Source: Fuerstiella sp. (lineage in GTDB: Bacteria; Planctomycetota; Planctomycetia; Planctomycetales; Planctomycetaceae). Taken from it: a stretch of 64,000 nt of DNA. Below, in pieces: positions 1 to 64,000 of the stretch. Location: positions 1 through 64,000 of the forward strand of contig JALHMY010000021.1 in NCBI GenBank assembly GCA_022843805.1, in the 5' to 3' direction. Numbering within the stretch: the first letter of the stretch is position 1; the number at the start of each line of letters is the position of its first letter. The notes beneath the pieces are model-generated. The model ran no database searches. It was not told the DNA's origin and saw only the letters and a program-made list of their open reading frames with translations. Both the position numbers and the translations under genes were made by a program.

Positions 1-42
1 ACGGTCGGTTTGTTTCCCCAGGTCACAGGAAAGCGGAGAACG

Positions 43-1212
43 ATGGCCAGCGTATCCACTCAAAAATCAACGGGACGGCGACGTGTGATCTTCCGGACGA
101 CGGATGGACGACGGGTCGCTCTGCATGTGGGCAGGATTCCCCGAAGTACGGCCCGGGAGATCGGCTTTCATCTTGATCATCTGGTGATCTGCCGCCAGTC
201 AGGCTGCGTGGTCCGGACGTCCACACAGGAATGGGTGGAACGCATTCGACTGGACTGGCCACGGCTGAGCCGTCGACTGGCGGGCCTGGGACTGATCACA
301 GATTCGGTGCGGACGGACCCGGTCTTTGTGGATTTTGTGCGGTCCCTGATTTCCAGCCGCACCGATGTGAAGCCCAATACCATCCGGGTCTGGCAGCAGA
401 CGGCCGAAAAAATCCATCAGTTCTTTGGCGAACGCCGGCTGCGGAGTCTGACCCGGAAAGACGGGAACGATTTTCTGCGGTGGCTGAGTTCCCCGGTGGA
501 GCGGGGAGGTGCCGGGCATCAGGCATCGACGGCCGGCAAACGTCTGGCCTGTGCCAAGGGTTTTCTGAATGAGGCGGTCGACGCCGAAATCCTCGCCGTC
601 AATCCGTTTCTGAAGGTCAAAACCCCTCGGGCAATTGATCATCGGCGTCGACAGTTCATCACCGCTCAGACGGTGGACCAGCTGATCGGTCAGATCTCCC
701 ACGTCGAGCTTCGGGCGGTGGTGGCCCTGAGCCGCTGGGGCGGGCTCAGGACCCCGTCCGAGCCTTTTGCCCTGCAGTGGCATCAGGTGGACTGGCATCG
801 GCAGCGAATCGTCGTCCCCGCTGTGAAGACTCGGCTTCGCGAAATTCCGTTGTTCCCGGAGCTCGTCCTGCCGCTCAGGGCTCTGCAGTCTGTTCAGGGA
901 GAATCTGCCGGAGAGGAGTTTCTGTTTCCTGAACTGCGCCGTCATACCGGGGCCAACCTGCGAAAACAGGTCGCCCGGCAGATCCGACGGGCCGGACTCG
1001 CCGTCTGGCCAAAGATCTTCCAGAACATGCGATCCTCAAGGCAGACCGAACTGGAAGAACGTTTCCCCCGAAAGACCGTTTGCGAGTGGATGGGCAACAG
1101 CGAACAGATTGCCGATCAGCACTACCTGCAGGTCCGCCAGGAACATTATGAGCTGGCCGTACGGATCGAGACAACGGACGGGCCGTCTCCCGGAATCATC
1201 CGGGGCATCTGA
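43..1212 (+). CDS. Tyrosine recombinase / phage-type integrase with atypical active site
   Basis: A 389-aa member of the tyrosine recombinase family, which cuts and rejoins DNA at attachment sites. The ATG at 43 follows a purine-rich ribosome site; a TTG at 10 is a weaker alternative. Residues ~90-190 form the core-binding (SAM-like) domain and ~205-375 the catalytic domain. Box I Arg236 lies in GGLRTPSE, Lys262 follows the beta-hairpin, and Tyr361 lies in DQHYLQV. Two usual histidines are replaced: the box II H-x-x-R reads Q-N-M-R (Gln327, Arg330) and the G-H-S motif reads G-N-S (Asn352). The related gene at 3127 has histidine at both places. The family call is firm; full activity is uncertain because of these substitutions. 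Confidence 0.88.
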   Translation: MASVSTQKSTGRRRVIFRTTDGRRVALHVGRIPRSTAREIGFHLDHLVICRQSGCVVRTSTQEWVERIRLDWPRLSRRLAGLGLITDSVRTDPVFVDFVRSLISSRTDVKPNTIRVWQQTAEKIHQFFGERRLRSLTRKDGNDFLRWLSSPVERGGAGHQASTAGKRLACAKGFLNEAVDAEILAVNPFLKVKTPRAIDHRRRQFITAQTVDQLIGQISHVELRAVVALSRWGGLRTPSEPFALQWHQVDWHRQRIVVPAVKTRLREIPLFPELVLPLRALQSVQGESAGEEFLFPELRRHTGANLRKQVARQIRRAGLAVWPKIFQNMRSSRQTELEERFPRKTVCEWMGNSEQIADQHYLQVRQEHYELAVRIETTDGPSPGIIRGI

Positions 1213-1373
1213 TGACCCAAGTGTCGATCGTGAGTGAGGTTTCCGGAAACGACCGGCATCCCGATTCAGGCAGATCTACGGACAGTGGATACACGAACAA
1301 GCTCACAGTAATCTGTTGATCCTGCTTGTGACGTGACTCTGATTCCTTCCTGACGTATTCCGGGAGATTTCCT

Positions 1374-2597
1374 TTGTCCGAGAACCTGAGTGATCGACTG
1401 CGAAATGGGTGGGCCGGGAGACATTCGATTGAGCTCCAGCTTTATCGCAGTGAAGAAGTTGCGTGGGCATATAAGCGATTCGCAATCCCCGGGGGACCAC
1501 ACTGTGCAGCCGAGGCAAAATGTGGTGAGTACATCCTCCAGCTTTGGCTGCCAAACGGGATCTCTGGCGAAATGGAAATTCAATCACTTGAAGCACTGCT
1601 TCAAAAGAACAGGACGGCATTGAAATTCCTCATAGGTCATCCTCTGAGAGGCGCGTTGCGGCAGGAGAATCGGCGTCGAATTCAAGAGGCAACGGAGTCA
1701 CCGCTGGTATCCGTATCTGGTATTGATCAGCTTTACGAAACGGTTTGGGTTCCATCGGATCAAATCTGGCCCGTTGTCGCAGTTTGGGCCTGTGAACGAG
1801 ACGACGCTTCGGTTCGTGGTTTAATTACCAATGTCAGCGAAGTCCCTGCGATTACCCCGGGAACGGAATCCGTGACTTGCCACTCCTGGCCGTGCCTGAT
1901 TTCCATGATCAGTGACGTGGTTGAAGCAGCCATCGCTGGCAGGCAATTCAGTCTTCCCTCCGGTGATTCCGGCCAGGAGGACGAAAGCTCTGGAGATTCA
2001 GGGGAGGCCGAACAAGGCCACGGCGACGCGGGCGAACCTGCTGAAATCGACGATGTTTTGGAAGAGAAGAGGGAAGGCCCCAGTGCATTGGCAGAGGTCG
2101 ACAAAACCCCCAGCGATTCAGGCGAGAAGACTGAAAGCTTTGGTGACTCTGGGCAAACCGACAAAGATTCCATTGATTCGCGACAGGAAGTTGAAAATTC
2201 GGGAGAGTTCGGCGAAGCCGATAAAATCGACGATTCTAAGGAGAAACCTACTCTTGGGGATGTGGCGGCGATATCGACCGGCCCAGAGCTGAAAGAGGCA
2301 GAGCAAATCGAACAGTTCAAGAACAAAATTCTGCTGCCTTCCTGGGACCTTCCCCATAGTACGATCTCGTTTGAGGGGATTGTTGTAAGACAGTTTGGCG
2401 CGAAGGTTGGCGAATCGGTCAAACGTATTCTATCTGCATTTGAGGAAGAGCATTGGCCCGAGCACATTCTGGATCCGATCACGGGACCGAATGAAGATAA
2501 ATCACAAGTCACAGAAGCCCTCCGAACAATCAACAGGGGCCTCAGTCGCCTTTCATTTCACGTAAACGGGGAATACATCGTGTGGAGGCGAAAGTAA
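1374..2597 (+). CDS. Unrecognised acidic-repeat protein, island cargo
   Basis: A 407-aa protein I do not recognise. It starts at TTG 1374, seven bases after GGGAG at 1362-1366; no earlier in-frame ATG is present. Residues ~1-190 look globular. Residues ~195-305 are a low-complexity acidic linker built on imperfect SGDSGE / GDSGQTDK / EFGEADK units, rich in Asp, Glu, Ser and Gly and probably disordered. The last ~90 residues are again folded, with a pattern like a small winged-helix domain (GWP-type segment EEHWPEHILDPI, then SQVTEALRTINRGL and a basic VWRRK end). Similar C-terminal segments occur in other planctomycete hypotheticals, from memory only. It lies between two recombinase genes, so it is probably element cargo. 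Function unknown. Confidence 0.7.
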   Translation: MSENLSDRLRNGWAGRHSIELQLYRSEEVAWAYKRFAIPGGPHCAAEAKCGEYILQLWLPNGISGEMEIQSLEALLQKNRTALKFLIGHPLRGALRQENRRRIQEATESPLVSVSGIDQLYETVWVPSDQIWPVVAVWACERDDASVRGLITNVSEVPAITPGTESVTCHSWPCLISMISDVVEAAIAGRQFSLPSGDSGQEDESSGDSGEAEQGHGDAGEPAEIDDVLEEKREGPSALAEVDKTPSDSGEKTESFGDSGQTDKDSIDSRQEVENSGEFGEADKIDDSKEKPTLGDVAAISTGPELKEAEQIEQFKNKILLPSWDLPHSTISFEGIVVRQFGAKVGESVKRILSAFEEEHWPEHILDPITGPNEDKSQVTEALRTINRGLSRLSFHVNGEYIVWRRK

Positions 2598-2652
2598 CGC
2601 TCGGTCAACGTGCAGATGCCGAGTAAGTAATGAAAACCCTCGTAAAAACGTC

Positions 2653-2696
2653 TGACACCCAGTCGACACCCAGTCGACACCCAGTCAATACACAGT
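2653..2696. repeat. Four 11-bp iterons upstream of the excisionase-like gene
   Basis: Direct repeats of the unit CGACACCCAGT lie head to tail at 2653-2663 (first base T), 2664-2674, 2675-2685 and, degenerate, 2686-2696. The 11-bp period puts each copy on about the same face of the helix. They sit 75 bp before the small helix-turn-helix gene. They may be recombinase arm sites, excisionase sites or an operator; which one cannot be told from sequence. Confidence 0.7.
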
Positions 2697-2769
2697 GACA
2701 AGAGTGGATTTTCTGCCATGATCGGCCTGTCGCAAGTTGCGGCGTTTATCAGTTAACAGGAGTAAACGT

Positions 2770-3009
2770 ATGAATCGAAGCGAAAGTGTTCGCAGTCCGA
2801 AAGACGGCAGTCAGCCAGCGTTACTGGTCAAACCATTGGATGCCTCGAAGATGCTGGGAATCTCCACAAGGACATTGTGGGCGCAGACAGAGCCTCGCGG
2901 TCCGATCCCCTGTGTACGGATAGGAAGCAGCGTTCGATACTCGCCGGAATCCCTGCGAACCTTTGTGGTGAATCAACAAGCTGGATTGCACGACGCCGGA
3001 CTCAATTGA
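2770..3009 (+). CDS. Small helix-turn-helix protein, excisionase-like
   Basis: A 79-aa protein. The ATG at 2770 has AGGAG at 2758-2762. After ~20 polar residues comes a MerR/excisionase-type helix-turn-helix: LDASKMLGISTRTLWAQTEP, then a wing-like stretch with the usual pattern PCVRIGSSVRYSPESLRTF. This arrangement is typical of small DNA-binding proteins (often annotated helix-turn-helix domain-containing or Xis) that sit immediately before an integrase and steer the direction of recombination. Here the broken integrase follows 117 bp downstream. The role as excisionase is inferred from domain and position; it could instead be a local repressor. Confidence 0.72.
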   Translation: MNRSESVRSPKDGSQPALLVKPLDASKMLGISTRTLWAQTEPRGPIPCVRIGSSVRYSPESLRTFVVNQQAGLHDAGLN

Positions 3010-3126
3010 GCGGCATTTGGGTAATGCAGTAAGGGATTCAACCAATTCACCGTTTTTGGCAATCGATCTCGGTCAACCTGATTGGCCGAGGTCGTTTCTC
3101 TGAATTTACGATAAGGACCGGAAGAG

Positions 3127-4544
<1,418 letters not shown>

Positions 4545-4669
4545 CGGGGTGCTTTGGTCTGGCAGATGGGGCGTTGAGAATTCTCTCGGTTCCATTTGCC
4601 GGGCCGAGTGCAGAGTCTGCACTGGTCGGAACGCTATCACTCCTGATCGTGCGTGTCAAGCAGAGTTGA

Positions 4670-5065
4670 TCAGTTGAAGAACTGGCCACGACCAGTCGCC
4701 TCAAAGGCGCTTCTGAAATGCTGGATTTCAGGTGCCGAAGAATTCTCAGGCCACAGAATCGAAATGACGTCAAACCGGGCACTGTCATTCAGTCGCTTTT
4801 TCCTCTTCAGCCATGACAGCGCGGCTCGTGTGATTTTCTCCTGCTTGGCTGAATTGACAGCCTCAAACGGCTGGCCCCTCTGGTCTGAGGTACGCGTCTT
4901 CACCTCGACAAATACGATACATTTTCCGTCCAGGGCAATGATGTCAATCTCGCCGAAAATGCTGCGGCTCTTTCGCTCCAGGATGCGGAATCCCCGCTTC
5001 TTCAGATAGCGGATGGCGGCACGCTCTCCCTTGTCTCCCAGGATCAGTCGAAACAGGCGTTTCAT
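4670..5065 (-). CDS. yraN: YraN/UPF0102 family endonuclease-like protein
   Basis: A 131-aa protein with the UPF0102 core: GDKGERAAIRYLKKRGFRIL, then FGEIDIIALDG and FVEVKTRT. The Glu/Asp/Glu-x-Lys pattern is that of the PD-(D/E)XK nuclease fold. The cellular role of this conserved family is not settled; links to DNA uptake or repair have been suggested. It is the last gene of the ffh-rpsP-trmD-rplS cluster, a very common position for yraN, but a hairpin at 5097-5134 separates it from rplS. Length and motifs are normal for the family. Confidence 0.9.
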   Translation of the reverse strand: MKRLFRLILGDKGERAAIRYLKKRGFRILERKSRSIFGEIDIIALDGKCIVFVEVKTRTSDQRGQPFEAVNSAKQEKITRAALSWLKRKKRLNDSARFDVISILWPENSSAPEIQHFRSAFEATGRGQFFN

Positions 5066-5092
5066 CTTCCGACCCTTCGTGTCAGCGCAGCG

Positions 5093-5134
5093 AAAAGGCG
5101 ACAGCCAGAGGAACCCCGGTTCCTGGCTGTCGCC
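5093..5134 (-). terminator. Strong hairpin after rplS
   Basis: A long stem (5134-5124 with 5107-5097, extended by 5123-5118 with 5115-5110 after a two-base bulge) is followed on the minus strand by TTTT at 5096-5093. It lies between rplS and yraN and probably ends most transcripts of the ribosomal operon; the short T-run suggests leaky termination. Confidence 0.65.
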
Positions 5135-5186
5135 TGTTGATCAATCAATCACATCAACAGTCCCTTCATCCCGAAGGGATCAGAAC

Positions 5187-5573
5187 TCATTTCGCGTTGT
5201 CGTTGACCTGGACTTCCCAGGGACGTGCGCGTCGTTCTTTCAGGCGAGTGGCCTTGCCGGTACGTTCACGGAGATAATACAGCTTCGCCCGGCGGACTCG
5301 AGCATGTCGTTTCACTTCCACCTGTGCAACCTTGGGAGAATGCGTCGGGAACGTACGTTCCACGCCTTCACCCTGGACAACTCGGCGAACAGTGAACATT
5401 TCACTGGTTCCGCTGCCACGGCGAGCGATGACAACGCCGCTGAAAATCTGGATGCGTTCCTTATTACCTTCCAGAATTCGTGTATGCACATCGACGGTGT
5501 CACCGACGGCAAACTGCAAAGGTTCCGCACGCAGGCTGGACTTTTCAGCAGCATCCAAAAGTTTGTTTCTCAT
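5187..5573 (-). CDS. rplS: 50S ribosomal protein L19
   Basis: A 128-aa protein matching bacterial L19 throughout: [20 protein letters not shown], the core [13 protein letters not shown] and [17 protein letters not shown], and the basic C-terminal part [21 protein letters not shown]19 sits at the 30S-50S interface of the ribosome. The ATG is at 5573. It follows trmD by ~85 bp on the same strand, in the conserved order rpsP-trmD-rplS (rimM, often between rpsP and trmD, is absent here). Confidence 0.97.
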
Positions 5574-5658
5574 GATTCGGGGTTCCTTATCAGCATTATG
5601 GTCGGTAACAAATCACAGCAGCCAGTGCTCATCAGCATCCCGGCCCTGTTCTCAGAAT

Positions 5659-6393
5659 CTACGTTTCTTCGCCATGAACAGTTTGCTGATGGGTGCGACC
5701 GGGTGTCGGCTGCGTCTGCAGCAGGTCGCTGCGTCGTTCCATCGTTCTTTGCAAACTCTGTTCATCCTGCCATCTTTCAACGGCCTGATGATCACCGCTT
5801 AACAGCACTTCCGGCACCGTCATTCCCCGGAACTCGCGAGGGCGAGTAAACTGAGGATGTTCCAGACGGCCAGCTCTGCTAAACGAATCATAACGACTAC
5901 TGGTCTCATCACCCAGCACATCCGGTATGAGACGGATGACTGTGTCGATGATCAGCATTGCCGGCACTTCTCCGCCATTGCAGATGAAGTCTCCGACGGA
6001 AATCTCTGTTGGCTGCAGACCCTGACGGATTCGATCATCGAATCCTTCATATCGCCCGCATAACAGAATGAGTCTTTCTTCAGTTGCCAGTTCTTCAACC
6101 AGCGACTGATCCAGTTTTCGACCCTGAGGAGTCAGCATGATCAGACGACCTGGAACAGCCGCCTGAGCCTGTACAGTCTCCACACAATCAAAAACCGGCT
6201 GACACATGATCAGCATTCCAGGACCACCACCGAAAGGCTTATCGTCAATCTGACGACGCTTTCCCGGAGCGAAATCCCGGAAGTTATGCAATCGCACATC
6301 CACCAGACCGCGTTCAATCGCAAGCTTCAGGATACTTTGCCGAAGGTAGCCTTCGAACATCTCCGGAAACAGTGTCAGGACGTCAAATCGCAT
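5659..6393 (-). CDS. trmD: tRNA (guanine-37-N1)-methyltransferase TrmD
   Basis: A 244-aa SPOUT methyltransferase that methylates G37 next to the anticodon and prevents +1 frameshifting. The start MRFDVLTLFPEMFEGYL is the typical TrmD N-terminus, so ATG 6393 is preferred over a TTG two codons earlier. Visible motifs are DDKPFGGGPGMLI, the trefoil-knot AdoMet site LLCGRYEGFDDRI and SVGDFICNGGEVPAMLIID. It lies in the ribosomal operon between rpsP and rplS. An intergenic hairpin at 6438-6463 lies just before it. Length is as expected. Confidence 0.97.
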   Translation of the reverse strand: MRFDVLTLFPEMFEGYLRQSILKLAIERGLVDVRLHNFRDFAPGKRRQIDDKPFGGGPGMLIMCQPVFDCVETVQAQAAVPGRLIMLTPQGRKLDQSLVEELATEERLILLCGRYEGFDDRIRQGLQPTEISVGDFICNGGEVPAMLIIDTVIRLIPDVLGDETSSRYDSFSRAGRLEHPQFTRPREFRGMTVPEVLLSGDHQAVERWQDEQSLQRTMERRSDLLQTQPTPGRTHQQTVHGEET

Positions 6394-6437
6394 AGCCAAA
6401 CACTTATCAGGTCAAAGTTATGGGACCTGCCCGACGT

Positions 6438-6463
6438 CTGAATGATTTTTGATGATCATTCAG
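6438..6463 (-). other. Hairpin between rpsP and trmD
   Basis: A perfect 9-bp stem (CTGAATGAT with ATCATTCAG) closes an 8-base loop in the short rpsP-trmD spacer. There is no T-run after it on the minus strand, so it is more likely an mRNA processing or stability element, or translational punctuation within the operon, than a terminator. Its function is inferred only from position. Confidence 0.4.
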
Positions 6464-6481
6464 GACAACAGTCGGATCCTG

Positions 6482-6820
6482 TCATTCAGCGGATGCTTCG
6501 GCAGCTGCCGGAGCGGCCGTTTCTTTGACTTTCGGAGGTGTCATTGGCGGAGGTGCCGAGGCACTGCCAAATTTATTGGTGCGGACCTTGCGAATCAGTG
6601 CGTTCACTTTTTCGCTGGGCTGAGCACCCACGGACAACCAGTAATCCACTCGTTCCATGTTCAGCAGCACTCGACGAGCTTTATCGCTGACCATTGGATC
6701 GTAGTGGCCCACTTCTTCGATGGCCTTGCCATCTCGCTGGACTCGGGCATCCATCACACAGATACGGAAAAACGGGCGATGCTTGCGGCCCATTTTCTTC
6801 ATTCGAATTCGAACAGCCAT
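6482..6820 (-). CDS. rpsP: 30S ribosomal protein S16
   Basis: A 112-aa protein. The canonical S16 N-terminus MAVRIRMKKMGRKHRPFFRI fixes the start at 6820, with AGGAG just upstream; a longer frame from 6856 is not supported. Conserved segments include DGKAIEEVGHYDPM and the Tyr-Trp segment VDYWLSVGAQPSEKVNALI. The last ~35 residues form a Pro/Ala-rich tail (SASAPPPMTPPKV, then AAPAAAEA) that varies between species. S16 is needed for assembly of the 30S body. Second gene of the ffh operon, ~50 bp after ffh. Confidence 0.97.
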   Translation of the reverse strand: MAVRIRMKKMGRKHRPFFRICVMDARVQRDGKAIEEVGHYDPMVSDKARRVLLNMERVDYWLSVGAQPSEKVNALIRKVRTNKFGSASAPPPMTPPKVKETAAPAAAEASAE

Positions 6821-6873
6821 TTCAACTCCTGGACTAGCAAAACACAGCTCAATCACTCTGAACGCGGAAGGTC

Positions 6874-8358
6874 TTATTTCTTTCGATTTCGTTTTTTCTG
6901 CTTCTTTGCGTCTTTTCTTTGTTTCTTCTTTTTGTCCTTCAGATCATCCCGATTTTCCGGGGGACGCTGAACTCGGACGGCCCGGGGATTGACGTCGGCC
7001 CCCGGGTTCATAAACCCGCCACTGGCCAGCTGTCGGACGGCGTTGACGCGGTCCTTAACGCCGAGATTGGACATGTCCTGCATCAGTCGACTCATATTGG
7101 AGAAGTCTTTGAGCAGTTTGTTGACATCGGCAGGCTGAACTCCACTGCCGCGGGCAATTCGGTTGCGTCGACTGCGATCAATTCGATCCGGGTTGGTTCG
7201 TTCATCGGGCGTCATCGAATTGATGATGCCTTCGATTCGCCGCATATCGTCTTCCGGGTTGAGATCACCCATTGCATTGAGCAGATTGCCCATGCCGGGG
7301 ATCATTTTCATGATATCCCGCATGGAGCCCAGCTTCTTGATCTGCCGCATCTGTTTGCGGAAGTCGTCGAGGCTGAATTTGCCCTGCTGCATCTTCTGCT
7401 GCTGCAGAAGCATCTCATCTTCGTCAAATTCCTGCTGGGCCTTTTCGAAGAGCGAAACGATGTCGCCCATGCCCAGGATTCGGCCGGCCATGCGGTCCGG
7501 ATGAAAATCTTCCAGCCGATCCAGCTGTTCCCCGACACCAATAAACTTAATGGGAACGCCGGTGACTGCCTTCACGCTGAGTGCCGCACCACCGCGGGTA
7601 TCGCCATCCAGCTTGGTCAGAATGACGCCGTCCAGTTCGAGCGCATCGTTGAACGCTTTTGCACTGTTGACCGCGTCCTGCCCCGTCATTGCATCGCAGA
7701 CGAGCAGAGCCTGATCGGGAGACACGCTGTTGTCGATCTGCTGCAGTTCGCTCATCAGCGCGCTGTCAACGTGCAGACGGCCGGCGGTGTCCAGAATTAC
7801 AACTCGTGCGCCGAGCTTTTTCGCTTCCTTTACGCCGTTGCGGCAGACCTGAACCGGATTGCTGCTGGCGGGATCTTCCGCATAAACGGGGCAGCCAATT
7901 TGCTGACCAATAATCTTCAGCTGCTCAATAGCGGCTGGACGCTGCAAGTCCGCCGCCACAAGCATAGGCGAGTGCCCGGCTTCTTTGAGCCGTTTGGCCA
8001 GTTTGCCGCAGGTTGTGGTTTTTCCCGATCCCTGCAGACCGCACATCATAATGACGCTGATGCCGTCCCGCTTGATCGCCAGCGAGTGGTCGACCGGGCC
8101 CATCAGGTTGATGAGTTCCTGATGGACGATACCCACGACCTGTTCTTCGGGCCGCAGGGATTTCAGAACTTTTTCGCCGATCGCCTGAGCAGTCACGCGT
8201 TTGACAAAATCCTGCGTCACATCGTACGCAACGTCAGCCTCCAGCAGAGCCTGACGCACCTGCCGCATGCCTTCGTGGATATTGCTTTCCGTGATCTTTC
8301 CGGTTCCCCGGAAAGCCGTAAAGGCTTTACCCAGACTTTGTGTAATCGTTTCGAACAC
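6874..8358 (-). CDS. ffh: Signal recognition particle protein Ffh (SRP54)
   Basis: A 494-aa SRP GTPase that binds signal sequences of nascent membrane proteins and 4.5S RNA and docks with FtsY. An N domain (~1-90) is followed by the G domain with P-loop [13 protein letters not shown] (~110), [20 protein letters not shown] and [14 protein letters not shown]. The M domain follows (~330-450), with Met-rich helices and RIARGSGV for RNA binding. The tail from ~455 is very basic ([20 protein letters not shown]). The start is GTG at 8358. It is the first gene of the cluster; ~290 bp upstream hold no other gene. Confidence 0.97.
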
Positions 8359-8644
8359 GTTTTGACCAGTTTTCTGTAGTTTTGGGCGTCAATTCACCAC
8401 TCCGGATGAACGACGACCATTCATTCCGCCACGATCGGTGATCGGGGCAGTGTTTGCCACAAGCATTTTGTGTGGCGTAAAGTCTTTTCTGGAAACAACT
8501 TCGAATAGCAACCAATTTCCATCGTCTTCCGAGCATGCGGTGCGCGCAGCCGGGGCCGGAAAAAACGAACCGCGGATGATATCGTCGCCCTAAGTCGCTG
8601 GCAAGCCGTTCGTTACGAGAGCTCAATAATGGGTCAAATGTCGG

Positions 8645-10561
8645 CTAATTCAGGCCGTCATCATCCATTTGTTCGCTGAAAACTGCCGTTTTGGCGGAAT
8701 CTGGCGGACTGAGGACACGGCACCACAGGCACCATTCGGCGTTGTGTGACTCAAATGCGACCCACTCGCCCGAACTCTTTATACTCTGCGTTTCCCGAAA
8801 ACGGCGAAATGCGATGACCTGAACCTCCTCCGGAATTGCCTGCACGTTAATCCGCTCGCCGCTGAAAATCTGCTGAGCAATCTGCTGACGACTGGCAAAT
8901 TCCGGCGTGTTGAACTGATGGCCGACCCACGGCCGGATATCAGCGTACGCCGGCGAAAGGTAATTGAGCGTTTCGGATTCCGTCAGCCAGACCTGATCAG
9001 GAAACCGCTGCCCGGCTTCCCGGAGCAGTGCTCGTTCATGCATATCGAGATGAAATCCGAACCTGCCTGCGAAGAGCCACTGCGAATGGATCACGGAAAA
9101 GGCGATGTTATCCACGGTGAACAACAGCATCAGTGCCGGCAGCCATCGGCGCCGGCGTGCTGCATTGTCCGCCCCACGCCGATTGTGGGCCGGTGAGTGC
9201 CACCAGCTGTACAGCACCGGCAGCCCGAGCAGAAACAGAGGCATCCAGATGTAACCCCGAGTGAAATGCAGAGGCTGTACGGGCTTCATGAACCGATCGT
9301 GAAAGACCAGACCAACCGCGGTTAAGAGTGCACAGATCAGAAATTGTTCGGGCCGTGTCAATGGCCCGGATACAGCGGAATGGAATCGGGTGGAATTGAG
9401 ATGAACGGTGTTCCCTTCATCCACTGTTGCAACAGTTGGAGCGACGAGCGTCCCATTTGCACGGGCGATCCTGATGGCTGCCGGGATAATCACGAGACCA
9501 TACGCCAGAGCTGCCGAGGTCCACGAGAGACTCCAGTCGAGCTCCCAAACCTGCTGCAAACGCTCGTGATGAATGAAACCGGGTAACCAGATTTTGTAAT
9601 ACCACAGAAACAGAGCCAGCATACTGGCTGATACCATCGCCAGCACGGCAGTTGAGTGTTCACGGATCTGGCAGAACTGCAGGCATCTCCAGAGATTCAG
9701 TGTGAGCAGAAGCTCGAGTCCGGACCAGGGATGAGTGGCGGCCAGCAGACCGCAGAACACAGTTCCTCGAACCGGCTGGCCCCGCATTTCGCTGATCCAG
9801 CAGGCTGCCACCAGAATGTGATAAACCGATTCCGTCGCGAAGATGGAGTTTCGTCCCCAGGTGAGAAACCAGAGTCCCTTGCCGGGATCAAACTGCAGCA
9901 GTGTGGAAATGGGATCAGAATGGCCCAGACATCCGGCCAGAAACCCGCCAGCGACAAGTAATCCTCCGCCCCACATGGACAATAAAAACCAGTAGTGAGG
10001 TGAAGCAGCAGGCGGCAGTCTTTCTGCAACCAGTTTCCAGGTCATCAGGGAAAGCCCGACGGAAGCGAGGAATGTCATTCCCAGAATCAGGTCTCCTGGG
10101 TTGGCATCGGCAAAGGCTGGAAGTAAACCCATTCCCCACAACAGCCAGTGCCCATAGATGGACGGGGCCGCCGGGTCCGGATCAAACGGGTTGGGGTAAA
10201 GAAATCCGTTCCCCCGGTCGAAAGCCGCGCGGCCGTTCGCCATGTAATATGGCATCTCATAGTGAAAGAAACCGGTTGCTGTCTCAGGATTCGAAATCCA
10301 GTGCGCCAGAGGCAGTAACCAGAACGGGAGCACCGCCATCAGTACCATGAATGCCGGCGATAGCCGCACGCTGCCGGGTGCTCTGAGCGGAGTGTCCTCA
10401 GCGCGAAGGTGATGCTCGGCGATGGGCGGCTCCGAATTGACACACTCCGGCTCCTGCGTGAGAACCGAGGTATTCAATATTCGGGGGAAGGAAGGGATAT
10501 CGTGGGACAAGCAAACGACCTGTCTTTGCGATGGATGGCGGCGGCACCGAAGAACGGCCAC
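8645..10561 (-). CDS. Polytopic membrane protein of unknown function
   Basis: A frame of up to 638 aa. The GTG at 10561 is the furthest start, but the first ~70 residues look non-membrane and weakly constrained; an ATG just before the first membrane segment (FMVLMAVLPFWLLPLAHW) is possible, so the N-terminus is uncertain. About nine to ten hydrophobic helices follow, with a large periplasmic-type loop after the first (PYYMANGRAAFDRGNGFLYP) and a C-terminal soluble part of ~130 residues (LTESETLNYLSPAYADIRPW). The layout resembles planctomycete glycosyltransferase-like or mannosyltransferase-like membrane proteins, but I see no diagnostic motif. It is divergent from the flippase-like gene at 10930. 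Confidence 0.7.
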   Translation of the reverse strand: MAVLRCRRHPSQRQVVCLSHDIPSFPRILNTSVLTQEPECVNSEPPIAEHHLRAEDTPLRAPGSVRLSPAFMVLMAVLPFWLLPLAHWISNPETATGFFHYEMPYYMANGRAAFDRGNGFLYPNPFDPDPAAPSIYGHWLLWGMGLLPAFADANPGDLILGMTFLASVGLSLMTWKLVAERLPPAASPHYWFLLSMWGGGLLVAGGFLAGCLGHSDPISTLLQFDPGKGLWFLTWGRNSIFATESVYHILVAACWISEMRGQPVRGTVFCGLLAATHPWSGLELLLTLNLWRCLQFCQIREHSTAVLAMVSASMLALFLWYYKIWLPGFIHHERLQQVWELDWSLSWTSAALAYGLVIIPAAIRIARANGTLVAPTVATVDEGNTVHLNSTRFHSAVSGPLTRPEQFLICALLTAVGLVFHDRFMKPVQPLHFTRGYIWMPLFLLGLPVLYSWWHSPAHNRRGADNAARRRRWLPALMLLFTVDNIAFSVIHSQWLFAGRFGFHLDMHERALLREAGQRFPDQVWLTESETLNYLSPAYADIRPWVGHQFNTPEFASRQQIAQQIFSGERINVQAIPEEVQVIAFRRFRETQSIKSSGEWVAFESHNAEWCLWCRVLSPPDSAKTAVFSEQMDDDGLN

Positions 10562-10929
10562 ATCAGTGGGGCAAACTTTGGAGGGTCGGGGAGAAGTTTG
10601 TCAGTTTTGCGGTTTTCTGTCGAGATTTCCTTCCGACCGGGACGTACTCCGATGAGTCCTGCGGGCTTTTCCGGCAGGATTTTGGGGTGCGGGGCAGAAT
10701 ATCGTGCAGATCGGTGTGCGGTCTTGACCCAGCTTGCCGAATCAGCGTAGAACGCCCGCAGAAGAACACTGAATCAAGTCCGACGAAGGCCGCAGGAGTT
10801 TCGTGAATCAGGCAGAGGGCGGGACGCCTTGTTGCCGACATTCGTATTTTTTTTGTCCACTGACTGCAATCGGTCCACATTGGCAGGTGCAGGGGCAGGG
10901 GCAGCAATTTCAGGCACAGTACATTCCCT
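10562..10929. other. Intergenic region between divergent membrane-protein genes
   Basis: About 370 bases between divergently oriented genes. They presumably hold both promoters, but no convincing -35/-10 pair, hairpin or repeat was seen. Short open frames here have no recognisable features. Confidence 0.4.
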
Positions 10930-12006
10930 ATGAAACGCGCGTTGATTTTGATCGTGGGGATTGCGGTTTCTGCAATTTGCTTTGCCCTGTCTCTGAAGAA
11001 CACGTCGGGCAGCGATTTGAAAGCCGGTTTCGCTCAGGCGAACTACTGGACACTGCCACTGATGCTGTTCCTGCTGGGAAGTTTTTACTGGCTAAAGACG
11101 ATGCGATGGGCATGGCTGCTCTCGCCGGTCAGCACATTGAGTACTCGGCAGCTGTTTGCGCCCATGCTGATTGGATTTGCTGCGAACAACGTCCTGCCCG
11201 CTCATCTGGGGGAATTTGTGCGAGTGTTCGTTGTCTGGCGGAAATTTGGTGTGCCCGCTGCGGCAGTGCTGTCAACGGTTGTGCTGGAACGAATCTTTGA
11301 CGTGCTCGCCATCCTGACGCTGTTTGCCGTTGGCATCGCCTATTCGGGTGACCTGCCCGAAGACCTGCGTATCGCCGCCATTTTGCTGGGCACTGTTTTT
11401 GGTGGTATCGCTGTGGCGGTCGTGGTCTATCTGATCTGGACGGAGTGGTTTCTGAATCTCACACAGGCGATTTGCAGCCGACTGTCATTTCTTCCTCATT
11501 CGCTGACAGAGAAGATTCTGGGCATACTGCGAAACGGCGCGGCAGGGCTTGCTTCACTGCGCAGCGGACGGATGGTTCTTGCGATTACGGTCAGTTCAAT
11601 GGTTCAGTGGCTGATGAACGGGCTGATTGCTTATCTGGCACTGCGGTCATTTGGAATTCCCGTAACACCGGCAACCGGTTTTCTTGTTACGGGTGTAACA
11701 GCATTTGCCGTGATGATTCCTTCCACCCCAGGTTACTTTGGGGTCATCCAGCTGGCGTTTCAGTTCAGCATGAGCACTCAGCTGACTAAACCGGATCCTT
11801 CACTGGTTCTGGGCGCATCACTTTACTACCACATCAGCATGTATATTCCCGTGACGCTGCTGGGGCTCTGGTATTTGCAGAAGTCGGGTCTGCATTTGAA
11901 GGATCTGCAGCGGGCGGCTGACACGGCCGGTGAAGCGGTGGATGAAGTTATTTCCGATGCAGGGTCAGAATCACCAGCGACAGCAGTGGTTTCAGATGCG
12001 AAGTGA
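10930..12006 (+). CDS. UPF0104 / lysylphosphatidylglycerol synthase-type membrane protein
   Basis: A 358-aa integral membrane protein of the flippase-like UPF0104 (YbhN/AglD2/MprF N-terminal) family. Family features visible are MRWAWLL with RQLFAPMLIGFAANNVLPAHLGEFVRVFV near residues 58-100 (the R-x-x-E core with N-N-x-L-P), VLERIFDVLA (~120), and the C-terminal MIPSTPGYFGVIQLAF. About eight membrane helices are predicted by eye. Members translocate or modify lipids, or assist glycosyl transfer at the membrane; the substrate here is unknown. The last ~40 residues are soluble and acidic. Confidence 0.87.
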   Translation: MKRALILIVGIAVSAICFALSLKNTSGSDLKAGFAQANYWTLPLMLFLLGSFYWLKTMRWAWLLSPVSTLSTRQLFAPMLIGFAANNVLPAHLGEFVRVFVVWRKFGVPAAAVLSTVVLERIFDVLAILTLFAVGIAYSGDLPEDLRIAAILLGTVFGGIAVAVVVYLIWTEWFLNLTQAICSRLSFLPHSLTEKILGILRNGAAGLASLRSGRMVLAITVSSMVQWLMNGLIAYLALRSFGIPVTPATGFLVTGVTAFAVMIPSTPGYFGVIQLAFQFSMSTQLTKPDPSLVLGASLYYHISMYIPVTLLGLWYLQKSGLHLKDLQRAADTAGEAVDEVISDAGSESPATAVVSDAK

Positions 12007-12106
12007 GAAGGGGCGGATTTGAATTTTGTCGGGATCTTATGGAAGTCCATTTCCTTTTTTTTATGCCCGGAGGGCAGGCACAACCATTGCCAGGGTCGGA
12101 CGGATG

Positions 12107-12246
12107 TTGGCAGAAAAATTACTGGGCAGAAAAATTAGAACGGAAGATCGGTCTGGCCTTCCTTGTGGGAGTTCCTGCCAGTTAACTCACCGACCATCCC
12201 GTCATCGCCTGCGATTCATTTTTCTGCCCTGAAATCTTTCTGCCAA
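12107..12246. repeat. Inverted-repeat element (MITE-like), copy 1
   Basis: 140 bp bounded by TTGGCAGAAAAATT and its inverted form. Inside each end a second GGGCAGAAAAAT copy gives a ~30-bp imperfect terminal inverted repeat. It is nearly identical in sequence to copies 2 and 3. No coding capacity. The similarity to copy 2 extends beyond the element on the right to ~12375, including the segment CTGTGTTCTCTGTGCTATCT. Confidence 0.85.
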
Positions 12247-12510
12247 ATACTTCTTCCGGAACTCGGTATCACCGGCTCAACACCAATTGATAATCCCTGT
12301 GTCACATAACAGAAATCCTGCGATTCATCTGTGTTCTCTGTGCTATCTGTGGTTAAAAACGAACACTGAATGAACCGCGGATATCGCGGATCAATCACAC
12401 CAACGCTCTGTCGGTTTGCCTGCGACCACATCATTCGCTGATGAACTGCCACAGCGAATTTGACAGGCATGGCGAGCTGCTGTTCAGCTGTTTGAGCAGT
12501 CGGACGGAAG

Positions 12511-12650
12511 TTGGCAGAAAAATTACTGGGCAGAAAAATTGGAACGGCAGATCGGTCTGGCCTCCCTTGTGGGAGTTCCTGCCAGTTAACTCACCGACCA
12601 TCCCGTCATCGCCTGCGATTCATTTTTCTGCCCTGAAATTTTTCTGCCAA
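12511..12650. repeat. Inverted-repeat element (MITE-like), copy 2
   Basis: 140 bp, same length and nearly the same sequence as copy 1, with the best preserved ends (TTGGCAGAAAAATT ... AATTTTTCTGCCAA). With its right flank (to ~12783) it forms a second copy of a ~280-bp unit, so the array probably grew by segmental duplication. Confidence 0.85.
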
Positions 12651-12903
12651 GTCCTGCTTCCGGAACTCCCGTATCACCGGCTCAACACCAATCGAAATAC
12701 CCTGCGCCACACATCAGAAATCCTGCGATCCATCTGTGTTCTCTGTGCTATCTGTAGTTAAAAACGAACACTGAATGAACCGCGGAATCGGATTCGCAAA
12801 AGAATATCCAAGGGATTCGAAGTTACCGGCAGCGCGCGAGCCCTCCGGTTTCGTGGCACCGAACGGCTTGCACCGTTCCGCTGTTTGAGCAGTCGGACGG
12901 AAG

Positions 12904-13040
12904 TTGGCAGAAAAATTACTGGGCAGAAAAATTGGAACGACAGATCGGTCTGGCCTCCCTTGTGGGAGTTCCTGCCAGTTAACTCAATGGCCATCCCGTC
13001 ATCGCCTGTGATTCATTTTTCTGCCCTGAAATCTGTGGTT
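12904..13040. repeat. Inverted-repeat element, copy 3, deleted at right end
   Basis: Matches copies 1 and 2 from TTGGCAG up to CCCTGAAATCT at ~13033, then jumps directly to GTGGTTAAAAAC, which in copies 1 and 2 lies ~100 bp further right. This is a simple internal deletion joining two points that share TCT. Its left flank (CTGTTTGAGCAGTCGGACGG) matches that of copy 2. The remaining intergenic sequence of 12007-13134 holds no gene that I can support. Confidence 0.8.
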
Positions 13041-13134
13041 AAAAACAGCTGGACGAAAGACGATGTGCCTGGATAAGCAATTGGACCTTATCCAGAGCAG
13101 GCAGATTCCGGAAAATGATCAGAGATCTGTATCC

Positions 13135-13764
13135 TTAAACAACGATCTCCGCTTCCAGAAATCGCCATGATTCTGACGTTGCCGCCTTTTTCATCTGGTG
13201 AAGAGTTTTCCAGCGAATGGAATGCTGCGGACTTTCGAATTTTGGCGGCTCGTCCGGCAGGCCGAGCAGCAGGTCCTTACGAACGACCATCGCTCGAATC
13301 TTTCGAGTCCGAATATCACCGTCGCATTCGTTTGTCAGGCAGATCAGAACGCGGATGGAATCACACGGCCGCCCGGCTTCACGCCTCAGCAGACCTTCCG
13401 CAAACTGTTCGGACAGTTCATTCAGCACCGAGTTCAGATAGAACCAGCAGTCATCCTTAATGATCGGGATGATGGGGTTTTCTTTTGTTGTGTTCTGCGA
13501 TATCGCGATCAGGCGGTCGACTGCAACCTGGTTCAGGAAGACTTCCGAGCACAGTTTTTCAGACAGGGTTCGAATGCGAAGAGTACCATCGACAACCGAG
13601 TTGAGTGAGATATTCAGGCGGTTGAAGAACTCCCGTTTCTGCCATTCACGCCCTGCCCGATAGCGAGCCAGCAGCCAGCCGATGGCAGCGAAGGCTGCGG
13701 CTGTAACAAACTTAACCCAGTGATCTGTGATGAGTCCGTTGAGTTCCCGGAGAATCGCCTGCAT
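13135..13764 (-). CDS. Hypothetical membrane-anchored protein
   Basis: A 209-aa protein I do not recognise. One N-terminal membrane helix (~residues 15-34, WVKFVTAAAFAAIGWLLARY) is followed by a cytoplasmic-looking soluble region with alternating helices and the segments VDGTLRIRTLSEKLCSEVF and RKIRAMVVRKDLLLGLPDE. Single-pass small proteins of this shape with a W-x-K-R-E-F-F motif after the helix are common hypotheticals. It follows dnaB on the same strand, 126 bp downstream, and may be cotranscribed. No function can be assigned. Confidence 0.65.
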   Translation of the reverse strand: MQAILRELNGLITDHWVKFVTAAAFAAIGWLLARYRAGREWQKREFFNRLNISLNSVVDGTLRIRTLSEKLCSEVFLNQVAVDRLIAISQNTTKENPIIPIIKDDCWFYLNSVLNELSEQFAEGLLRREAGRPCDSIRVLICLTNECDGDIRTRKIRAMVVRKDLLLGLPDEPPKFESPQHSIRWKTLHQMKKAATSESWRFLEAEIVV

Positions 13765-13890
13765 ATCCCGATCTTTCGTCCGTGATGCTGATGAATGGGC
13801 CGAACCGGTGACACCCGTCGGCGGGGCGAGAAGGCTGAGTTCTATTGCGGCAGGCGGATAAACGCCAGCGGAGAAATTGTCAGGTACAGA

Positions 13891-15330
13891 TCAGATATTG
13901 ATATCGAGATCTGCGATTGGGCTGTAGTTCTCGAACCTCATATACTCTTTCCGCCATGTCAGACGGATGATACCGGTTGGTCCGCTGCGGTGTTTGGCCA
14001 CGATGATTTCTGCCTCACCGGGGCGGTCTTCGGGGTCATAGGCATCCGGGCGATGCAGAAACATGACCATGTCGGCGTCCTGTTCGATTGAACCGCTTTC
14101 GCGAAGGTCGGCAAGTCGGGGACGTTTGTCTTCCCGCAGTTCAACTCCACGATTCAGCTGGGCCAGCGCGATCACGGGAACCCTCAGTTCCTTGGCGAGA
14201 AACTTGAGTCTTCTGGAGATTTGTGCAATCTGCTGTTCGCGAGGCAGATTCTTTTCATCCGGCTCAATCAGCTGCAGATAGTCGATGATGATGACACCCA
14301 GAGGCGCTTTTCGATGTTGGCGCCGGGCAATTGCTGACACCTGAGTCATAGTACGTCCGGGTTTGTCGTCGATGAACAGAGGCAGTCGTGACAGATCGTC
14401 GGACGCCTGATACAGCAGATCGCGCTGAGCCTCGGACAATCGTCCTGCTCGCAGATCATGTCCATTGATTTTTGCTGTGATGGCGAGGAAGCGTTCGGCC
14501 AGTTCCAGATTGGACTGTTCAAGACTGAACAGCAGGACGCCTTTGCCTGATTTGCGGGCGACAGCTTCCGCAACGTTACAGACAAATGCAGTCTTCCCCA
14601 TACTGGGGCGAGCCGCCAGGATGATCAGTTCGGTTGCCTGAAACCCGGTTGTCTGTCGATCGAGGTCGGTGAAGCCTGTGGTGATACCGGTTACATCGCC
14701 TGTCTGCAGCATTCGCTCGTCAATGCGATTGAATGTCTCGATCAGAATATCGCTGATGGCAATATTTCCGGTATTCGTCTGTTGCTCCATAATGCTGAAA
14801 ATGCGTTTTTCAGCACTTTGAAGCAGCTCTTCCACATTGTCGGTGAGGGAATAGCTTTCGGCGAGAATCTCTGTGCAGTTGCTGATGAGAGTGCGCAGCA
14901 TCCATTTTTCGCGGACGATGGTCGCATAGTAGCGAACGTGAGCTGCGTGCGGAACGGCCTCCAGAATTTCGGTGAGGTATGCGGCGCCGCCAATCGATTC
15001 AAAATCACTGCGGCGAATCAGTTCTTCGGCCAGCGTGATCGCATCGATTCCGCGGACACCTTCTTCGTAAAGCTGGTGAATTGCCGCATAGATTTTCTGA
15101 TGAGCATCGCTGTAAAAGTGTTCGGCCTTCAGCGATTCACCGATCTCATCGATCGCTTCATTCAGCAGCAGGATGCTTCCCAGCACTCCGCGTTCGGCAT
15201 CAAGATTCTGAGGCGGCAGACGAAGACCGTCGGTTTCGAATGATCCCGGAGCCTGAGACTTTGATCCGTCAAATCTTTTGCGCCGTCCCCCGGACGAACT
15301 TTTCGATGGGCCGCGGGGCGTTTCCGACAT
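13891..15330 (-). CDS. dnaB: Replicative DNA helicase DnaB
   Basis: A 479-aa hexameric helicase that unwinds DNA at the fork. A polar N-terminal extension (~1-35) precedes the N-terminal domain (PPQNLDAERGVLGSILL, ~39-140). The RecA-like C-terminal domain has Walker A ARPSMGKT at ~240-247, Walker B VIIIDYLQLI at ~352, and the arginine-finger region KHRSGPTG. The ATG at 15330 follows GGAG. It lies after rpsF-ssb-rplI, the usual neighbourhood, but a strong terminator separates it from rplI, so it probably has its own promoter in 15331-15405. Confidence 0.97.
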   Translation of the reverse strand: MSETPRGPSKSSSGGRRKRFDGSKSQAPGSFETDGLRLPPQNLDAERGVLGSILLLNEAIDEIGESLKAEHFYSDAHQKIYAAIHQLYEEGVRGIDAITLAEELIRRSDFESIGGAAYLTEILEAVPHAAHVRYYATIVREKWMLRTLISNCTEILAESYSLTDNVEELLQSAEKRIFSIMEQQTNTGNIAISDILIETFNRIDERMLQTGDVTGITTGFTDLDRQTTGFQATELIILAARPSMGKTAFVCNVAEAVARKSGKGVLLFSLEQSNLELAERFLAITAKINGHDLRAGRLSEAQRDLLYQASDDLSRLPLFIDDKPGRTMTQVSAIARRQHRKAPLGVIIIDYLQLIEPDEKNLPREQQIAQISRRLKFLAKELRVPVIALAQLNRGVELREDKRPRLADLRESGSIEQDADMVMFLHRPDAYDPEDRPGEAEIIVAKHRSGPTGIIRLTWRKEYMRFENYSPIADLDINI

Positions 15331-15404
15331 AACTGACTCCGTGAGCGACCGGCCACTCGAGGAGACCGAATGGCAGATTGTCTGAAATACCGAAACAGGC
15401 CGTG

Positions 15405-15438
15405 AAAAAATCCTCAGACGGGGAACCCGTCTGAGGAT
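15405..15438 (-). terminator. Rho-independent terminator between rplI and dnaB (bidirectional form)
   Basis: A perfect 13-bp stem, ATCCTCAGACGGG (15411-15423) with its complement at 15426-15438, is followed on the minus strand by a T-run (complement of the A-run at ~15405-15410). A T-run also follows on the plus strand at 15442-15447. It ends the rpsF-ssb-rplI transcript before dnaB. Confidence 0.88.
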
Positions 15439-15468
15439 CAGTTTTTTATGACTGAGTCAGTCCGATGA

Positions 15469-15960
15469 TCAGGCGCTGGTGGCCGACGGAACAACCCAAA
15501 CCTTGACTTCTGCCTGGACCTTTTCGTGGAACTTCAGTTTTACGGTGTACATGCCCAGTTCCTTGATTGGGCCTTCGAGCCGAACATGTTCGGCTTCGAC
15601 CGGATGACCAGCAGCCTTCAGGGCTTCGCTGATATCCCGGGCCACGACTGAACCGTAGAGGTGGTTGTCGGCAGTTGCATGAGCTTCGATTGTTGCGCTG
15701 TACTTGCTGACGGCGTCCGCAATTTTTACAAACGAGCGAACTCGATCTGCTTCCAGCGCGATCAGCTGTTCTTTGTGACGTTCAACCAGTCTTTTGTTCT
15801 GGACGGTTGCCACAGTGGCTTTGCCCTGTGGCAAAAGATAGTTCCGGGCGTAGCCTGGCTTAACGCGAACAATCTCGCCGCGATGCCCCAGATTCTCTAC
15901 GTCGTGCACCAGCAAAACTTCGACAGACCGGGACGAGCCGGTTGTAGCTTGACCAGACAT
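15469..15960 (-). CDS. rplI: 50S ribosomal protein L9
   Basis: A 163-aa L9. A ~12-residue Ser/Thr-rich extension precedes the normal start VEVLLVHDVENLGHRGEIVR and the signature VKPGYARNYLLPQGKA. The long connecting helix (NKRLVERHKEQLIALEAD) and the C-terminal domain (HLYGSVVARDISEAL) follow. L9 binds 23S rRNA at the base of the L1 stalk. It lies ~140 bp after ssb on the same strand. rpsR (S18), usually between ssb and rplI, is not present. Confidence 0.96.
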   Translation of the reverse strand: MSGQATTGSSRSVEVLLVHDVENLGHRGEIVRVKPGYARNYLLPQGKATVATVQNKRLVERHKEQLIALEADRVRSFVKIADAVSKYSATIEAHATADNHLYGSVVARDISEALKAAGHPVEAEHVRLEGPIKELGMYTVKLKFHEKVQAEVKVWVVPSATSA

Positions 15961-16097
15961 CGGAACACTTATCCTTCAACTCAAATCGACAGACAACTGA
16001 GAGGCCCGAATATAAGACCGGGACAGGCACCCTCGACAGTTTAATTTTTCCGCGCTTTCAACAGAGCCCGGGGCCAGTCCCGGTTCTGTCGGGCACT

Positions 16098-16652
16098 CTA
16101 GAACGGTACATCATCGCCACCCGAAGATGGCACATCATCATAAAACGACTGATCAGGCGAACGTCCGCCGTTAAATTCGTCGTAACTCGGAGCAGTATTT
16201 TGTCGGGCAGCATTCGGTCTGAATCCGGAAGCCGGACGTTCTGACACATTGGCTGGAGCTGCTGATGAGCCTGCACCACCTGAACTTCCGCCGCCCGAAT
16301 TTCCACCACCGTCAGCTCGACCACCCAATAACTGCAGAGTTTCGCCAACAACTTTCAATCGGGACCTTTTCTGCCCCGTTTCCTTATCATCCCACTGATC
16401 CAGATGCAGACGACCTTCAATCAGGACTGGTCGACCCTTTGAAAGGTATTCACCGGCAATTTCTGCCTGACGTCCCCAAAGAGTGATATCAATAAAGGTC
16501 GTCTCTTCCTTACGTTCGTTTGAGCCTTTATCGGTCCAATACCGGTTCACGGCAAGACCAATATCCGTGACAGCGGTACCACCGGGTGTATAACGCACCT
16601 CAGGGTCACGTGTCAGATTTCCCATCAAAATTACTTTGTTAAAAGAAGCCAT
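16098..16652 (-). CDS. ssb: Single-stranded DNA-binding protein
   Basis: A 184-aa SSB. The OB fold spans residues 1-110: MASFNKVILMGNLTRDPEVRY, FIDITLWGRQAEIAGEYLSKG and LIEGRLHLDQWDDKETGQKR. A Gly/Ser/Pro-rich disordered linker follows, then the acidic C-terminal tip GGDDVPF, which recruits repair and replication partners. SSB coats single-stranded DNA at forks. It is placed between rpsF and rplI, as in most bacteria. Length and tail are typical. Confidence 0.97.
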   Translation of the reverse strand: MASFNKVILMGNLTRDPEVRYTPGGTAVTDIGLAVNRYWTDKGSNERKEETTFIDITLWGRQAEIAGEYLSKGRPVLIEGRLHLDQWDDKETGQKRSRLKVVGETLQLLGGRADGGGNSGGGSSGGAGSSAAPANVSERPASGFRPNAARQNTAPSYDEFNGGRSPDQSFYDDVPSSGGDDVPF

Positions 16653-16821
16653 CGCATTGACTCCGTGAGGGGATCAGAAAGCGTCATCAGGGTGTGAAAT
16701 CAAGGGTGTGTGGAGCAAGCAGTCATCCGGAGTTCAGAAAACATGTTTTCGTAAACCGGGGACGACTGATCTGACGCAAAGTTCCGGCGAAACAGCGGGC
16801 TGTCCGCCTCAATGCCAGGCC

Positions 16822-17253
16822 TTATTCCTGTTCTTCAAGTGCATCCACGACAGGAGCCTGTGGCTCATCAGGTGCAACCTGCGGAACAACATTTCCGGAA
16901 ATTGCTGCCACGGTTGCATCAAATACCTCACGAGGCTGTTTGATGACCATGTTCCGAATAATTGTTTCGCTCAGCTGTGCCTGGCGAGTCAGTACTTTCA
17001 TGCCCGGACCTGGCATGGTGAAGCATACGATGTAATGCAACCCCTTTTTGAGGCCATTAATTTCGTAGGCCAGTTTTCCGTCCTGCCATGGACGATGAGC
17101 AACAACGGTTGCTCCCGCTCGCTTCAGAACCGCCATAATGTCAGCGACGACACTATCAGGGTCCATTGCGAACTTGCCACTGTCTACAAGGAACATGCCT
17201 TCGTAAAGGTTCTCTCGAACCGGTTTTGTTTCTGCAACCGACACCGAACTCAT
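16822..17253 (-). CDS. rpsF: 30S ribosomal protein S6
   Basis: A 143-aa S6. After a ~15-residue extension come ENLYEGMFLVDSGKFA, the alpha/beta core KRAGATVVAHRPWQDGKLAY and GLHYIVCFTMPGPGM. The C-terminal ~30 residues are acidic (VAPDEPQAPVVDALEEQE), as is common for S6. The ATG at 17253 lies too close to GAGGAG for an ideal spacing, so a GTG four codons later may be the real start. S6 pairs with S18 in the platform of the 30S subunit. First gene of the rpsF-ssb-rplI unit, ~160 bp after pth. Confidence 0.95.
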   Translation of the reverse strand: MSSVSVAETKPVRENLYEGMFLVDSGKFAMDPDSVVADIMAVLKRAGATVVAHRPWQDGKLAYEINGLKKGLHYIVCFTMPGPGMKVLTRQAQLSETIIRNMVIKQPREVFDATVAAISGNVVPQVAPDEPQAPVVDALEEQE

Positions 17254-17413
17254 GCTCCTCAACGAATAAACTCTGACACGAAACCTTCAGGGTTCGCAGA
17301 ACGAGCCCCAACAGAAACGCAGCAAACAACAGTCAAAATCAAACTTCAGTTAAAGCGAAACCCGCCATGATGACAAGGAGCCGACATTCGACGGCATCTT
17401 ATCAACTTTTTCA

Positions 17414-18013
17414 TCAACTTTGGTCATCCGTACTTTTCCGGGGAACTTCAGATGACCGATTGTACTGATTCATGGCGGCGACAACGCCTTCCGCCAGCCA
17501 CAATTCTACCGAATCAGCAGCCCGAGCGACTGCAAATTCCATGATTTCTTTTTCTTCAGGCCGGTATCGCCCTAAAACCCATCCCACGGGATCCATTTTT
17601 CCAGACGGACGCCCTATTCCAATTCTAAGCCGGGGAACCTGAACTGTTCCCAGCCGCTTCAGGATGTCTTCGAGTCCTTTTTGACCACCTGAAGATCCCG
17701 AAGCTCTCCAGCGAAGCTGCCCGGTCGGCAGATCCATGTCATCACAGATCACAACAATATCTTCAGGCAGAACCTGAAAGAACCGAACGATCTGCTGAAC
17801 AGCTTCTCCACTCAGATTCATAAACGTTAACGGAGTTGCCAGCAATACCTTGCCGCTTCCCGTAAACGCCTCCCACAATTCTGATCGAAACCTGACCTGC
17901 GGTTTACCGGCCTGCATCCGATCTGCCAGAACCGAAATAACATCAAAACCAATATTGTGACGTGTCCCGACATACTGACTGCCAGGATTACCCAGTCCAA
18001 TGACCAGCTTCAT
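17414..18013 (-). CDS. pth: Peptidyl-tRNA hydrolase
   Basis: A 199-aa Pth that frees tRNA from peptidyl-tRNA dropped by ribosomes. The N-terminus MKLVIGLGNPGSQYVGTRHN supports the ATG at 18013; His20 in TRHNIGF is the catalytic base, with Asn10 in GLGNPG. PLTFMNLSGEAV and VVICDDMDLPTGQLRWR, with the catalytic-site Asp of CDDMDLP, follow. GSSGGQKGLEDI and PRLRIGIGRPSGKMDPVGWV are also typical. It lies 43 bp after rplY on the same strand, a frequent bacterial pair. Confidence 0.97.
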   Translation of the reverse strand: MKLVIGLGNPGSQYVGTRHNIGFDVISVLADRMQAGKPQVRFRSELWEAFTGSGKVLLATPLTFMNLSGEAVQQIVRFFQVLPEDIVVICDDMDLPTGQLRWRASGSSGGQKGLEDILKRLGTVQVPRLRIGIGRPSGKMDPVGWVLGRYRPEEKEIMEFAVARAADSVELWLAEGVVAAMNQYNRSSEVPRKSTDDQS

Positions 18014-18056
18014 TGCAGGCACCTATGCCAGTCAGCGCGGCTGGAAATCCCGTGAA

Positions 18057-18611
18057 TCAGGCTTTTCGAGGGTCATACAGTTCCACAAGAACCACACCGG
18101 CGTCTGATGCGAGAACTGCATGTTCCGGCAGAGCCACATCACCGGCCTTCACTGAATCACCAATCTGCAGAGCACCAATACGAACCACGATTCCTCTGGG
18201 AATTCGATAATCCGGACAGGTGATTGTAATCGTCTTTGAAAGCTGTCGCAAAGCACCGCCGTCCTTCAGACCGACTGGCTCCCCGCGCAGTTCAATGGGA
18301 ACGTCAACCGTCGTTCGCCCGTCCGGATCCACTCTTTTCAGATCCAGATGATGCACATGGGTGCTGAACACATCCCACTGCAGTTCCTGAACAACGGCCT
18401 TTTCAACCGCCCCTTCCAGCTCGACATCCACAACCGAAGAGCGTGTCGCGATCAGCTTGTCCACAAGTTCTGCGCAGACAGTGACAGAGGCGGCAGCCTT
18501 GCCGAGCCCGTAGACATTCGCTGGAATTCGGCCAGCCTGTCGCAGGCGACGTGAATCAGAAGTACCGAGCTTTGCACGGCGCTCAACTGGCAAACGAAGA
18601 TCATCACTCAT
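18057..18611 (-). CDS. rplY: 50S ribosomal protein L25, general stress (Ctc) type
   Basis: A 184-aa L25/TL5/Ctc-type protein. The N-terminal 5S-RNA-binding domain (LGTSDSRRLRQAGRIPANVYG, ~15-95) is joined to the long C-terminal TL5 domain (VDVPIELRGEPVGLKDGG onward). This is the long form, not the short ~95-aa E. coli L25. The ATG at 18611 gives MSDDLRLPVERR; a start seven codons earlier is possible. It is the first gene of the rplY-pth pair, with a ~740-bp gene-free region upstream. Confidence 0.93.
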   Translation of the reverse strand: MSDDLRLPVERRAKLGTSDSRRLRQAGRIPANVYGLGKAAASVTVCAELVDKLIATRSSVVDVELEGAVEKAVVQELQWDVFSTHVHHLDLKRVDPDGRTTVDVPIELRGEPVGLKDGGALRQLSKTITITCPDYRIPRGIVVRIGALQIGDSVKAGDVALPEHAVLASDAGVVLVELYDPRKA

Positions 18612-19355
18612 TTGGGGCAAATCCCAGCTCAAAAACCAATCAAAACGAGAATCAAATTCTCAACGGCACACGCAAACGCTGGCCGATACTGAAAATTTCA
18701 GCCAAACACACGACCAAACGCACGTTTAGTCGGGACGTGTAAGCACTGTTTCGGCCTTTAGGTCACACACGCTGTACTTTGCTGACCAATGTCAACTGTC
18801 GACTGTCAATCATCAACATGTCAACAAAATGGTCATTAAATGTGCGTCTGGAGCAATACGGCCAGTGCCTGCAATAAAATTACAGAAACGCGGCAGGATA
18901 CCGACGTTTATTTCAACGTTCAACACCAGATGGCCGTTCGTTGCGCGATATTCGGAAAGCTGAAAATCGCTGACTGTCCCAATTCCTGTATTTCTCCGGG
19001 CCACTGCCAGACACGCGTTTTCAGCAAAAAGTCTGAGATTTCGGCACATCGTGCTGGTCGGCCAGGGTGAAAAAAGGCGTTTCGGCGGAAACCGGCTGCA
19101 ATCCCCGATGGGGGCTTCCGGTTTGGGCCGAGTCGGGATTGTCGTTCAATCCGTCATCCGTTTATACCCCGCGCATCGACTCTACCCACAGATCAACTCT
19201 CCGGCCACTTCAAATGTTTTGGGTCGATTTCGTTCCCTTATCTGCAGCACTCCTTTCCGGGAGGCACTGCTGTTTCACAATTTTTTCAGGCGAAGTTGTA
19301 CCGTCAGCAAAGGGCCATTTCTGACGGCGAGTTGCGCACCTCTGAGGACCGGACC
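18612..19355. other. Gene-free region between rplY and a divergent lipoprotein gene
   Basis: About 740 bases between divergent genes. A cluster of imperfect TGTCAAC / TGTCGAC / TGTCAAT units lies at 18788-18828 and may be a regulatory site. A short GC-rich inverted segment (GAAACCGGCTGC ... CTTCCGGTTTGG) lies at ~19089-19128. The open frame on the minus strand at 18813-19049 (78 codons) has no recognisable feature and is not called. No RNA gene was recognised. Confidence 0.35.
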
Positions 19356-20075
19356 ATGACAACAGGGCTCATCTGCAAGCTTTCGACCGCGATGACCGCT
19401 GTGCTGATCTGCTGTGCAATTGGTTGTACATCCACCAGCACTTCCAATACGGCTCGAACAGCAAAAGAGCAGCTGCTGCTTTCCAACGCGGTGGACCAGT
19501 CTCTTGACAAAGTCGATTTTTCACCACTTCACCAGCAGCGAGTGTTCATCGACGATAAATTCCTTGAATGTGTCGACAAGGGTTATATCCTGGGATCGAT
19601 ACGACATCGGATCATGCGAACAGGTGGCATCGTGACCGCCAGTGCTGACGATGCTGACGTTGTGATGGAACTTCGCAGTGGGGGAGTTGGCACCGACACA
19701 ACCGACGCATTTATGGGTGTCCCCGAGATCACTTTGCCCGGCATGCTGACCCTGCCGGAAATTCGGTTTGCCGAACGCAAGACTCAAAATGGCTATGCAA
19801 AACTCGGCATGGTCCTGTATGACGCCAAATCAAAAAGCGTTCTTGGGGATGGTGGTCTGGCCATGGCCGAGTCTGCTGATAACAACTGGTCAGTGATGGG
19901 AATCGGGCCCTACCAGTCCGGCACTCTGAAAACCGAAGTTGCTCGTGCGCGAATGATTCCTCCAGGCACAAATCGCAGACAGCTGCCTTCGCAGGTGGCG
20001 TTCCAGTCGAGAGGCACCGGTGAAGATGCCCAGGGCACGACGCGTTTCGCCAGCGAATCCAAACCGCAGCCCTGA
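19356..20075 (+). CDS. Secreted lipoprotein, DUF6655-like
   Basis: A 239-aa lipoprotein. ATG 19356 follows GAGG at ~19344. The signal peptide MTTGLICKLSTAMTAVLICC ends in lipobox C-A-I-G-C, so the mature protein is lipid-anchored at Cys ~26. The mature part has FSPLHQQRVFIDDKFLECVD, ADVVMELRSGGVGTDT and GMLTLPEIRFAERKTQNGYA, then KLGMVLYDAKSKSVLGDGG. This pattern recalls the planctomycete family DUF6655, from memory, with moderate confidence. No enzymatic motif is visible. It is monocistronic as far as can be seen; argH follows on the opposite strand. Confidence 0.75.
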   Translation: MTTGLICKLSTAMTAVLICCAIGCTSTSTSNTARTAKEQLLLSNAVDQSLDKVDFSPLHQQRVFIDDKFLECVDKGYILGSIRHRIMRTGGIVTASADDADVVMELRSGGVGTDTTDAFMGVPEITLPGMLTLPEIRFAERKTQNGYAKLGMVLYDAKSKSVLGDGGLAMAESADNNWSVMGIGPYQSGTLKTEVARARMIPPGTNRRQLPSQVAFQSRGTGEDAQGTTRFASESKPQP

Positions 20076-20159
20076 TGTCCTATAAAATCCGACTGGCTCT
20101 CGGCTGGATTGATCCGGGTAGCTTCCTGAAGCGAAACCGGTGAGGGCCAGAGGGCGGAT

Positions 20160-20186
20160 GGGAGTAATGGGAATAATGGGAGTAAT
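20160..20186. repeat. Three 9-bp tandem repeats
   Basis: GGGAGTAAT, GGGAATAAT, GGGAGTAAT head to tail in the spacer between the lipoprotein gene and argH, followed by an AT-rich stretch. It is a simple-sequence repeat; no function is proposed. Confidence 0.7.
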
Positions 20187-20238
20187 GAAAATTATTGAAT
20201 GAGTGGTTGTGCGGCGGGTGTGGCAGGAATCACGGGAA

Positions 20239-21612
20239 TCAGGAGAGACGCTTTTTCCATTCGTTCACGCGCTGAAGTACGGACGCTTCTCCGCCGGACC
20301 CGTAGCTGCACAGAGCCCTCATCGCGTTTGCGGCTCCAAGGACCTGATATACGTCTTCCGTGATAACACTACAGGAGTTCTGGAGTTCCGCCAGCGTAAG
20401 ATCGGCCAGGCGGGAGCCTGTTCCTTCACAGCGGGCGACCAGCTGGCCGACGGTTTCATGTCCGGATCGCATTGGAACACCTTTTCGAATGAGATATTCC
20501 ATCAGAGCAGTGGCATCAAGGAAACCGTCTTCCAGACGAGACTGAATCTGATCGACTTTCAGTTCAGCTCCGGCGACCACGGCAGGTGCCAGTTCCAGGC
20601 AGACTTTGATTGTATCGAAGGCCGCAAACATGGCGAGTTTGTCTTCCTGCAGGTCCCGATTGTAAGCCATCGGCAGGCTCTTCAGAAGAATGAGCAGCTG
20701 AGGGACGGCCGCCATAACCCGGGCTGTCTTTCCGCGGATCAGTTCCAGAACATCCGGGTTCCTCTTTTGCGGCATAATGGATGACCCTGTGGTATAGGCA
20801 TCAGGCAGTCGCAGAAAGCCGAACTCGGTGGTGAACCAGATAATCCATTCTTCGCACCATGTGCTCAGATGAGCAGAGACCAGAGACAGACAAAAAACGA
20901 ATTCGACCAGATAATCGCGATCGCTGCTGACATCAAGGCTGTTTGCGGCAACTGAATCAAACTGCAGAAGATTTGCTGTCATGTGGCGGTCTATTGGCAG
21001 GGACGATCCGGCCAGAGCAGCAGCGCCCAGCGGGCTGATGTTGACTCGTTTGCGGCAGTCTGCCAGTCGTTCACGATCCCGTTGAAATTTTTCGCAGTAG
21101 GCCAGCCAGTAATGAGCGGCGGCCACGGGCTGTGCTCTTTGCAGATGGGTATAGCCGGGCAGGATAACACCAGCATCCTGATCGCATCGCCCCACAAAGG
21201 CCTTTTGCAGGTCCTCAAGAAGACCGTCCAGTTCATCAATTGCCCGGCGAACATAAAGTTTGAGATCGGTTGACACCTGATCATTTCGACTGCGGCCAGT
21301 GTGCAGCTTTCTGCCCACGTCCCCGATTCTGGCAATCAGCGCACTTTCAATGTGCATATGGATGTCTTCAAGTTCGGCGGAGAAGGGAAAGCGGCCTTCA
21401 GCAATTTCCTGCCGAATCTGATCGAGCGTTTCGCAGATCAGGCGACTTTCCTGTTCGGTGATCAGCCCGACTGCGGCCAGCATTTTGGCATGTGCCTGTG
21501 AACCCTGAACGTCGACCTCGAAAAGTCGCTGATCAAAGCTGATGGATTCTGTGAATGATTCAACGCGAGAATCGGTTGCCTGCTGGAACCGCCCGCCCCA
21601 TGCTTTTGCCAC
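20239..21612 (-). CDS. argH: Argininosuccinate lyase
   Basis: A 457-aa enzyme of the fumarase/aspartase superfamily that splits argininosuccinate into arginine and fumarate, the last step of arginine synthesis. Landmarks: N-terminal [33 protein letters not shown] (~104-119), [12 protein letters not shown] with the general-acid region His156, [15 protein letters not shown], and the superfamily signature [15 protein letters not shown] (~276-290) with the catalytic Ser. The start is GTG at 21612. Other arginine genes are not nearby. Length is normal for the family. Confidence 0.97.
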
Positions 21613-21793
21613 GGAATTCGTCCTGCTCTGCCATTGCTGAGTGGCGGATACACCCGGAATGACAGGCCACTCCTGCCAGACTATCTCCGGAAATCAGACC
21701 GCACTGAGCTGAGACGAACATCATAGCGTTCGGGTACCGCGTTCGGAAAGCAGGCGATCAGGCGACAGCAGGAATGCGTCATCGTGCAGTCCT

Positions 21794-22684
21794 TCAGGGG
21801 AATCCAGGGCTGCCGGGCGTCCAGATCGTTTTCGCTGGCGCTGAGGCAGGGCTGTTTGCCGCAGTTCGAACTACTCGCCGCGCCTTGATTCGCAGATAGG
21901 GCGGGACAAACCGTCCCCGGTAACCAAAATGAGTGACATCGACTCGGTAATCGGCTCTTTTTGGTTCCCGCAGATCCTCAATAATGAATCCATTGCGGCA
22001 CAGTCCGCCCACGAGATCTTCCAGGCGGTGCAGATATTCGGTGGCTCCGGGTTCCCGATAACTTTCGTCCTGCTGTTTCGGAATCGGACCTTCGTGAAAG
22101 TACTCAACTCCGATGACAAACTGGTGACGTTCGTTTCGATGGCTGATCTGCAGGCTAATCGGCTGTTTATGCTGGGAAATATAGATTCCGTGATCGCGAA
22201 GGACCCTTGCGACCTCTGAGTACACGGGATTCAGATCAGGCACATAGCAGGTACTGACGGGCTGATGCACGATATCAAACGACTGATCGCTGAGGCAGCT
22301 GAGATCATCCATGGAAGTCTGCACAATCCGCAGCTGCAGGTTTCTTCGTCGAGCTTCACGTTCGTCCAGCCGGAGCATTGAATCGCTGATATCGGCGACC
22401 GTCACGTTTGCTCCGGCTGCAGCGTAAAGAATTGCCTGCCATCCACCGCCGGAGGCAAGACACAGAACGTTCAGTCCCGCCACGCTGGGTGGCAGCCAGC
22501 CCCGGCCGTCGAGAACTTTCAGCGGGTTACGGCATTCTTCGTCAGAGGCAACTTTGGCAAACACACTTCCGCTGTCAGCCAGACCATTCCATGCGTTGCG
22601 GTTATTCGACTGATAGTCCACACAAGAAATCCAGAAACGGATGAAAGCCGGAAACAGGTTGAGCAAAGGATCAAACAGAAACAC
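21794..22684 (-). CDS. Class I SAM-dependent methyltransferase
   Basis: A frame of up to 296 aa. Motif I is LNVLCLASGGGWQAILYAAAG-like (glycine-rich loop near residue 75), followed by VTVADISDSM with the acidic residue that binds the ribose, and FDIVHQPVSTCYVPD as motif IV region. ARVLRDHGIYISQHKQP is the post-motif strand. The substrate is unknown; similar ubiE/arsM-like proteins act on small molecules or cofactors. The first ~20 residues are hydrophobic and may not be translated; a GTG at 22621 (VDYQSNNRNAWNGL) is an alternative start. Confidence 0.85.
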   Translation of the reverse strand: MFLFDPLLNLFPAFIRFWISCVDYQSNNRNAWNGLADSGSVFAKVASDEECRNPLKVLDGRGWLPPSVAGLNVLCLASGGGWQAILYAAAGANVTVADISDSMLRLDEREARRRNLQLRIVQTSMDDLSCLSDQSFDIVHQPVSTCYVPDLNPVYSEVARVLRDHGIYISQHKQPISLQISHRNERHQFVIGVEYFHEGPIPKQQDESYREPGATEYLHRLEDLVGGLCRNGFIIEDLREPKRADYRVDVTHFGYRGRFVPPYLRIKARRVVRTAANSPASAPAKTIWTPGSPGFP

Positions 22685-22689
22685 CAGCG

Positions 22690-22722
22690 CAAAAAAAAGT
22701 CCTGACGAACTCGTCAGGACTT
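22690..22722 (-). terminator. Rho-independent terminator after rimI
   Basis: On the minus strand the perfect 11-bp stem AAGTCCTGACG (22722-22712) with its complement (22707-22697) and a 4-base loop is followed by a run of eight or more T. It lies 20 bp after the rimI stop and before the methyltransferase start. Confidence 0.92.
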
Positions 22723-22742
22723 CATGTCATGATTCGAATGTC

Positions 22743-23318
22743 CTATGCGGCATCATATTCCGAAATTCGATTGTGTGGAATGAACGGAATTGCGGAATCA
22801 TCTGTCAGGCAATACCGCATGTAATAGGCGTCTTCGCAGGTATCATCGTAGTGGTTGCGCAGAACGGTGACAGCCCGGAAACCGCTGCCAGCAAAGAACA
22901 GCTGTGCCGGTACATTGGTTTCACGCACTTCGAGCACAATTTCGCGGCGTCTCTGCTGGGACAATTTGTCAATCAGTCTTTGAACCATCTGGTGGCCAAT
23001 GCCGCACCTCCGGAATTCCGGAGCAACAGCAAAGTTCAGAATACGGAGCATTGATTTGTGAAGCTCATAGATCATGAACCCCACAATCTTATGATCCAGT
23101 TCAGCCACTGTACCTATACAGTTGCGCTGACGCAGACAGCAGAGAAACTCTTCTTCAGTCCACGGGAACTGAAAGCTGCCTCGCTCGATGGTTAAGACTT
23201 CTTCCATGTCTCTGCGGATGAGCCAGCGAATTTGAGTTCTTGAAGCATCCGGCACGGGTGCAGCAGAAGTGGGATTTGCAGGTTCGTTTGATCGCTTCAA
23301 GCCCATGTCGGCCTCCAT
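22743..23318 (-). CDS. rimI: Ribosomal-protein-alanine N-acetyltransferase RimI-like
   Basis: A 191-aa GNAT acetyltransferase. After a ~45-residue polar extension come VLTIERGSFQFPWTEEEF and LRQRNCIGTVAELDHKIVGF. The acetyl-CoA loop is NFAVAPEFRRCGIGHQMVQR (R/Q-x-x-G-x-G/A type). LEVRETNVPAQLFFAGSGF and YYDDTCEDAYYM-like C-terminal residues (NHYDDTCEDAYYMRY) complete the RimI signature. RimI acetylates the N-terminal alanine of ribosomal protein S18; the S18 gene itself is not in this window. The long N-terminal extension is unusual. Confidence 0.88.
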   Translation of the reverse strand: MEADMGLKRSNEPANPTSAAPVPDASRTQIRWLIRRDMEEVLTIERGSFQFPWTEEEFLCCLRQRNCIGTVAELDHKIVGFMIYELHKSMLRILNFAVAPEFRRCGIGHQMVQRLIDKLSQQRRREIVLEVRETNVPAQLFFAGSGFRAVTVLRNHYDDTCEDAYYMRYCLTDDSAIPFIPHNRISEYDAA

Positions 23319-23840
23319 GCCGGTGAGGTTGAAAGAACAGGGTCAGGCGTTGTACTCTTCAACTTTTCGGCCGGTTTCTCAGCCAGTCTCGAGGCAGCCA
23401 TTTATTCGGTTCGACGGTGCGGGATCAGGAAGTTAACACAGTTCGAAGATCGAGTCTACGTTGAAGAGAACCGTTCAGCGTCCCGGCAGAAAATCCGTTA
23501 AACCCGCTAATTCCGTGCGGCACATTCTGCCAGAAAGTGCTGCCGATCGGCGAGCCGTCAATCCCGGTCCGGTAATACGAATACCCTGAAGTTCGGCCCT
23601 GCAGGAAGCCGGAAAATGCTGTGCAGCCGACCCGGAACACGGTCCGGACGCTTCAGAAAGAATTTCGACTTTTTTCCTGTCCAGGGTCTTCATCGGCCCG
23701 TCCGGTCAGGCGTCGACGATTGACAACGCTGGCTTTCCTTTGTTTAGTGTAGACGTTGGATTGTCGGAAAATTTTCATCGCACGGGCCAGCAACTTCAAA
23801 ACGATGGGCTCCTGCGTTCGTTCCAGAGCGGTCTCGCAAA
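23319..23840. other. Gene-free spacer, rimI to DUF1080 gene
   Basis: About 520 bases between divergent genes. Short open frames on the minus strand (for example 23425-23640 and 23653-23898) overlap each other and show no conserved pattern, so none is called. No hairpin with a T-run or tRNA-like fold was seen. Confidence 0.35.
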
Positions 23841-24698
23841 ATGAAACGGTTGTTGCCAAATACCATTCATGGATATTGCGGGTCGCTGTTTGCGACATGC
23901 CGCGTATGCATGCTGGCAGGGCAACAACGGGCTGTTCAGCAGTTTACCGTTCAGCCATGGCTGATCGCCGGAATGCTGATGCTGCTGATCTGTGATTCCG
24001 ATCGCCGCATCCTGGGAATGCCGGGAGCTGTGGCGGCTGACGAAAGGGCCGCGACTGACGAAAAACCGGCGACTGCCAGCGAGGATTTTCCGGTTGTGGA
24101 CCTGCTGGCCGGCGAACTTGGCCAGACCTGGAAATGTTACAATTCGGATGCAGCGATTCCGTTATCAGCCGTGTGGAAAGTTGCCGCCGATGGCCAGGAA
24201 AAAGAACCTGTGCTCATCTGCACAGGTCAGCCCAAGGGATTTCTGTATACGAATGAGGTCTATTCGGATTTCGAACTGACGTTGCAGTGGAAATTCCCGG
24301 ATGACGCAAACGGCAACAGTGGGGTGCTGGTTTACACTCAGCATGAGGAAAAGATCTGGCCCACCGCCATGCAGGTGCAGTTTCATCAGCCGAAAGCGGG
24401 CAGTGTTTTTCCCAGTGGCGATGCCAAGAGCGACAATAAGACAGACAGGATGGAACTGGCGCATCCCATCAACACATGGAATGATTGCCGAATTGTGAGC
24501 CGCGCGGGCCGACTAACGGTGGAGATTAACGGTGTCAATGCTGGTGAAACTACCGGCTCGGTGCCGTCCTCCGGCAGCATCGCGCTCCAGAGCGAAGGAG
24601 CCATCGTTCATTTCAGACGCTTAAAAATCCGTAAGTTGCAGCGGGAAGATCCCAAAGCTCCGGAGAAGCCCCCTGAGAAGCCAGTCGCGGCACCGTAA
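23841..24698 (+). CDS. DUF1080 (3-keto-disaccharide hydrolase-like) secreted protein
   Basis: A 285-aa protein. The N-terminal ~65 residues contain a hydrophobic stretch (PWLIAGMLMLLI) and an Ala-rich site (PGAVAADE), consistent with export, although the first 40 residues are odd for a signal peptide and a later Met may be the start. Residues ~80-260 form the concanavalin-like DUF1080 domain: GFLYTNEVYSDFELTLQWKF, DANGNSGVLVYTQHEE, the MQVQFHQPKAGSV strand and WNDCRIVSRAGRLTVEINGV. These proteins are abundant in planctomycetes; some family members act on 3-keto sugars. The tail is Pro/Lys/Glu-rich. Confidence 0.85.
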   Translation: MKRLLPNTIHGYCGSLFATCRVCMLAGQQRAVQQFTVQPWLIAGMLMLLICDSDRRILGMPGAVAADERAATDEKPATASEDFPVVDLLAGELGQTWKCYNSDAAIPLSAVWKVAADGQEKEPVLICTGQPKGFLYTNEVYSDFELTLQWKFPDDANGNSGVLVYTQHEEKIWPTAMQVQFHQPKAGSVFPSGDAKSDNKTDRMELAHPINTWNDCRIVSRAGRLTVEINGVNAGETTGSVPSSGSIALQSEGAIVHFRRLKIRKLQREDPKAPEKPPEKPVAAP

Positions 24699-25100
24699 AA
24701 CGGGTGGTCTTCTGCGGATGCGACTGTGTCAGTTTCGCTCATCTGCTGCCCATTGTGGTACTCGATCGCTCATATTGGTCGGTGTGGGTGCCGTCAGGCA
24801 ACTCATTGCTACACCCCCCAATTTCCCGCCATACTACTGAACTAAAGAACAGATACCAATTAGTATATGCCCGCAAAATCAGTGCGAAGAGGGCTTTTTT
24901 TTGGATAAATCTGTCAGTTCGGGCGGTCTAGCATCGTAAGAAGTAACGATTCGGCAGAATTTGCCGATTTTCGGGCCGATTTTTGCTGTTGATCGACGAA
25001 TACTGGCAACTGCCATTTGTTTTTAACGAAAATGGTGTTGTGGTAGAACCGGTGGGTCTGTTGGAAGCGGACTGATTTTTCAGGAAGAAGGAGTTGCAGG
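24699..25100. other. Upstream region of csrA
   Basis: About 400 bases. At 24869-24902 the plus strand has GCCCGCA ... TGCGAAGAGGGC followed by eight T, a plausible but imperfect terminator for the DUF1080 gene. The csrA promoter should lie after it; GGAG-type ribosome sites occur just before 25101. No other element was recognised. Confidence 0.45.
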
Positions 25101-25319
25101 ATGCTTGTCTTGAGCCGAAAGAAGGGCGAGTCAATTCAGATCGCGGAGAATATCAGCATTACGGTGTGTGAAGTGCGCGGGGGCCGCGTCAGACTTTCAA
25201 TCGATGCACCAAAGTCCGTGCGAGTTCTCCGAGGAGAACTCGCATTTGACGAAGAATTGGTCCCGGCGGAAGCCGGTGTGGGTGGTGATACGCCGGCGAT
25301 GCCTGGTCGACCTCGATAA
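25101..25319 (+). CDS. csrA: Carbon storage regulator CsrA
   Basis: A 72-aa RNA-binding dimer that blocks or protects ribosome sites containing GGA. The N-terminus MLVLSRKKGESIQIAENISI and the strand VRGGRVRLSIDAPKSVRVLR carry the RNA-binding surfaces (Leu4 and Arg44 regions). The ATG at 25101 follows AAGGAGTTGCAGG. It is slightly longer at the C-terminus (PAEAGVGGDTPAMPGRPR) than typical 61-aa CsrA. It stands alone; flagellar genes that often adjoin csrA/fliW are not present here. Confidence 0.95.
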   Translation: MLVLSRKKGESIQIAENISITVCEVRGGRVRLSIDAPKSVRVLRGELAFDEELVPAEAGVGGDTPAMPGRPR

Positions 25320-25562
25320 ATCCACGTTTTGCTGAATGCATATTGCTAAGTGCACATTATTGAGTTCCCTCGTTGTTGGTCCGGGCTAAATGGGGTACTG
25401 CGGCCAAATTTGCATGTAGTCGCGGTTTTGCTGGCTCGAACTCGTATCCGACGTCGATTCAGGTAGATGAACCATTCGCAGTGAATGCGGGTGAACGTCC
25501 CGGCTGCAGAGTCGGAGTTTCAGTGCCGGAGTCATGTGTCGGAACGAGAGTCACGATCACGT

Positions 25563-26762
25563 ATGGCAAGTGTGTTTGATGGAACAACGCCGTCTGCTCA
25601 CCGTCGACGCCGACTAATGTCTGTGGAAGATATCGCGGCGGCCGATTCGTTACTTCTGGAGTACGGGATCACCGTCACTGCAGAACAGCCTGTCCTGTCA
25701 GACAGGGGTTCTCGTGGTAATCATCTTCCCGGGCGATTGATTTCAAAACGCCTGTGGAAACATTTGCTGATTATTGTTCCGTTGCTGCTCCTCATGGGAG
25801 TGCCTCTGGCCCTGCAATTCGGTTCTTACCGGTCTGCTGCAGATGCACCGGATGCCGAATCGCAGGGCACTGAAAGGCTGCCCAGAGTTGCAGAAGGAAT
25901 CGCTGGTGCTCTGCTGCTTCTGACGAGCCAGCTAAGCATTCTGATCTTTCTGATTCGTTCAGACAGTACTGTAGATTTCCGGGGCCGGTATCGTGTCTGG
26001 AGCTGGCTGGGCATACTACTGAGCGCTTCGGCTGTGGGGCTGATGACGGGAAGTCTCGCGGATTTACCCGATCTTGCAGCGATGGTTCTGGAGCCGCTCA
26101 CCGGCCCCCTGAATGCTGCTCGACCAGCTCTGGCACTGGTTCCGCTGACGGCCCTGATGGTCTTCATCGTCTGTCGCGTCCTGCCGGATATGGGCAGGTA
26201 TCGGCCTTCGCAGATAATGCTGGCTTTGTCAGCCGGTCTCATGTCGTGCCTGGTACTCGAGGGAACGGGGCGAATTGCCGGCTTTCAGAGCGATTCACAT
26301 TCTGCCGCGTTACTGATGTGGTCGAGTGGACTGCTATTCTCCGCCTGTCTCCTGCATGCCCGGTTTGTCATCCATTTCTGCAATGATCCACCGGTCGTTG
26401 CCGGAAAGCCATCCGTTGCCGATCACTCAGCCGCTGCCGAGAAGGCCCCTGTTACCGAAAAGGCGACCGTTACCGAAAAGGCGACCGTTACCGAAAAGGC
26501 GACCGTTACCAAAACGGCGACAGCTACCGAAAAGGCGTCAGCTACCCGGAAGCCCACCATTGCTGAAAAGCCGGCTGAGGTTGAGAAGCAGAATGTGGTC
26601 GGGACCAAGGGAATAGCGGCTCCTGTCGCAGAGACCCCCAACGCTTCGGATGTTCAGATTTCCAGCTTAACCGACGCGGAATCCCGGCCGGAATCTGCAG
26701 GAAAAGGAAAGTCGGAGCGGACTCGAAGTTCGAAGAAGCAGAACATGCGAAAAGCTGGCTGA
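25563..26762 (+). CDS. Hypothetical six-helix membrane protein with VTEKAT repeats
   Basis: A 399-aa protein from ATG 25563 (an upstream in-frame start at 25485 is less likely). Residues ~1-60 are soluble. About six membrane helices follow between ~62 and ~280 (LLIIVPLLLLMGVPLALQF; GIAGALLLLTSQLSILIFLI; LGILLSASAVGLMTGSL; and others). The C-terminal ~120 residues are low-complexity, Lys/Glu/Ala/Thr-rich, encoded in part by five 18-bp repeats at 26451-26540, and end in a basic patch (KGKSERTRSSKKQNMRKAG). No known domain. The tail may contact nucleic acid or the cell envelope; this is speculation. Confidence 0.7.
   Translation: MASVFDGTTPSAHRRRRLMSVEDIAAADSLLLEYGITVTAEQPVLSDRGSRGNHLPGRLISKRLWKHLLIIVPLLLLMGVPLALQFGSYRSAADAPDAESQGTERLPRVAEGIAGALLLLTSQLSILIFLIRSDSTVDFRGRYRVWSWLGILLSASAVGLMTGSLADLPDLAAMVLEPLTGPLNAARPALALVPLTALMVFIVCRVLPDMGRYRPSQIMLALSAGLMSCLVLEGTGRIAGFQSDSHSAALLMWSSGLLFSACLLHARFVIHFCNDPPVVAGKPSVADHSAAAEKAPVTEKATVTEKATVTEKATVTKTATATEKASATRKPTIAEKPAEVEKQNVVGTKGIAAPVAETPNASDVQISSLTDAESRPESAGKGKSERTRSSKKQNMRKAG
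26451..26540 (+). repeat. Five 18-bp in-frame tandem repeats (VTEKAT)
   Basis: Three perfect copies of GTTACCGAAAAGGCGACC (26451-26504) and two diverged copies to 26540, each encoding V/A-T-E/K-K/T-A-T/S. The perfect copies point to recent slippage, so the number is likely to vary between strains. Confidence 0.9.
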
Positions 26763-26956
26763 AAAGCCATCGTCTCTCATCCGCAAAACAGGGGGGGCTG
26801 GCGACTTTTGGCAAAATTCGATGATGAGTCGGCAGTGCGAACTTTTCTGATTCCCTCAAAAACACTACCTTGTTGGATCGGCTCCCCGATTTCGCTTTGA
26901 AAACGCCTGGTATTCCTCTGTCAACAGCCCGATTTTTTGAATTGCAGGAAGCATTT

Positions 26957-27769
26957 ATGAAGAACGATTTATTTGATCTCTCGGGCGAAGTGGCGGTGGT
27001 AATTGGTGGTACGGGCGTGCTGGGAGGCGGCATGGCGGATGCCCTGGCGGCTTATGGAGCTCAGGTCGTGGTTCTGGGTCGAAACTCAGAGCGAGGGGCT
27101 GCGCGAGTCAGGGACATAGAAGCGGCGGGTGGCCGGGCGATTTTCCAGTCTGCGGATGCCATGGATCGGGATTCGCTGGCAGAGGCACGTGACCAGATTT
27201 GTAATGCTCTTGGCCCGGTCAGTATTTTAGTCAGCGCGGCGGGTGGAAATCGGCCGGATGCGACAATTCCGCCTGGAGGCGATTTCTGCAAGCTTTCCAA
27301 AGAGGCCTGGAATGGGGTCTTTGACCTGAACCTGGTTGGAGGATCTCTGCTTCCAGCGCAGGTATTTGGGGAAACGATGCTGCAGCAGAAAAAGGGCAGT
27401 ATAATTAACATCGCGTCAATGGCGGGAATGATTCCGTTATCTCGCGTGGTGGCTTATTCCGCGGCGAAGGCGGCAGTCATCAATCTGACCATGTTTCTGG
27501 CCCGTGAATGGGCGACGAGAGGCGTGCGGGTCAATGCGATCAGTCCCGGATTTTTCCCGGCCGAGCAGAATCGGGCCCTTCTTTATAAGGAAGACGGTTC
27601 CTATTCGGAACGTGGAGGCCAGATTATCGGTCATACACCAATGGCGCGCTTTGGTCAGGCGCATGAGCTATCGGGAGCTGTTGTGTGGCTGGCGGCTCAT
27701 CGAGCATCTTCGTTTGTTACCGGACAGAATATTGTTGTTGATGGGGGATTCTCATCGACAACCATTTAG
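26957..27769 (+). CDS. Short-chain dehydrogenase/reductase, mannonate oxidoreductase-like
   Basis: A 270-aa classical SDR. ATG 26957 has AGGAA seven bases before it. The NAD(P) loop is VVIGGTGVLGGGMADALAAY, with the adenine site LGRNSERG. N-x-A-G is replaced by SAAGGNRP; the catalytic Ser lies in NIASMAGM, and Tyr and Lys in VVAYSAAKAAV. The C-terminal substrate loop contains FPAEQNRALLYKEDGSYSER and the end FVTGQNIVVDGGFSS. The GGNRPDAT and FFPAEQNR segments recall SDR-type fructuronate/mannonate oxidoreductases, by memory only. It has no obvious operon partner. Confidence 0.85.
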   Translation: MKNDLFDLSGEVAVVIGGTGVLGGGMADALAAYGAQVVVLGRNSERGAARVRDIEAAGGRAIFQSADAMDRDSLAEARDQICNALGPVSILVSAAGGNRPDATIPPGGDFCKLSKEAWNGVFDLNLVGGSLLPAQVFGETMLQQKKGSIINIASMAGMIPLSRVVAYSAAKAAVINLTMFLAREWATRGVRVNAISPGFFPAEQNRALLYKEDGSYSERGGQIIGHTPMARFGQAHELSGAVVWLAAHRASSFVTGQNIVVDGGFSSTTI

Positions 27770-27893
27770 TTGACCATGGTTTAGTTGACCATGGTTCAGG
27801 ATAAGTTCGACGTCAGATATTCATTGCAGCAGGCAGTAGTTCAGTTTCTCACCCGGCAAGGAGGCGGTTGATTCAGGCAGAAATGGCTCTTAA

Positions 27894-29870
27894 ATGTCGT
27901 CCGATGTGGGTATGGTTGATTTAATCCCAATTTCCCGAAGAACTCCTGCTTCTTTGCGACGAGCGATTTCAGCTCGCAATGTGACGGAAATTCATCAGCT
28001 GTGGTGTGAGCATCTGAAGAAAGCTCGCAAGCGGTGGTTGCGACGTCGGCAAGGAGCGACACCCGTAAGTCTGTGGTCGGTCGACGATCTTGAGCTGAGC
28101 GGACGTGAACGTGAGCTGGCAGTTTCCATCGAAGATCAGCTTTCCGGTACGAAGGGCAGAAAAAAGGGAACTCACAGGAGGGAGGCCCGCGCTGACCGAA
28201 AGCCTCGATCGCAATCCCGTGTTTACGGGGAGGTTCTTGCGAACTGGCTGATTGAAGCTGACAGTTCGCCGGGGATCTGGGAGTCGCTGGTCATCAGCGA
28301 GATCCTGCTGACCGAGATGCCCGACATTCCTGCGGAAACATTCGTCCGCTGCATCAATTTGCTGGCCGGTGCGAGTGAGAAGATGCTGGCGATGCGGGAC
28401 GATACAAACTTTTCTTCCAGCGCGTCCGATGCTGTTGGGACTTTTGCAAAGTCGCACACATCAGAAACGGGCTGCAGTCTGGAAGCGGCCTGGGAAATCA
28501 GCCTGTTGTTGTCGCCTCTGGAAAAAACGAGCGGCGGGCGTCAGACCGCGGCGGCGGAACTGTGTCGGACTTTGCTGGAGTGTACAGGCCCGGACGGTTT
28601 TCCTCATGGATCACTGCTCTGTCAGCTGAATGAATTTCTGATTCCGCTTGTACGGGGGGCGATGTGGTCAGACGCGTTTCGTCAGTCGCTGTGGGATGAG
28701 CAGGCTCGACAGCGATTTCGTCAGACGGTGGAGATCTGCAGCATGCTGCTGCTTCCGGATGGAAGGATGCTGCCCCTGTCAGAATCAGCAGGGGCACTGT
28801 CACCAGAGGTTTCTGTCGAAGGGATTCCTTCAGAAATGATGCCCGTCGTTCTGTCTCAGGCAGCCCGGCTGGCGGGATTTAAGCAGGGCAGCAGAATTCG
28901 GAAGCTTGCCGAAACATGTGGCGACAGACAGCTTCGAAAGGATCGCCGTCAGCGTCTGAAGCTGATTCGCGGGGGCACGGTTGCAAAGAAGAAGTCTGAA
29001 ACCACTGTTTCATGGCAGTCTGACGTTTCGTGCACCGCGCTGATGAGATCGACACCCTCGCCCCTGGCCGATCTGCTTGTGATGGAATGGCATTCAGCAC
29101 TGCCTGTGCTCAGTATTGCCCCGTTCGGTTTGCCACTTCTGAATGGTACATGGACATGGAACCTTCAGGTCGGCGAGCAGCAGCTCAGCATGAAGGCCTC
29201 ATGGAACTGCACATGCTGGTTCCTTGATGGAGAAGTCGTGTTTGCGGAACTGGAAGCTCAGGATATTCCCGGAGCGAGGCTGATCCGGCACGTGCTGCTT
29301 TCGACCACAGACCACTTTGCAGTTCTGACCGATACCGTGACGTGTGAGCAGCCGGAATCCATAGTGAAGCTTTCCTCGACAGTTCCGCTGGTGAGTGGCA
29401 TCCTGACGGAGCGAGATGCTGTCACTCGGGAAGTATTGCTGCATCTGTCAGATTTTCCCGTACGTGCATTTCCGACGTGGCTGCCTGATGACCGCATTGA
29501 GTATGCTCACGGAAGGCTTGAGGAAGAGAACGGTTTGCTGGTTGCTGAGAATACCGGAAAAGGCGGCACCATGCTGTCTATGGTCCTGGACTGGCATCCT
29601 GCAAGAAAGAGTCTGCCAGCAGACTGGTGTCGGCTGACCGTTGCCGAAGCGCGGCGGAATGTTTCAGATCGCGAAGCCTGTGCGGCTCGACTTCGTCTGG
29701 GGCAGCATCAGTTACTGGTTTATCGCAGTCTGATGATTCCACAGGCAAATCGCACTGTGATGGGGCTGCATACTTCGGATGAAAGCTATTATGGCAGAAT
29801 TCCGAAGAGTGGCATTGCAGAATCTCTGGTGCAGGTTGAAATGCCGGCTTCAGACACTTCAGACAGCTGA
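27894..29870 (+). CDS. Large planctomycete protein of unknown function
   Basis: A 658-aa protein I do not recognise firmly. The N-terminal ~350 residues are helix-rich, with a basic segment (KARKRWLRRRQGATP; KGRKKGTHRREARADRKPRS). The C-terminal ~270 residues alternate beta strands (TWTWNLQVGEQQLSMKASW; IVKLSSTVPLVSGI). The split into helical toroid then beta sandwich is like heparinase II/III-type proteins, but no catalytic motif is evident, so this is only a suggestion. No signal peptide is seen. The stop overlaps the convergent phosphatase gene by 12 bp. Confidence 0.6.
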   Translation: MSSDVGMVDLIPISRRTPASLRRAISARNVTEIHQLWCEHLKKARKRWLRRRQGATPVSLWSVDDLELSGRERELAVSIEDQLSGTKGRKKGTHRREARADRKPRSQSRVYGEVLANWLIEADSSPGIWESLVISEILLTEMPDIPAETFVRCINLLAGASEKMLAMRDDTNFSSSASDAVGTFAKSHTSETGCSLEAAWEISLLLSPLEKTSGGRQTAAAELCRTLLECTGPDGFPHGSLLCQLNEFLIPLVRGAMWSDAFRQSLWDEQARQRFRQTVEICSMLLLPDGRMLPLSESAGALSPEVSVEGIPSEMMPVVLSQAARLAGFKQGSRIRKLAETCGDRQLRKDRRQRLKLIRGGTVAKKKSETTVSWQSDVSCTALMRSTPSPLADLLVMEWHSALPVLSIAPFGLPLLNGTWTWNLQVGEQQLSMKASWNCTCWFLDGEVVFAELEAQDIPGARLIRHVLLSTTDHFAVLTDTVTCEQPESIVKLSSTVPLVSGILTERDAVTREVLLHLSDFPVRAFPTWLPDDRIEYAHGRLEEENGLLVAENTGKGGTMLSMVLDWHPARKSLPADWCRLTVAEARRNVSDREACAARLRLGQHQLLVYRSLMIPQANRTVMGLHTSDESYYGRIPKSGIAESLVQVEMPASDTSDS

Positions 29871-31574
29871 TACAGATTCTCGCCCGACACACAGAATGGT
29901 CAGGTCATCTCCGGCCAGTCGTTTTTCTGCAAACTCGGTCACGTCGGACAGCAGAGAGTTCCCGACACATTCTGCGTCAGCGGAAGCACCCTGAATGGCT
30001 GCGCGAACTCGATCGACGCCATACAGTTCGCCTTTGGGATTTCGCATTTCGGTCACGCCGTCAGTATACAGCAGCAGAGTTTCACCGGGTTCCAGAGGGA
30101 CTTCAACCTGCTGGTATGGGCGATCAGCAACGCCAAGGGGCAGGCCGGACAGGTCACCGGCAAGATCCACAACTTCTCCGGCCGCACTTCGCCTCAGCAG
30201 AGGCGGAAGATGGCCTGCATTGACAATGGTCAGCCGAAACTGATCCAAATCCAGAATGGCGACAGCAAAGGTGACGAAGCGATCGTCGCAGCCGGATCGG
30301 ATCAGCATCAGATTAAGCTGTCGTACGGCTTCGGCTGGTGAAGTAGCGGTTGCGAGGCATACTCGGGCGGCCGCCGCCAAATGAGCCATCAGCAGCGCGG
30401 CGGCAATTCCCTTTCCCGCGACGTCCCCGACGGCGAGTGCCAGTCGGTTTCCAGGCAGGGAGATATAGTCAAAATAGTCACCACTGACATGCTGTGCCGG
30501 CGCGTAGTAATCAAAGAACCGGAGTCCCGGAAACGAGGGGCGTTCAGAAGGAAGAAGGCTGCGCTGAATCTGAGTGGCTGCTTCCAGCTCACGGCGTTCT
30601 TCATGCAGTTTCGCAACTTCCAGAGCACGGCCAGCCAGCAGACTGGCACACACCAGCAGGTCCAGATCTTCCTGCTTAAACTGGTGTGACCGGTCCTGAG
30701 AGTGCAGCTGAATAACACCCATGCAAACACCGCCTTCACGGTGCATGGGGACACACATAATGGAACGAATCTCGAGATGTCGAATACTCTCATGCAGATT
30801 GAAACGTGAATCGGCTCCAGCGTCTGCGCTGAGGATTGCCCGTCCTGAAAGCAGTGTCTGCTGAATAATGCCGCGGCTGATCGGTAGTCCTCCGGTACAG
30901 TGCTCGCGGCGGAACTTTACTGCGCTTGGTAGAAATTCTCCGGTCTGCTGATTACGGAGCAGTACAAAGCCACAATCGGCCTGCGGAAAGATTGAGAACA
31001 GGCTGTCCAGAATTCGAGGCAGTACAATTTTCAGTTCCAGAGAATCACTGAGAATTCGGGAGATCTCCAGGACTGCTCGCAGTTTGGCTTCCGGCTTGAC
31101 GGATAACCGAAGGTCTCCGTCAATTTCCAGTGTCGACAGTTCTTCAACCGGATGTGCGGCGAGGAGTTCCGAGACGCCGATTGTGGCGGCATGGGTGCCG
31201 CCCGATGGACTTGAAGGTACAGTTTTCTGCTGACTGGCGATGTTCTTCAGCGGAGGCCGACGAGTTGCCACCTGATCTTCATCAGCGGTCTCTGTCCCGA
31301 GCTCAAAAGTCAGTGACAAACCAAACAAATCGATCCGATCTCCGGAAGCCAGCGTCTTTCTGTCGGTAAGTCGACGGCCATTAACAAATGTTCCGTTCAT
31401 ACTTCCAAGATCGTCAATCGTATAGCCATCCGTGGTATGAAGAATCAATGCATGCTGCGACGATACCATGGGGGACTCGACCACAATATCACAGGACGGA
31501 TTTCGTCCAATGACAGTCAGCTTTCCTGTCAGAGTAAAACTGTGATTTCGGCGATTTTCCTTCAGGACGGCCAT
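29859..31574 (-). CDS. FHA-GAF-PP2C (SpoIIE-type) serine phosphatase
   Basis: A 571-aa signalling protein. An FHA phosphothreonine-binding domain (~15-95: VIGRNPSCDIVV, SSQHALI, SMNGTFVNGRRL) comes first. A GAF sensor domain (~165-330) with RSIMCVPMHREGGVCMGVIQ follows, then a short coiled region and a SpoIIE/RsbU PP2C domain (~345-565). The metal-binding motifs are intact: HVSGDYFDYI, AVGDVAGKGIAAALLMAHL, IVNAGHLPPLL and LLYTDGVTEMRNPKGELYG. It probably dephosphorylates the STAS protein encoded 33 bp upstream. It is the third gene of the partner-switching operon. The FHA domain implies an input from a Ser/Thr kinase. Confidence 0.92.
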   Translation of the reverse strand: MAVLKENRRNHSFTLTGKLTVIGRNPSCDIVVESPMVSSQHALILHTTDGYTIDDLGSMNGTFVNGRRLTDRKTLASGDRIDLFGLSLTFELGTETADEDQVATRRPPLKNIASQQKTVPSSPSGGTHAATIGVSELLAAHPVEELSTLEIDGDLRLSVKPEAKLRAVLEISRILSDSLELKIVLPRILDSLFSIFPQADCGFVLLRNQQTGEFLPSAVKFRREHCTGGLPISRGIIQQTLLSGRAILSADAGADSRFNLHESIRHLEIRSIMCVPMHREGGVCMGVIQLHSQDRSHQFKQEDLDLLVCASLLAGRALEVAKLHEERRELEAATQIQRSLLPSERPSFPGLRFFDYYAPAQHVSGDYFDYISLPGNRLALAVGDVAGKGIAAALLMAHLAAAARVCLATATSPAEAVRQLNLMLIRSGCDDRFVTFAVAILDLDQFRLTIVNAGHLPPLLRRSAAGEVVDLAGDLSGLPLGVADRPYQQVEVPLEPGETLLLYTDGVTEMRNPKGELYGVDRVRAAIQGASADAECVGNSLLSDVTEFAEKRLAGDDLTILCVGRESVSAV

Positions 31575-31607
31575 TGTGTGCTCCGGAAGCCCGAACGACG
31601 GAGTCCC

Positions 31608-31991
31608 TCAGGCGGGACCTGACTGGAAGCTGCGAACTGCATCATCCTGCGTCGCACAAATTTCACAAATGCGATGCAGACGAATCAGTTCCAGAACGGT
31701 TTGAACGGGTGGATTTACGTGACAAAGTTTCAGATCTCCACCTGCTGCCGAAACTCGTTTCAGGCAGGCAATGATCGCACCACATCCCCGACTGTCGACA
31801 AACTGTACGCGGCTCATATTCAGCACCAGTTTGTTGCACTCTTCCAGCACTGGTGCCAGTTCGCTGCGAAACGCCTCGGCGTTACCCACATCAAGCTGCT
31901 CGTCCAGCAGTGACGCCACAGCCACATCACCAATTCGTTCTGTTACCACACACTCCACAGATTCTGCTCCTTCACACCAGTCGCGAGCCAT
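31608..31991 (-). CDS. STAS-domain anti-sigma factor antagonist
   Basis: A 127-aa protein of the SpoIIAA/RsbV type. VASLLDEQLDVGNAEAFRSE is the N-terminal strand-helix, followed by KLVLNMSRVQFVDSRGCGAI. The phosphorylatable serine is in V-D-S-R-G (usually V-D-S-S-G), so the site is kept but its neighbour is Arg. Its unphosphorylated form should bind the HATPase protein from the gene upstream. It lies 57 bp after that gene and 33 bp before the phosphatase, all on one strand. Confidence 0.92.
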   Translation of the reverse strand: MARDWCEGAESVECVVTERIGDVAVASLLDEQLDVGNAEAFRSELAPVLEECNKLVLNMSRVQFVDSRGCGAIIACLKRVSAAGGDLKLCHVNPPVQTVLELIRLHRICEICATQDDAVRSFQSGPA

Positions 31992-32048
31992 CCTGAGTAA
32001 GATCCTGAACGGCTTCTCAGAATATCGATTCTCATCCCGCTGAAGAAG

Positions 32049-32510
32049 TCACTGACCCTGTGGATTCGTCGTTGATTTTTCCGGAGCATTGTGAGTTTGT
32101 GAACGATGCTTGACGAGTCGAATACAGCAAACGCCGTTCTCATCACGAGAATATTCAAAACTGTCGACGGTCTGGCTGATCAGATACTGGCCATAGCCAC
32201 TTTCTGCTTTTGACTCGAAATCGGGAGGGGCCACCATCGCCGGGCGGAACTCGCAGCCATGATACCGGAATTCAACACTGACCTGATTAACATCAGCAGT
32301 GACGTTCACATGAATTTCTTCGTCGGGTCGTCCTTCACACCCGTGAAGAATAATGTTGCTGGCGACTTCGCTGACGGCAAGCTGCAGTTCACACACTCGT
32401 TTTTCGTCATCCGGGTCTGTCCAGACCTGCCGCAGACTCTCCGACACGAATGAACGCATTTCGCTGACCAGACGCGGATCACTCAAAAAGTGACGATGCA
32501 GTTCCAGCAT
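32049..32510 (-). CDS. Anti-sigma regulatory factor, RsbW-like HATPase kinase
   Basis: A 153-aa GHKL ATPase of the RsbW/SpoIIAB type. The N-box is ELQLAVSEVASNIILHGCEG, with the usual Glu and Asn; VSVEFRYHGCEFRP stands for the G1 region and ESGYGQYLISQTVDSFEY for the G2/ATP-lid part. Such proteins bind a sigma factor or another partner and phosphorylate the STAS antagonist. The G1 box D-x-G-x-G is poorly kept (YHGCEF), so ATP binding may be altered. ATG 32510 is preferred; a TTG at 32555 would add 15 residues. First gene of the three-gene switch; divergent from glgP. Confidence 0.85.
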   Translation of the reverse strand: MLELHRHFLSDPRLVSEMRSFVSESLRQVWTDPDDEKRVCELQLAVSEVASNIILHGCEGRPDEEIHVNVTADVNQVSVEFRYHGCEFRPAMVAPPDFESKAESGYGQYLISQTVDSFEYSRDENGVCCIRLVKHRSQTHNAPEKSTTNPQGQ

Positions 32511-32707
32511 GAATAATATCCGGACAGGCTGTGGATACTTTCTGAAGTCAGACAAATTTATTCAGGCGATCAGTCTGCCTGACTTCAGTAAGACAATCGT
32601 ACCTCGGTACAATTTGACCGGACAGTTCGGGCTAGTCAATCAGGTCACCTCCAATTCGGCTGAGTCGACCAGAAAGTCCGATTTACGAAAAGTATGGAGT
32701 TTGAAGC

Positions 32708-35176
32708 ATGCCGCTCCTGACAAAGCCATCCATGGGTAAGGAATCTGAGGATCTGAGGGCGTCTATCAGATATCATCTGAACCATACCCTTGGAGTGACG
32801 ACGGAACGGCTGCAGCCGGCGGAAGTATTTCGTGCTGTGGCACTGTCACTTCGGGACATGATGGTGGAGAAATACCTTGAGTCGGAAAAGACATGGCAGC
32901 GGGCTGGCAGCAAACGGCTTTATTATCTGTCACTGGAGTTTCTGATTGGTCGCTCGCTGCAGAATAATCTGATCAGCCTGGGCCTGTTCGAAACCTGTTC
33001 CGCGGTCCTGCAGGAACTGGGAGTCAGTCTTGCGGACGTTGAGAACTTCGAAACCGATGCCGCGCTGGGTAACGGGGGTCTTGGTCGGCTGGCCGCCTGT
33101 TTCCTGGACTCGCTGGCAACTCTGGGTATGCCGGGATTCGGTTATGGAATCAACTACGAATACGGACTGTTCCGACAGGAAATACGCAACGGCCAGCAGA
33201 TTGAGAAACCGGACAACTGGCGCACTTATGGAACTCCATGGCTGATCGAACGTCCTCAGGACGCTGTTCTTGTTTCGCTGTATGGTCGCATTGAAGACGG
33301 GCTGGACCGAACCGGGCACTACAACCCGATGTGGCTGGACTGGAAAGTTGTGATTGGAGTTCCCTGCGACCTGCCGATCGCCGGTTATGGGGGCAAAACG
33401 GTCAACTATCTGCGGCTGTATTCTGCGAGAGCATCGCAGGAATTTGATATGGCCATTTTCAACGGCGGAGATTACCTGAACGCTGTCGAACAGAAAGTAC
33501 AGCTGGAGACAATCTCCAAAGTTCTTTACCCAACTGAGGCCGTGCCGGCGGGTCGCGAACTGCGGCTGGTGCAGGAATATTTTCTTGTGGCGTGTGCCGT
33601 CCGCGACATCGTTCGCACCTATCGAAAAACACATTCCACGTTTGATCAGTTTGCGGATAAAGTTGCCATCCAGATGAATGACACTCATCCGGCTCTGACA
33701 GTGGCCGAACTGATGCGAATCTTTGTCGACGAAAATGGTTTGCCCTGGGAGCGTGCGTGGGAGCTGACAACGGCTTCGTGCGCCTACACGAATCACACAC
33801 TGATGGCGGAGGCACTGGAACGCTGGCCGGTGGCCCTGATGGAACGCGTGCTTCCGCGGCACCTTCAGATTATCTTTGAGATCAATGAACGATTTTTGTC
33901 ACAGGTCCGACTTCGCTGGCCCGGTGATGTTGCCCGGCTGCAAAGAATGTCTCTGATTGAGGAAGGTACCTTCAAGCAGGTTCGCATGGCTCACCTTGCA
34001 ATTGCAGGAAGTCATTCCGTCAACGGAGTTGCCGCGGTCCACAGTCAGCTGGTGGCGACGGAACTGGTTGCCGATTTTTATGCAATGTGGCCCGAGCGAT
34101 TCAACAACAAGACGAATGGAGTGACGCCGAGACTGTGGCTTCTGGCCGCCAATCCACCTCTGGCATCACTGATTACCGCATCAACTGATGACCAGTGGAT
34201 CACCGATCTGGAGCAGCTTCGAAAACTTGAATCCCTCGCAGATGATCGTGGATTCCAGCAGCAGTTTCAGGACGTCAAACACGCAGCAAAAATGCGACTT
34301 GCCGGTGTCTTGCGACAGTCAATGGGCGAACGCCTCGACTGTGACACTCTGTTCGATGTGCATGTCAAGCGGATCCATGAGTACAAACGGCAGCTGCTGA
34401 ACCTGCTGCATGTGATTCATGTTTACCTGCGTCTGACCGAGGATGGCAAGGCTCCTGTTCAGCCGCGGACGTGGATCTTTTCCGGCAAGGCTGCCCCCGG
34501 ATACTTTCTGGCCAAACAGATTATTCGACTGATTCACGATGTGGCAAATGTCATCAATCGTGATGTTCGAACTCGCGGCCACATGCGAGTCGTCTTTGTG
34601 CCGGATTATCGCGTTTCACTCGCTCATGTGATCATCCCGGCCGCTGATCTGAGCGAGCAGATTTCAACGGCCGGCATGGAGGCATCCGGAACCAGCAATA
34701 TGAAGTTTGCGATGAACGGAGCGCTGACGATTGGTACTCTGGATGGCGCCAATATCGAAATACGGGAAGAGGTGGGGGCTGAGAATTTTTATCTGTTTGG
34801 ACTGACGGTGCCGGAAGTCAGATCTCTGCGATTACAGGGTTACTACCCTCGTACGATTCTCGAACAGAACAGCGACGTGCGTCGCATATTGGATGCAATT
34901 CGAACGGGTCGATTTTCCGGAGGATCCTCGGATCGATACGGATGGATCTGTGACCGTCTGCTGAGTGATGGCGAACCCTATTATCACCTCGCCGATTTGC
35001 CTTCCTACCTGAAAACACAGGAGCAGGCCGCTGCCGATTATGTGGATCGACCTGGCTGGATCAGGAAAGCGATTCTGAATACTGCTCGCACAGGAAAGTT
35101 TTCAAGCGACCGCACGATTCGTGAATATGCCAGTGAGATCTGGAACATCAGGTCGAGTATTCCCGTCGAAGGGTAG
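32708..35176 (+). CDS. glgP: Glycogen/starch/alpha-glucan phosphorylase
   Basis: An 822-aa PLP enzyme that releases glucose-1-phosphate from glycogen. Visible are YYLSLEFLIGRSLQNNL near 75, the active-site segments ALGNGGLGRLAACFLDSLAT and YGINYEYGLFRQ, and HPALTVAELMRI. VKRIHEYKRQLLN lies at ~556, and the PLP site EASGTSNMKFAMNGALTIGT carries Lys666. ATG 32708 follows GGAG. The full length matches the family. It is divergent from the partner-switching operon, with ~200 bp between them, so shared control is possible. No other glycogen genes are near. Confidence 0.97.
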   Translation: MPLLTKPSMGKESEDLRASIRYHLNHTLGVTTERLQPAEVFRAVALSLRDMMVEKYLESEKTWQRAGSKRLYYLSLEFLIGRSLQNNLISLGLFETCSAVLQELGVSLADVENFETDAALGNGGLGRLAACFLDSLATLGMPGFGYGINYEYGLFRQEIRNGQQIEKPDNWRTYGTPWLIERPQDAVLVSLYGRIEDGLDRTGHYNPMWLDWKVVIGVPCDLPIAGYGGKTVNYLRLYSARASQEFDMAIFNGGDYLNAVEQKVQLETISKVLYPTEAVPAGRELRLVQEYFLVACAVRDIVRTYRKTHSTFDQFADKVAIQMNDTHPALTVAELMRIFVDENGLPWERAWELTTASCAYTNHTLMAEALERWPVALMERVLPRHLQIIFEINERFLSQVRLRWPGDVARLQRMSLIEEGTFKQVRMAHLAIAGSHSVNGVAAVHSQLVATELVADFYAMWPERFNNKTNGVTPRLWLLAANPPLASLITASTDDQWITDLEQLRKLESLADDRGFQQQFQDVKHAAKMRLAGVLRQSMGERLDCDTLFDVHVKRIHEYKRQLLNLLHVIHVYLRLTEDGKAPVQPRTWIFSGKAAPGYFLAKQIIRLIHDVANVINRDVRTRGHMRVVFVPDYRVSLAHVIIPAADLSEQISTAGMEASGTSNMKFAMNGALTIGTLDGANIEIREEVGAENFYLFGLTVPEVRSLRLQGYYPRTILEQNSDVRRILDAIRTGRFSGGSSDRYGWICDRLLSDGEPYYHLADLPSYLKTQEQAAADYVDRPGWIRKAILNTARTGKFSSDRTIREYASEIWNIRSSIPVEG

Positions 35177-35297
35177 TTTCAAAACCCGGGTTCTCCCGCC
35201 ACGGGGCGGGGACGTGCCGAGTCGTCGTTCGCCCGGCGTCAACTTCAGCAGTTCTCCTGGGATGCAGCATTGTCAGGCGAGCGGCAAAATTGTCTTT

Positions 35298-35430
35298 ACC
35301 GGGAGCGCGAGGCTCCTGCCGAGCTTGTTTTATCGGGAACGCGAGGCTAATGCCGAGCTTGTCTTATCGGGAGGGCGAGGCTCCTGCCGAGCTTGTCTTA
35401 TCGGGAGGGCGAGGCTCCTGCCGAGCCGAT
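35298..35430. repeat. 34-bp tandem repeats, four copies
   Basis: The motif CGGGAGGGCGAGGCTCCTGC followed by CGAGC recurs at 35300, 35334, 35368 and 35402 with an exact 34-bp period; the second copy is diverged (GAACGCGAGGCTAATGCC). The same motif, inverted, is found once at 63564-63590, so it belongs to a dispersed GC-rich family. Confidence 0.88.
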
Positions 35431-35812
35431 GACTCGCTACAAGTGAGCTCCAGGAGATCCAAACAACCAACAAAGCCAATAAGAACAAAGTCCGGCAGTC
35501 ACCCGTTCTGATTCCAGAAAAATAATTCCCAGCTGGCCCTTTATAGAGGTACGCAAAACTGTGCCGGTGTCCACGGGCATCCACCAGCGCCGATGTCTGA
35601 TCGACCGCATCATCATGCGTCAGCGATGAGCGATCGACGGGGCTCCTCCCGGCCTTGTGCCGGGAGAGCCAGGGTTTGGCAACTACTTCGTTCCCTGGAG
35701 TTCTATACCCGGGTGCAGGTGACGTAAAACGCGGCGGGAATGTCGTGATGCGGGTTTTAGGCATGGTCCCCGTAGTTTCCAAACCTGGGCTCAACCGGCA
35801 CGAGGCCGGTTG

Positions 35813-36156
35813 GGCAACGCCGTGAAGGATTTTTTTGAGTGAAAACATTGCGATTTAACCCGGAACGGGTTTCACAACAAAACCTGGGGTCGACGCGAAG
35901 CGGCGCACCCCAGGTTCGTGATGTTCGTTCGCCCCGAACCCTGAAAGGGTTCCACAAGGCTGTGATCGATCGTTCATGGTGTTGTGGAACCCCGTTGGGG
36001 TTCAATCGCATTTTCCTGTGTTTTTCCTGGGGTGCGCCGTGTTCACGGCGACCCCAGGCTTTGTTGTGAAACCCCTGTCGGGGTTGGAAAACGGACATCA
36101 TCTGGCCACCAGAGAGGTCACCGTATTTGCTGATAGAAATCCTTCACGGCGTTGCC
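35813..36156. repeat. Composite element with perfect 20-bp inverted ends
   Basis: GGCAACGCCGTGAAGGATTT at 35813-35832 is perfectly inverted at 36137-36156, and weaker similarity (CCTGGG..., CCGGTTGG...) extends outward on both sides. Between them lie further inverted segments around CCTGGGGT/ACCCCAGG and GGGTTTCACAACAAA/TTTGTTGTGAAACCC. The whole ~340 bp can fold into a long branched structure. No transposase is encoded. Confidence 0.75.
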
Positions 36157-36235
36157 GGTTGGGGCCAGCCTGGGTTGAAGAGAGTCATCGTGCTGTGATT
36201 GGGAGCAAAGTTGCTTCAAGCTTCGGAAGGGAGTA

Positions 36236-36381
36236 TTGGGCAGAAAAATTTTTGGGCAGGAAGATGAAACGCACATGCATCAGGGGTTTTCAGCAGAACT
36301 CATCGGCCGCCGCCCTGGGGCTCTGCCACACAGTTCTTCCGTTCCGTTCAAATTTTTCTGCCCGGAAATTTTTCTGCCCAA
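36236..36381. repeat. MITE-like element, diverged relative of the 12-kb family
   Basis: 146 bp bounded by TTGGGCAGAAAAATT and its inverted form CTGCCCAA, each followed inside by a second GGGCAG copy, exactly the end structure of the 12-kb elements. The centre is unrelated. It shows that the end sequence is a dispersed family, not only a local duplication. Confidence 0.8.
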
Positions 36382-36473
36382 AAAAGTCTGCTCTCCTGGC
36401 CAGCAGAACTCTGGTTCTCCTTCCCTATGGCACAACCGAGCCATCGGTCGCGGCTTCCGATGGGGCGAGTCCT

Positions 36474-38525
36474 TCAATTCTCCTGCGACGGTTCAGCGTC
36501 CAGCAACCATGCTGAATTAAAATTGGCCGCCCACACGACTGAAGTGCTCGTATCACTTGCCGGGCCGTCTGGACCGGCTGGCGATGCGGATTCCGGCGGA
36601 GCAATTGACCGGACGGCGATGTCGCCCAGCCGTGGAAACAGCCACGCATTGGACGCTTTGAAATCCCGATCGTGTATTGTGTGGCCCGAATTGATCACCA
36701 CATAGCGTTTTGGATTTAATGGATTGGGGTAAATCAGGCTGATGGAATGCGTCTTTGCATCCCATTTGCGGTCCCCCACCTGAATCGTGTCGGCTGTCCA
36801 TTGAATGGGAAGCTGTGCAAGAATCTTTCGCAGCACTGCGTTGCTTCCGGGATCTCCGAACAGTACCAGATGATGACTGGCGATCGTTTCCTCATCCAGT
36901 GCCGTATCACTGATGACTTTTACTTCTCCCCTCATCCACTGATCAAACTCCGCCGAGAACTGATCAAAGACTCCTGCAGCCCACTTGTCGATGGCCGGAT
37001 TCTGAGGAGTGCCGGTTCCCTTAACGCAGACAAATGCGTCCATAAATGCATCGTCAATCGGCCCCTGAAGGCCGTGACGCTTGTGCATGTCCGGATTGCC
37101 GGCAAAAGCTCGGGACTCGGCATAACCCAATACTTCCCAGCCATTGCCTGTCCGCAGATAATACACTTCGGGAAGCAGACCATCGGCAGCCAGTCGACAG
37201 GGCAGTCGGCTGCCATTGACGAGTGCATCGCTGGCGATGTCACGTGAAATTCGGAAAGCCGTCACGTTATCTGTGACAATGCTGACATCGCCGTCCTCAG
37301 TCAGCTGAGCTTCAACCGTTGACGGCTGATAGACCGATTCAACTTCTTCGATGGTCAGCCAGTCGCACTGATTGTATTTGAGTGTTCGAGTTGTGAATCG
37401 AATGTGTTTTCGCTGGCTCGGGGCTGGCACGCCTTCGGCTGATTTTTCGAGGTGAAACGCCATAAACTGTTTCTGGCTTTCGGGGTCGAACTTGTGCCCC
37501 ATCCCGGGCCCAACGATCACTTTGACAGGCACGCTGAGTGCGGCGGCAGCCTCTGCCATCGTGGTACTGGCTGCCAGCTGAGGGTCCAGTTCACCGCCGT
37601 ACGTGCAGACCGGCACATTCGCAGCATTCAGCGCATAATCCACGGCATCGTAAATACCAAGAGTTGCGTGCTGCCATGCCGGAAGTTTTTCCATCTGCTT
37701 CTGATATTTGTAGAAGTCCACAAATCCTGCACCCGGCCCGACGGATGACCACAGGTGAGGATAATGCAGACCAAGATGCCATGCTCCGGCACCACCCATC
37801 GAAAACCCGTGCAGGGTAATACGTTTCTCGTCAATTCGAAATCGATGTTTCACGTCGTCCAGAGCTTCGAAGACATCCGTTTCACCCGCCCAGCGATAAG
37901 CGTTGCTTCCCCGACCATAGACATCCAGCTGAATCCAGTCGATTTTTTCCTTTGGTTTTCGCCCTTCAAACCGATGAATAAAGTTGACTTCATTCATTTC
38001 ATTAGCGCGGCCGTGCAGTACCAGATGCAACGGCCATTTTTTTGTATCGCCTGGATTAACGCCTGCCGGAAGTGTCAACGCATATGGCTGAATCGATCCA
38101 TCAACCCGACTCACATATCCGCGAATCGTCGAACCTTCCTGTGTCTGCCAGTCGGCTGTCCCGTTCTGCAGCTGAGCCGCTCGGGCAGCACCTGCTGACA
38201 ATACTTTGCGAGCCTGTTCTGCGTACTCGGGCCGATAGAATTCGTTGTGCTTCAGAATCCATGTGACTGCCTTTTCGAAGACTGCCACATCTGCCCACTG
38301 AGCTCTCAGTTCCCGACTGCCGGATACAAGCTTTCTGTCGAGTTCACTGACCGAAACCGTCAGTGCATTCAGGTTCGAACGCAGTTCCTGCAGAACTTCT
38401 TCTGACGGAGTTTCGTGCGGTGTAGCCTGCTGGGCATTTGCCTGCGGAAGGCCGAGGCTCTGGCAGATGGCCATGACGGCAATTGCTGTCGCCGACAGAC
38501 GAAAACGAGGGGCGCCATATCCCAT
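36474..38525 (-). CDS. Secreted alpha/beta hydrolase (S9/esterase-type)
   Basis: A 683-aa exported protein. ATG 38525 gives MGYGAPRFRLSATAIAVMAI and a signal peptide ending near QANAQQ; the frame is open further upstream but without support. After a helical segment (~35-130) comes a hydrolase domain: KWPLHLVLHGRANEMNEVNF, the nucleophile elbow HGFSMGGAGAWHLG and a His in GPGMGHKF. The rest (~400-683) is beta-rich, with GSNAVLRKILAQLPIQW near the end. The pattern is like planctomycete prolyl-oligopeptidase-type hydrolases and feruloyl-esterase-like proteins. The substrate is unknown. Confidence 0.85.
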   Translation of the reverse strand: MGYGAPRFRLSATAIAVMAICQSLGLPQANAQQATPHETPSEEVLQELRSNLNALTVSVSELDRKLVSGSRELRAQWADVAVFEKAVTWILKHNEFYRPEYAEQARKVLSAGAARAAQLQNGTADWQTQEGSTIRGYVSRVDGSIQPYALTLPAGVNPGDTKKWPLHLVLHGRANEMNEVNFIHRFEGRKPKEKIDWIQLDVYGRGSNAYRWAGETDVFEALDDVKHRFRIDEKRITLHGFSMGGAGAWHLGLHYPHLWSSVGPGAGFVDFYKYQKQMEKLPAWQHATLGIYDAVDYALNAANVPVCTYGGELDPQLAASTTMAEAAAALSVPVKVIVGPGMGHKFDPESQKQFMAFHLEKSAEGVPAPSQRKHIRFTTRTLKYNQCDWLTIEEVESVYQPSTVEAQLTEDGDVSIVTDNVTAFRISRDIASDALVNGSRLPCRLAADGLLPEVYYLRTGNGWEVLGYAESRAFAGNPDMHKRHGLQGPIDDAFMDAFVCVKGTGTPQNPAIDKWAAGVFDQFSAEFDQWMRGEVKVISDTALDEETIASHHLVLFGDPGSNAVLRKILAQLPIQWTADTIQVGDRKWDAKTHSISLIYPNPLNPKRYVVINSGHTIHDRDFKASNAWLFPRLGDIAVRSIAPPESASPAGPDGPASDTSTSVVWAANFNSAWLLDAEPSQEN

Positions 38526-38632
38526 ATTGTTTGTGCTCACCTGCTGAAACGGCTGCTTGCTGAAATGGCCTGCTTCCGATGATCGGACAGAACAGATTGC
38601 AGAAGTGTTATTGTTACAGAAGTGTTTTGATT

Positions 38633-38845
38633 TCAGGCCGTGGGCGCTCGTTCGGCTGACTGAAATCCGCAGCGATTGTGTGACCCGTCGCAGAATGGCC
38701 GGCGTTCGGATGCACCGCACCGGCAGAGCGCAACGGTTTCCTTACCACCCAGACTAAAGGTGTTGCCTGCAGCATCGCAGACAGAGATGGCACCGGTAAT
38801 CAGAAACGGACCGTTGTCTCGAACATTAATTTTGACTTCGGACAT
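38633..38845 (-). CDS. CDGSH-type iron-sulfur protein
   Basis: A 70-aa protein. The single CDGSH motif CRCGASERRPFCDGSH gives the three Cys (41, 43, 52) and one His (56) that hold a 2Fe-2S cluster. The N-terminal strand region NVRDNGPFLITGAISVCDAA is the usual fold start in the bacterial family. Such proteins are thought to be redox or cluster-transfer factors. It lies 107 bp upstream of the hydrolase start, same strand. Confidence 0.93.
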   Translation of the reverse strand: MSEVKINVRDNGPFLITGAISVCDAAGNTFSLGGKETVALCRCGASERRPFCDGSHNRCGFQSAERAPTA

Positions 38846-39001
38846 GACAGACTCATCCTCACAGAAACTGGAATCAGATACTCAAGATGAACGTGTTGAA
38901 GTACCGTGGAATACGGTCCCTTCAGCTGCACTGCCATGGCAGTACAGCCCACACGGTATCAGAAATCTGCTCACATTTCTGCGCGCTGCCGACAGAACCG
39001 C

Positions 39002-39625
39002 CTAACCAATGTTTTTTTCCAGAGCTTCCACTGCCAGTTCGATATCCCGACGGCGAAAAATGTCCAGCAGGCGAACGTGTTCGTCATAGATACTGATTGG
39101 CTGAATGTAATCTCGCTGCTGCGTTTCACAGAAGTGATGACGAATTCGTACGACAATCGATGACCAGATTGCGTCCAGATCACGCTGACCTGCCCGACTG
39201 ACAATGGACCGATGAAATGCAATATCCTGCTCTGCAATGGCAGAGAAATCATCTGCCAGACAGGCCAGGCGCATTTTTTCCAGAATCGCATTCCATATCT
39301 CGAAGTCCCGTTCAGTAATTGAGTCAAAGAACAGTCGGAGAGCAAAGGTCTCCACGCTGCGACGAATGGGGACAACCAGTTCACGAATGGAATCGAGAGG
39401 TCGTCGGGCAACTCGGACGCCAACGTTCCGAGTACCTTCCAGCAAACCCTCGGTGGATAACTGCTGCAAAGCCTCCCGAATAGGAGTTCGGCTGACTCCA
39501 AATCGCCTGGCGAGGTCAGCTTCATTCAGTCTGGCGCCTTCTGCCAGTCGACCACACAATAAGTCGTTTCGCAGATGATCTGCTATCTGTTCCCGAAGAC
39601 TCTGGTTGCGAAGAGGGGATTCCAT
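39002..39625 (-). CDS. GntR-family (FadR/FCD) transcriptional regulator
   Basis: A 207-aa regulator. The winged helix-turn-helix spans ~8-72: LREQIADHLRNDLLCGRLAE, then NEADLARRFGVSRTPIREAL and GLLEGTRNVGVRV. The FCD effector domain (~78-207) shows acidic and His residues of a metal-binding type (QDIAFHRSIV; YDEHVRLLDIF). This subfamily controls sugar-acid and organic-acid genes. It is divergent from the DUF1549 gene at 40047; a palindrome ATTGTATGCAATA in that interval and upstream of 50517 is its likely operator. The effector is unknown. Confidence 0.93.
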   Translation of the reverse strand: MESPLRNQSLREQIADHLRNDLLCGRLAEGARLNEADLARRFGVSRTPIREALQQLSTEGLLEGTRNVGVRVARRPLDSIRELVVPIRRSVETFALRLFFDSITERDFEIWNAILEKMRLACLADDFSAIAEQDIAFHRSIVSRAGQRDLDAIWSSIVVRIRHHFCETQQRDYIQPISIYDEHVRLLDIFRRRDIELAVEALEKNIG

Positions 39626-39691
39626 TTGATTCCAGAAAGGATTTTCAAAGGTAACGGCGGCATGCGACGTTAGAATTGATGAAAGACACCA

Positions 39692-39812
39692 CTAGTGCTA
39701 TGTCAGGCATTGAATTTCGGGTAGTGGACCTTGCTAAAGGTCCTGCAGCAAGGGGATCTTTAGCAAGATCCACTACCTGCAACCCGAATTCCTGATCCTG
39801 ACGGAGCACTAG
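39692..39812. repeat. 121-bp inverted-repeat (MITE-like) element
   Basis: Ends CTAGTGCT (39692-39699) and AGCACTAG (39805-39812) are perfect inverted copies, followed inside by GTCAGG, GAATT and CGGG in both orientations and by GTAGTGGA(C/T)C around a central hairpin. No coding capacity. It sits in the interval between the GntR gene and the promoter of the DUF1549 gene. Confidence 0.82.
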
Positions 39813-39932
39813 ATATCGAGGCCGATGAGAATCTTCAACTATAAATAATCAGCAGTTTTACTAGCATTCCGACGATTGGAAGCCAGGCCGACGATTGGAT
39901 GAGCAAACACAGCACCATCGGTGACAAAGCAA

Positions 39933-39969
39933 TTGACAAAAACGCCATCGATGCATATTGTATGCAATA
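39933..39969 (+). promoter_or_regulatory. Promoter with overlapping GntR-type operator, PSD1 cluster
   Basis: TTGACA (39933-39938), 17 bp, then TATTGT (39956-39961) is a fair sigma-70 promoter for the gene at 40047. The palindrome ATTG-TATG-CAAT (within ATTGTATGCAATA, 39957-39969) overlaps the -10 box, a good place for a repressor. The same 13 bases occur at 50394-50406. Confidence 0.6.
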
Positions 39970-40046
39970 CGCAATTCAAATCAAGTGCAGGGCGTCGTGG
40001 TCAGAAATTCCCCGACGATAATGTTCCCCATCGAAATGGCGGTTGA

Positions 40047-42935
40047 ATGAAGCATTCCGAATTGGCCGTACAACTCTCTGTTTTGTTGATTCTGTGCTTA
40101 TCCGTAAGTTCAGTCGCCGAAACGGCTGATTCTCCGGCAGGTGCCGATGTGACAACGGCGGCCCGGGGAAGCGATCACGGGCAGTCCGATTTCTGGTCAT
40201 TCCGGCACATACAGCGCCCCGAACCTCTTGTTGCCGCATCTCCTTCTGCTGAACCATCCCGGGCAGCGCTCGACCGATTTGTACTGCATCAGCTGCAGCA
40301 GCGAGGTCTGTCGTTTGCACCGGAAGCGGATCGGCCGACGCTTTGTCGGCGGCTGTATCTGGATCTGACCGGGCTGCCGCCAACTCCATTGCAGTCGGCC
40401 GAGTTTCTGAATGACCCGTCGGCGGACGCCGTTGAGCATCTTGTTGATCGGTTGCTGGCCTCGCCCCAGTACGGAGAGCGATGGGGGCGGCAGTGGCTGG
40501 ATGTGGCCGGATATGCAGATAGTAACGGGTATATTCGCCATGATTCACCGCGCCCGCTTGCCTGGCGCTATCGCGACTATGTCATTGACAGCCTGAATGC
40601 AGACAAGCCGTACGATCAGTTCTGGATTGAGCAGCTGGCGGGTGACGAACTGGTTGACTATCAGAACGCTGAACATCTGACGGCTGATGAAATCCAGATG
40701 CTGACCGCCACTCATTTTATGCGAAATGCTCCGGACGGCACTGACAATACGGAAGGCAATGAGACGACTCGAACGATTGAGCGTTACGCCGTGCTGGAAT
40801 CTCTTTTGCAGACCACGATGTCGGCGATGTTTGGAATGACGATCGAGTGTGCCCGATGTCACGATCATAAATTTGATCCGATCCCTCAGCGAGACTACTA
40901 CGCGCTGCAGGCAATATTTTATCCGGCATTCAACGTCCGCGAATGGGTTCAGCCAAAGAATCGGTGGATTTATGCTGCAGGAACAGCAGACGTCGCTGCA
41001 TGGCGTGCTTCGGCAGAAAAGTCAGACGCCGAAATTGCTGTGCTCAGGAATGCCCATCGTGACTGGATTGCAGCTCATCGACCCTCCGGTCAGGCCGAAT
41101 GGCGAGATGCATTTGAGACAGAGAGTCTGGTTTCGAAATGGACAGCATCGGTCAGGGGCGACCAGTACGCCGGACCTGCGACACTGACAGCGCTGGACAG
41201 TACTTCAGCCCCGGCTGCACAGTCAGAAGCTGGCCAGCTAAAAATCTTTGCCGCACCCGGAGGTGACAGTCGCTGGCTGGCAACTCAGCAGGTATTCGAC
41301 TGGACACCGGAGAAAACCGGCCACTGGATTCAGGTAAGTTTTGACCTCGTGGAAAGCCATGGAGCCGATGGTCGGCCAGCCGAACGAATTGGCTACTACA
41401 TTGCGATGCATGACCATGATGACAACAGTGAAGTCAAAGGTGGCAATATCCTGCTGGATGGCAATCCGGCTGGCGGAGCCAGCGTTGTTGTCGACTATCC
41501 GGGCCGTGACCAGACTGGTCTGGGGAGCATTGGAAAAACCGGCTATGTTGCCGGCCACCGTTTTGGGGTCCGGGTAACTCGAACAGCAGAGAACGAGTAC
41601 CTTCTGCAGCATCTTGTGGATGATCAGGCGGAGCCCGGAACTTTAACTCTGACGAACGAGCAGCTGCCGAATGGAGCATTTGGATTTGAATTATGCTGTT
41701 CGCGGAATTTTACGGTTGACAATGTTCTGGTCGAAAGTTCGGCTCAGGGTACTCCACAGACGGCGGAATCCGAAGAGCAGTTAGCGTATGCAACTGAACT
41801 TGAGCAGCGGGTTCTGCAGCTGGACGCCGCTATTGCCGCCGTGAACGCGAAGCGTTTGCCTGAGCCGGGCACAATCGCCTGGGCCACGGATCTGAGTGAA
41901 AAATCTCCGGAGACTCGGGTGCTGAAACGCGGTGATTATTTTCAGCCGGGGGATGTAGTAGAGCCGGGGCCTCTGGCGGTACTTGAAGATTCTGAAAGTC
42001 GGATGAAGATTGAGCCGCCGGCGTGTGGCAGTAAAACAACGGGGCGCAGGCTGGCGTTCGCGCGATGGGCCACTCAGCCTGATTCTCGTGCAGCCGCCCT
42101 GCTGGCTCGGGTTCAGGTCGATCGAATCTGGCGCGGGCACTTTGGACAGGGTCTGGTTCCAACACCGGAGAATTTTGGTTCGAGCGGCGTTGCGCCCAGT
42201 CATCCGGAACTTCTGGAGTGGCTTGCATCGGAACTGATCGCGTCGGGATGGAAACAGAAAACCATTCACCGCATGATTGTGCTCTCGAAAACCTGGCGTC
42301 AGACATCCGTCACGCCTGATGCAGCTGTTCAGCAGGATCCGCAGAATACTCTATACAGTCGGTTCCCCGCTCATCGGCTTGAAGCGGAGCAGGTGCGGGA
42401 CAGCATGCTGGCTGCTGCGGGAGTGCTCAATCTGCAGGGAGGTGGTCCGGCGATCGAAACGGTCGATCAGGGCGATCGTCAGATTGTGCTGCCTGAGCCG
42501 GTCGGACCGGGACCGCATGCTGTCGATCGAAGGAGTATTTATATTCGTTATCGTCGCAGTCAGCCGCTCACATTTCTGAAGACATTTGATCAGGCATCAC
42601 CTGATCCAAACTGTGTCAGCCGTCAGGCGTCAACTGTTGTCGCGCAGTCGCTGGCGATGCTGAACGGGGGTTTTGCCCGACGGATGGGGCAGGAGTTTGC
42701 AACTCGGGTTTCCGCTCAGGCAGCGGAAGGGTCGCTGGAGGAGGCAGTCCGGTATGCCTTTCAGGTGGCTCTGGTGCGCGATCCGGCACCAGAGGAACTG
42801 ACTCGATGCTGTGAATTTCTGGAACAGCAGATACAGCAATATCAGGTTGAATCTGCTGACAAGGCGAAGTTGCTCGCACTGGCGGACTTTTGTCGGATGC
42901 TGCTGGCATCCAATGAGTTCCTGTATTTGCAGTAG
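40047..42935 (+). CDS. DUF1549/DUF1553 planctomycete cytochrome-type protein (short form)
   Basis: A 962-aa secreted protein. Signal peptide MKHSELAVQLSVLLILCLSV ends near SSVAETA. The DUF1549 domain follows (LYLDLTGLPPTPLQSAEFL; YGERWGRQWLDVAGYADSNG), with a heme-c-type CARCH at 268-272 in CARCHDHKFDPI. A middle beta-rich region (~350-580) resembles a concanavalin-type fold. The DUF1553/PSD1 domain follows (GRRLAFARWATQPDSRAAAL; NFGSSGVAPSHPELLEWLAS; FLYLQ end). It lacks the N-terminal cytochrome domain of its paralogue at 45748. The family is nearly always followed by DUF1501, as here. Molecular function is unknown; a role in periplasmic sugar use is suspected. Confidence 0.92.
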   Translation: MKHSELAVQLSVLLILCLSVSSVAETADSPAGADVTTAARGSDHGQSDFWSFRHIQRPEPLVAASPSAEPSRAALDRFVLHQLQQRGLSFAPEADRPTLCRRLYLDLTGLPPTPLQSAEFLNDPSADAVEHLVDRLLASPQYGERWGRQWLDVAGYADSNGYIRHDSPRPLAWRYRDYVIDSLNADKPYDQFWIEQLAGDELVDYQNAEHLTADEIQMLTATHFMRNAPDGTDNTEGNETTRTIERYAVLESLLQTTMSAMFGMTIECARCHDHKFDPIPQRDYYALQAIFYPAFNVREWVQPKNRWIYAAGTADVAAWRASAEKSDAEIAVLRNAHRDWIAAHRPSGQAEWRDAFETESLVSKWTASVRGDQYAGPATLTALDSTSAPAAQSEAGQLKIFAAPGGDSRWLATQQVFDWTPEKTGHWIQVSFDLVESHGADGRPAERIGYYIAMHDHDDNSEVKGGNILLDGNPAGGASVVVDYPGRDQTGLGSIGKTGYVAGHRFGVRVTRTAENEYLLQHLVDDQAEPGTLTLTNEQLPNGAFGFELCCSRNFTVDNVLVESSAQGTPQTAESEEQLAYATELEQRVLQLDAAIAAVNAKRLPEPGTIAWATDLSEKSPETRVLKRGDYFQPGDVVEPGPLAVLEDSESRMKIEPPACGSKTTGRRLAFARWATQPDSRAAALLARVQVDRIWRGHFGQGLVPTPENFGSSGVAPSHPELLEWLASELIASGWKQKTIHRMIVLSKTWRQTSVTPDAAVQQDPQNTLYSRFPAHRLEAEQVRDSMLAAAGVLNLQGGGPAIETVDQGDRQIVLPEPVGPGPHAVDRRSIYIRYRRSQPLTFLKTFDQASPDPNCVSRQASTVVAQSLAMLNGGFARRMGQEFATRVSAQAAEGSLEEAVRYAFQVALVRDPAPEELTRCCEFLEQQIQQYQVESADKAKLLALADFCRMLLASNEFLYLQ

Positions 42936-43000
42936 AAGCGTGTTCTCATGGCAAATACTGATCTTTCTCAGGTGAATACTCAGATGCTCAGGTGAATCGA

Positions 43001-44482
43001 ATGTTCAAGAGTCATCACAGTGCAGTGAATCAGGCAGTGAATCAGGCCGCATCGAACTGGTCTCGTCGTGCTCTTTTGAAGAGCGGAATGCTGGGGCTTG
43101 GCTGGTCGGCCATGGCGTCCCGGATTTGTGAAGCGGTGATGCCGCATGGAAACGGCGGCGGTCACGACGCATCTGTTTCCGGGGGATCTTCCCGACCGCC
43201 GGACCTGGTTCCCCGGGCAAAGCGTATGGTGCTGCTGTTCCAGCATGGCGGTCCCAGTCAGATTGACCTGTTTGATCCCAAGCCGAGGCTGCATGACTTT
43301 GCCGGGAAGCCGATTCCGGTGGAGGTGGAGGCCTTCTTTGACGGGAACAACAGTGGTCGCTGTCAGCCCAGCCCCTTTCGTTTCACTCGACGTGGCGAGA
43401 GCGGGATGGAATTCAGTGAACTGCTTCCTCAGCTGGGTGGCTGTGCCGATGATTTGTGCATGATTCGTTCGCTGCATACGGTTGTGAATGATCATGAAGG
43501 AGCTCTGCGGCACTTCCAGACGGGCAAGCCGCGCATTGGTCGACCAACAATCGGTTCATGGCTGACCTATGCACTTGGGACTTCGAACTCCCGGCTGCCG
43601 CCTTATGTGGTCCTGTCGGACCCAGGTCATGATCAGGTCGACGGGATTCGCAACTGGTCATCCGGATTTCTTCCGGCTGTCTGGCAGGGAACGCCGCTGA
43701 GACCTGAGGGTCCGGCTCTGTTTGATCTTGAGCTTCCTCCGGGCGTTACGGCTGATGCTCAGCGTCAGCAGCTGGAACTGCTGGAGTTTCTGAACCGCGA
43801 TCACAAAAAGCGGCTGCCTCATCTGAATGATCTGGATGCTCGGATTGCCAGCAACTCGCTCGCGGGCAGCATCCGCGATGAGATCACTTCGGCAATGGAT
43901 ATCTCGAAGGAGACTGAGGAAACTCAGAAGATGTATGGTATTGGCAATCCGGCAACAGGAACATACAGCCGTCGATGTCTGATGGCTCGTCGCCTGCTGG
44001 AGTCCGGAGTTCCTTTTGTGGCGGTCTTCAACGACTCCATTCTTGGTGATCCCTGGGACACTCATTTTGCTCATAACGAGCGTATTCGCAAAGCGGCCGA
44101 CAATGTGGATCGTCCTTCTGCCGCACTGATTCAGGACCTGAAGCGAGTTGGCCTGCTGGAAGACACAATCGTGCTTTGGGCAGGCGAGTTTGGACGTTTG
44201 CCGGTTGTTGAGAGCAAGGATGGACGCGATCACAACCGTCATGCGTTTACCGCGCTGGTTGCAGGCGGAGGATTTCGAAAGGGATACGTCCATGGAGTGA
44301 CGGATGACTTTGGATACAAAGTCGCCGAAAAGCCAGTGGCCGTTGGTGAGCTGCATGCGACGCTGCTGGCTCAGTTCGGCATCGATCACTGGCAGCTGAC
44401 ATATGCACATCAGGGAAGAAACGAGAGTCTGACAGACGCGGATATCACGGGTGTGGAACCGGTGAGCGATCTGATTTCATAA
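43001..44482 (+). CDS. DUF1501 protein (alkaline phosphatase-like superfamily), Tat-exported
   Basis: A 493-aa protein. ATG 43001 is preferred because AGGTGA lies five bases before it; a GTG at 42992 is in frame. N-terminal SRRALLKSGMLGLGWSAMAS has a twin-arginine type signal. Typical DUF1501 segments are LLFQHGGPSQIDLFDPKP, GAL-R-HFQTGKPRIGRPTIGSW, YVVLSDPG, WDTHFAHNERIRKAADNVDR, LWAGEFGRLPVVESKDGRDH and DDFGYKVAEKPV. The Asp/His residues resemble sulfatase/phosphatase-fold metal sites. Paired with the DUF1549 gene 65 bp upstream; the two probably act together in the periplasm. Confidence 0.93.
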   Translation: MFKSHHSAVNQAVNQAASNWSRRALLKSGMLGLGWSAMASRICEAVMPHGNGGGHDASVSGGSSRPPDLVPRAKRMVLLFQHGGPSQIDLFDPKPRLHDFAGKPIPVEVEAFFDGNNSGRCQPSPFRFTRRGESGMEFSELLPQLGGCADDLCMIRSLHTVVNDHEGALRHFQTGKPRIGRPTIGSWLTYALGTSNSRLPPYVVLSDPGHDQVDGIRNWSSGFLPAVWQGTPLRPEGPALFDLELPPGVTADAQRQQLELLEFLNRDHKKRLPHLNDLDARIASNSLAGSIRDEITSAMDISKETEETQKMYGIGNPATGTYSRRCLMARRLLESGVPFVAVFNDSILGDPWDTHFAHNERIRKAADNVDRPSAALIQDLKRVGLLEDTIVLWAGEFGRLPVVESKDGRDHNRHAFTALVAGGGFRKGYVHGVTDDFGYKVAEKPVAVGELHATLLAQFGIDHWQLTYAHQGRNESLTDADITGVEPVSDLIS

Positions 44483-44486
44483 AGGA

Positions 44487-45671
44487 ATGGGGGACAACGT
44501 GAGAATTGCGGAAGTCGTTTGTCAGTTGCTGCGAGTACCGAATGTTGAACGCAAGACCGCCAGCAGTCAGGATGCGGTGATTGTGCGCGTTCGCACGGAG
44601 TGCGGACTGGAAGGTATTGGGGAGGCTGATTCCCAGCCTGAAGTTGTCAAGGCCATCATTGATGCGCCTTACAGTCACAACATAGCCTGTGGGCTGCGAC
44701 AGCTGCTGATTGGTGAAGATCCGCTGGATATAACCAGACTCTGGCAGAAGATGTACCGGGGAACGATGTATTACGGTCGATCGAGTGTCACGATTACTGC
44801 GATGGCCGCCATTGATATGGCGCTCTGGGATCTTAAGGGAAAATATTTTGATACGCCGATCTGTCAGCTTCTTGGCGGTCAGCAGCATCAGAAAATTCAG
44901 GCCTATGCGTCCTGTCTTTTTGGTCGTGATGGTGCACATACTCGCGATATTGCCCGCCGATGGTCAGCAGAAGGTTACCGCGCGATTAAGTTTGGCTGGG
45001 AGCCTATGGGTCAGAGCCTTGCACTGGATCTGGATCTGGTTCGGGGGGCGCGTGAGGGAATTGGCGACGGCATTCTGCTGATTGACGCTGGCTGTATCTG
45101 GGATGCTCGCACAGCGCTGCGTCGCGCCAAAGCGTTTGAGAAATACGATCTGACCTGGCTGGAAGAGCCGCTGAGAGCTGACGATGTGGCTGGTTACCGC
45201 TGGCTTCGCAATCGATCGCCTATACCAATTGCGGGTGGAGAACAGGAATGCGGTCGCGAATCCTGGCGGCCGCTGATTGATGCTCATGCGTTCGATGTTT
45301 ATCAGGTCGATCTGGCAAGGAATGGTTTTACAGAAGCGGATTATATTCGTCAGCGAGTTCAGGAAATTGGTGCTCAGCTTTGTAATCACTGCTACACAAG
45401 TCCGGTGACTGTCGCAGCCAGTCTTCACTGGCTGTCAACCTGCAGAGACACGTTTCTGTTCGAAGACGGTGTCGACGATTCGCCACTTCGGCACAAGCTG
45501 ACGCATGAACGAGTCCAGGCCGTGGACGGCTGGATTACGGTGCCGCCGGGACCAGGACTGGGCGTCACTCTGGATGAGGACTTTGTCGACGAGTATTTGA
45601 TTGCGGAATCGGGCCGGGAAACGAATGGCGACAATCGTTGTATGGTTGAATCCGCAGCACAGACGAAATAA
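44487..45671 (+). CDS. Enolase-superfamily enzyme, mandelate racemase/muconate lactonizing type
   Basis: A 394-aa enzyme. The N-terminal capping domain (~1-120) is followed by a TIM barrel. Metal ligands are Asp200 (LLIDAG), Glu226 (WLEEPL) and Glu252 (GGEQECGR); Lys168 in AIKFGW is a likely base and His301 in NHCYTS its partner. The likely substrate is an acid sugar, whose alpha-proton would be removed before dehydration or racemisation. It follows the DUF1501 stop by four bases, so it is in the same operon. GTG 44499 after GGGGGA is an alternative start. Substrate specificity cannot be read from sequence. Confidence 0.9.
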   Translation: MGDNVRIAEVVCQLLRVPNVERKTASSQDAVIVRVRTECGLEGIGEADSQPEVVKAIIDAPYSHNIACGLRQLLIGEDPLDITRLWQKMYRGTMYYGRSSVTITAMAAIDMALWDLKGKYFDTPICQLLGGQQHQKIQAYASCLFGRDGAHTRDIARRWSAEGYRAIKFGWEPMGQSLALDLDLVRGAREGIGDGILLIDAGCIWDARTALRRAKAFEKYDLTWLEEPLRADDVAGYRWLRNRSPIPIAGGEQECGRESWRPLIDAHAFDVYQVDLARNGFTEADYIRQRVQEIGAQLCNHCYTSPVTVAASLHWLSTCRDTFLFEDGVDDSPLRHKLTHERVQAVDGWITVPPGPGLGVTLDEDFVDEYLIAESGRETNGDNRCMVESAAQTK

Positions 45672-45747
45672 GTCAGCTCAGCGATTTCCCGGCCGGAATT
45701 CAGACGGCCGTTAGAATTGTTGAGCAGATTGACGAGGATCAGTTGAT

Positions 45748-48700
45748 ATGTCAGCAGGTTTCAGATTGTTAATGGTGTTGGCCACTTTCGCTGCCGGAGT
45801 CGTGAGCGAGTCGAAACTGCATGCCGATGAAGCAGGAACACCCGACCTGCTTCGCGATGTGCTGCCACTCCTGAAGAATCGCTGCGTTCGTTGTCACGGG
45901 CCGGCGAAGATGGAGGGTCGTCTGCATCTGGGATTGCCACAGGGCATTCGACGAGGTGGAGAAAACGGAGAAGCGGTTGTCGCGGGACATGCGGATCTGA
46001 GTCTGCTGTGGAAAAGAGTCGTCGCAGATGAAATGCCTGAAGATGCTCCGCTTCCACCGGAAGAGAAAGCCATTCTGAAACGCTGGATTGACGGGGGTGC
46101 ACCCGGTCTTCCGGCAGAAGTTTCCGCGGAACCTGAAGGAGAAGAGCACTGGGCATTTCAGGAACTGAAACCGGAACCTTTGCCTGCGGTAAAGGATGCG
46201 TCCGCTGCTCGCAACGCAGTGGACCTGTTCGTTTTGTCTCGTCTGGAAGCGGCGGGCCTCTCATTCAATCCCGAAGCCAGTCGCAACACACTGATCAGAC
46301 GGGTGAGTCTGGACCTGACGGGTCTTCCGCCTGCTCCTGAGGAAGTGGACCTGTATGTAAATGATGAAGCTCCCGATGCCTATGAAAAAATGGTGGAGCG
46401 ATATCTGAATTCACCTCGATATGGGGAGCGATGGGGAAAATACTGGCTGGACGCCGCGGGCTATGCGGACAGCAACGGTTACTTTGGCGCAGATACGGAT
46501 CGGCCATACGCATGGCGATTTCGTGATTTTGTAATTCGTTCCATCAGTGCGGACAAGCCGTGGGACCAGTTTATTCGCGAACAGATTGCCGGAGATGAAC
46601 TGGCCGGTTTTGCACCGGGATCACAGGTAAAGCCTGAAATGGTGGAATTGCTTGAAGCCGCCCATTTTATGCGAAACAGCCCGGACGGCACGGACAGCAG
46701 TGACGGCAACCCTGATGAAGTCCGCGCCGACAAGTATGCCGTGCTTGAAGGCTCGCTGCAGATTATGGGTTCATCCATGCTGGGCGTGACGGTGCAGTGT
46801 GCGCGGTGTCATGATCACAAGTTTGAGCCATTCACGCAGCGGGATTACTACAGTCTGCAGGCCGTGATCTATCCGGCATTTAACGTGGACGAATGGGTTA
46901 AACCAAAGGAACGGGTCATCTCCACAGCGACGGCTGAAGAAGAGGCGGCGCATGCGGAAAAGGTTCGGTTAGTCGACGCGGAGATTGCTGCGAAACGGAA
47001 AGAGTTTGCCGAATGGGCAAAGCAGCATCGTGAGCCGGGAGTCGTGCTGATGTCAGACGACTTCGACGGCGAAGGGCGCACGCTGACACCGTTATGGAGC
47101 AATACGGTCGCCGGGGACGAAGCACCGGCCGGAACTCCCGCCATTCAGGTTGACTCTTCAGCAGCTCCGGGTGCCGAGATCCGCAACGGTCAGCTGCATC
47201 TGATTGAATCGGGTGGAACCGGTGATCGGGTTCTGTCAGCCCGTCAGACGATTGACTGGACTCCTGATGTCAGCGGCGCATGGATTCAGGCGACGTTTGA
47301 TCTTATTGCTGAAGGAACTCCGGCTCCGTATGTCGGCTACTTTATTGCTCTGCGCGATTTTAATGACGCAAAGAAACTATCGGGCGGAAACGTATTGTTC
47401 GATGGCAATGCCACAGGTGGGGCCGCTGTTCAGGTCGATTATCCAGGGCAGGACGCCGGCTCAGTGGGGCGAATCGGGCAAAGCGGATACACACCCGGAC
47501 GCAATTACGGAGTCCGGGTCACGAACATGGGAAATGACCGCTTTCAGATTGTTCAGGTTGTGGACGGTCTTGTGGAAGAAGGCAGTGTCACTGTTTCCGG
47601 AAAAGACCTTCCGGACGGCGGATTTGGGTTTGAGTATTGTTGTGGACGCAGCTTTGTTGTGGACAACGTTCTGGTTGAATCCAGCCTTCCGGAGACTCAG
47701 CAGGACGACCCGCAAAAGGCGCTGGCTGCTGTTCATGTGGAGAAGCGGAAAGAGCTTGCTGAGGCTGTAAAAGCGATTGAGGCAAAACGCCCGCAGCCGA
47801 TTGGAAAACTGGCACTGGTTGGTGATCTTTCTGCGAAGCCGCCGGACGTGCGTCTGCTGACACGAGGAAGTTACAAGACACCTGGAGAACCTGTGGAATC
47901 GGCGGCTCCCGCCTTTCTGTCAGAGACAATTAATCAGTCTGATTTTTCGCAGCATCTGCGTTCTGGAATGTCAACGACGGGGCGGCGTCTGGCCCTTGCG
48001 GGCTGGCTCACTCAGCCTGGTTCCCGCGCCTCGGCGCTGCTTGCCAAAGTCAGTATCAATCGCTGGTGGGCTCATCACCTGGGAACAGGGATCGTGGCAA
48101 CGCCTGACAATCTGGGTTACTCCGGGTCGGCACCCACTCATCCGGAACTGCTGAATTATCTTGCATTACAGCTGATGGAACACCAGTGGAGTGCACGCGC
48201 CATTCATCGGCTGATCCTGACATCCGCCATGTACCGTCAGTCGGCCGCAGCGCATGCCGAAGGAGAACGGCGTGATCCTCAGAATCAGCTGCTGTGGCGA
48301 TATCCGATGCGACGACTGGATGCAGAGGCAATCCGTGACAGTATGCTGCTGGCGAGCGGTGAGCTGGATCAGCAGATGTACGGTCCTTATGTGCCGTCGG
48401 AAAGAAACAGCGAAGGCGACGTGGTGATTTCAGAATCCACCGCCGGAGCAAAGAAGCGCAGCATTTATCTGCAGCAGCGGCGTACTCAGGTCACCGGGAT
48501 TCTGGATGCGTTTGATGCTCCTTCGATTGTCTTCAACTGTACGGTTCGCAACAGCACTACAGTTCCATTGCAGTCACTGAAGCTGCTGAATTCGGACTTT
48601 GTGCGCCTGCGTGCGACGGCGATGGCAGGGTTGCTGAAAAAGCAGATCACCGACAAATCCGGCAGCATCAATGACGTGATCAGTCTCGCTTTTCGTCGGG

Positions 48701-48861
48701 CGTTGTCCCGTCCGCCGTCAGATAAGGAAATTGCTGTCAGTAAAGAATTCCTGAGTGCTCAGCCAGCGCAGTATGCGAACCGCGAGAATGCCGCAGAACT
48801 GGCAATGATCGATTTTTGTCAGATGCTGCTGGCGAGCAATGCATTTCTCTACGTGGAATAG
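45748..48861 (+). CDS. PSCyt1-DUF1549-DUF1553 protein (long form)
   Basis: A 1037-aa secreted protein with all three planctomycete cytochrome-type domains. Signal peptide MSAGFRLLMVLATFAAGVVS is followed by a c-type cytochrome domain with CVRCH at 46-50 (RCVRCHGPAKMEGRL). Then DUF1549 follows (SLDLTGLPPAPEEVDLYVN; YGERWGKYWLDAAGYADSNG) with a second CARCH at 351-355. A concanavalin-like middle domain and DUF1553/PSD1 (GRRLALAGWLTQPGSRASAL; NLGYSGSAPTHPELLNYLAL) complete it. It is paralogous to the gene at 40047 along all of the latter. ATG 45748 follows GAGG. Two heme sites suggest a redox role. Confidence 0.93.
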   Translation: MSAGFRLLMVLATFAAGVVSESKLHADEAGTPDLLRDVLPLLKNRCVRCHGPAKMEGRLHLGLPQGIRRGGENGEAVVAGHADLSLLWKRVVADEMPEDAPLPPEEKAILKRWIDGGAPGLPAEVSAEPEGEEHWAFQELKPEPLPAVKDASAARNAVDLFVLSRLEAAGLSFNPEASRNTLIRRVSLDLTGLPPAPEEVDLYVNDEAPDAYEKMVERYLNSPRYGERWGKYWLDAAGYADSNGYFGADTDRPYAWRFRDFVIRSISADKPWDQFIREQIAGDELAGFAPGSQVKPEMVELLEAAHFMRNSPDGTDSSDGNPDEVRADKYAVLEGSLQIMGSSMLGVTVQCARCHDHKFEPFTQRDYYSLQAVIYPAFNVDEWVKPKERVISTATAEEEAAHAEKVRLVDAEIAAKRKEFAEWAKQHREPGVVLMSDDFDGEGRTLTPLWSNTVAGDEAPAGTPAIQVDSSAAPGAEIRNGQLHLIESGGTGDRVLSARQTIDWTPDVSGAWIQATFDLIAEGTPAPYVGYFIALRDFNDAKKLSGGNVLFDGNATGGAAVQVDYPGQDAGSVGRIGQSGYTPGRNYGVRVTNMGNDRFQIVQVVDGLVEEGSVTVSGKDLPDGGFGFEYCCGRSFVVDNVLVESSLPETQQDDPQKALAAVHVEKRKELAEAVKAIEAKRPQPIGKLALVGDLSAKPPDVRLLTRGSYKTPGEPVESAAPAFLSETINQSDFSQHLRSGMSTTGRRLALAGWLTQPGSRASALLAKVSINRWWAHHLGTGIVATPDNLGYSGSAPTHPELLNYLALQLMEHQWSARAIHRLILTSAMYRQSAAAHAEGERRDPQNQLLWRYPMRRLDAEAIRDSMLLASGELDQQMYGPYVPSERNSEGDVVISESTAGAKKRSIYLQQRRTQVTGILDAFDAPSIVFNCTVRNSTTVPLQSLKLLNSDFVRLRATAMAGLLKKQITDKSGSINDVISLAFRRALSRPPSDKEIAVSKEFLSAQPAQYANRENAAELAMIDFCQMLLASNAFLYVE

Positions 48862-48872
48862 GTTGAAGAATT

Positions 48873-50294
48873 ATGAAATCAGATTTTCAGTTTTCGCAGA
48901 ACCGGCGAGCCTTTCTGGGAGGAACGACGGGAGCAATCGGGGCGATGGCACTGTCAAGCCTGCTTCAGCAGGAGTCGCTTCAGGCAGCGTCGGCAGCAGT
49001 TCGATCGAAAACTCGCCAACCACATGGAACTCCAACCGCTGACTCGGTGATCTGCCTGTTTCAGCATGGTGGCCCCAGTCAGATGGACCTGTTTGATCAT
49101 AAGCCCGAGCTGACCAGGCACCATGGCCGGCGGTACGAGGGAGACCTTGAGATTCATTTCCCGAATCAGGCGGGAAATGTCCTGGGATCGCCGTTCCGCT
49201 TTCAGCCGCACGGACAATCCGGCATTGAGCTGAGTGAAGTGCTGCCCTGGACGGCGGGGATCGTGGATGAACTGACTGTTGTTCGCAGTGTCACAACGGA
49301 ATCGGTGGACCATGAATCGGCGCTGCGGCTGATTCACAGCGGCAAGTTCCAGGCCAGCTATCCCACGTGGGGATCCTGGATCAATTATGGGCTCGGGACC
49401 GTCAATCAGAATCTTCCTGCGTATGTGGTGCTGACCGATCCGGCCGGAATGCCGGTCGACAATGTCAGGAACTGGACATCGGGATGGCTGCCGGCCGAGT
49501 ATCAGGGGACTCCGTTTCGTTCGGGCGATTCTCCTGTCCCCAATCTTCGGACTCCAAAAGACGTGACTGAGGGAGCTCGGGAGAAGCAGCTTGAGTTTCT
49601 TCGACAGCTGAACACGGTTTATTCCGAACAATATGCTGACAATGAGGAACTGCAGGCACGCATTATTGACTTTGAACTGGCAGCCAGAATGCAGAGCACC
49701 GTTCCGGAAGCACTCGATATCTCACAGGAAACCGAGGCCACTCGAAAGCTTTACGGCCTGGATAATCCAATGACCGCCGAGTATGGCACACGATGCATTA
49801 TTGCCAGACGTCTGATTGAACGGGGTGTTCGATTTGTGCAGTTGTTCCTCGCCGGACAGCCGTGGGACACGCACAGTCGCAATGCGGAATCGCTGCGGGC
49901 GAACTGTGCACGAATCGATCAGCCCAGTGCGGCACTGGTTCAGGATTTGAAACAACGAGGACTTCTGGACCGGACAATCGTGATGTGGGGTGGAGAGTTT
50001 GGACGCCTCCCCATATCGCAGGGAACGGACGGACGCGATCATAATCGCCATGCCAGCAGTATCTGGCTGGCTGGCGGCGGATTTCGACAGGGGTTTAGTT
50101 ACGGACACACCGACGATTTTGGATACAAGGCGGTTGAAGACATTGTGACGGTGCACGACCTGCATGCGACGCTGCTGCATGCCATGGGCCTTGATCACCT
50201 TCGTCTGACATACCCTCATGATGGTCGGGAAGGCAGTCTGACTGATGTCGCGATCACGAAGGCGGAGGTCGTGCGAGCCCTGCTGAAAAGCTGA
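48873..50294 (+). CDS. DUF1501 protein, second copy
   Basis: A 473-aa paralogue of the gene at 43001, 11 bp after the long PSD1 gene. A twin-arginine-like N-terminus (NRRAFLGGTTGAIGAMALSS) is followed by CLFQHGGPSQMDLFDHKPEL, SALRLIHSGKFQASYPTWGS, WDTHSRNAESLRANCARIDQ, MWGGEFGRLPISQGTDGRDH and DDFGYKAVEDIVTV. It shares the order and spacing of all landmark motifs with its relative but not close identity, so the two PSD1/DUF1501 pairs are old duplicates or were gathered from different sources. Confidence 0.93.
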   Translation: MKSDFQFSQNRRAFLGGTTGAIGAMALSSLLQQESLQAASAAVRSKTRQPHGTPTADSVICLFQHGGPSQMDLFDHKPELTRHHGRRYEGDLEIHFPNQAGNVLGSPFRFQPHGQSGIELSEVLPWTAGIVDELTVVRSVTTESVDHESALRLIHSGKFQASYPTWGSWINYGLGTVNQNLPAYVVLTDPAGMPVDNVRNWTSGWLPAEYQGTPFRSGDSPVPNLRTPKDVTEGAREKQLEFLRQLNTVYSEQYADNEELQARIIDFELAARMQSTVPEALDISQETEATRKLYGLDNPMTAEYGTRCIIARRLIERGVRFVQLFLAGQPWDTHSRNAESLRANCARIDQPSAALVQDLKQRGLLDRTIVMWGGEFGRLPISQGTDGRDHNRHASSIWLAGGGFRQGFSYGHTDDFGYKAVEDIVTVHDLHATLLHAMGLDHLRLTYPHDGREGSLTDVAITKAEVVRALLKS

Positions 50295-50367
50295 GAGATT
50301 TGAATGCGACGTCCAGGCAAGTGTTGTTGATTAATATTTCTTTTATTCCTGCAAACAGGACTTGTAC

Positions 50368-50406
50368 TTGACTGATTCTCGCGAATGTTTGTATATTGCA
50401 TACAAT
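50368..50406 (+). promoter_or_regulatory. Promoter with the same GntR-type operator, pseudopilin unit
   Basis: TTGACT (50368-50373), 18 bp, then TATATT (50392-50397) is a good sigma-70 promoter. TATTGCATACAAT (50394-50406) is exactly the reverse complement of the 13-bp motif at 39957-39969 and again overlaps the -10 box. It lies ~110 bp before the lipoprotein start at 50517. Confidence 0.62.
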
Positions 50407-50516
50407 GGTGCGCTTGTGCAGTAGTCTGATGGGAGCGCATGCCTGTGTGGGGCGATGACGGAAGCGGTGTGATTCAAAGAGAGAACGTGTTGAAAACGAA
50501 TTGGGAGCAGCAAGCA

Positions 50517-51035
50517 ATGAGGAAATCGTGTCGGTCGCAGGGGCAGCGATGGTGGCATTCTTCAGATTCTGAAGCGCGCATTCACGAATCCCGTCGGACA
50601 TCCGGTACGGCGTCGCGACTTTCATTGTTTCTTCTGATGTTTGTCAGTCTGCTTTCTGCGGGATGCGGCGGTGATACTCTGGAAACCGTGACCGTGTCCG
50701 GCACTGTGACGATTGACGGCACTCCGCTGGATAACGGTGTGGTTCGATTTGTGCCGACGGATACTGATAAGGGCCGACTGGCGACGGGCGCGATCAAAGA
50801 GGGCGGCAAATTTGAACTGGCGACGGCCGGTTCGACCGGCGTGCTTGAAGGCGATTATAAGGTGACCGTGGAGTCCATGAAGATCACTCCGGACGTACCG
50901 CAGAAGGATCGGGAGCTGGGTATTGGCGGTAAAGAATCGGCGATTCCAAAGAAATACAATTCCGCGGAAACGTCCGGTTTGACCGAAAAGGTCGATGGTG
51001 CAAAAACAATTACTCTGGACCTGAAATCAAAATAG
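50517..51035 (+). CDS. Small lipoprotein, carboxypeptidase-regulatory-like (transthyretin) fold
   Basis: A 172-aa protein. ATG 50517 has GGGAG at 50503. A basic N-terminus leads to a hydrophobic segment and lipobox LLSAGC. The mature part is VSGTVTIDGTPLDNGVVRFV, then GAIKEGGKFELATAG and VLEGDYKVTVES: the beta-sandwich of carboxypeptidase-D regulatory/transthyretin-like domains. This type is typically encoded directly before DUF1559 pseudopilins in planctomycetes, as here. It is probably an outer-envelope lipoprotein. Confidence 0.87.
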   Translation: MRKSCRSQGQRWWHSSDSEARIHESRRTSGTASRLSLFLLMFVSLLSAGCGGDTLETVTVSGTVTIDGTPLDNGVVRFVPTDTDKGRLATGAIKEGGKFELATAGSTGVLEGDYKVTVESMKITPDVPQKDRELGIGGKESAIPKKYNSAETSGLTEKVDGAKTITLDLKSK

Positions 51036-51124
51036 GTCGTGCAACGCATTGAATAGCAGATTCCGACAACTGTGTCAGTGTCGGCGGGATGTCAGTTCTT
51101 GTTCCCTGAAGAAAGGTAAAACGT

Positions 51125-52162
51125 ATGCACATGCCGAAAAGAAAAGGTCCCGGAGTTCGGGGCTTCACATTGATTGAATTGCTGGTGGTGATCGCCATCA
51201 TTGCAATTCTGATTGCTCTGCTGCTTCCCGCAGTACAGCAGGCGAGAGAAGCGGCTCGGCGAACTCAGTGCAAAAACAACCTGAAGCAGATGGGGCTTGC
51301 ACTGCACAATTACCATGACGTATTTAACATGTTTGTATTTGGTTCTGCAGATCATGACGATCGTCCGTGGTGTTCCGGCACTAACGGGCGAATGGGCTAC
51401 AACTGGCGAGTGCGGATATTGCCTTATATTGAGCAGTCCAATCTGTACACAAAAATTACGAGCTACACGTTCAACCTGGTGGATATGCCTTACGCAAGTA
51501 ATTCGGCCATCCGCAATATTCCCGAGCATCAGACAATTGTTCCGGGAATGTTGTGCCCGAGTGAGCCGGCTGCTGCGATTCAGAATGGCCTGAACAACAC
51601 ATGGGTGATCGGCCCATCAACGGCTGCTATTTCCAGCTACGTTGGCAGTGCTGGTCCGGTTTCAACTCATCCGGCGGATTCCGTGGGCTGTGGGCTTTGT
51701 TCAAACGGCAGCAATCTTCAGGCATTCTGTGACTGCAGGAATCACGGCTGGGGTGCTGCAGGCGGTGGCGGTGGTGGTATTCACTACAGCCTCTGCGAAC
51801 CAAAGACCATCGGTATGCTCAGCATGTATCCCGACAAAGTTAATATTGCGAAGGTGACAGACGGAACATCCAACACACTGTTTGTTGGTGAATGGCATTA
51901 CACAAATGCCAAAGGCGACGGCTGTGGATCTCGTATGCACTGGGCCGGATCATGGGCCTCAGCGTCCACGGTCTACGGGATCAATGCCCGCGGCGTGGGA
52001 AATGGTTATCCTAACGGCTGCAACTTCCGCAGTTATCACGTTGGCGGGGCTCACTTCCTGCTGGTGGATGGCAGCGTGCGGTTCGTCAGCGAGAATATTG
52101 ACCTGCGTCTTCTTGGCTGGCTTGGAAGTCGCGATCAGGGTGAAGTCGTTGGCGACTACTGA
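51125..52162 (+). CDS. DUF1559 pseudopilin-like protein (prepilin N-terminal signal)
   Basis: A 345-aa protein. The type IV prepilin/GspG signal is GFTLIELLVVIAIIAILIAL (G|FTLIE cleavage by prepilin peptidase), followed by the planctomycete hallmark LLPAVQQAREAARRTQCKNN and LKQMGLALHNYHD. The DUF1559 domain ends with SYHVGGAHFLLVDGSVRFVS, the usual H-x9-DG motif. These proteins are thought to form pseudopili of type II-like secretion or surface structures. It is the second gene of the operon controlled by the promoter at 50368; a terminator follows. Confidence 0.95.
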   Translation: MHMPKRKGPGVRGFTLIELLVVIAIIAILIALLLPAVQQAREAARRTQCKNNLKQMGLALHNYHDVFNMFVFGSADHDDRPWCSGTNGRMGYNWRVRILPYIEQSNLYTKITSYTFNLVDMPYASNSAIRNIPEHQTIVPGMLCPSEPAAAIQNGLNNTWVIGPSTAAISSYVGSAGPVSTHPADSVGCGLCSNGSNLQAFCDCRNHGWGAAGGGGGGIHYSLCEPKTIGMLSMYPDKVNIAKVTDGTSNTLFVGEWHYTNAKGDGCGSRMHWAGSWASASTVYGINARGVGNGYPNGCNFRSYHVGGAHFLLVDGSVRFVSENIDLRLLGWLGSRDQGEVVGDY

Positions 52163-52195
52163 TCAGCAATGATTCTTCCGGATGGTATCAGCACT

Positions 52196-52234
52196 GTTGC
52201 CTCGGTCTCTCCGGCCGAGGCAACTTTTATTTTT
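52196..52234 (+). terminator. Rho-independent terminator after the DUF1559 gene
   Basis: GTTGCCTCGG (52196-52205) pairs with CCGAGGCAAC (52215-52224) around a 9-base loop; TTTTATTTTT follows at 52225-52234. It ends the lipoprotein-pseudopilin unit, 34 bp after its stop. Confidence 0.92.
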
Positions 52235-52290
52235 CCTGCCAGTCGTTTATCGCCGCTCTGAAAATCCTTCTGCAAGCTGAGATCCTGCAT

Positions 52291-53286
52291 ATGCGTCGGA
52301 ATTCCTGCCTGATCACCAACATTCGTTCCATCGCCGCGAAAATGGGTCCCGGGAAGCCGGGTGCTGCGAAGGGCTGGTATGCCGCAGGTCTCGTTTTGTT
52401 CTGCGTGATCCTTTCCGGTTGCAGTAGCGGGGACTCGGACGGCGGCACCGCTGCCGCCAAATCCGGACCAGTCAGCCCGGAAGTCGCTGCCCTGAAGGCC
52501 TTAGGTGCTCACGTCAGCATGGTTGCCGGCAAGCCGGTGTCAGCCATTCTGAACGGTGATAAAATTACGGATGATGGTCTGAAAAATATTAAAGAGATGA
52601 CAAGTCTTACGATGCTGGACCTCAGTGCATCGCAAACGACCGACGCAGGGCTGGCCAGCCTGGCGGGACTGACAAATCTTAAGAAGCTGAATCTTGGAAG
52701 CACGCAGGTTACCGGACCGGGGCTTGAACACATCGGCAAACTGACGTCCCTGGAAGTCCTGCAGATGGTCGATGTGCCTCTGGCAGACGATGGTCTGGCC
52801 AACCTGAAAACCCTGAAGAGTCTGAAGGTATTTGAGCTGTCGGGTCCCAATCTGACCGACGCGGGAATTGTCCACCTGACCGAACTCACCGGGCTCGAAG
52901 AGCTGCGGATTGAGGGCAATCAGCTGACTGGTGAAACCGTCGATCAGCTGGGCTCACTTCCCAGCCTTCGCATTCTGAGATTCTCGGGTACCAGTGTCGG
53001 CACCAAAGGGACCACGGCGTTCAGTTCCCTGAAGCAGGTGACAAAGTTGTTTCTTGACAAAACGAAAGTTCAGGACGCGGATCTGGCTGCCTTTAAAGCT
53101 CTCGATACGCTGGAACTCCTTGATGTCAGCAAGACACCGATTACCGACGAAGGGCTGAAGCATTTCTACGAAATGAAGAATCTCAAGGGCGTCAACGTCA
53201 TGGATACCGGAGTGACGCTGGCCGGTGTGCTGGAGCTGGAGAAAACCAACCCCAATGTCATGGCAACGTTTTTGCGTCCCCGCTGA
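52291..53286 (+). CDS. Leucine-rich-repeat lipoprotein
   Basis: A 331-aa protein. A long N-terminus leads to a signal segment (GLVLFCVILSGC) with a lipobox. About eight to nine leucine-rich repeats follow from ~80 to ~315, for example MTSLTMLDLSASQTTDAGLA, LTNLKKLNLGSTQVTGPGLE and LDTLELLDVSKTPITDEGLK, with a 23-24-residue period (L-x-x-L-x-L-x-x-T/N). This is the RI/GALA-like form common in planctomycetes. It is likely a surface protein for protein-protein contact. Its 3' end overlaps the convergent TPR gene by 29 bp. Confidence 0.9.
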   Translation: MRRNSCLITNIRSIAAKMGPGKPGAAKGWYAAGLVLFCVILSGCSSGDSDGGTAAAKSGPVSPEVAALKALGAHVSMVAGKPVSAILNGDKITDDGLKNIKEMTSLTMLDLSASQTTDAGLASLAGLTNLKKLNLGSTQVTGPGLEHIGKLTSLEVLQMVDVPLADDGLANLKTLKSLKVFELSGPNLTDAGIVHLTELTGLEELRIEGNQLTGETVDQLGSLPSLRILRFSGTSVGTKGTTAFSSLKQVTKLFLDKTKVQDADLAAFKALDTLELLDVSKTPITDEGLKHFYEMKNLKGVNVMDTGVTLAGVLELEKTNPNVMATFLRPR

Positions 53287-54613
53287 CAGTTGCCTCGCTG
53301 TCTCGGACCAGCTGCCGGTAATGGTCTGATGCCACTGCGGCTTCCTGCAAATCTCCGGAGGCCCGACAGGCGGCCGCCAGATAGAACCATGAGCGGGCGT
53401 CCTGAGGCAGAGCATTCACCGCTCGTGCCAGCAGTTCTTTTGCCTGAGTCAGTGAGTTGCTGCGATAGGCTTCAATGCCGGCTTCTCGAACGGCCATGCT
53501 GTCGTATTCCCGGCTGAGCGGATTCTGTGCTGAGGGGTCAGTCAGTGACGCCAGCTTTTTGAAGATTCGGGAAGTGGGACGGAGTCGAACAGCGTGTAAC
53601 CAGGCCTCCGCCGCTTCCCTGGGTTTTTCATTCAGAACGTACGCATCTCCCCGGCGTTCCAGAGTTTCGGGAATCAGGCCGGCTCGTTTGGTGAGTTCAT
53701 CAAGCAGCTGACCGGCGGCATTCGGGTCACGCTGTCGCAGATGCAGATCGACCAGAAAGACAGCGGTCTGCAGATCCCATTCGGCCAGCAGCGACTCCTG
53801 CAGGCGACGGATGGCTTCCGGGACCTTGCCGGCAGCCGCCAGCTGAGCACTCTGTGCCCGTTCCTTAACAATTCCGAATTCTGTTCGCAGCAGGCCGAGA
53901 AACTCGATCGTGCTGTCAACGAAGAAACGATCGACGGCACGTTCACACTGTTCTACCAGTTCATCGGCTTCGTTATCGTTATTGCGCGAGCGAGCAATCG
54001 ATGCTTTGAGCAGAATCAATTTGAGCTCGCCGGGATAGGTGGCCATCAGGGGGCTTAGCACGGCCAGTGCTTCATCGAAACGATCTGTACGGGCAAAGAG
54101 TCGAGCCAGCTGAAACTGTCCCAGTGGAAAATCGCCGGTTTCCCGAAAGGTTCGTTCGGCTTCGACCGTGTTCTCTTCGCGCAGACAGCATCTTCCGGCG
54201 TGATAAAGGCACACCTGGGCCGACGGCCGCTGACCGGGCTTTGCAAGGCTGGCGGCCCGCCGGTATTCTTCAATGGCAAGGCGGATTTGCCCAAGCCGAT
54301 CAAGGCAAATCCCATGATGCAGCGCCGCGTCAAACGACTGAGGCGTCTGTTCAATGATCATCCGAAAACAAAGTTCCGCCTCGGTAAAGTAACCAAGTGC
54401 CATATATCGGTCGGCCAGAGTCTGCAGCGTCCCCGGCCTGTTCTTTTTCACTTCCTCCAGCATCGCCTGAATCTCCGTTCTGGTGACGGAGTCCAGTCGG
54501 GTGAAGTCCGGCACAGGGATCTCAGACTGACGCTGTGGCCAGGCGGCAAGAATCGTTATACCCAGCAGCTCTGCAGCGATGATGGCGATTAAAACACGTG
54601 TCAGACGAGTCAT
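53258..54613 (-). CDS. TPR-repeat protein
   Basis: A 451-aa protein with an N-terminal membrane segment (LIAIIAAELLGITILAAWP) and tetratricopeptide-type helices from ~50 onward: DRYMALGYFTEAELCFRMII, AEEYRRAASLAKPG-like repeats, FARTDRFDEALAVLSPLM and SWFYLAAACRASGDLQEAAV. Its ATG overlaps the stop of the VCBS gene upstream by three bases (ATGA), so translation is coupled. It is probably a membrane-anchored scaffold acting with the exported VCBS protein. Confidence 0.88.
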   Translation of the reverse strand: MTRLTRVLIAIIAAELLGITILAAWPQRQSEIPVPDFTRLDSVTRTEIQAMLEEVKKNRPGTLQTLADRYMALGYFTEAELCFRMIIEQTPQSFDAALHHGICLDRLGQIRLAIEEYRRAASLAKPGQRPSAQVCLYHAGRCCLREENTVEAERTFRETGDFPLGQFQLARLFARTDRFDEALAVLSPLMATYPGELKLILLKASIARSRNNDNEADELVEQCERAVDRFFVDSTIEFLGLLRTEFGIVKERAQSAQLAAAGKVPEAIRRLQESLLAEWDLQTAVFLVDLHLRQRDPNAAGQLLDELTKRAGLIPETLERRGDAYVLNEKPREAAEAWLHAVRLRPTSRIFKKLASLTDPSAQNPLSREYDSMAVREAGIEAYRSNSLTQAKELLARAVNALPQDARSWFYLAAACRASGDLQEAAVASDHYRQLVRDSEATVSGDAKTLP

Positions 54614-55980
54614 CGTGCCTGCTCCCTGCCTGTGCCGCCGACCGATAACTGTTGAACTGAAGCTGGCTCACTGATCCATACCGTGATCCTTCCCTGTCGA
54701 TCAAACGGACTTCGCAGATGAAGTCCTCCGGCCACGATGTCATCGCGGCCATCGTTGTTGAGATCTCCGCAGCTCACCGTTACCAGATGGATGGGATCAT
54801 TTGCCAGCTGCCAGGTGCGAAACTTTCTTTCACCCAGATTCTCGACCCAGACAATACTGGGGTTGTCCGGCTGTTCCCACTCGTTGGACATGCTGACGAG
54901 CACAACATCCTGGTCGCCGTCCCCGTCGAGATCACCGGGAGACGCCGCGTACGTTCCACCGAAGCTGGCGATTCGCTGAGTGCTGAAAGTCCAGTTCCCG
55001 GTATTCTCCAGCCAGAAGCAGCCATGATACTGCTGAGGATAAGCGTTCTGATCTTCCAGGTTGTCGCCACAGGGTAACAGCAAATCCGCGTCGCCATCTC
55101 CGTCCAGATCCGATTTAACGAGCCCCGCGATACCCAGATCAAAATTGTGCGACCGAAACAAAAGGTGCCGACGAAACTCGCCATTGCCGAGATTCTCCAG
55201 CCCATACACTTCTTCTTCTTCCTGCGAGAATACGGTCACAATGTCCAGATCACCATCGGCATCGTAGTCCGACAGAGGCACATGGATGGCGCCCGGTCCC
55301 TCAGTGATAAAGTGTTTGCGGAAATTTCCGTTTGCCAGATTTTCCAGCCAGAGGATTTCTCCGCGAGCGTATCCGAAGACGGCGACGGCCAGGTCTAAAT
55401 CGCCATCGCCATCCAGATCACCAGCCTGCACATCAGCCACTCGCCGAACATCATCCAGAATGATATGGCGAACGTATCCATCCTGAACACGCTGTGCCCA
55501 GACGACGCTGCCCACAACTCCGTCATCCGGCCAGATATTTCCCAGAACCGCCACCACAATATCAGCGTTGCCATCACCGTCGAGGTCAGTCACTTCAGCA
55601 TGAGCGGGTGCGATCAGATCGTCAATGATCACCTTCTCGGTATCCCACGTCCCGTCTTCCAGGTGCCGTTGCCAGACGACCGCATTCTTTACAACATCGC
55701 ATGCCAGAATATCGCTGTTCCCATCCCCATCCACATCAGTAACCTGCACATTCGTTATCAGCGGCGGGTGCGTGAACGAAGGTCCCGGAGACGTCTTCTG
55801 GTACGTCAAACCAGATGCCGGAAACTTTGTACCTCCATGATACCCCTCGGGCAGCGACTTATTCTCGGACAGAGCTGCAAGGCCTCCGGCCATTGGCGGA
55901 TACCGCGAGGCCAGAAACGGAATGGCGATGGCTGCTGCCAGCAACCCGATCCTCGACATTACGGAATCGAATCGATTCAT
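54610..55980 (-). CDS. Secreted FG-GAP/VCBS-repeat protein
   Basis: A 456-aa protein. ATG 55980 (MNRFDSVMSRIGLLAAAIAI) gives a signal-like N-terminus; the frame extends upstream without support. Seven calcium-binding VCBS/FG-GAP repeats carry the D-x-D-x-D-G core: DVDGDGNSDI, DLDGDGNADI, DLDGDGDLDL, DYDADGDLDI, DLDGDGDADL, DLDGDGDQDV and DLNNDGRDDI. They build a beta-propeller, as in integrin-alpha-like bacterial proteins. It forms a coupled operon with the TPR gene and is divergent from a gene that fuses both domain types. Confidence 0.92.
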   Translation of the reverse strand: MNRFDSVMSRIGLLAAAIAIPFLASRYPPMAGGLAALSENKSLPEGYHGGTKFPASGLTYQKTSPGPSFTHPPLITNVQVTDVDGDGNSDILACDVVKNAVVWQRHLEDGTWDTEKVIIDDLIAPAHAEVTDLDGDGNADIVVAVLGNIWPDDGVVGSVVWAQRVQDGYVRHIILDDVRRVADVQAGDLDGDGDLDLAVAVFGYARGEILWLENLANGNFRKHFITEGPGAIHVPLSDYDADGDLDIVTVFSQEEEEVYGLENLGNGEFRRHLLFRSHNFDLGIAGLVKSDLDGDGDADLLLPCGDNLEDQNAYPQQYHGCFWLENTGNWTFSTQRIASFGGTYAASPGDLDGDGDQDVVLVSMSNEWEQPDNPSIVWVENLGERKFRTWQLANDPIHLVTVSCGDLNNDGRDDIVAGGLHLRSPFDRQGRITVWISEPASVQQLSVGGTGREQAR

Positions 55981-56140
55981 GGAAGCGCTCGCACAAAAAT
56001 TGTCCTGCTGATGCTCGAAGCCGGGAGTAGCGTGAACCGTCTGATTCGAATAATCTCTCGGCTGACGACATTGTCGACAGTGATAGCAGTTATTGTCGAA
56101 TGTCAAAACCAGCACGTCAATTCCTCAGGAACGCTGTCGA

Positions 56141-59100
56141 ATGTCTTCCCGCAGACGGTTAAAGGCAGAAGCGTCTGTCAGAAATACCGGCCGGATTCCG
56201 CGAAGGTGGATTGCTGTCGTTCTGGTGTTTGTTGTCCTGGCTGCTGTCGGTCTGATAACTGCTTTTGTTGGAACTGCTCAGCCACCGTCGGCTGATTTAC
56301 TGAAGCAGGCACGGGAAGAGTTTCGCAAACAGAAATATTCGCTTTCTGAAAAAACCGCGGCTTCCATTCCTTCAGACAGTCCGGAATATCTGCCAGCGAT
56401 GATCATTGCAGGCGATTCTGCAGCTCGTCAGAAGAGGTTTGAAGAAGCGATTACATTCTATCAGCAGATACCGGAAGACAGCAGTACGCAGTCCCGTTCT
56501 GCTCTGCTGTCACTGGGTCTCGTCCATCGGGAGCTGGGTCACGCTGCGGAATCAGAAGAAGCTCTGCGGAAGCTTCTGGCTCGAGACCCAAAGAATCTGG
56601 AAGCGCACAACGCGATGGCTCACCTGCTGGGCGTTTCCGGTCGCAGCTGGGAAGCGGTGCCCCACCTGCTGGAACCAGTGCGGCAGAGTCAGTTCAGTAT
56701 ACACCATCTGTTATTGCTGGGCAGTTCGGCACCCATTGTTCAGGATCCCAAGTTTGTCGATCGCTGCATGAAGGCACGGCCTGAGAATCTGATACCGTTA
56801 ATCGGACATGCGCGGCATATTCTGTTTGAAGACAACCGCGTCGCAGAAGCACGAAGCATTCTCGAACGAGTCTTGAAGAATTCGCCCGAGCAGACTGAAG
56901 CTCAGGTTCGACTTGGATGGATCCTTCTGGAAGCCCCGTCGAAAGCCGACTTTCTGAACTGGCATCAGCAACTGGGCGATCGAGCGGATTCTCATCCGGA
57001 AATGTGGGTTCTTCGGGGAACGTGGGCTCAGAGAAATGATCAGCATCAGGAAGCGGTTCGATGTTTCGCGGAAGCATTGAGTCGTGATCCGGATCATCAG
57101 ACAGCCTGCTTTCAGATGGGGCTGGAGCTGCAGCTGCTGAAAATGGATCAGCAGGCAGAACCATTCAGGAATCGCGGAGCCCTGCTGACGGAGTTTGGTG
57201 AAACCGTTGCGGGGATCCGTTCGAATGGCCCGACTCATTCCAGTGTTCGAAAAGCGGCGGAACTCGCCGAAAAGCTGGGGCGATTCCGGGAAGCCTGGGG
57301 CTGGAGCCGACTCGCTCAGGGGCCGAATCCGGAACAGGCATGGGCGACGGAGGTCACCCGTCGAGTGCAGCCTCATCTGACGACGCACACTGGAAAAACA
57401 TCGCCCGAAGCGAATCCTTTAAAGGCCGTGCAGTTGCCTGCATTTCCGTTGCCGAAGTTTCCGATCGTCGGTGATCAACAGCAATTCAGCGATGCGGGGA
57501 CTTCCAGCCAGTCTTCGACAGTGAATTCGACAGTTAAGCAGTCTGCCAAAGAGCCTTCGGGAATTGCGTTTCATGACGTCTCGGCGGAAGTCGGTTTGCA
57601 GTTTCGTTATTTCAATGGAGCTGAAGCTGCTGAGGCGACCGGGCGGATGTATGAGTTTACCGGAGGTGGCGCAGCGTCACTGGATTATGATGGTGATCAC
57701 TGGCCCGACATCCTTTTGACTCAGGGAAGTTCGTGGCCACCGAATTCAGCAGCTTCCGAAAAGACTGATCAGCTTTACAGGAATCTGTCCGGGCAAAAAA
57801 TGACAAATGTGACTTCTGTCACGGGACTGCGCGAGCCAGGATTCAGTCAGGGTGTAACCGCCGGTGATTATAACCACGATGGTTTCGTCGATCTGTATGT
57901 TGCCAATATTGGGCAGAATCGGTTTTTCAGAAACAATGGAGATGGAACTTTTAGTGATGTGACGACCGAGACAGACACTGGAGGTGACGGCAACTGGACG
58001 ACAAGCTGTTTGCTTACTGATCTGAATGGGGATCGGCTGCCCGATCTCTACACCGTCGGCTATCTCGCCGGCGACGACGTTTTTACACGAGTCTGTCCGC
58101 AGGCAAACGGTATTCAGGCGGGCTGCGGTCCGGAACATTTCTCGGGGTCGCCCGATCAGATTTTTTTGAATCAGGGCGATGGTCGATTCGAGGAGTCGAA
58201 AACCGCGTTTGCTGATCAATCGGTTGCTGGCAAGGGCATGGGAATTCTGGCGGCTGACCTGAGCGCTACAGGGCAGATCGATCTTTTTGTCGCCAACGAC
58301 GCCATGGCCAACTTCTTCTACTCGATTGTGCCGCCGGTCGTGGCTGATTCCGCCATCGGTGGTGATATCCTGCTGTCCGAACACGCGCTGGCTTCCGGAC
58401 TGGCGTTTGACTGGCAGGGCCGACCGCAAGCGGGCATGGGAGTTGCGGGCGGCGATGCCGACGGCGACGGGCTTGCTGATGTGTTTGTCACAAACTATTA
58501 CCGCGAGGCGAATACACTTTATACACAGCGAGGCCCCGGACTGTTTGAAGACACCTCACGAACCTCCGGGCTCGCGGAATCGTCATATCTGATGCTGGGC
58601 TTTGGCACTCAGTTCCTGGATGCTGACCTGGATGGCTGGAACGATCTGGTTGTCGCGAATGGCCATGTACATAACCTGACCGCGGCCGGCATCCCCTGGC
58701 AGATGCGCCCTCAGTTTTATCATAATCAGGGACATGGTAACTACGTTGAGCGAAAAGACGCTGGTGACTATTTCGCACAGGAGAATCTTGGACGAGGGCT
58801 TGCCCGACTGGACTGGAACCGTGATCATCGCAACGACTTCATTGTGTCCAGCCTGTACAACAATGCGGCATTGGTGGAGAATCAAACGGCCGCTGCCGGA
58901 AATTCGATAACGGTTTCGCTCCGAGGTACTTCCTGCAGTCGTGACGCGATCGGAGCGGTGATTCGGATCGTTGCCGACGACCGAAGCTGGGTCCATCAGT
59001 TATTCGCGGGTGATGGTTATCAGGCATGCAATGAGAGGAAGCTGGTGATTGGCCTGGGTTCATCTCGTCAGGCGGATGAGCTTCAGATCCGCTGGCCGGA

Positions 59101-59215
59101 CGGTCAGGTGCAGACATTCAGCAGCATCGCAGCGGGCAGTGACATCATGCTGATCCAGGGCCGCCGATCATACTATCACTGCGACCCGGAATCGCGCAGC
59201 GATGCACAAAGATAA
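56141..59215 (+). CDS. TPR plus VCBS/ASPIC-UnbV (CRTAC1-like) membrane-anchored protein
   Basis: A 1024-aa protein. ATG 56141 follows AGGA; a TTG at 56093 would add 16 residues. A membrane anchor ([20 protein letters not shown], ~23-42) precedes a TPR region (~50-430; YLPAMIIAGDSAARQKRFEE; RSALLSLGLVHRELGHAAES). Then comes a VCBS propeller (LDYDGDHWPDILL; GDYNHDGFVDLYVAN; DADGDGLADVFVTN; DADLDGWNDLVVANGHVHNL) and the ASPIC/UnbV domain (IGAVIRIVADDRSWVHQL; IRWPDGQVQTF). The architecture matches planctomycete CRTAC1-like proteins. It is divergent from the VCBS-TPR operon. Confidence 0.92.
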   Translation: MSSRRRLKAEASVRNTGRIPRRWIAVVLVFVVLAAVGLITAFVGTAQPPSADLLKQAREEFRKQKYSLSEKTAASIPSDSPEYLPAMIIAGDSAARQKRFEEAITFYQQIPEDSSTQSRSALLSLGLVHRELGHAAESEEALRKLLARDPKNLEAHNAMAHLLGVSGRSWEAVPHLLEPVRQSQFSIHHLLLLGSSAPIVQDPKFVDRCMKARPENLIPLIGHARHILFEDNRVAEARSILERVLKNSPEQTEAQVRLGWILLEAPSKADFLNWHQQLGDRADSHPEMWVLRGTWAQRNDQHQEAVRCFAEALSRDPDHQTACFQMGLELQLLKMDQQAEPFRNRGALLTEFGETVAGIRSNGPTHSSVRKAAELAEKLGRFREAWGWSRLAQGPNPEQAWATEVTRRVQPHLTTHTGKTSPEANPLKAVQLPAFPLPKFPIVGDQQQFSDAGTSSQSSTVNSTVKQSAKEPSGIAFHDVSAEVGLQFRYFNGAEAAEATGRMYEFTGGGAASLDYDGDHWPDILLTQGSSWPPNSAASEKTDQLYRNLSGQKMTNVTSVTGLREPGFSQGVTAGDYNHDGFVDLYVANIGQNRFFRNNGDGTFSDVTTETDTGGDGNWTTSCLLTDLNGDRLPDLYTVGYLAGDDVFTRVCPQANGIQAGCGPEHFSGSPDQIFLNQGDGRFEESKTAFADQSVAGKGMGILAADLSATGQIDLFVANDAMANFFYSIVPPVVADSAIGGDILLSEHALASGLAFDWQGRPQAGMGVAGGDADGDGLADVFVTNYYREANTLYTQRGPGLFEDTSRTSGLAESSYLMLGFGTQFLDADLDGWNDLVVANGHVHNLTAAGIPWQMRPQFYHNQGHGNYVERKDAGDYFAQENLGRGLARLDWNRDHRNDFIVSSLYNNAALVENQTAAAGNSITVSLRGTSCSRDAIGAVIRIVADDRSWVHQLFAGDGYQACNERKLVIGLGSSRQADELQIRWPDGQVQTFSSIAAGSDIMLIQGRRSYYHCDPESRSDAQR

Positions 59216-59391
59216 AAACGCCCGCACCATGCGCGTATCTTTCTGCGGAAAGTCTAAGATATTTTCGAATGCGGCAACAGAAAGGTCTGGGGCATGCGAT
59301 CAACGCCAACAACATTGTGCCGGGCGACACATTCACTGCTGCCGGATTTTATCGCCAGGACGAAGACAGGAAATGGTTTGGAGAAAAGGGG

Positions 59392-60477
59392 TCAATTGTA
59401 GGCACGAAAGCTCATCTTCACCGCGCCGGTGGCGACGTCAAAAGCTTCGACATAGATGACGCGCGAACTCACACCGAACACCACCACCTGTTTGCCGTCT
59501 TCAGAAAATTCGACATTTCCCCAGTGGTCCGTCTTGTCGCCGAGAACTAACTCGCCGTCCACCAGCTGTCGGCTAACCCAGGCACATTGTGTATCCGTTC
59601 CCTCTTTCGGCTCGCGCCAAATCGCCAGATCGTAAGTTGCAGATTCCTTCGGCGGGACCACATGAGCCACTGCAACGCCGCTGTCCTCCGCAAATGCAAC
59701 ATACACGCAGTAAGTGCTGCGACGTCGCCGCGACAACGGCAATTGCCGTTCGTGGCGAGGATGATCGACGACGTATAGGGTGATCCCGCCTGTTTGTTCA
59801 GGACTATCAGCCAAAGTGATATTCACCCATGGCTGCTTCCAAAACTGCACATCTTCTGCGAAGCTAAATACGTCAGCGGGAGGGGATGCGATTCCCGGCG
59901 TGGCCCACACCGGAAAATCCCATGTGACAGTCACGGGTTTGTCAGCGGACCTGACATCAATGTCTGATTGAAATGAAATGGTATTCAGGCGACTGATCCA
60001 CGCCCTGGGGACCGACACCCGCAACCGGGACTCTATGTTTCCTGCGAATCGATGTATTTCCGCCTTTAACGTCTCTCGATAGTCAGGCATTTCCGACCGG
60101 AGATAGAATGCTGCTTTTACCCGCCGCCACGCGGCCGCCAGCGCCACTTCGTCATCGCTATTCAGCACCATCCTGCTGAAATTGTCATCATCCGAGAGAT
60201 CGTCCGGTTCCGCTCTCTTGAACAATTGCTCTGCAGCGAGGGAGATTTGCGTGCTCGATTGACTCTGGAGCGCTTTCTTATACTCAACGATTTCGCCGCC
60301 GGTGTCTGCCGCCGGTAGCGAGGGGGAAAATAGCAGGAGGCTGACTCCCAGGCGACTGAGCAGTTGCGTAACGCTAATGACATGCGCAACAGCTACACCA
60401 TGAGAACTTGAGTCGACTGAATTCGAAAATGCCACCATGTCACGCTCCGGGACTGAAATCAGTCCGTGAATTTCCAT
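59392..60477 (-). CDS. Hypothetical secreted protein
   Basis: A 361-aa protein I do not recognise. ATG 60477 has a strong GGAGG five bases upstream; the frame extends to 60549 through 15-bp repeats but that part is probably not translated. A hydrophobic stretch (SRLGVSLLLFSPSLPAAD) about 45 residues in suggests export. A helical region (~60-150) is followed by a beta-rich part with ITLYVVDHPRHERQLPLSRR, CVYVAFAEDSGVAVAHVVPP and a C-terminal beta-propeller-like blade (WGNVEFSEDGKQVVVFGVSS). No catalytic motif is seen. Confidence 0.65.
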   Translation of the reverse strand: MEIHGLISVPERDMVAFSNSVDSSSHGVAVAHVISVTQLLSRLGVSLLLFSPSLPAADTGGEIVEYKKALQSQSSTQISLAAEQLFKRAEPDDLSDDDNFSRMVLNSDDEVALAAAWRRVKAAFYLRSEMPDYRETLKAEIHRFAGNIESRLRVSVPRAWISRLNTISFQSDIDVRSADKPVTVTWDFPVWATPGIASPPADVFSFAEDVQFWKQPWVNITLADSPEQTGGITLYVVDHPRHERQLPLSRRRRSTYCVYVAFAEDSGVAVAHVVPPKESATYDLAIWREPKEGTDTQCAWVSRQLVDGELVLGDKTDHWGNVEFSEDGKQVVVFGVSSRVIYVEAFDVATGAVKMSFRAYN

Positions 60478-60498
60478 CGACACCTCCGGCCGCTGGTT

Positions 60499-60541
60499 GC
60501 GCCCACGTCCTTCGCGCCCACGTCCTTCGCGCCCACGTCGC
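60499..60541. repeat. 15-bp tandem repeat, about three copies
   Basis: GCGCCCACGTCCTTC at 60499-60513 and 60514-60528, and a partial third copy (GCGCCCACGTCG) at 60529-60541. It lies between the ribosome site of the secreted-protein gene and the RHS fragment. Simple slippage repeat. Confidence 0.88.
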
Positions 60542-60589
60542 AGCAACATCGGAAATCAGCCCGGAAGGATCGCTTTTCGCGACGGGTAG

Positions 60590-60800
60590 AGTTGTCCGAA
60601 TACAAATAATAAACCAGATGCTCGAAGCCATCAAATGGGTCGGTCGAGCTCCACTTGCCGCAATCAGGTTCACAGATTCCGGACCTGAAGTACCAAAAGT
60701 CGGTTTCCGGATCGTAGTAGTCGCCCCACACTCCGAACTGGCCGAACGGCATTGCGGTCGTTCCACCGACACCAATCACTCGCCACACCAGCCCATTCAC
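60590..60800 (-). pseudogene. Fragment of an RHS-repeat core domain
   Basis: The minus strand reads WGDYYDPETDFWYFRSGICE, then PDCGKWSSTDPFDGFEHLVY and YLYSDN, a damaged form of the RHS-associated core (normally ...YYDPETGFYYFRARYYDP..GRFLSRDP..G..NLYxYxxNN). Only ~70 residues remain, with no start signal and then an unrelated repeat. It is probably the tip of a lost RHS/YD-repeat gene, a class of polymorphic toxin. Frame and positions of identity are by eye. Confidence 0.6.
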
Positions 60801-61007
60801 CCCAGAATTACCAAAAATCGTTGATCACTGATCTTGACATTTTTCACGCCACTGTCGACATACAAACCCTGTCGCGCACCCCATTGCGAAATGGCTGAAA
60901 TACCGAACTTTTGAGAATCCTGAATCCAGTTAGAATATGCCAGCAGCCCAGGACCATTGCGATTTGCTGCGGCACGATGCCTGATCAATGAATTAGAAAC
61001 CCAAACA

Positions 61008-62120
61008 ATGATCACTCGAATTTATGCCAACAACTTTCGCTGCCTTGTGGCCTTCGAAGCCAGGTTCGATTCTTTCGGAGTACTTTGCGGGCCAAATGGT
61101 TCAGGCAAGAGCTCTGTGTTCGATGTGGTTAAGTTGATTCGCGACCTCGGAACTTCCGAAGCCGTCCTGGGTGGCGATGGACCGAACGATGTCAGGGAGC
61201 TGGAGTTCACCAGGTGGCTCAACAGCACAATTCAGGAATTTGAAATCACGGTGCAGGCTGCCGGGCGGGTATTCGAATATAAGCTACACATCGAGCAGGC
61301 ACACGACGATGTCAAGCCCCGAATCGTGAAGGAGAATGCCACGTGTAACGGTAGAAGTCTGTTTTCTCGCGATCCTGACGGTGTAACATTTACGAAGACG
61401 AACGGAACAAACGCCAGTTTTCCTCTTGATTGGCGGCAAGCGGCCCTTGGTGCGATTCAGCCTCACGGAGCCCTGAGCGATTTGCAGATTCTGCAGGAGA
61501 CGCTGTCAAAGGTTCTGATCGTACGCCCCAGCCCTCGAAGTATGGAAAGGGAGAGCCGGTCGGAGTCACGTCAACCAGTGCTCTCAATGAACAATCTGCT
61601 GTCGTGGTATCGCAGTCTGTCACAGGAACAGGAATGGACCGATGCTCTTCGCGAGTCCCTGAAAGAAGTTTGGCCGGATTTTATTTCGTTTCGCCAGGAA
61701 GACACCGGCATAAACGCAAAAACACTGCAGTTGAGATTTGATACCGATCACGGTCGCGACGCAGGACTCTTCCGCTTTCATCAGCTTTCAGACGGCGAGA
61801 AGGCATTGCTCTCCTTGTACATGATTCGGACAGCAGTGGAAACGAGTAAGGCGAACATAGTCTTCATTGATGAACCAGACAACTACGTCGGTTTGCCCGA
61901 ATTGCAGCCGTGGGTCCTGGCAATGCGTGAGCTGCTGGATTCCGAACATCAGGCAATTCTGATTTCCCATCACCCAGAGATTCTGGGAAGTGCTGATGTT
62001 GAAAGCGGAAGCTATCTATGGCGTGACAATCATACTTCACCTACTCGAATTGGCCCGTTAAAAGTGCCGGAAGGACTTTCCGTCGGTGAAGCCATCGCCC
62101 GGGGGTGGATCAATGGCTAG
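61008..62120 (+). CDS. ABC/OLD-type ATPase, first gene of an ATPase/TOPRIM-like pair
   Basis: A 370-aa P-loop ATPase of the AAA_15/AAA_21 (OLD, RecF-like) group. Walker A is GPNGSGKSS (28-36), in the typical start MITRIYANNFRCLVAFEARF. The ABC-type signature is LSDGEKALL (260-268), Walker B IVFIDEPDNY (284-293), and the H-loop ILISHHPEIL (317-326). The insert (~60-230) is not recognised. Members with this core act in phage defence (OLD, Gabija GajA, PARIS AriA) or in DNA repair. The stop overlaps the next gene by 8 bp (ATGGCTAG). It has no nuclease domain of its own; the neighbour probably supplies it. Confidence 0.85.
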   Translation: MITRIYANNFRCLVAFEARFDSFGVLCGPNGSGKSSVFDVVKLIRDLGTSEAVLGGDGPNDVRELEFTRWLNSTIQEFEITVQAAGRVFEYKLHIEQAHDDVKPRIVKENATCNGRSLFSRDPDGVTFTKTNGTNASFPLDWRQAALGAIQPHGALSDLQILQETLSKVLIVRPSPRSMERESRSESRQPVLSMNNLLSWYRSLSQEQEWTDALRESLKEVWPDFISFRQEDTGINAKTLQLRFDTDHGRDAGLFRFHQLSDGEKALLSLYMIRTAVETSKANIVFIDEPDNYVGLPELQPWVLAMRELLDSEHQAILISHHPEILGSADVESGSYLWRDNHTSPTRIGPLKVPEGLSVGEAIARGWING

Positions 62121-62682
62121 TCGCACCGAAATTATCTGTCTTCACGAAGGAGAAAAAGGTCGAAGCATCGATCCCGTTTTCATCAATCGTCTGATTCGAA
62201 GCTTGAAGCCTTCGTGGATTCGGCAGAGTAGCAGCAACATGATCCGTTTTTTTCCTAAAGGGGGCAGAAAGACTCTGATCGCAGCAATGCCTGCAGCCCT
62301 GAAGGAATGCCTGGCGCAGGGGGCGCAGGTGAGCCTGATGGTCTGGGCAGACATGGATCACGACATGGCAGACGGGAACGAACTGCGAGCCGAATTTTGG
62401 AACCATGCTCAGCTTGATGGGATTACTAAGGATCAGTTTGACCAGGTCGTCTTCATCTTTGCCAAAGACCGCCTTGAAAACTGGATTGAGTACTTGAACG
62501 AAGGATCGACAGATGAGAGCAAAGAAGGGCCTCGCGTCAAAGATAACCGGTTAGTCAGAGACGCAGCAGAAAAGCTTGCCAAACGATGCCAACAAATGCA
62601 ATCGGATCCTCCTCTGCCCTCATCACTGCAGTGGTCGTGCCGCAACTGGCGGAAGTTGGTTGACCGCATGAGGAATACCTAA
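62113..62682 (+). CDS. Small TOPRIM-like / DUF4276-like partner protein
   Basis: A 189-aa protein whose ATG at 62113 overlaps the ATPase stop, so the two are translationally coupled. Possible TOPRIM features: an early acidic motif IICLHEGEKG (Glu12, Glu14), then VWADMDHD with Asp80, Asp82 and Asp84 after a hydrophobic strand, and FIFAKDRLENWIEYL, which resembles the R-x-I-E-N-Y-L segment of DUF4435/TOPRIM partners of ATPases. These positions fit the E...DxD metal site of OLD-type nucleases, but the fold call is by eye. I would rank it as a probable effector nuclease of a two-gene defence system. An alternative is DUF4276. Confidence 0.6.
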   Translation: MASRTEIICLHEGEKGRSIDPVFINRLIRSLKPSWIRQSSSNMIRFFPKGGRKTLIAAMPAALKECLAQGAQVSLMVWADMDHDMADGNELRAEFWNHAQLDGITKDQFDQVVFIFAKDRLENWIEYLNEGSTDESKEGPRVKDNRLVRDAAEKLAKRCQQMQSDPPLPSSLQWSCRNWRKLVDRMRNT

Positions 62683-63152
62683 GGCCATGAACAAGGAAAC
62701 CCGCGAAAATGCCTTTGAGACCTGTGTCGAGGACGTCGCCACACCTCAAAGATTTTTTTGATACCCTGGACTCTTCTCTTCTCTCAATCCATAAGTGTTC
62801 GCCGGAGTTCTGCCGTTAGAACGAGACTCTCAAACAACAATCTGCACCGCCGACCATCCTGCATTTCTCTTTGTTTGCTTCGTGGTATCCACGATACCGC
62901 GAATATCCGGACAGCAGCCGGACGACATTCAGTGACGGCAATGTGGGAAATCGCACCTTGATAGCGGACAGCACGGGACGGTACACTTCTGCTTAATGTC
63001 CACCCAGCCTGTTGCACACAGGGCGGTAAGCGACGAACGGAAGCGACAGGATGAACTCGTGCGGAAGCACGCAACCGCGTCAGGGGCCGTGCCCTTGCAG
63101 GAGCTACCGATCGGCCGCCTGGGATTCCTGCCTGTGCGGGAGCGTGAGGTTG
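62683..63152. other. Gene-free region after the ATPase pair
   Basis: About 470 bases. A possible 24-codon frame starts at 62687 (MNKETRENAFE) right after the TOPRIM-like gene, but it is too short to judge. CTCAAAGATTTTTTTGATACC at ~62744 has a T7 run without a clear stem. A minus-strand frame (62784-63287) is arginine-rich and looks like a chance frame. No RNA gene was seen. Confidence 0.35.
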
Positions 63153-63440
63153 ATGCAAAATAACGACGAGGATCGCAACCCATATCGCATCGCTGACGCG
63201 CAAAATGCGGCTCGACAAAAGGGCAAATTCCCAATTCGTCGTTTCGTGTGGACCTGTATTGCAATTGTGCCTGTTTGGATGTTGCAATGCGTCATATTTC
63301 TTCTCCCATTGGAAGCAGCACTAGGTGTACAGGTGATGTCCGAAATTGGAGGGATGCTGACTGTATTGTTTCTTTTGACAGCCATGCCGGTTTCCTGGAT
63401 GCTGATGAGGCAATCAGGATCTATCGGTAAGTGCCCATAA
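63153..63440 (+). CDS. Small hypothetical membrane protein
   Basis: A 95-aa protein. ATG 63153 has GAGG at 63146. A polar N-terminus (MQNNDEDRNPYRIADAQNAA) is followed by two membrane helices (FVWTCIAIVPVWMLQCVIFL and MLTVLFLLTAMPVSWMLM). Not recognised. It stands in an accessory region after a likely defence pair; a membrane effector is possible, but there is no evidence for it. Confidence 0.5.
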   Translation: MQNNDEDRNPYRIADAQNAARQKGKFPIRRFVWTCIAIVPVWMLQCVIFLLPLEAALGVQVMSEIGGMLTVLFLLTAMPVSWMLMRQSGSIGKCP

Positions 63441-63563
63441 ACGTGTCCTTCCAGTAAGTCTGCCCCGCTCAGATTTCTGACATCGGGATGTTTTCCCTGC
63501 TTGCCTGGGAAAGGACGACGTTCGAAGGGAACTCAGCCCGGCGCAGAGGCATCGTGCGCCCAC

Positions 63564-63590
63564 GGCTCGGCAGGAGCCTCGCCCTCCCGG
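63564..63590. repeat. Dispersed GC-rich repeat, single copy
   Basis: GGCTCGGCAGGAGCCTCGCC followed by CTCCCGG is the reverse complement of the 34-bp-array motif at 35.3 kb, with no mismatch to its third and fourth copies over this length. It is a single copy in the spacer before the RCC1 gene end. Confidence 0.85.
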
Positions 63591-63628
63591 GTCTTCACAC
63601 TGATCTGCTTCACTGCCACTCTTGCCCG

Positions 63629-64000
63629 CTACTTCGATGCCGGGTCTGACATGATGGATGGCGGCACAAAGGGAGTTCGGGTTTTTGTGCCGAGCACCGA
63701 GCCCTGCTCGTGATTCATTCCCCAGCCTGCGATACGATTGTCTTTCAACAGCACAAATGCCTGATAGTCGCCGGCAAAAACGTCAGCGACCGGAGGCAGG
63801 CCTTCCACTTCCATCGGAAGTGCTCGACCCGCCTCAAATTCTTCGTCCACGCCGAGACATCCGTAAGTGTTTGAACCAAACACTCGAACTTTACCATGTT
63901 CATCCATCGCCATTGAGAAGTCATAGCCTGCACTCACCCGAACGGTTTTGGGCAGGCCCCAGATTTTCTCCGGATACTGGTAAAAGGTTCCTGCAAAGCC
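63629..64000 (-). CDS. RCC1-repeat protein, C-terminal part (cut by the window)
   Basis: The frame is open to the window edge; at least 123 residues are visible. Segments VRVSAGYDFSMAMDEHGKVR, VFGSNTYGCLGVD and DVFAGDYQAFVLLKDNRIAG, then WGMNHEQGSVLG, are blades of an RCC1/BLIP-II-like seven-bladed propeller (A-G-x-x-x-x-x-A-L-x-x-x-G-x-V-x-x-W/F-G-x-N). RCC1 proteins in planctomycetes are usually exported surface proteins. The N-terminal part and the start lie outside. Confidence 0.8.
   Translation of the reverse strand, partial: GFAGTFYQYPEKIWGLPKTVRVSAGYDFSMAMDEHGKVRVFGSNTYGCLGVDEEFEAGRALPMEVEGLPPVADVFAGDYQAFVLLKDNRIAGWGMNHEQGSVLGTKTRTPFVPPSIMSDPASK

Follow-up and report, generated by a model that had tools for sequence, protein, structure and literature searches.

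Intergenic hairpin repeats of a Fuerstiella genome that look like gene-less copies of an element carrying a GxxExxY-type nuclease gene in its relatives

What are the short inverted repeats that lie close together near the beginning of a Fuerstiella contig, and what could have spread them? The window, i.e., the whole stretch of 64,000 nucleotides that was analysed, had been described in an earlier note as carrying three copies within 1 kb of an element whose ends consist of two nested, inverted units, and a related element with a different centre at 36.2 kb. These coordinates hold, since elements 1-3 span 12108-13026 and the fourth element is present at 36238-36379. Each element end is composed of two direct 13-bp boxes (GGCAGAAAAATT) with a period of 16-17 bp; the two ends are mutually inverted, and the inverted arms are 29 bp long. 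The box starts are 12108/12124 (+) paired with 12217/12233 (-) in element 1, 12512/12528 paired with 12621/12637 in element 2, 12905/12921 paired with 13014 in element 3 and 36238 paired with 36351/36367 in the fourth element. When up to two mismatches were allowed, GGGCAGAAAAATT was found 20 times in the whole window, 14 times inside the four elements, whereas 100 shuffles gave a mean of 1.96 matches (sd 1.34, largest 6). The features read in the window, with the basis of each in brackets, are:

12095-13034, no strand: tandem array of three element-plus-spacer units between the convergent genes 10930-12006 (+) and 13135-13764 (-) (393-405 bp period; homology to other loci over 12095-13034; ORFs)
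12108-12136, plus strand: end B of element 1, a pair of direct boxes with a period of 16 bp (box matches, end reading)
12217-12245, minus strand: end A of element 1, a pair of direct boxes with ATGAATCGCA on their inner side (box matches, end reading)
12246-12511, no strand: spacer 1, with three 7-bp boxes at 9-bp period, ATCTGTG at 12327, CTCTGTG at 12336 and ATCTGTG at 12345 (sequence)
12512-12540, plus strand: element 2 end B (box matches, end reading)
12621-12649, minus strand: element 2 end A (box matches, end reading)
12650-12904, no strand: spacer 2, with boxes ATCTGTG at 12732, CTCTGTG at 12741 and ATCTGTA at 12750 (sequence)
12905-12933, plus strand: element 3 end B (box matches, end reading)
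13014-13026, minus strand: element 3, the inner box left of a truncated end A (sequence, element reading)
36238-36379, plus strand: fourth element, with different centre and diverged left inner box, between convergent genes (sequence, box matches, ORFs)

The earlier note gave 140 bp as the unit, which is correct for the element; the unit that is repeated is larger and comprises element and spacer in tandem, with blocks of 170 and 116 bp and a period of 393-405 bp. The third copy is truncated, as it has no outer right box and its homology ends at about 13032, and the left inner box of the fourth element has diverged to gggcaggaagat. The 7-bp boxes of spacer 1 are, by eye, of the type that accompanies short GxxExxY genes in this genome (loci L129 and L132), so that two repeat systems seem to be joined in one array. 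Another interspersed repeat, with GAACCC..GGGTTC arms, lies at 35846-36086, just left of the fourth element, and accounts for most of the 54 matches of the congener G001 to the query 33500-38700.

Further copies are numerous in the genome. In the own assembly (9.2 Mb, 172 contigs) the exact box GGGCAGAAAAATT occurs 87 times and the reversed pattern, used as control, not once; a match of any kind was found in 9 of 98 relatives (eight with one and one with two, the own genome excluded), the three congeners having 1, 0, and 0. From the box and similarity matches 46 regions were picked and read, and they gave 67 elements and 168 double boxes, the latter in 45 loci with the window included. The period of the two-box ends (n = 164) is 16 bp in 123, 17 bp in 40 and 15 bp in one. 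The two ends are unlike each other: end A continues into ATGAATCGCA, most B ends are followed by a (T)GGGACGGAA-like stretch, and 65 of the 67 elements combine one A with one B end, the remaining two being scored B/B. Most elements (55/67) measure 122-146 bp, although some contain longer centre inserts, which give elements of up to 379 bp. Constant ends around a changing centre, as suggested from the window, are seen throughout the 31 elements that were aligned, with a majority identity of 95.5% in arm columns vs. 69.4% in centre columns. Covariation was not detected, as none of 21 predicted pairs in these 31 elements changed on both sides, hence the conserved thing is the letters of the box.

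Tandem arrays are frequent, with up to five elements and a period specific to the locus (391-405 bp in L060, 245 bp in L079), and near-identical elements, centres included, occur at distant loci (95% over 161 bp between contigs C50 and C33). Homology between dispersed copies often ends at the outer box edge, a pattern that conserved boxes with faster-changing flanks would also produce. Clear swaps, in which an A-type flank stands on a B end, were found at 2 of 168 boxes (L048:4950 and L051:4868); of 26 mixed-type pairs, the 25 that are listed all go back to these two, and in nine box pairs only one of the two sides matches well. A search of viral contigs for the double-box pattern gave no stretches.

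Where do the elements sit? With ORFs of at least 180 aa, called mechanically and left uncurated, 46 of 55 clusters could be classified (nine without a called ORF on one side were dropped): 24 lie between convergent, 18 between codirectional and four between divergent genes, compared with 20, 82, and 34, respectively, of 136 cluster-free gaps of at least 60 bp in the same loci. The convergent class is enriched (Fisher p 1.4e-6), and both window sites belong to this class. Empty sites, a check proposed for the window repeats, exist as element-free syntenic sites in two congeners. In G002, whose assembly is incomplete (66%), the two genes that flank the array are 264 bp apart without any box, compared with 1128 bp in the window, and in G001 a box-free 1080-aa ORF lies between them. 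The flanking coding matches have 67-74% DNA identity, hence these are syntenic gaps in which no base-exact empty site or target duplication is readable.

The pattern GGCAGAAAAATT-N(2-5)-GGCAGAAAAAT was found in 32 stretches of other genomes (genome contigs), 31 of them with PVC titles and one with a Clostridium title, and several of these are compact hairpins of about 60-78 bp. In one of them (L115, Kiritimatiellales) inverted double boxes, 899 bp from outside to outside, surround a single gene, which encodes a protein of 261 aa that matches PF13366 with 79.4 bits and TIGR04256 (GxxExxY) with 74.8 bits. By protein similarity, 15 of 18 box-bearing genomes contain a match to this protein at E <=0.001, and in 9 of 18 a full-length or nearly full-length homologue is present (19 matches, of which 18 were read). 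Most homologue genes have inverted double boxes on both sides, whose letters vary from gene to gene and mostly agree across one gene; among them are GGCAGAAAAAT, GGTAGAAAAAT, GGCAAAAAGAT, GACAAAAAGAT, GGCAGAACAAT, GGCAGAATAAT, AACAGAATAAT, AGCAAAATGAT, GGCAAGGGAAT, and others.

This linkage was scored in a flank test, in which the best upstream double box and the inverted downstream double box of each gene give a maximum of 33. A score of at least 27 was reached by 23 of 27 nuclease genes vs. 2/100 controls, for which other ORFs with a length of >=200 aa in box-bearing loci were taken; this cut-off was chosen after the scores had been seen, and the result is 22/27 vs. 1/100 at 28 and 23/27 vs. 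4/100 at 26. In the first version, with flanks outside the gene only and shuffles as control, 19/27 reached at least 27, and the test was redone with 45 bp of the gene and real-ORF controls because some boxes overlap gene ends. Genomes chosen for the box contributed 18 of the 27 genes (16/18 pass), thus the cleaner subset is the nine genes that a family survey found by protein profile alone, without a box criterion, of which seven pass. The four failures are L140, with box-like pairs that are not inverted between sides, L156, with a GGTTTG repeat run downstream, L179, and L180. Outside the 27 stand the G169 matches placed as in G108 (L173, L181, and L184), a partial match (L183), the G102:C26 gene (L290, no ORF by the filter), a gene fragment on G102:C1 (L291) and, from the phylum survey, L222 (close to the edge of its contig) and L223, which has a box only downstream; L291 and L222 are, by eye, flanked by boxes left and right. 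One of the two passing controls, L116:5390-6052 (Kiritimatiellales; score 30), is a 220-aa ORF without a Pfam match that itself lies between two GGCAGAATGATT-like hairpins; profile comparison with the nucleases gave no relation, and it may be either spurious or a further linked gene.

Gene-less copies of a nuclease box could be followed in samples of 399-400 kb. In G105 (Pontiella sulfatireligans, 400 kb) AGCAAAATGAT, the box of nuclease L141, forms four double boxes at three places, and it forms none in the samples of G102 and G001 or in the window. In G102 (399 kb) seven GGCAGAAAAAT double boxes were found, three beside the fragment L291, which is of the L142/L143 type, and four in L258, where no nuclease is listed; the GGCAGAAARAT hairpins of L258 are thus about 155 kb from a nuclease gene fragment with the same box on both sides. 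GGCAGAATAAT, the box of the G105 nuclease L166, occurs once in the G105 sample, and its score of 5 in the window is due only to the tolerance of one mismatch in each box. The boxes of the G102 nucleases L139, L152, and L163 and of L155 in G105 form no double boxes in the 399-400 kb samples. In L155 and L166 the last nuclease codons enter the downstream box, which encodes a C-terminal KLFC peptide. In a Verrucomicrobia record (L122:4182-4254) five GGCAGAAAAAT-type boxes follow one another in direct orientation with a period of 15 bp.

The box-flanked protein is a PD-(D/E)XK nuclease of about 265 aa, in which a GxxExxY domain (TIGR04256/PF13366) is joined to a C-terminal half. The N-terminal ~115 aa match the GxxExxY family above cut-off (PF13366 in one protein with 79.4 bits, the cut-off being 22; TIGR04256 in three proteins with 62.7-74.8 bits, the cut-off being 35), whereas the conserved C-terminal ~130 aa, a part that the box-flanked form has in addition to the GxxExxY family (PF13366 PDDEXK_3), match no family in Pfam (one protein) or in NCBIfam (E 0.001; three proteins scanned). 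Residues invariant in 16 of 16 aligned members include M1, P2, E41, D75, E85, K87, Q99, W247, and N249, and we take E41..D75..E85xK87 to be the E..D..ExK pattern of PD-(D/E)XK enzymes. AlphaFold2, run with two sequences, gave a mean pLDDT of 35.7, comparison with solved structures one chance-level match (4ic1, E 0.23), and PADLOC a Cas4 match (E 0.038) in a single one of the three proteins. For part of the tree the box letters follow the clades (judged by eye and after the fact), and over all pairs box and protein distances do not correlate (Mantel r 0.08, 481/2000 permutations as high; 23 genes, boxes by eye). Few genomes have the nuclease: within the own family 8 of 120 contain it at E 1e-25, and in a phylum sample 2 of 294 at E 1e-40, where at most eight first-look candidates were scored in the genomes listed. 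PF13366 matches at E <=1e-20 are present in 20 of 40 relatives. A limited literature search found no account of GxxExxY/PDDEXK_3 function or of a link to repeats, and for the box strings the matches listed were all apparently unrelated by title.

In the own genome eight PF13366 matches are present, and the full-length nuclease profile gave six, none of which goes past position 135 of 266. Nuclease remnants were searched for in 532 kb around the elements, window included, with a profile that recovered its known members; none was found at E <=1, the best being 1.2. The congener G001 has one nuclease (L179, with box-like sequence only upstream). A transposase gene with the same ends, which the earlier note suggested looking for, thus has a counterpart in part: in other genomes a gene does lie between similar ends, but it encodes a PD-(D/E)XK nuclease and not a recognised transposase, and the search of the own genome gave no full-length form of it. 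The own copies would accordingly be left over from a past burst or rely on an unrecognised enzyme. The likeliest history is a burst in the window species followed by loss of the nuclease gene; the own copies may also be driven in trans by another enzyme, or a nuclease copy may be missing from the assembly.

Short GxxExxY genes often have repeats of another kind beside them. CACAGAG/ATCTGTG-type intergenic tracts are common in many bacteria, and the own-genome genes L129-L132 adjoin repeats with shorter boxes at a period of about 9 bp. Such boxes (CACAGAG, CGCAAAG, AACAGAG, CACGGAG, CGCGGAT, and CACGAAA) stand on both sides of L213, L218, L219, L158, L159, and L162 and on one side of L203 and L221, and by eye more flanking repeats are visible than pass a strict lag-9 score. 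With this score 6 of 45 loci passed on both sides and 12 on at least one (45 of 46 listed loci, L204 being left out, with gene places assumed in some), whereas 400 random positions gave none and 12, respectively, and the 12 Y1 loci of the own genome none. In 21 of 29 short-GxxExxY loci no ORF was found, and one of the eight ORFs found (L218) is plainly the wrong gene.

How can these observations be explained? Taking together what was directly observed, i.e., the boxes, their copy number, the A/B pairing, the convergent enrichment, the element-free sister loci and the matching boxes at PVC nucleases, we consider it probable that the window elements belong, as non-autonomous copies, to a family that has as its autonomous form a GxxExxY-type PD-(D/E)XK nuclease gene between inverted double boxes. 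More tentatively, a cut-and-copy mechanism can be proposed, in which the nuclease would recognise its own double box and cut DNA there, with either the duplex or an extruded hairpin as substrate. The stretch between the boxes would then be copied into the cut by repair or recombination; dispersal, tandem arrays and segment exchange at boxes could be the outcome.

The same elements could be read as classical MITEs, cross-mobilised by a DDE or other transposase, with the nuclease as a passenger caught between the ends. Inverted ends, a changing centre, many copies, short length (122-146 bp in most) and the absence of coding capacity are all MITE-like, and the hairpin-bounded L116 ORF would suit this reading; yet it is unlikely, as the gene that recurs between the boxes is the nuclease, with box letters that differ by clade, and no transposase was seen with the same ends or between the boxes (the own-genome ORFs near elements are known by length, and a Y1 search was added). 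Two boxes per end and tandem arrays are also unlike a MITE. It is very unlikely that the repeats are a functional RNA or a bidirectional terminator at transcript 3' ends, spread by ordinary duplication. Although about half of the clusters lie between convergent genes and the arms can pair, two-sided changes are absent from the predicted pairs, no Rfam match at gathering score but one tRNA was found in the whole window, the elements are nearly confined to one species among 99 genomes, and the U-tracts stand inside the stem and not after it.

Smaller still is the probability of operators of the nuclease or of another DNA-binding protein that are immobile and owe their spread to selection or drift. 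The direct boxes, with their period of 15-17 bp and a run of five in L122, do resemble iterated protein sites, but the near-identical elements at distant loci share their centres too, which points to copying of DNA and not only to convergence of sites. Equally improbable is a REP/BIME-type repeat spread by a RAYT (Y1) transposase, one of the two classes proposed in the earlier note. The elements are like the REPs described in PMC3733652 in standing between convergent genes and in having paired inverted units, and 12 Y1_Tnp matches (PF01797, RAYT) are present in the own genome; however, their 2.6-3.3 kb loci contain no double box and only few, weak single boxes, so that RAYT was rejected as the partner enzyme, and the linkage in other genomes is to the nuclease. 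What stands of that proposal is its transposable-element half, as gene-bearing relatives with similar ends exist elsewhere.

The nuclease-linked family that we favour would nevertheless appear, judged by its sequences, to work like REP/BIME/REPIN repeats with their RAYT, where a gene is likewise flanked by its own hairpin repeats, many copies are gene-less and most lie between convergent or codirectional genes (here 24 + 18 of 46). It is set apart by its enzyme, a PD-(D/E)XK nuclease instead of an HUH enzyme, and by its hairpin arms, which consist of two direct boxes of ~11-13 bp. A REP is defined in PMC3733652 as a 20-40 bp palindrome with a GTAG or CGTC tag, whereas the element consensus has, by eye, 29-bp arms 60-90 bp apart with no such tag seen. 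Homing endonuclease genes would be similar in spreading by cutting and repair-copying, but here gene and repeats are intergenic and hairpin-flanked, and the nuclease would recognise the box of its own element. The attC site of integrons, on which the integron integrase (IntI) acts, has inverted R and L core boxes, unlike the two boxes of one arm here, which are direct.

The repeats of the window therefore resemble copies, without a gene, of a kind of selfish DNA that has apparently not been described before; in its gene-carrying relatives a DNA-cutting enzyme is encoded between the same ends. This provides a hypothesis of function for a frequent protein family that has none (PF13366) and suggests which enzyme may lie behind a class of intergenic repeats. 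It is conceivable, with somewhat less than an even chance, that selfish DNA of this kind is PVC-wide, that a transposase-free GxxExxY nuclease makes and spreads its own hairpins with a lineage-specific box, and that the short GxxExxY genes with 9-bp-period boxes are a second branch. If this second branch is true, a widespread class of bacterial intergenic repeats would be explained, and, if the proposed mechanism is right, nuclease-driven copying would be a second route to REP-like repeats in bacteria, besides HUH transposases.
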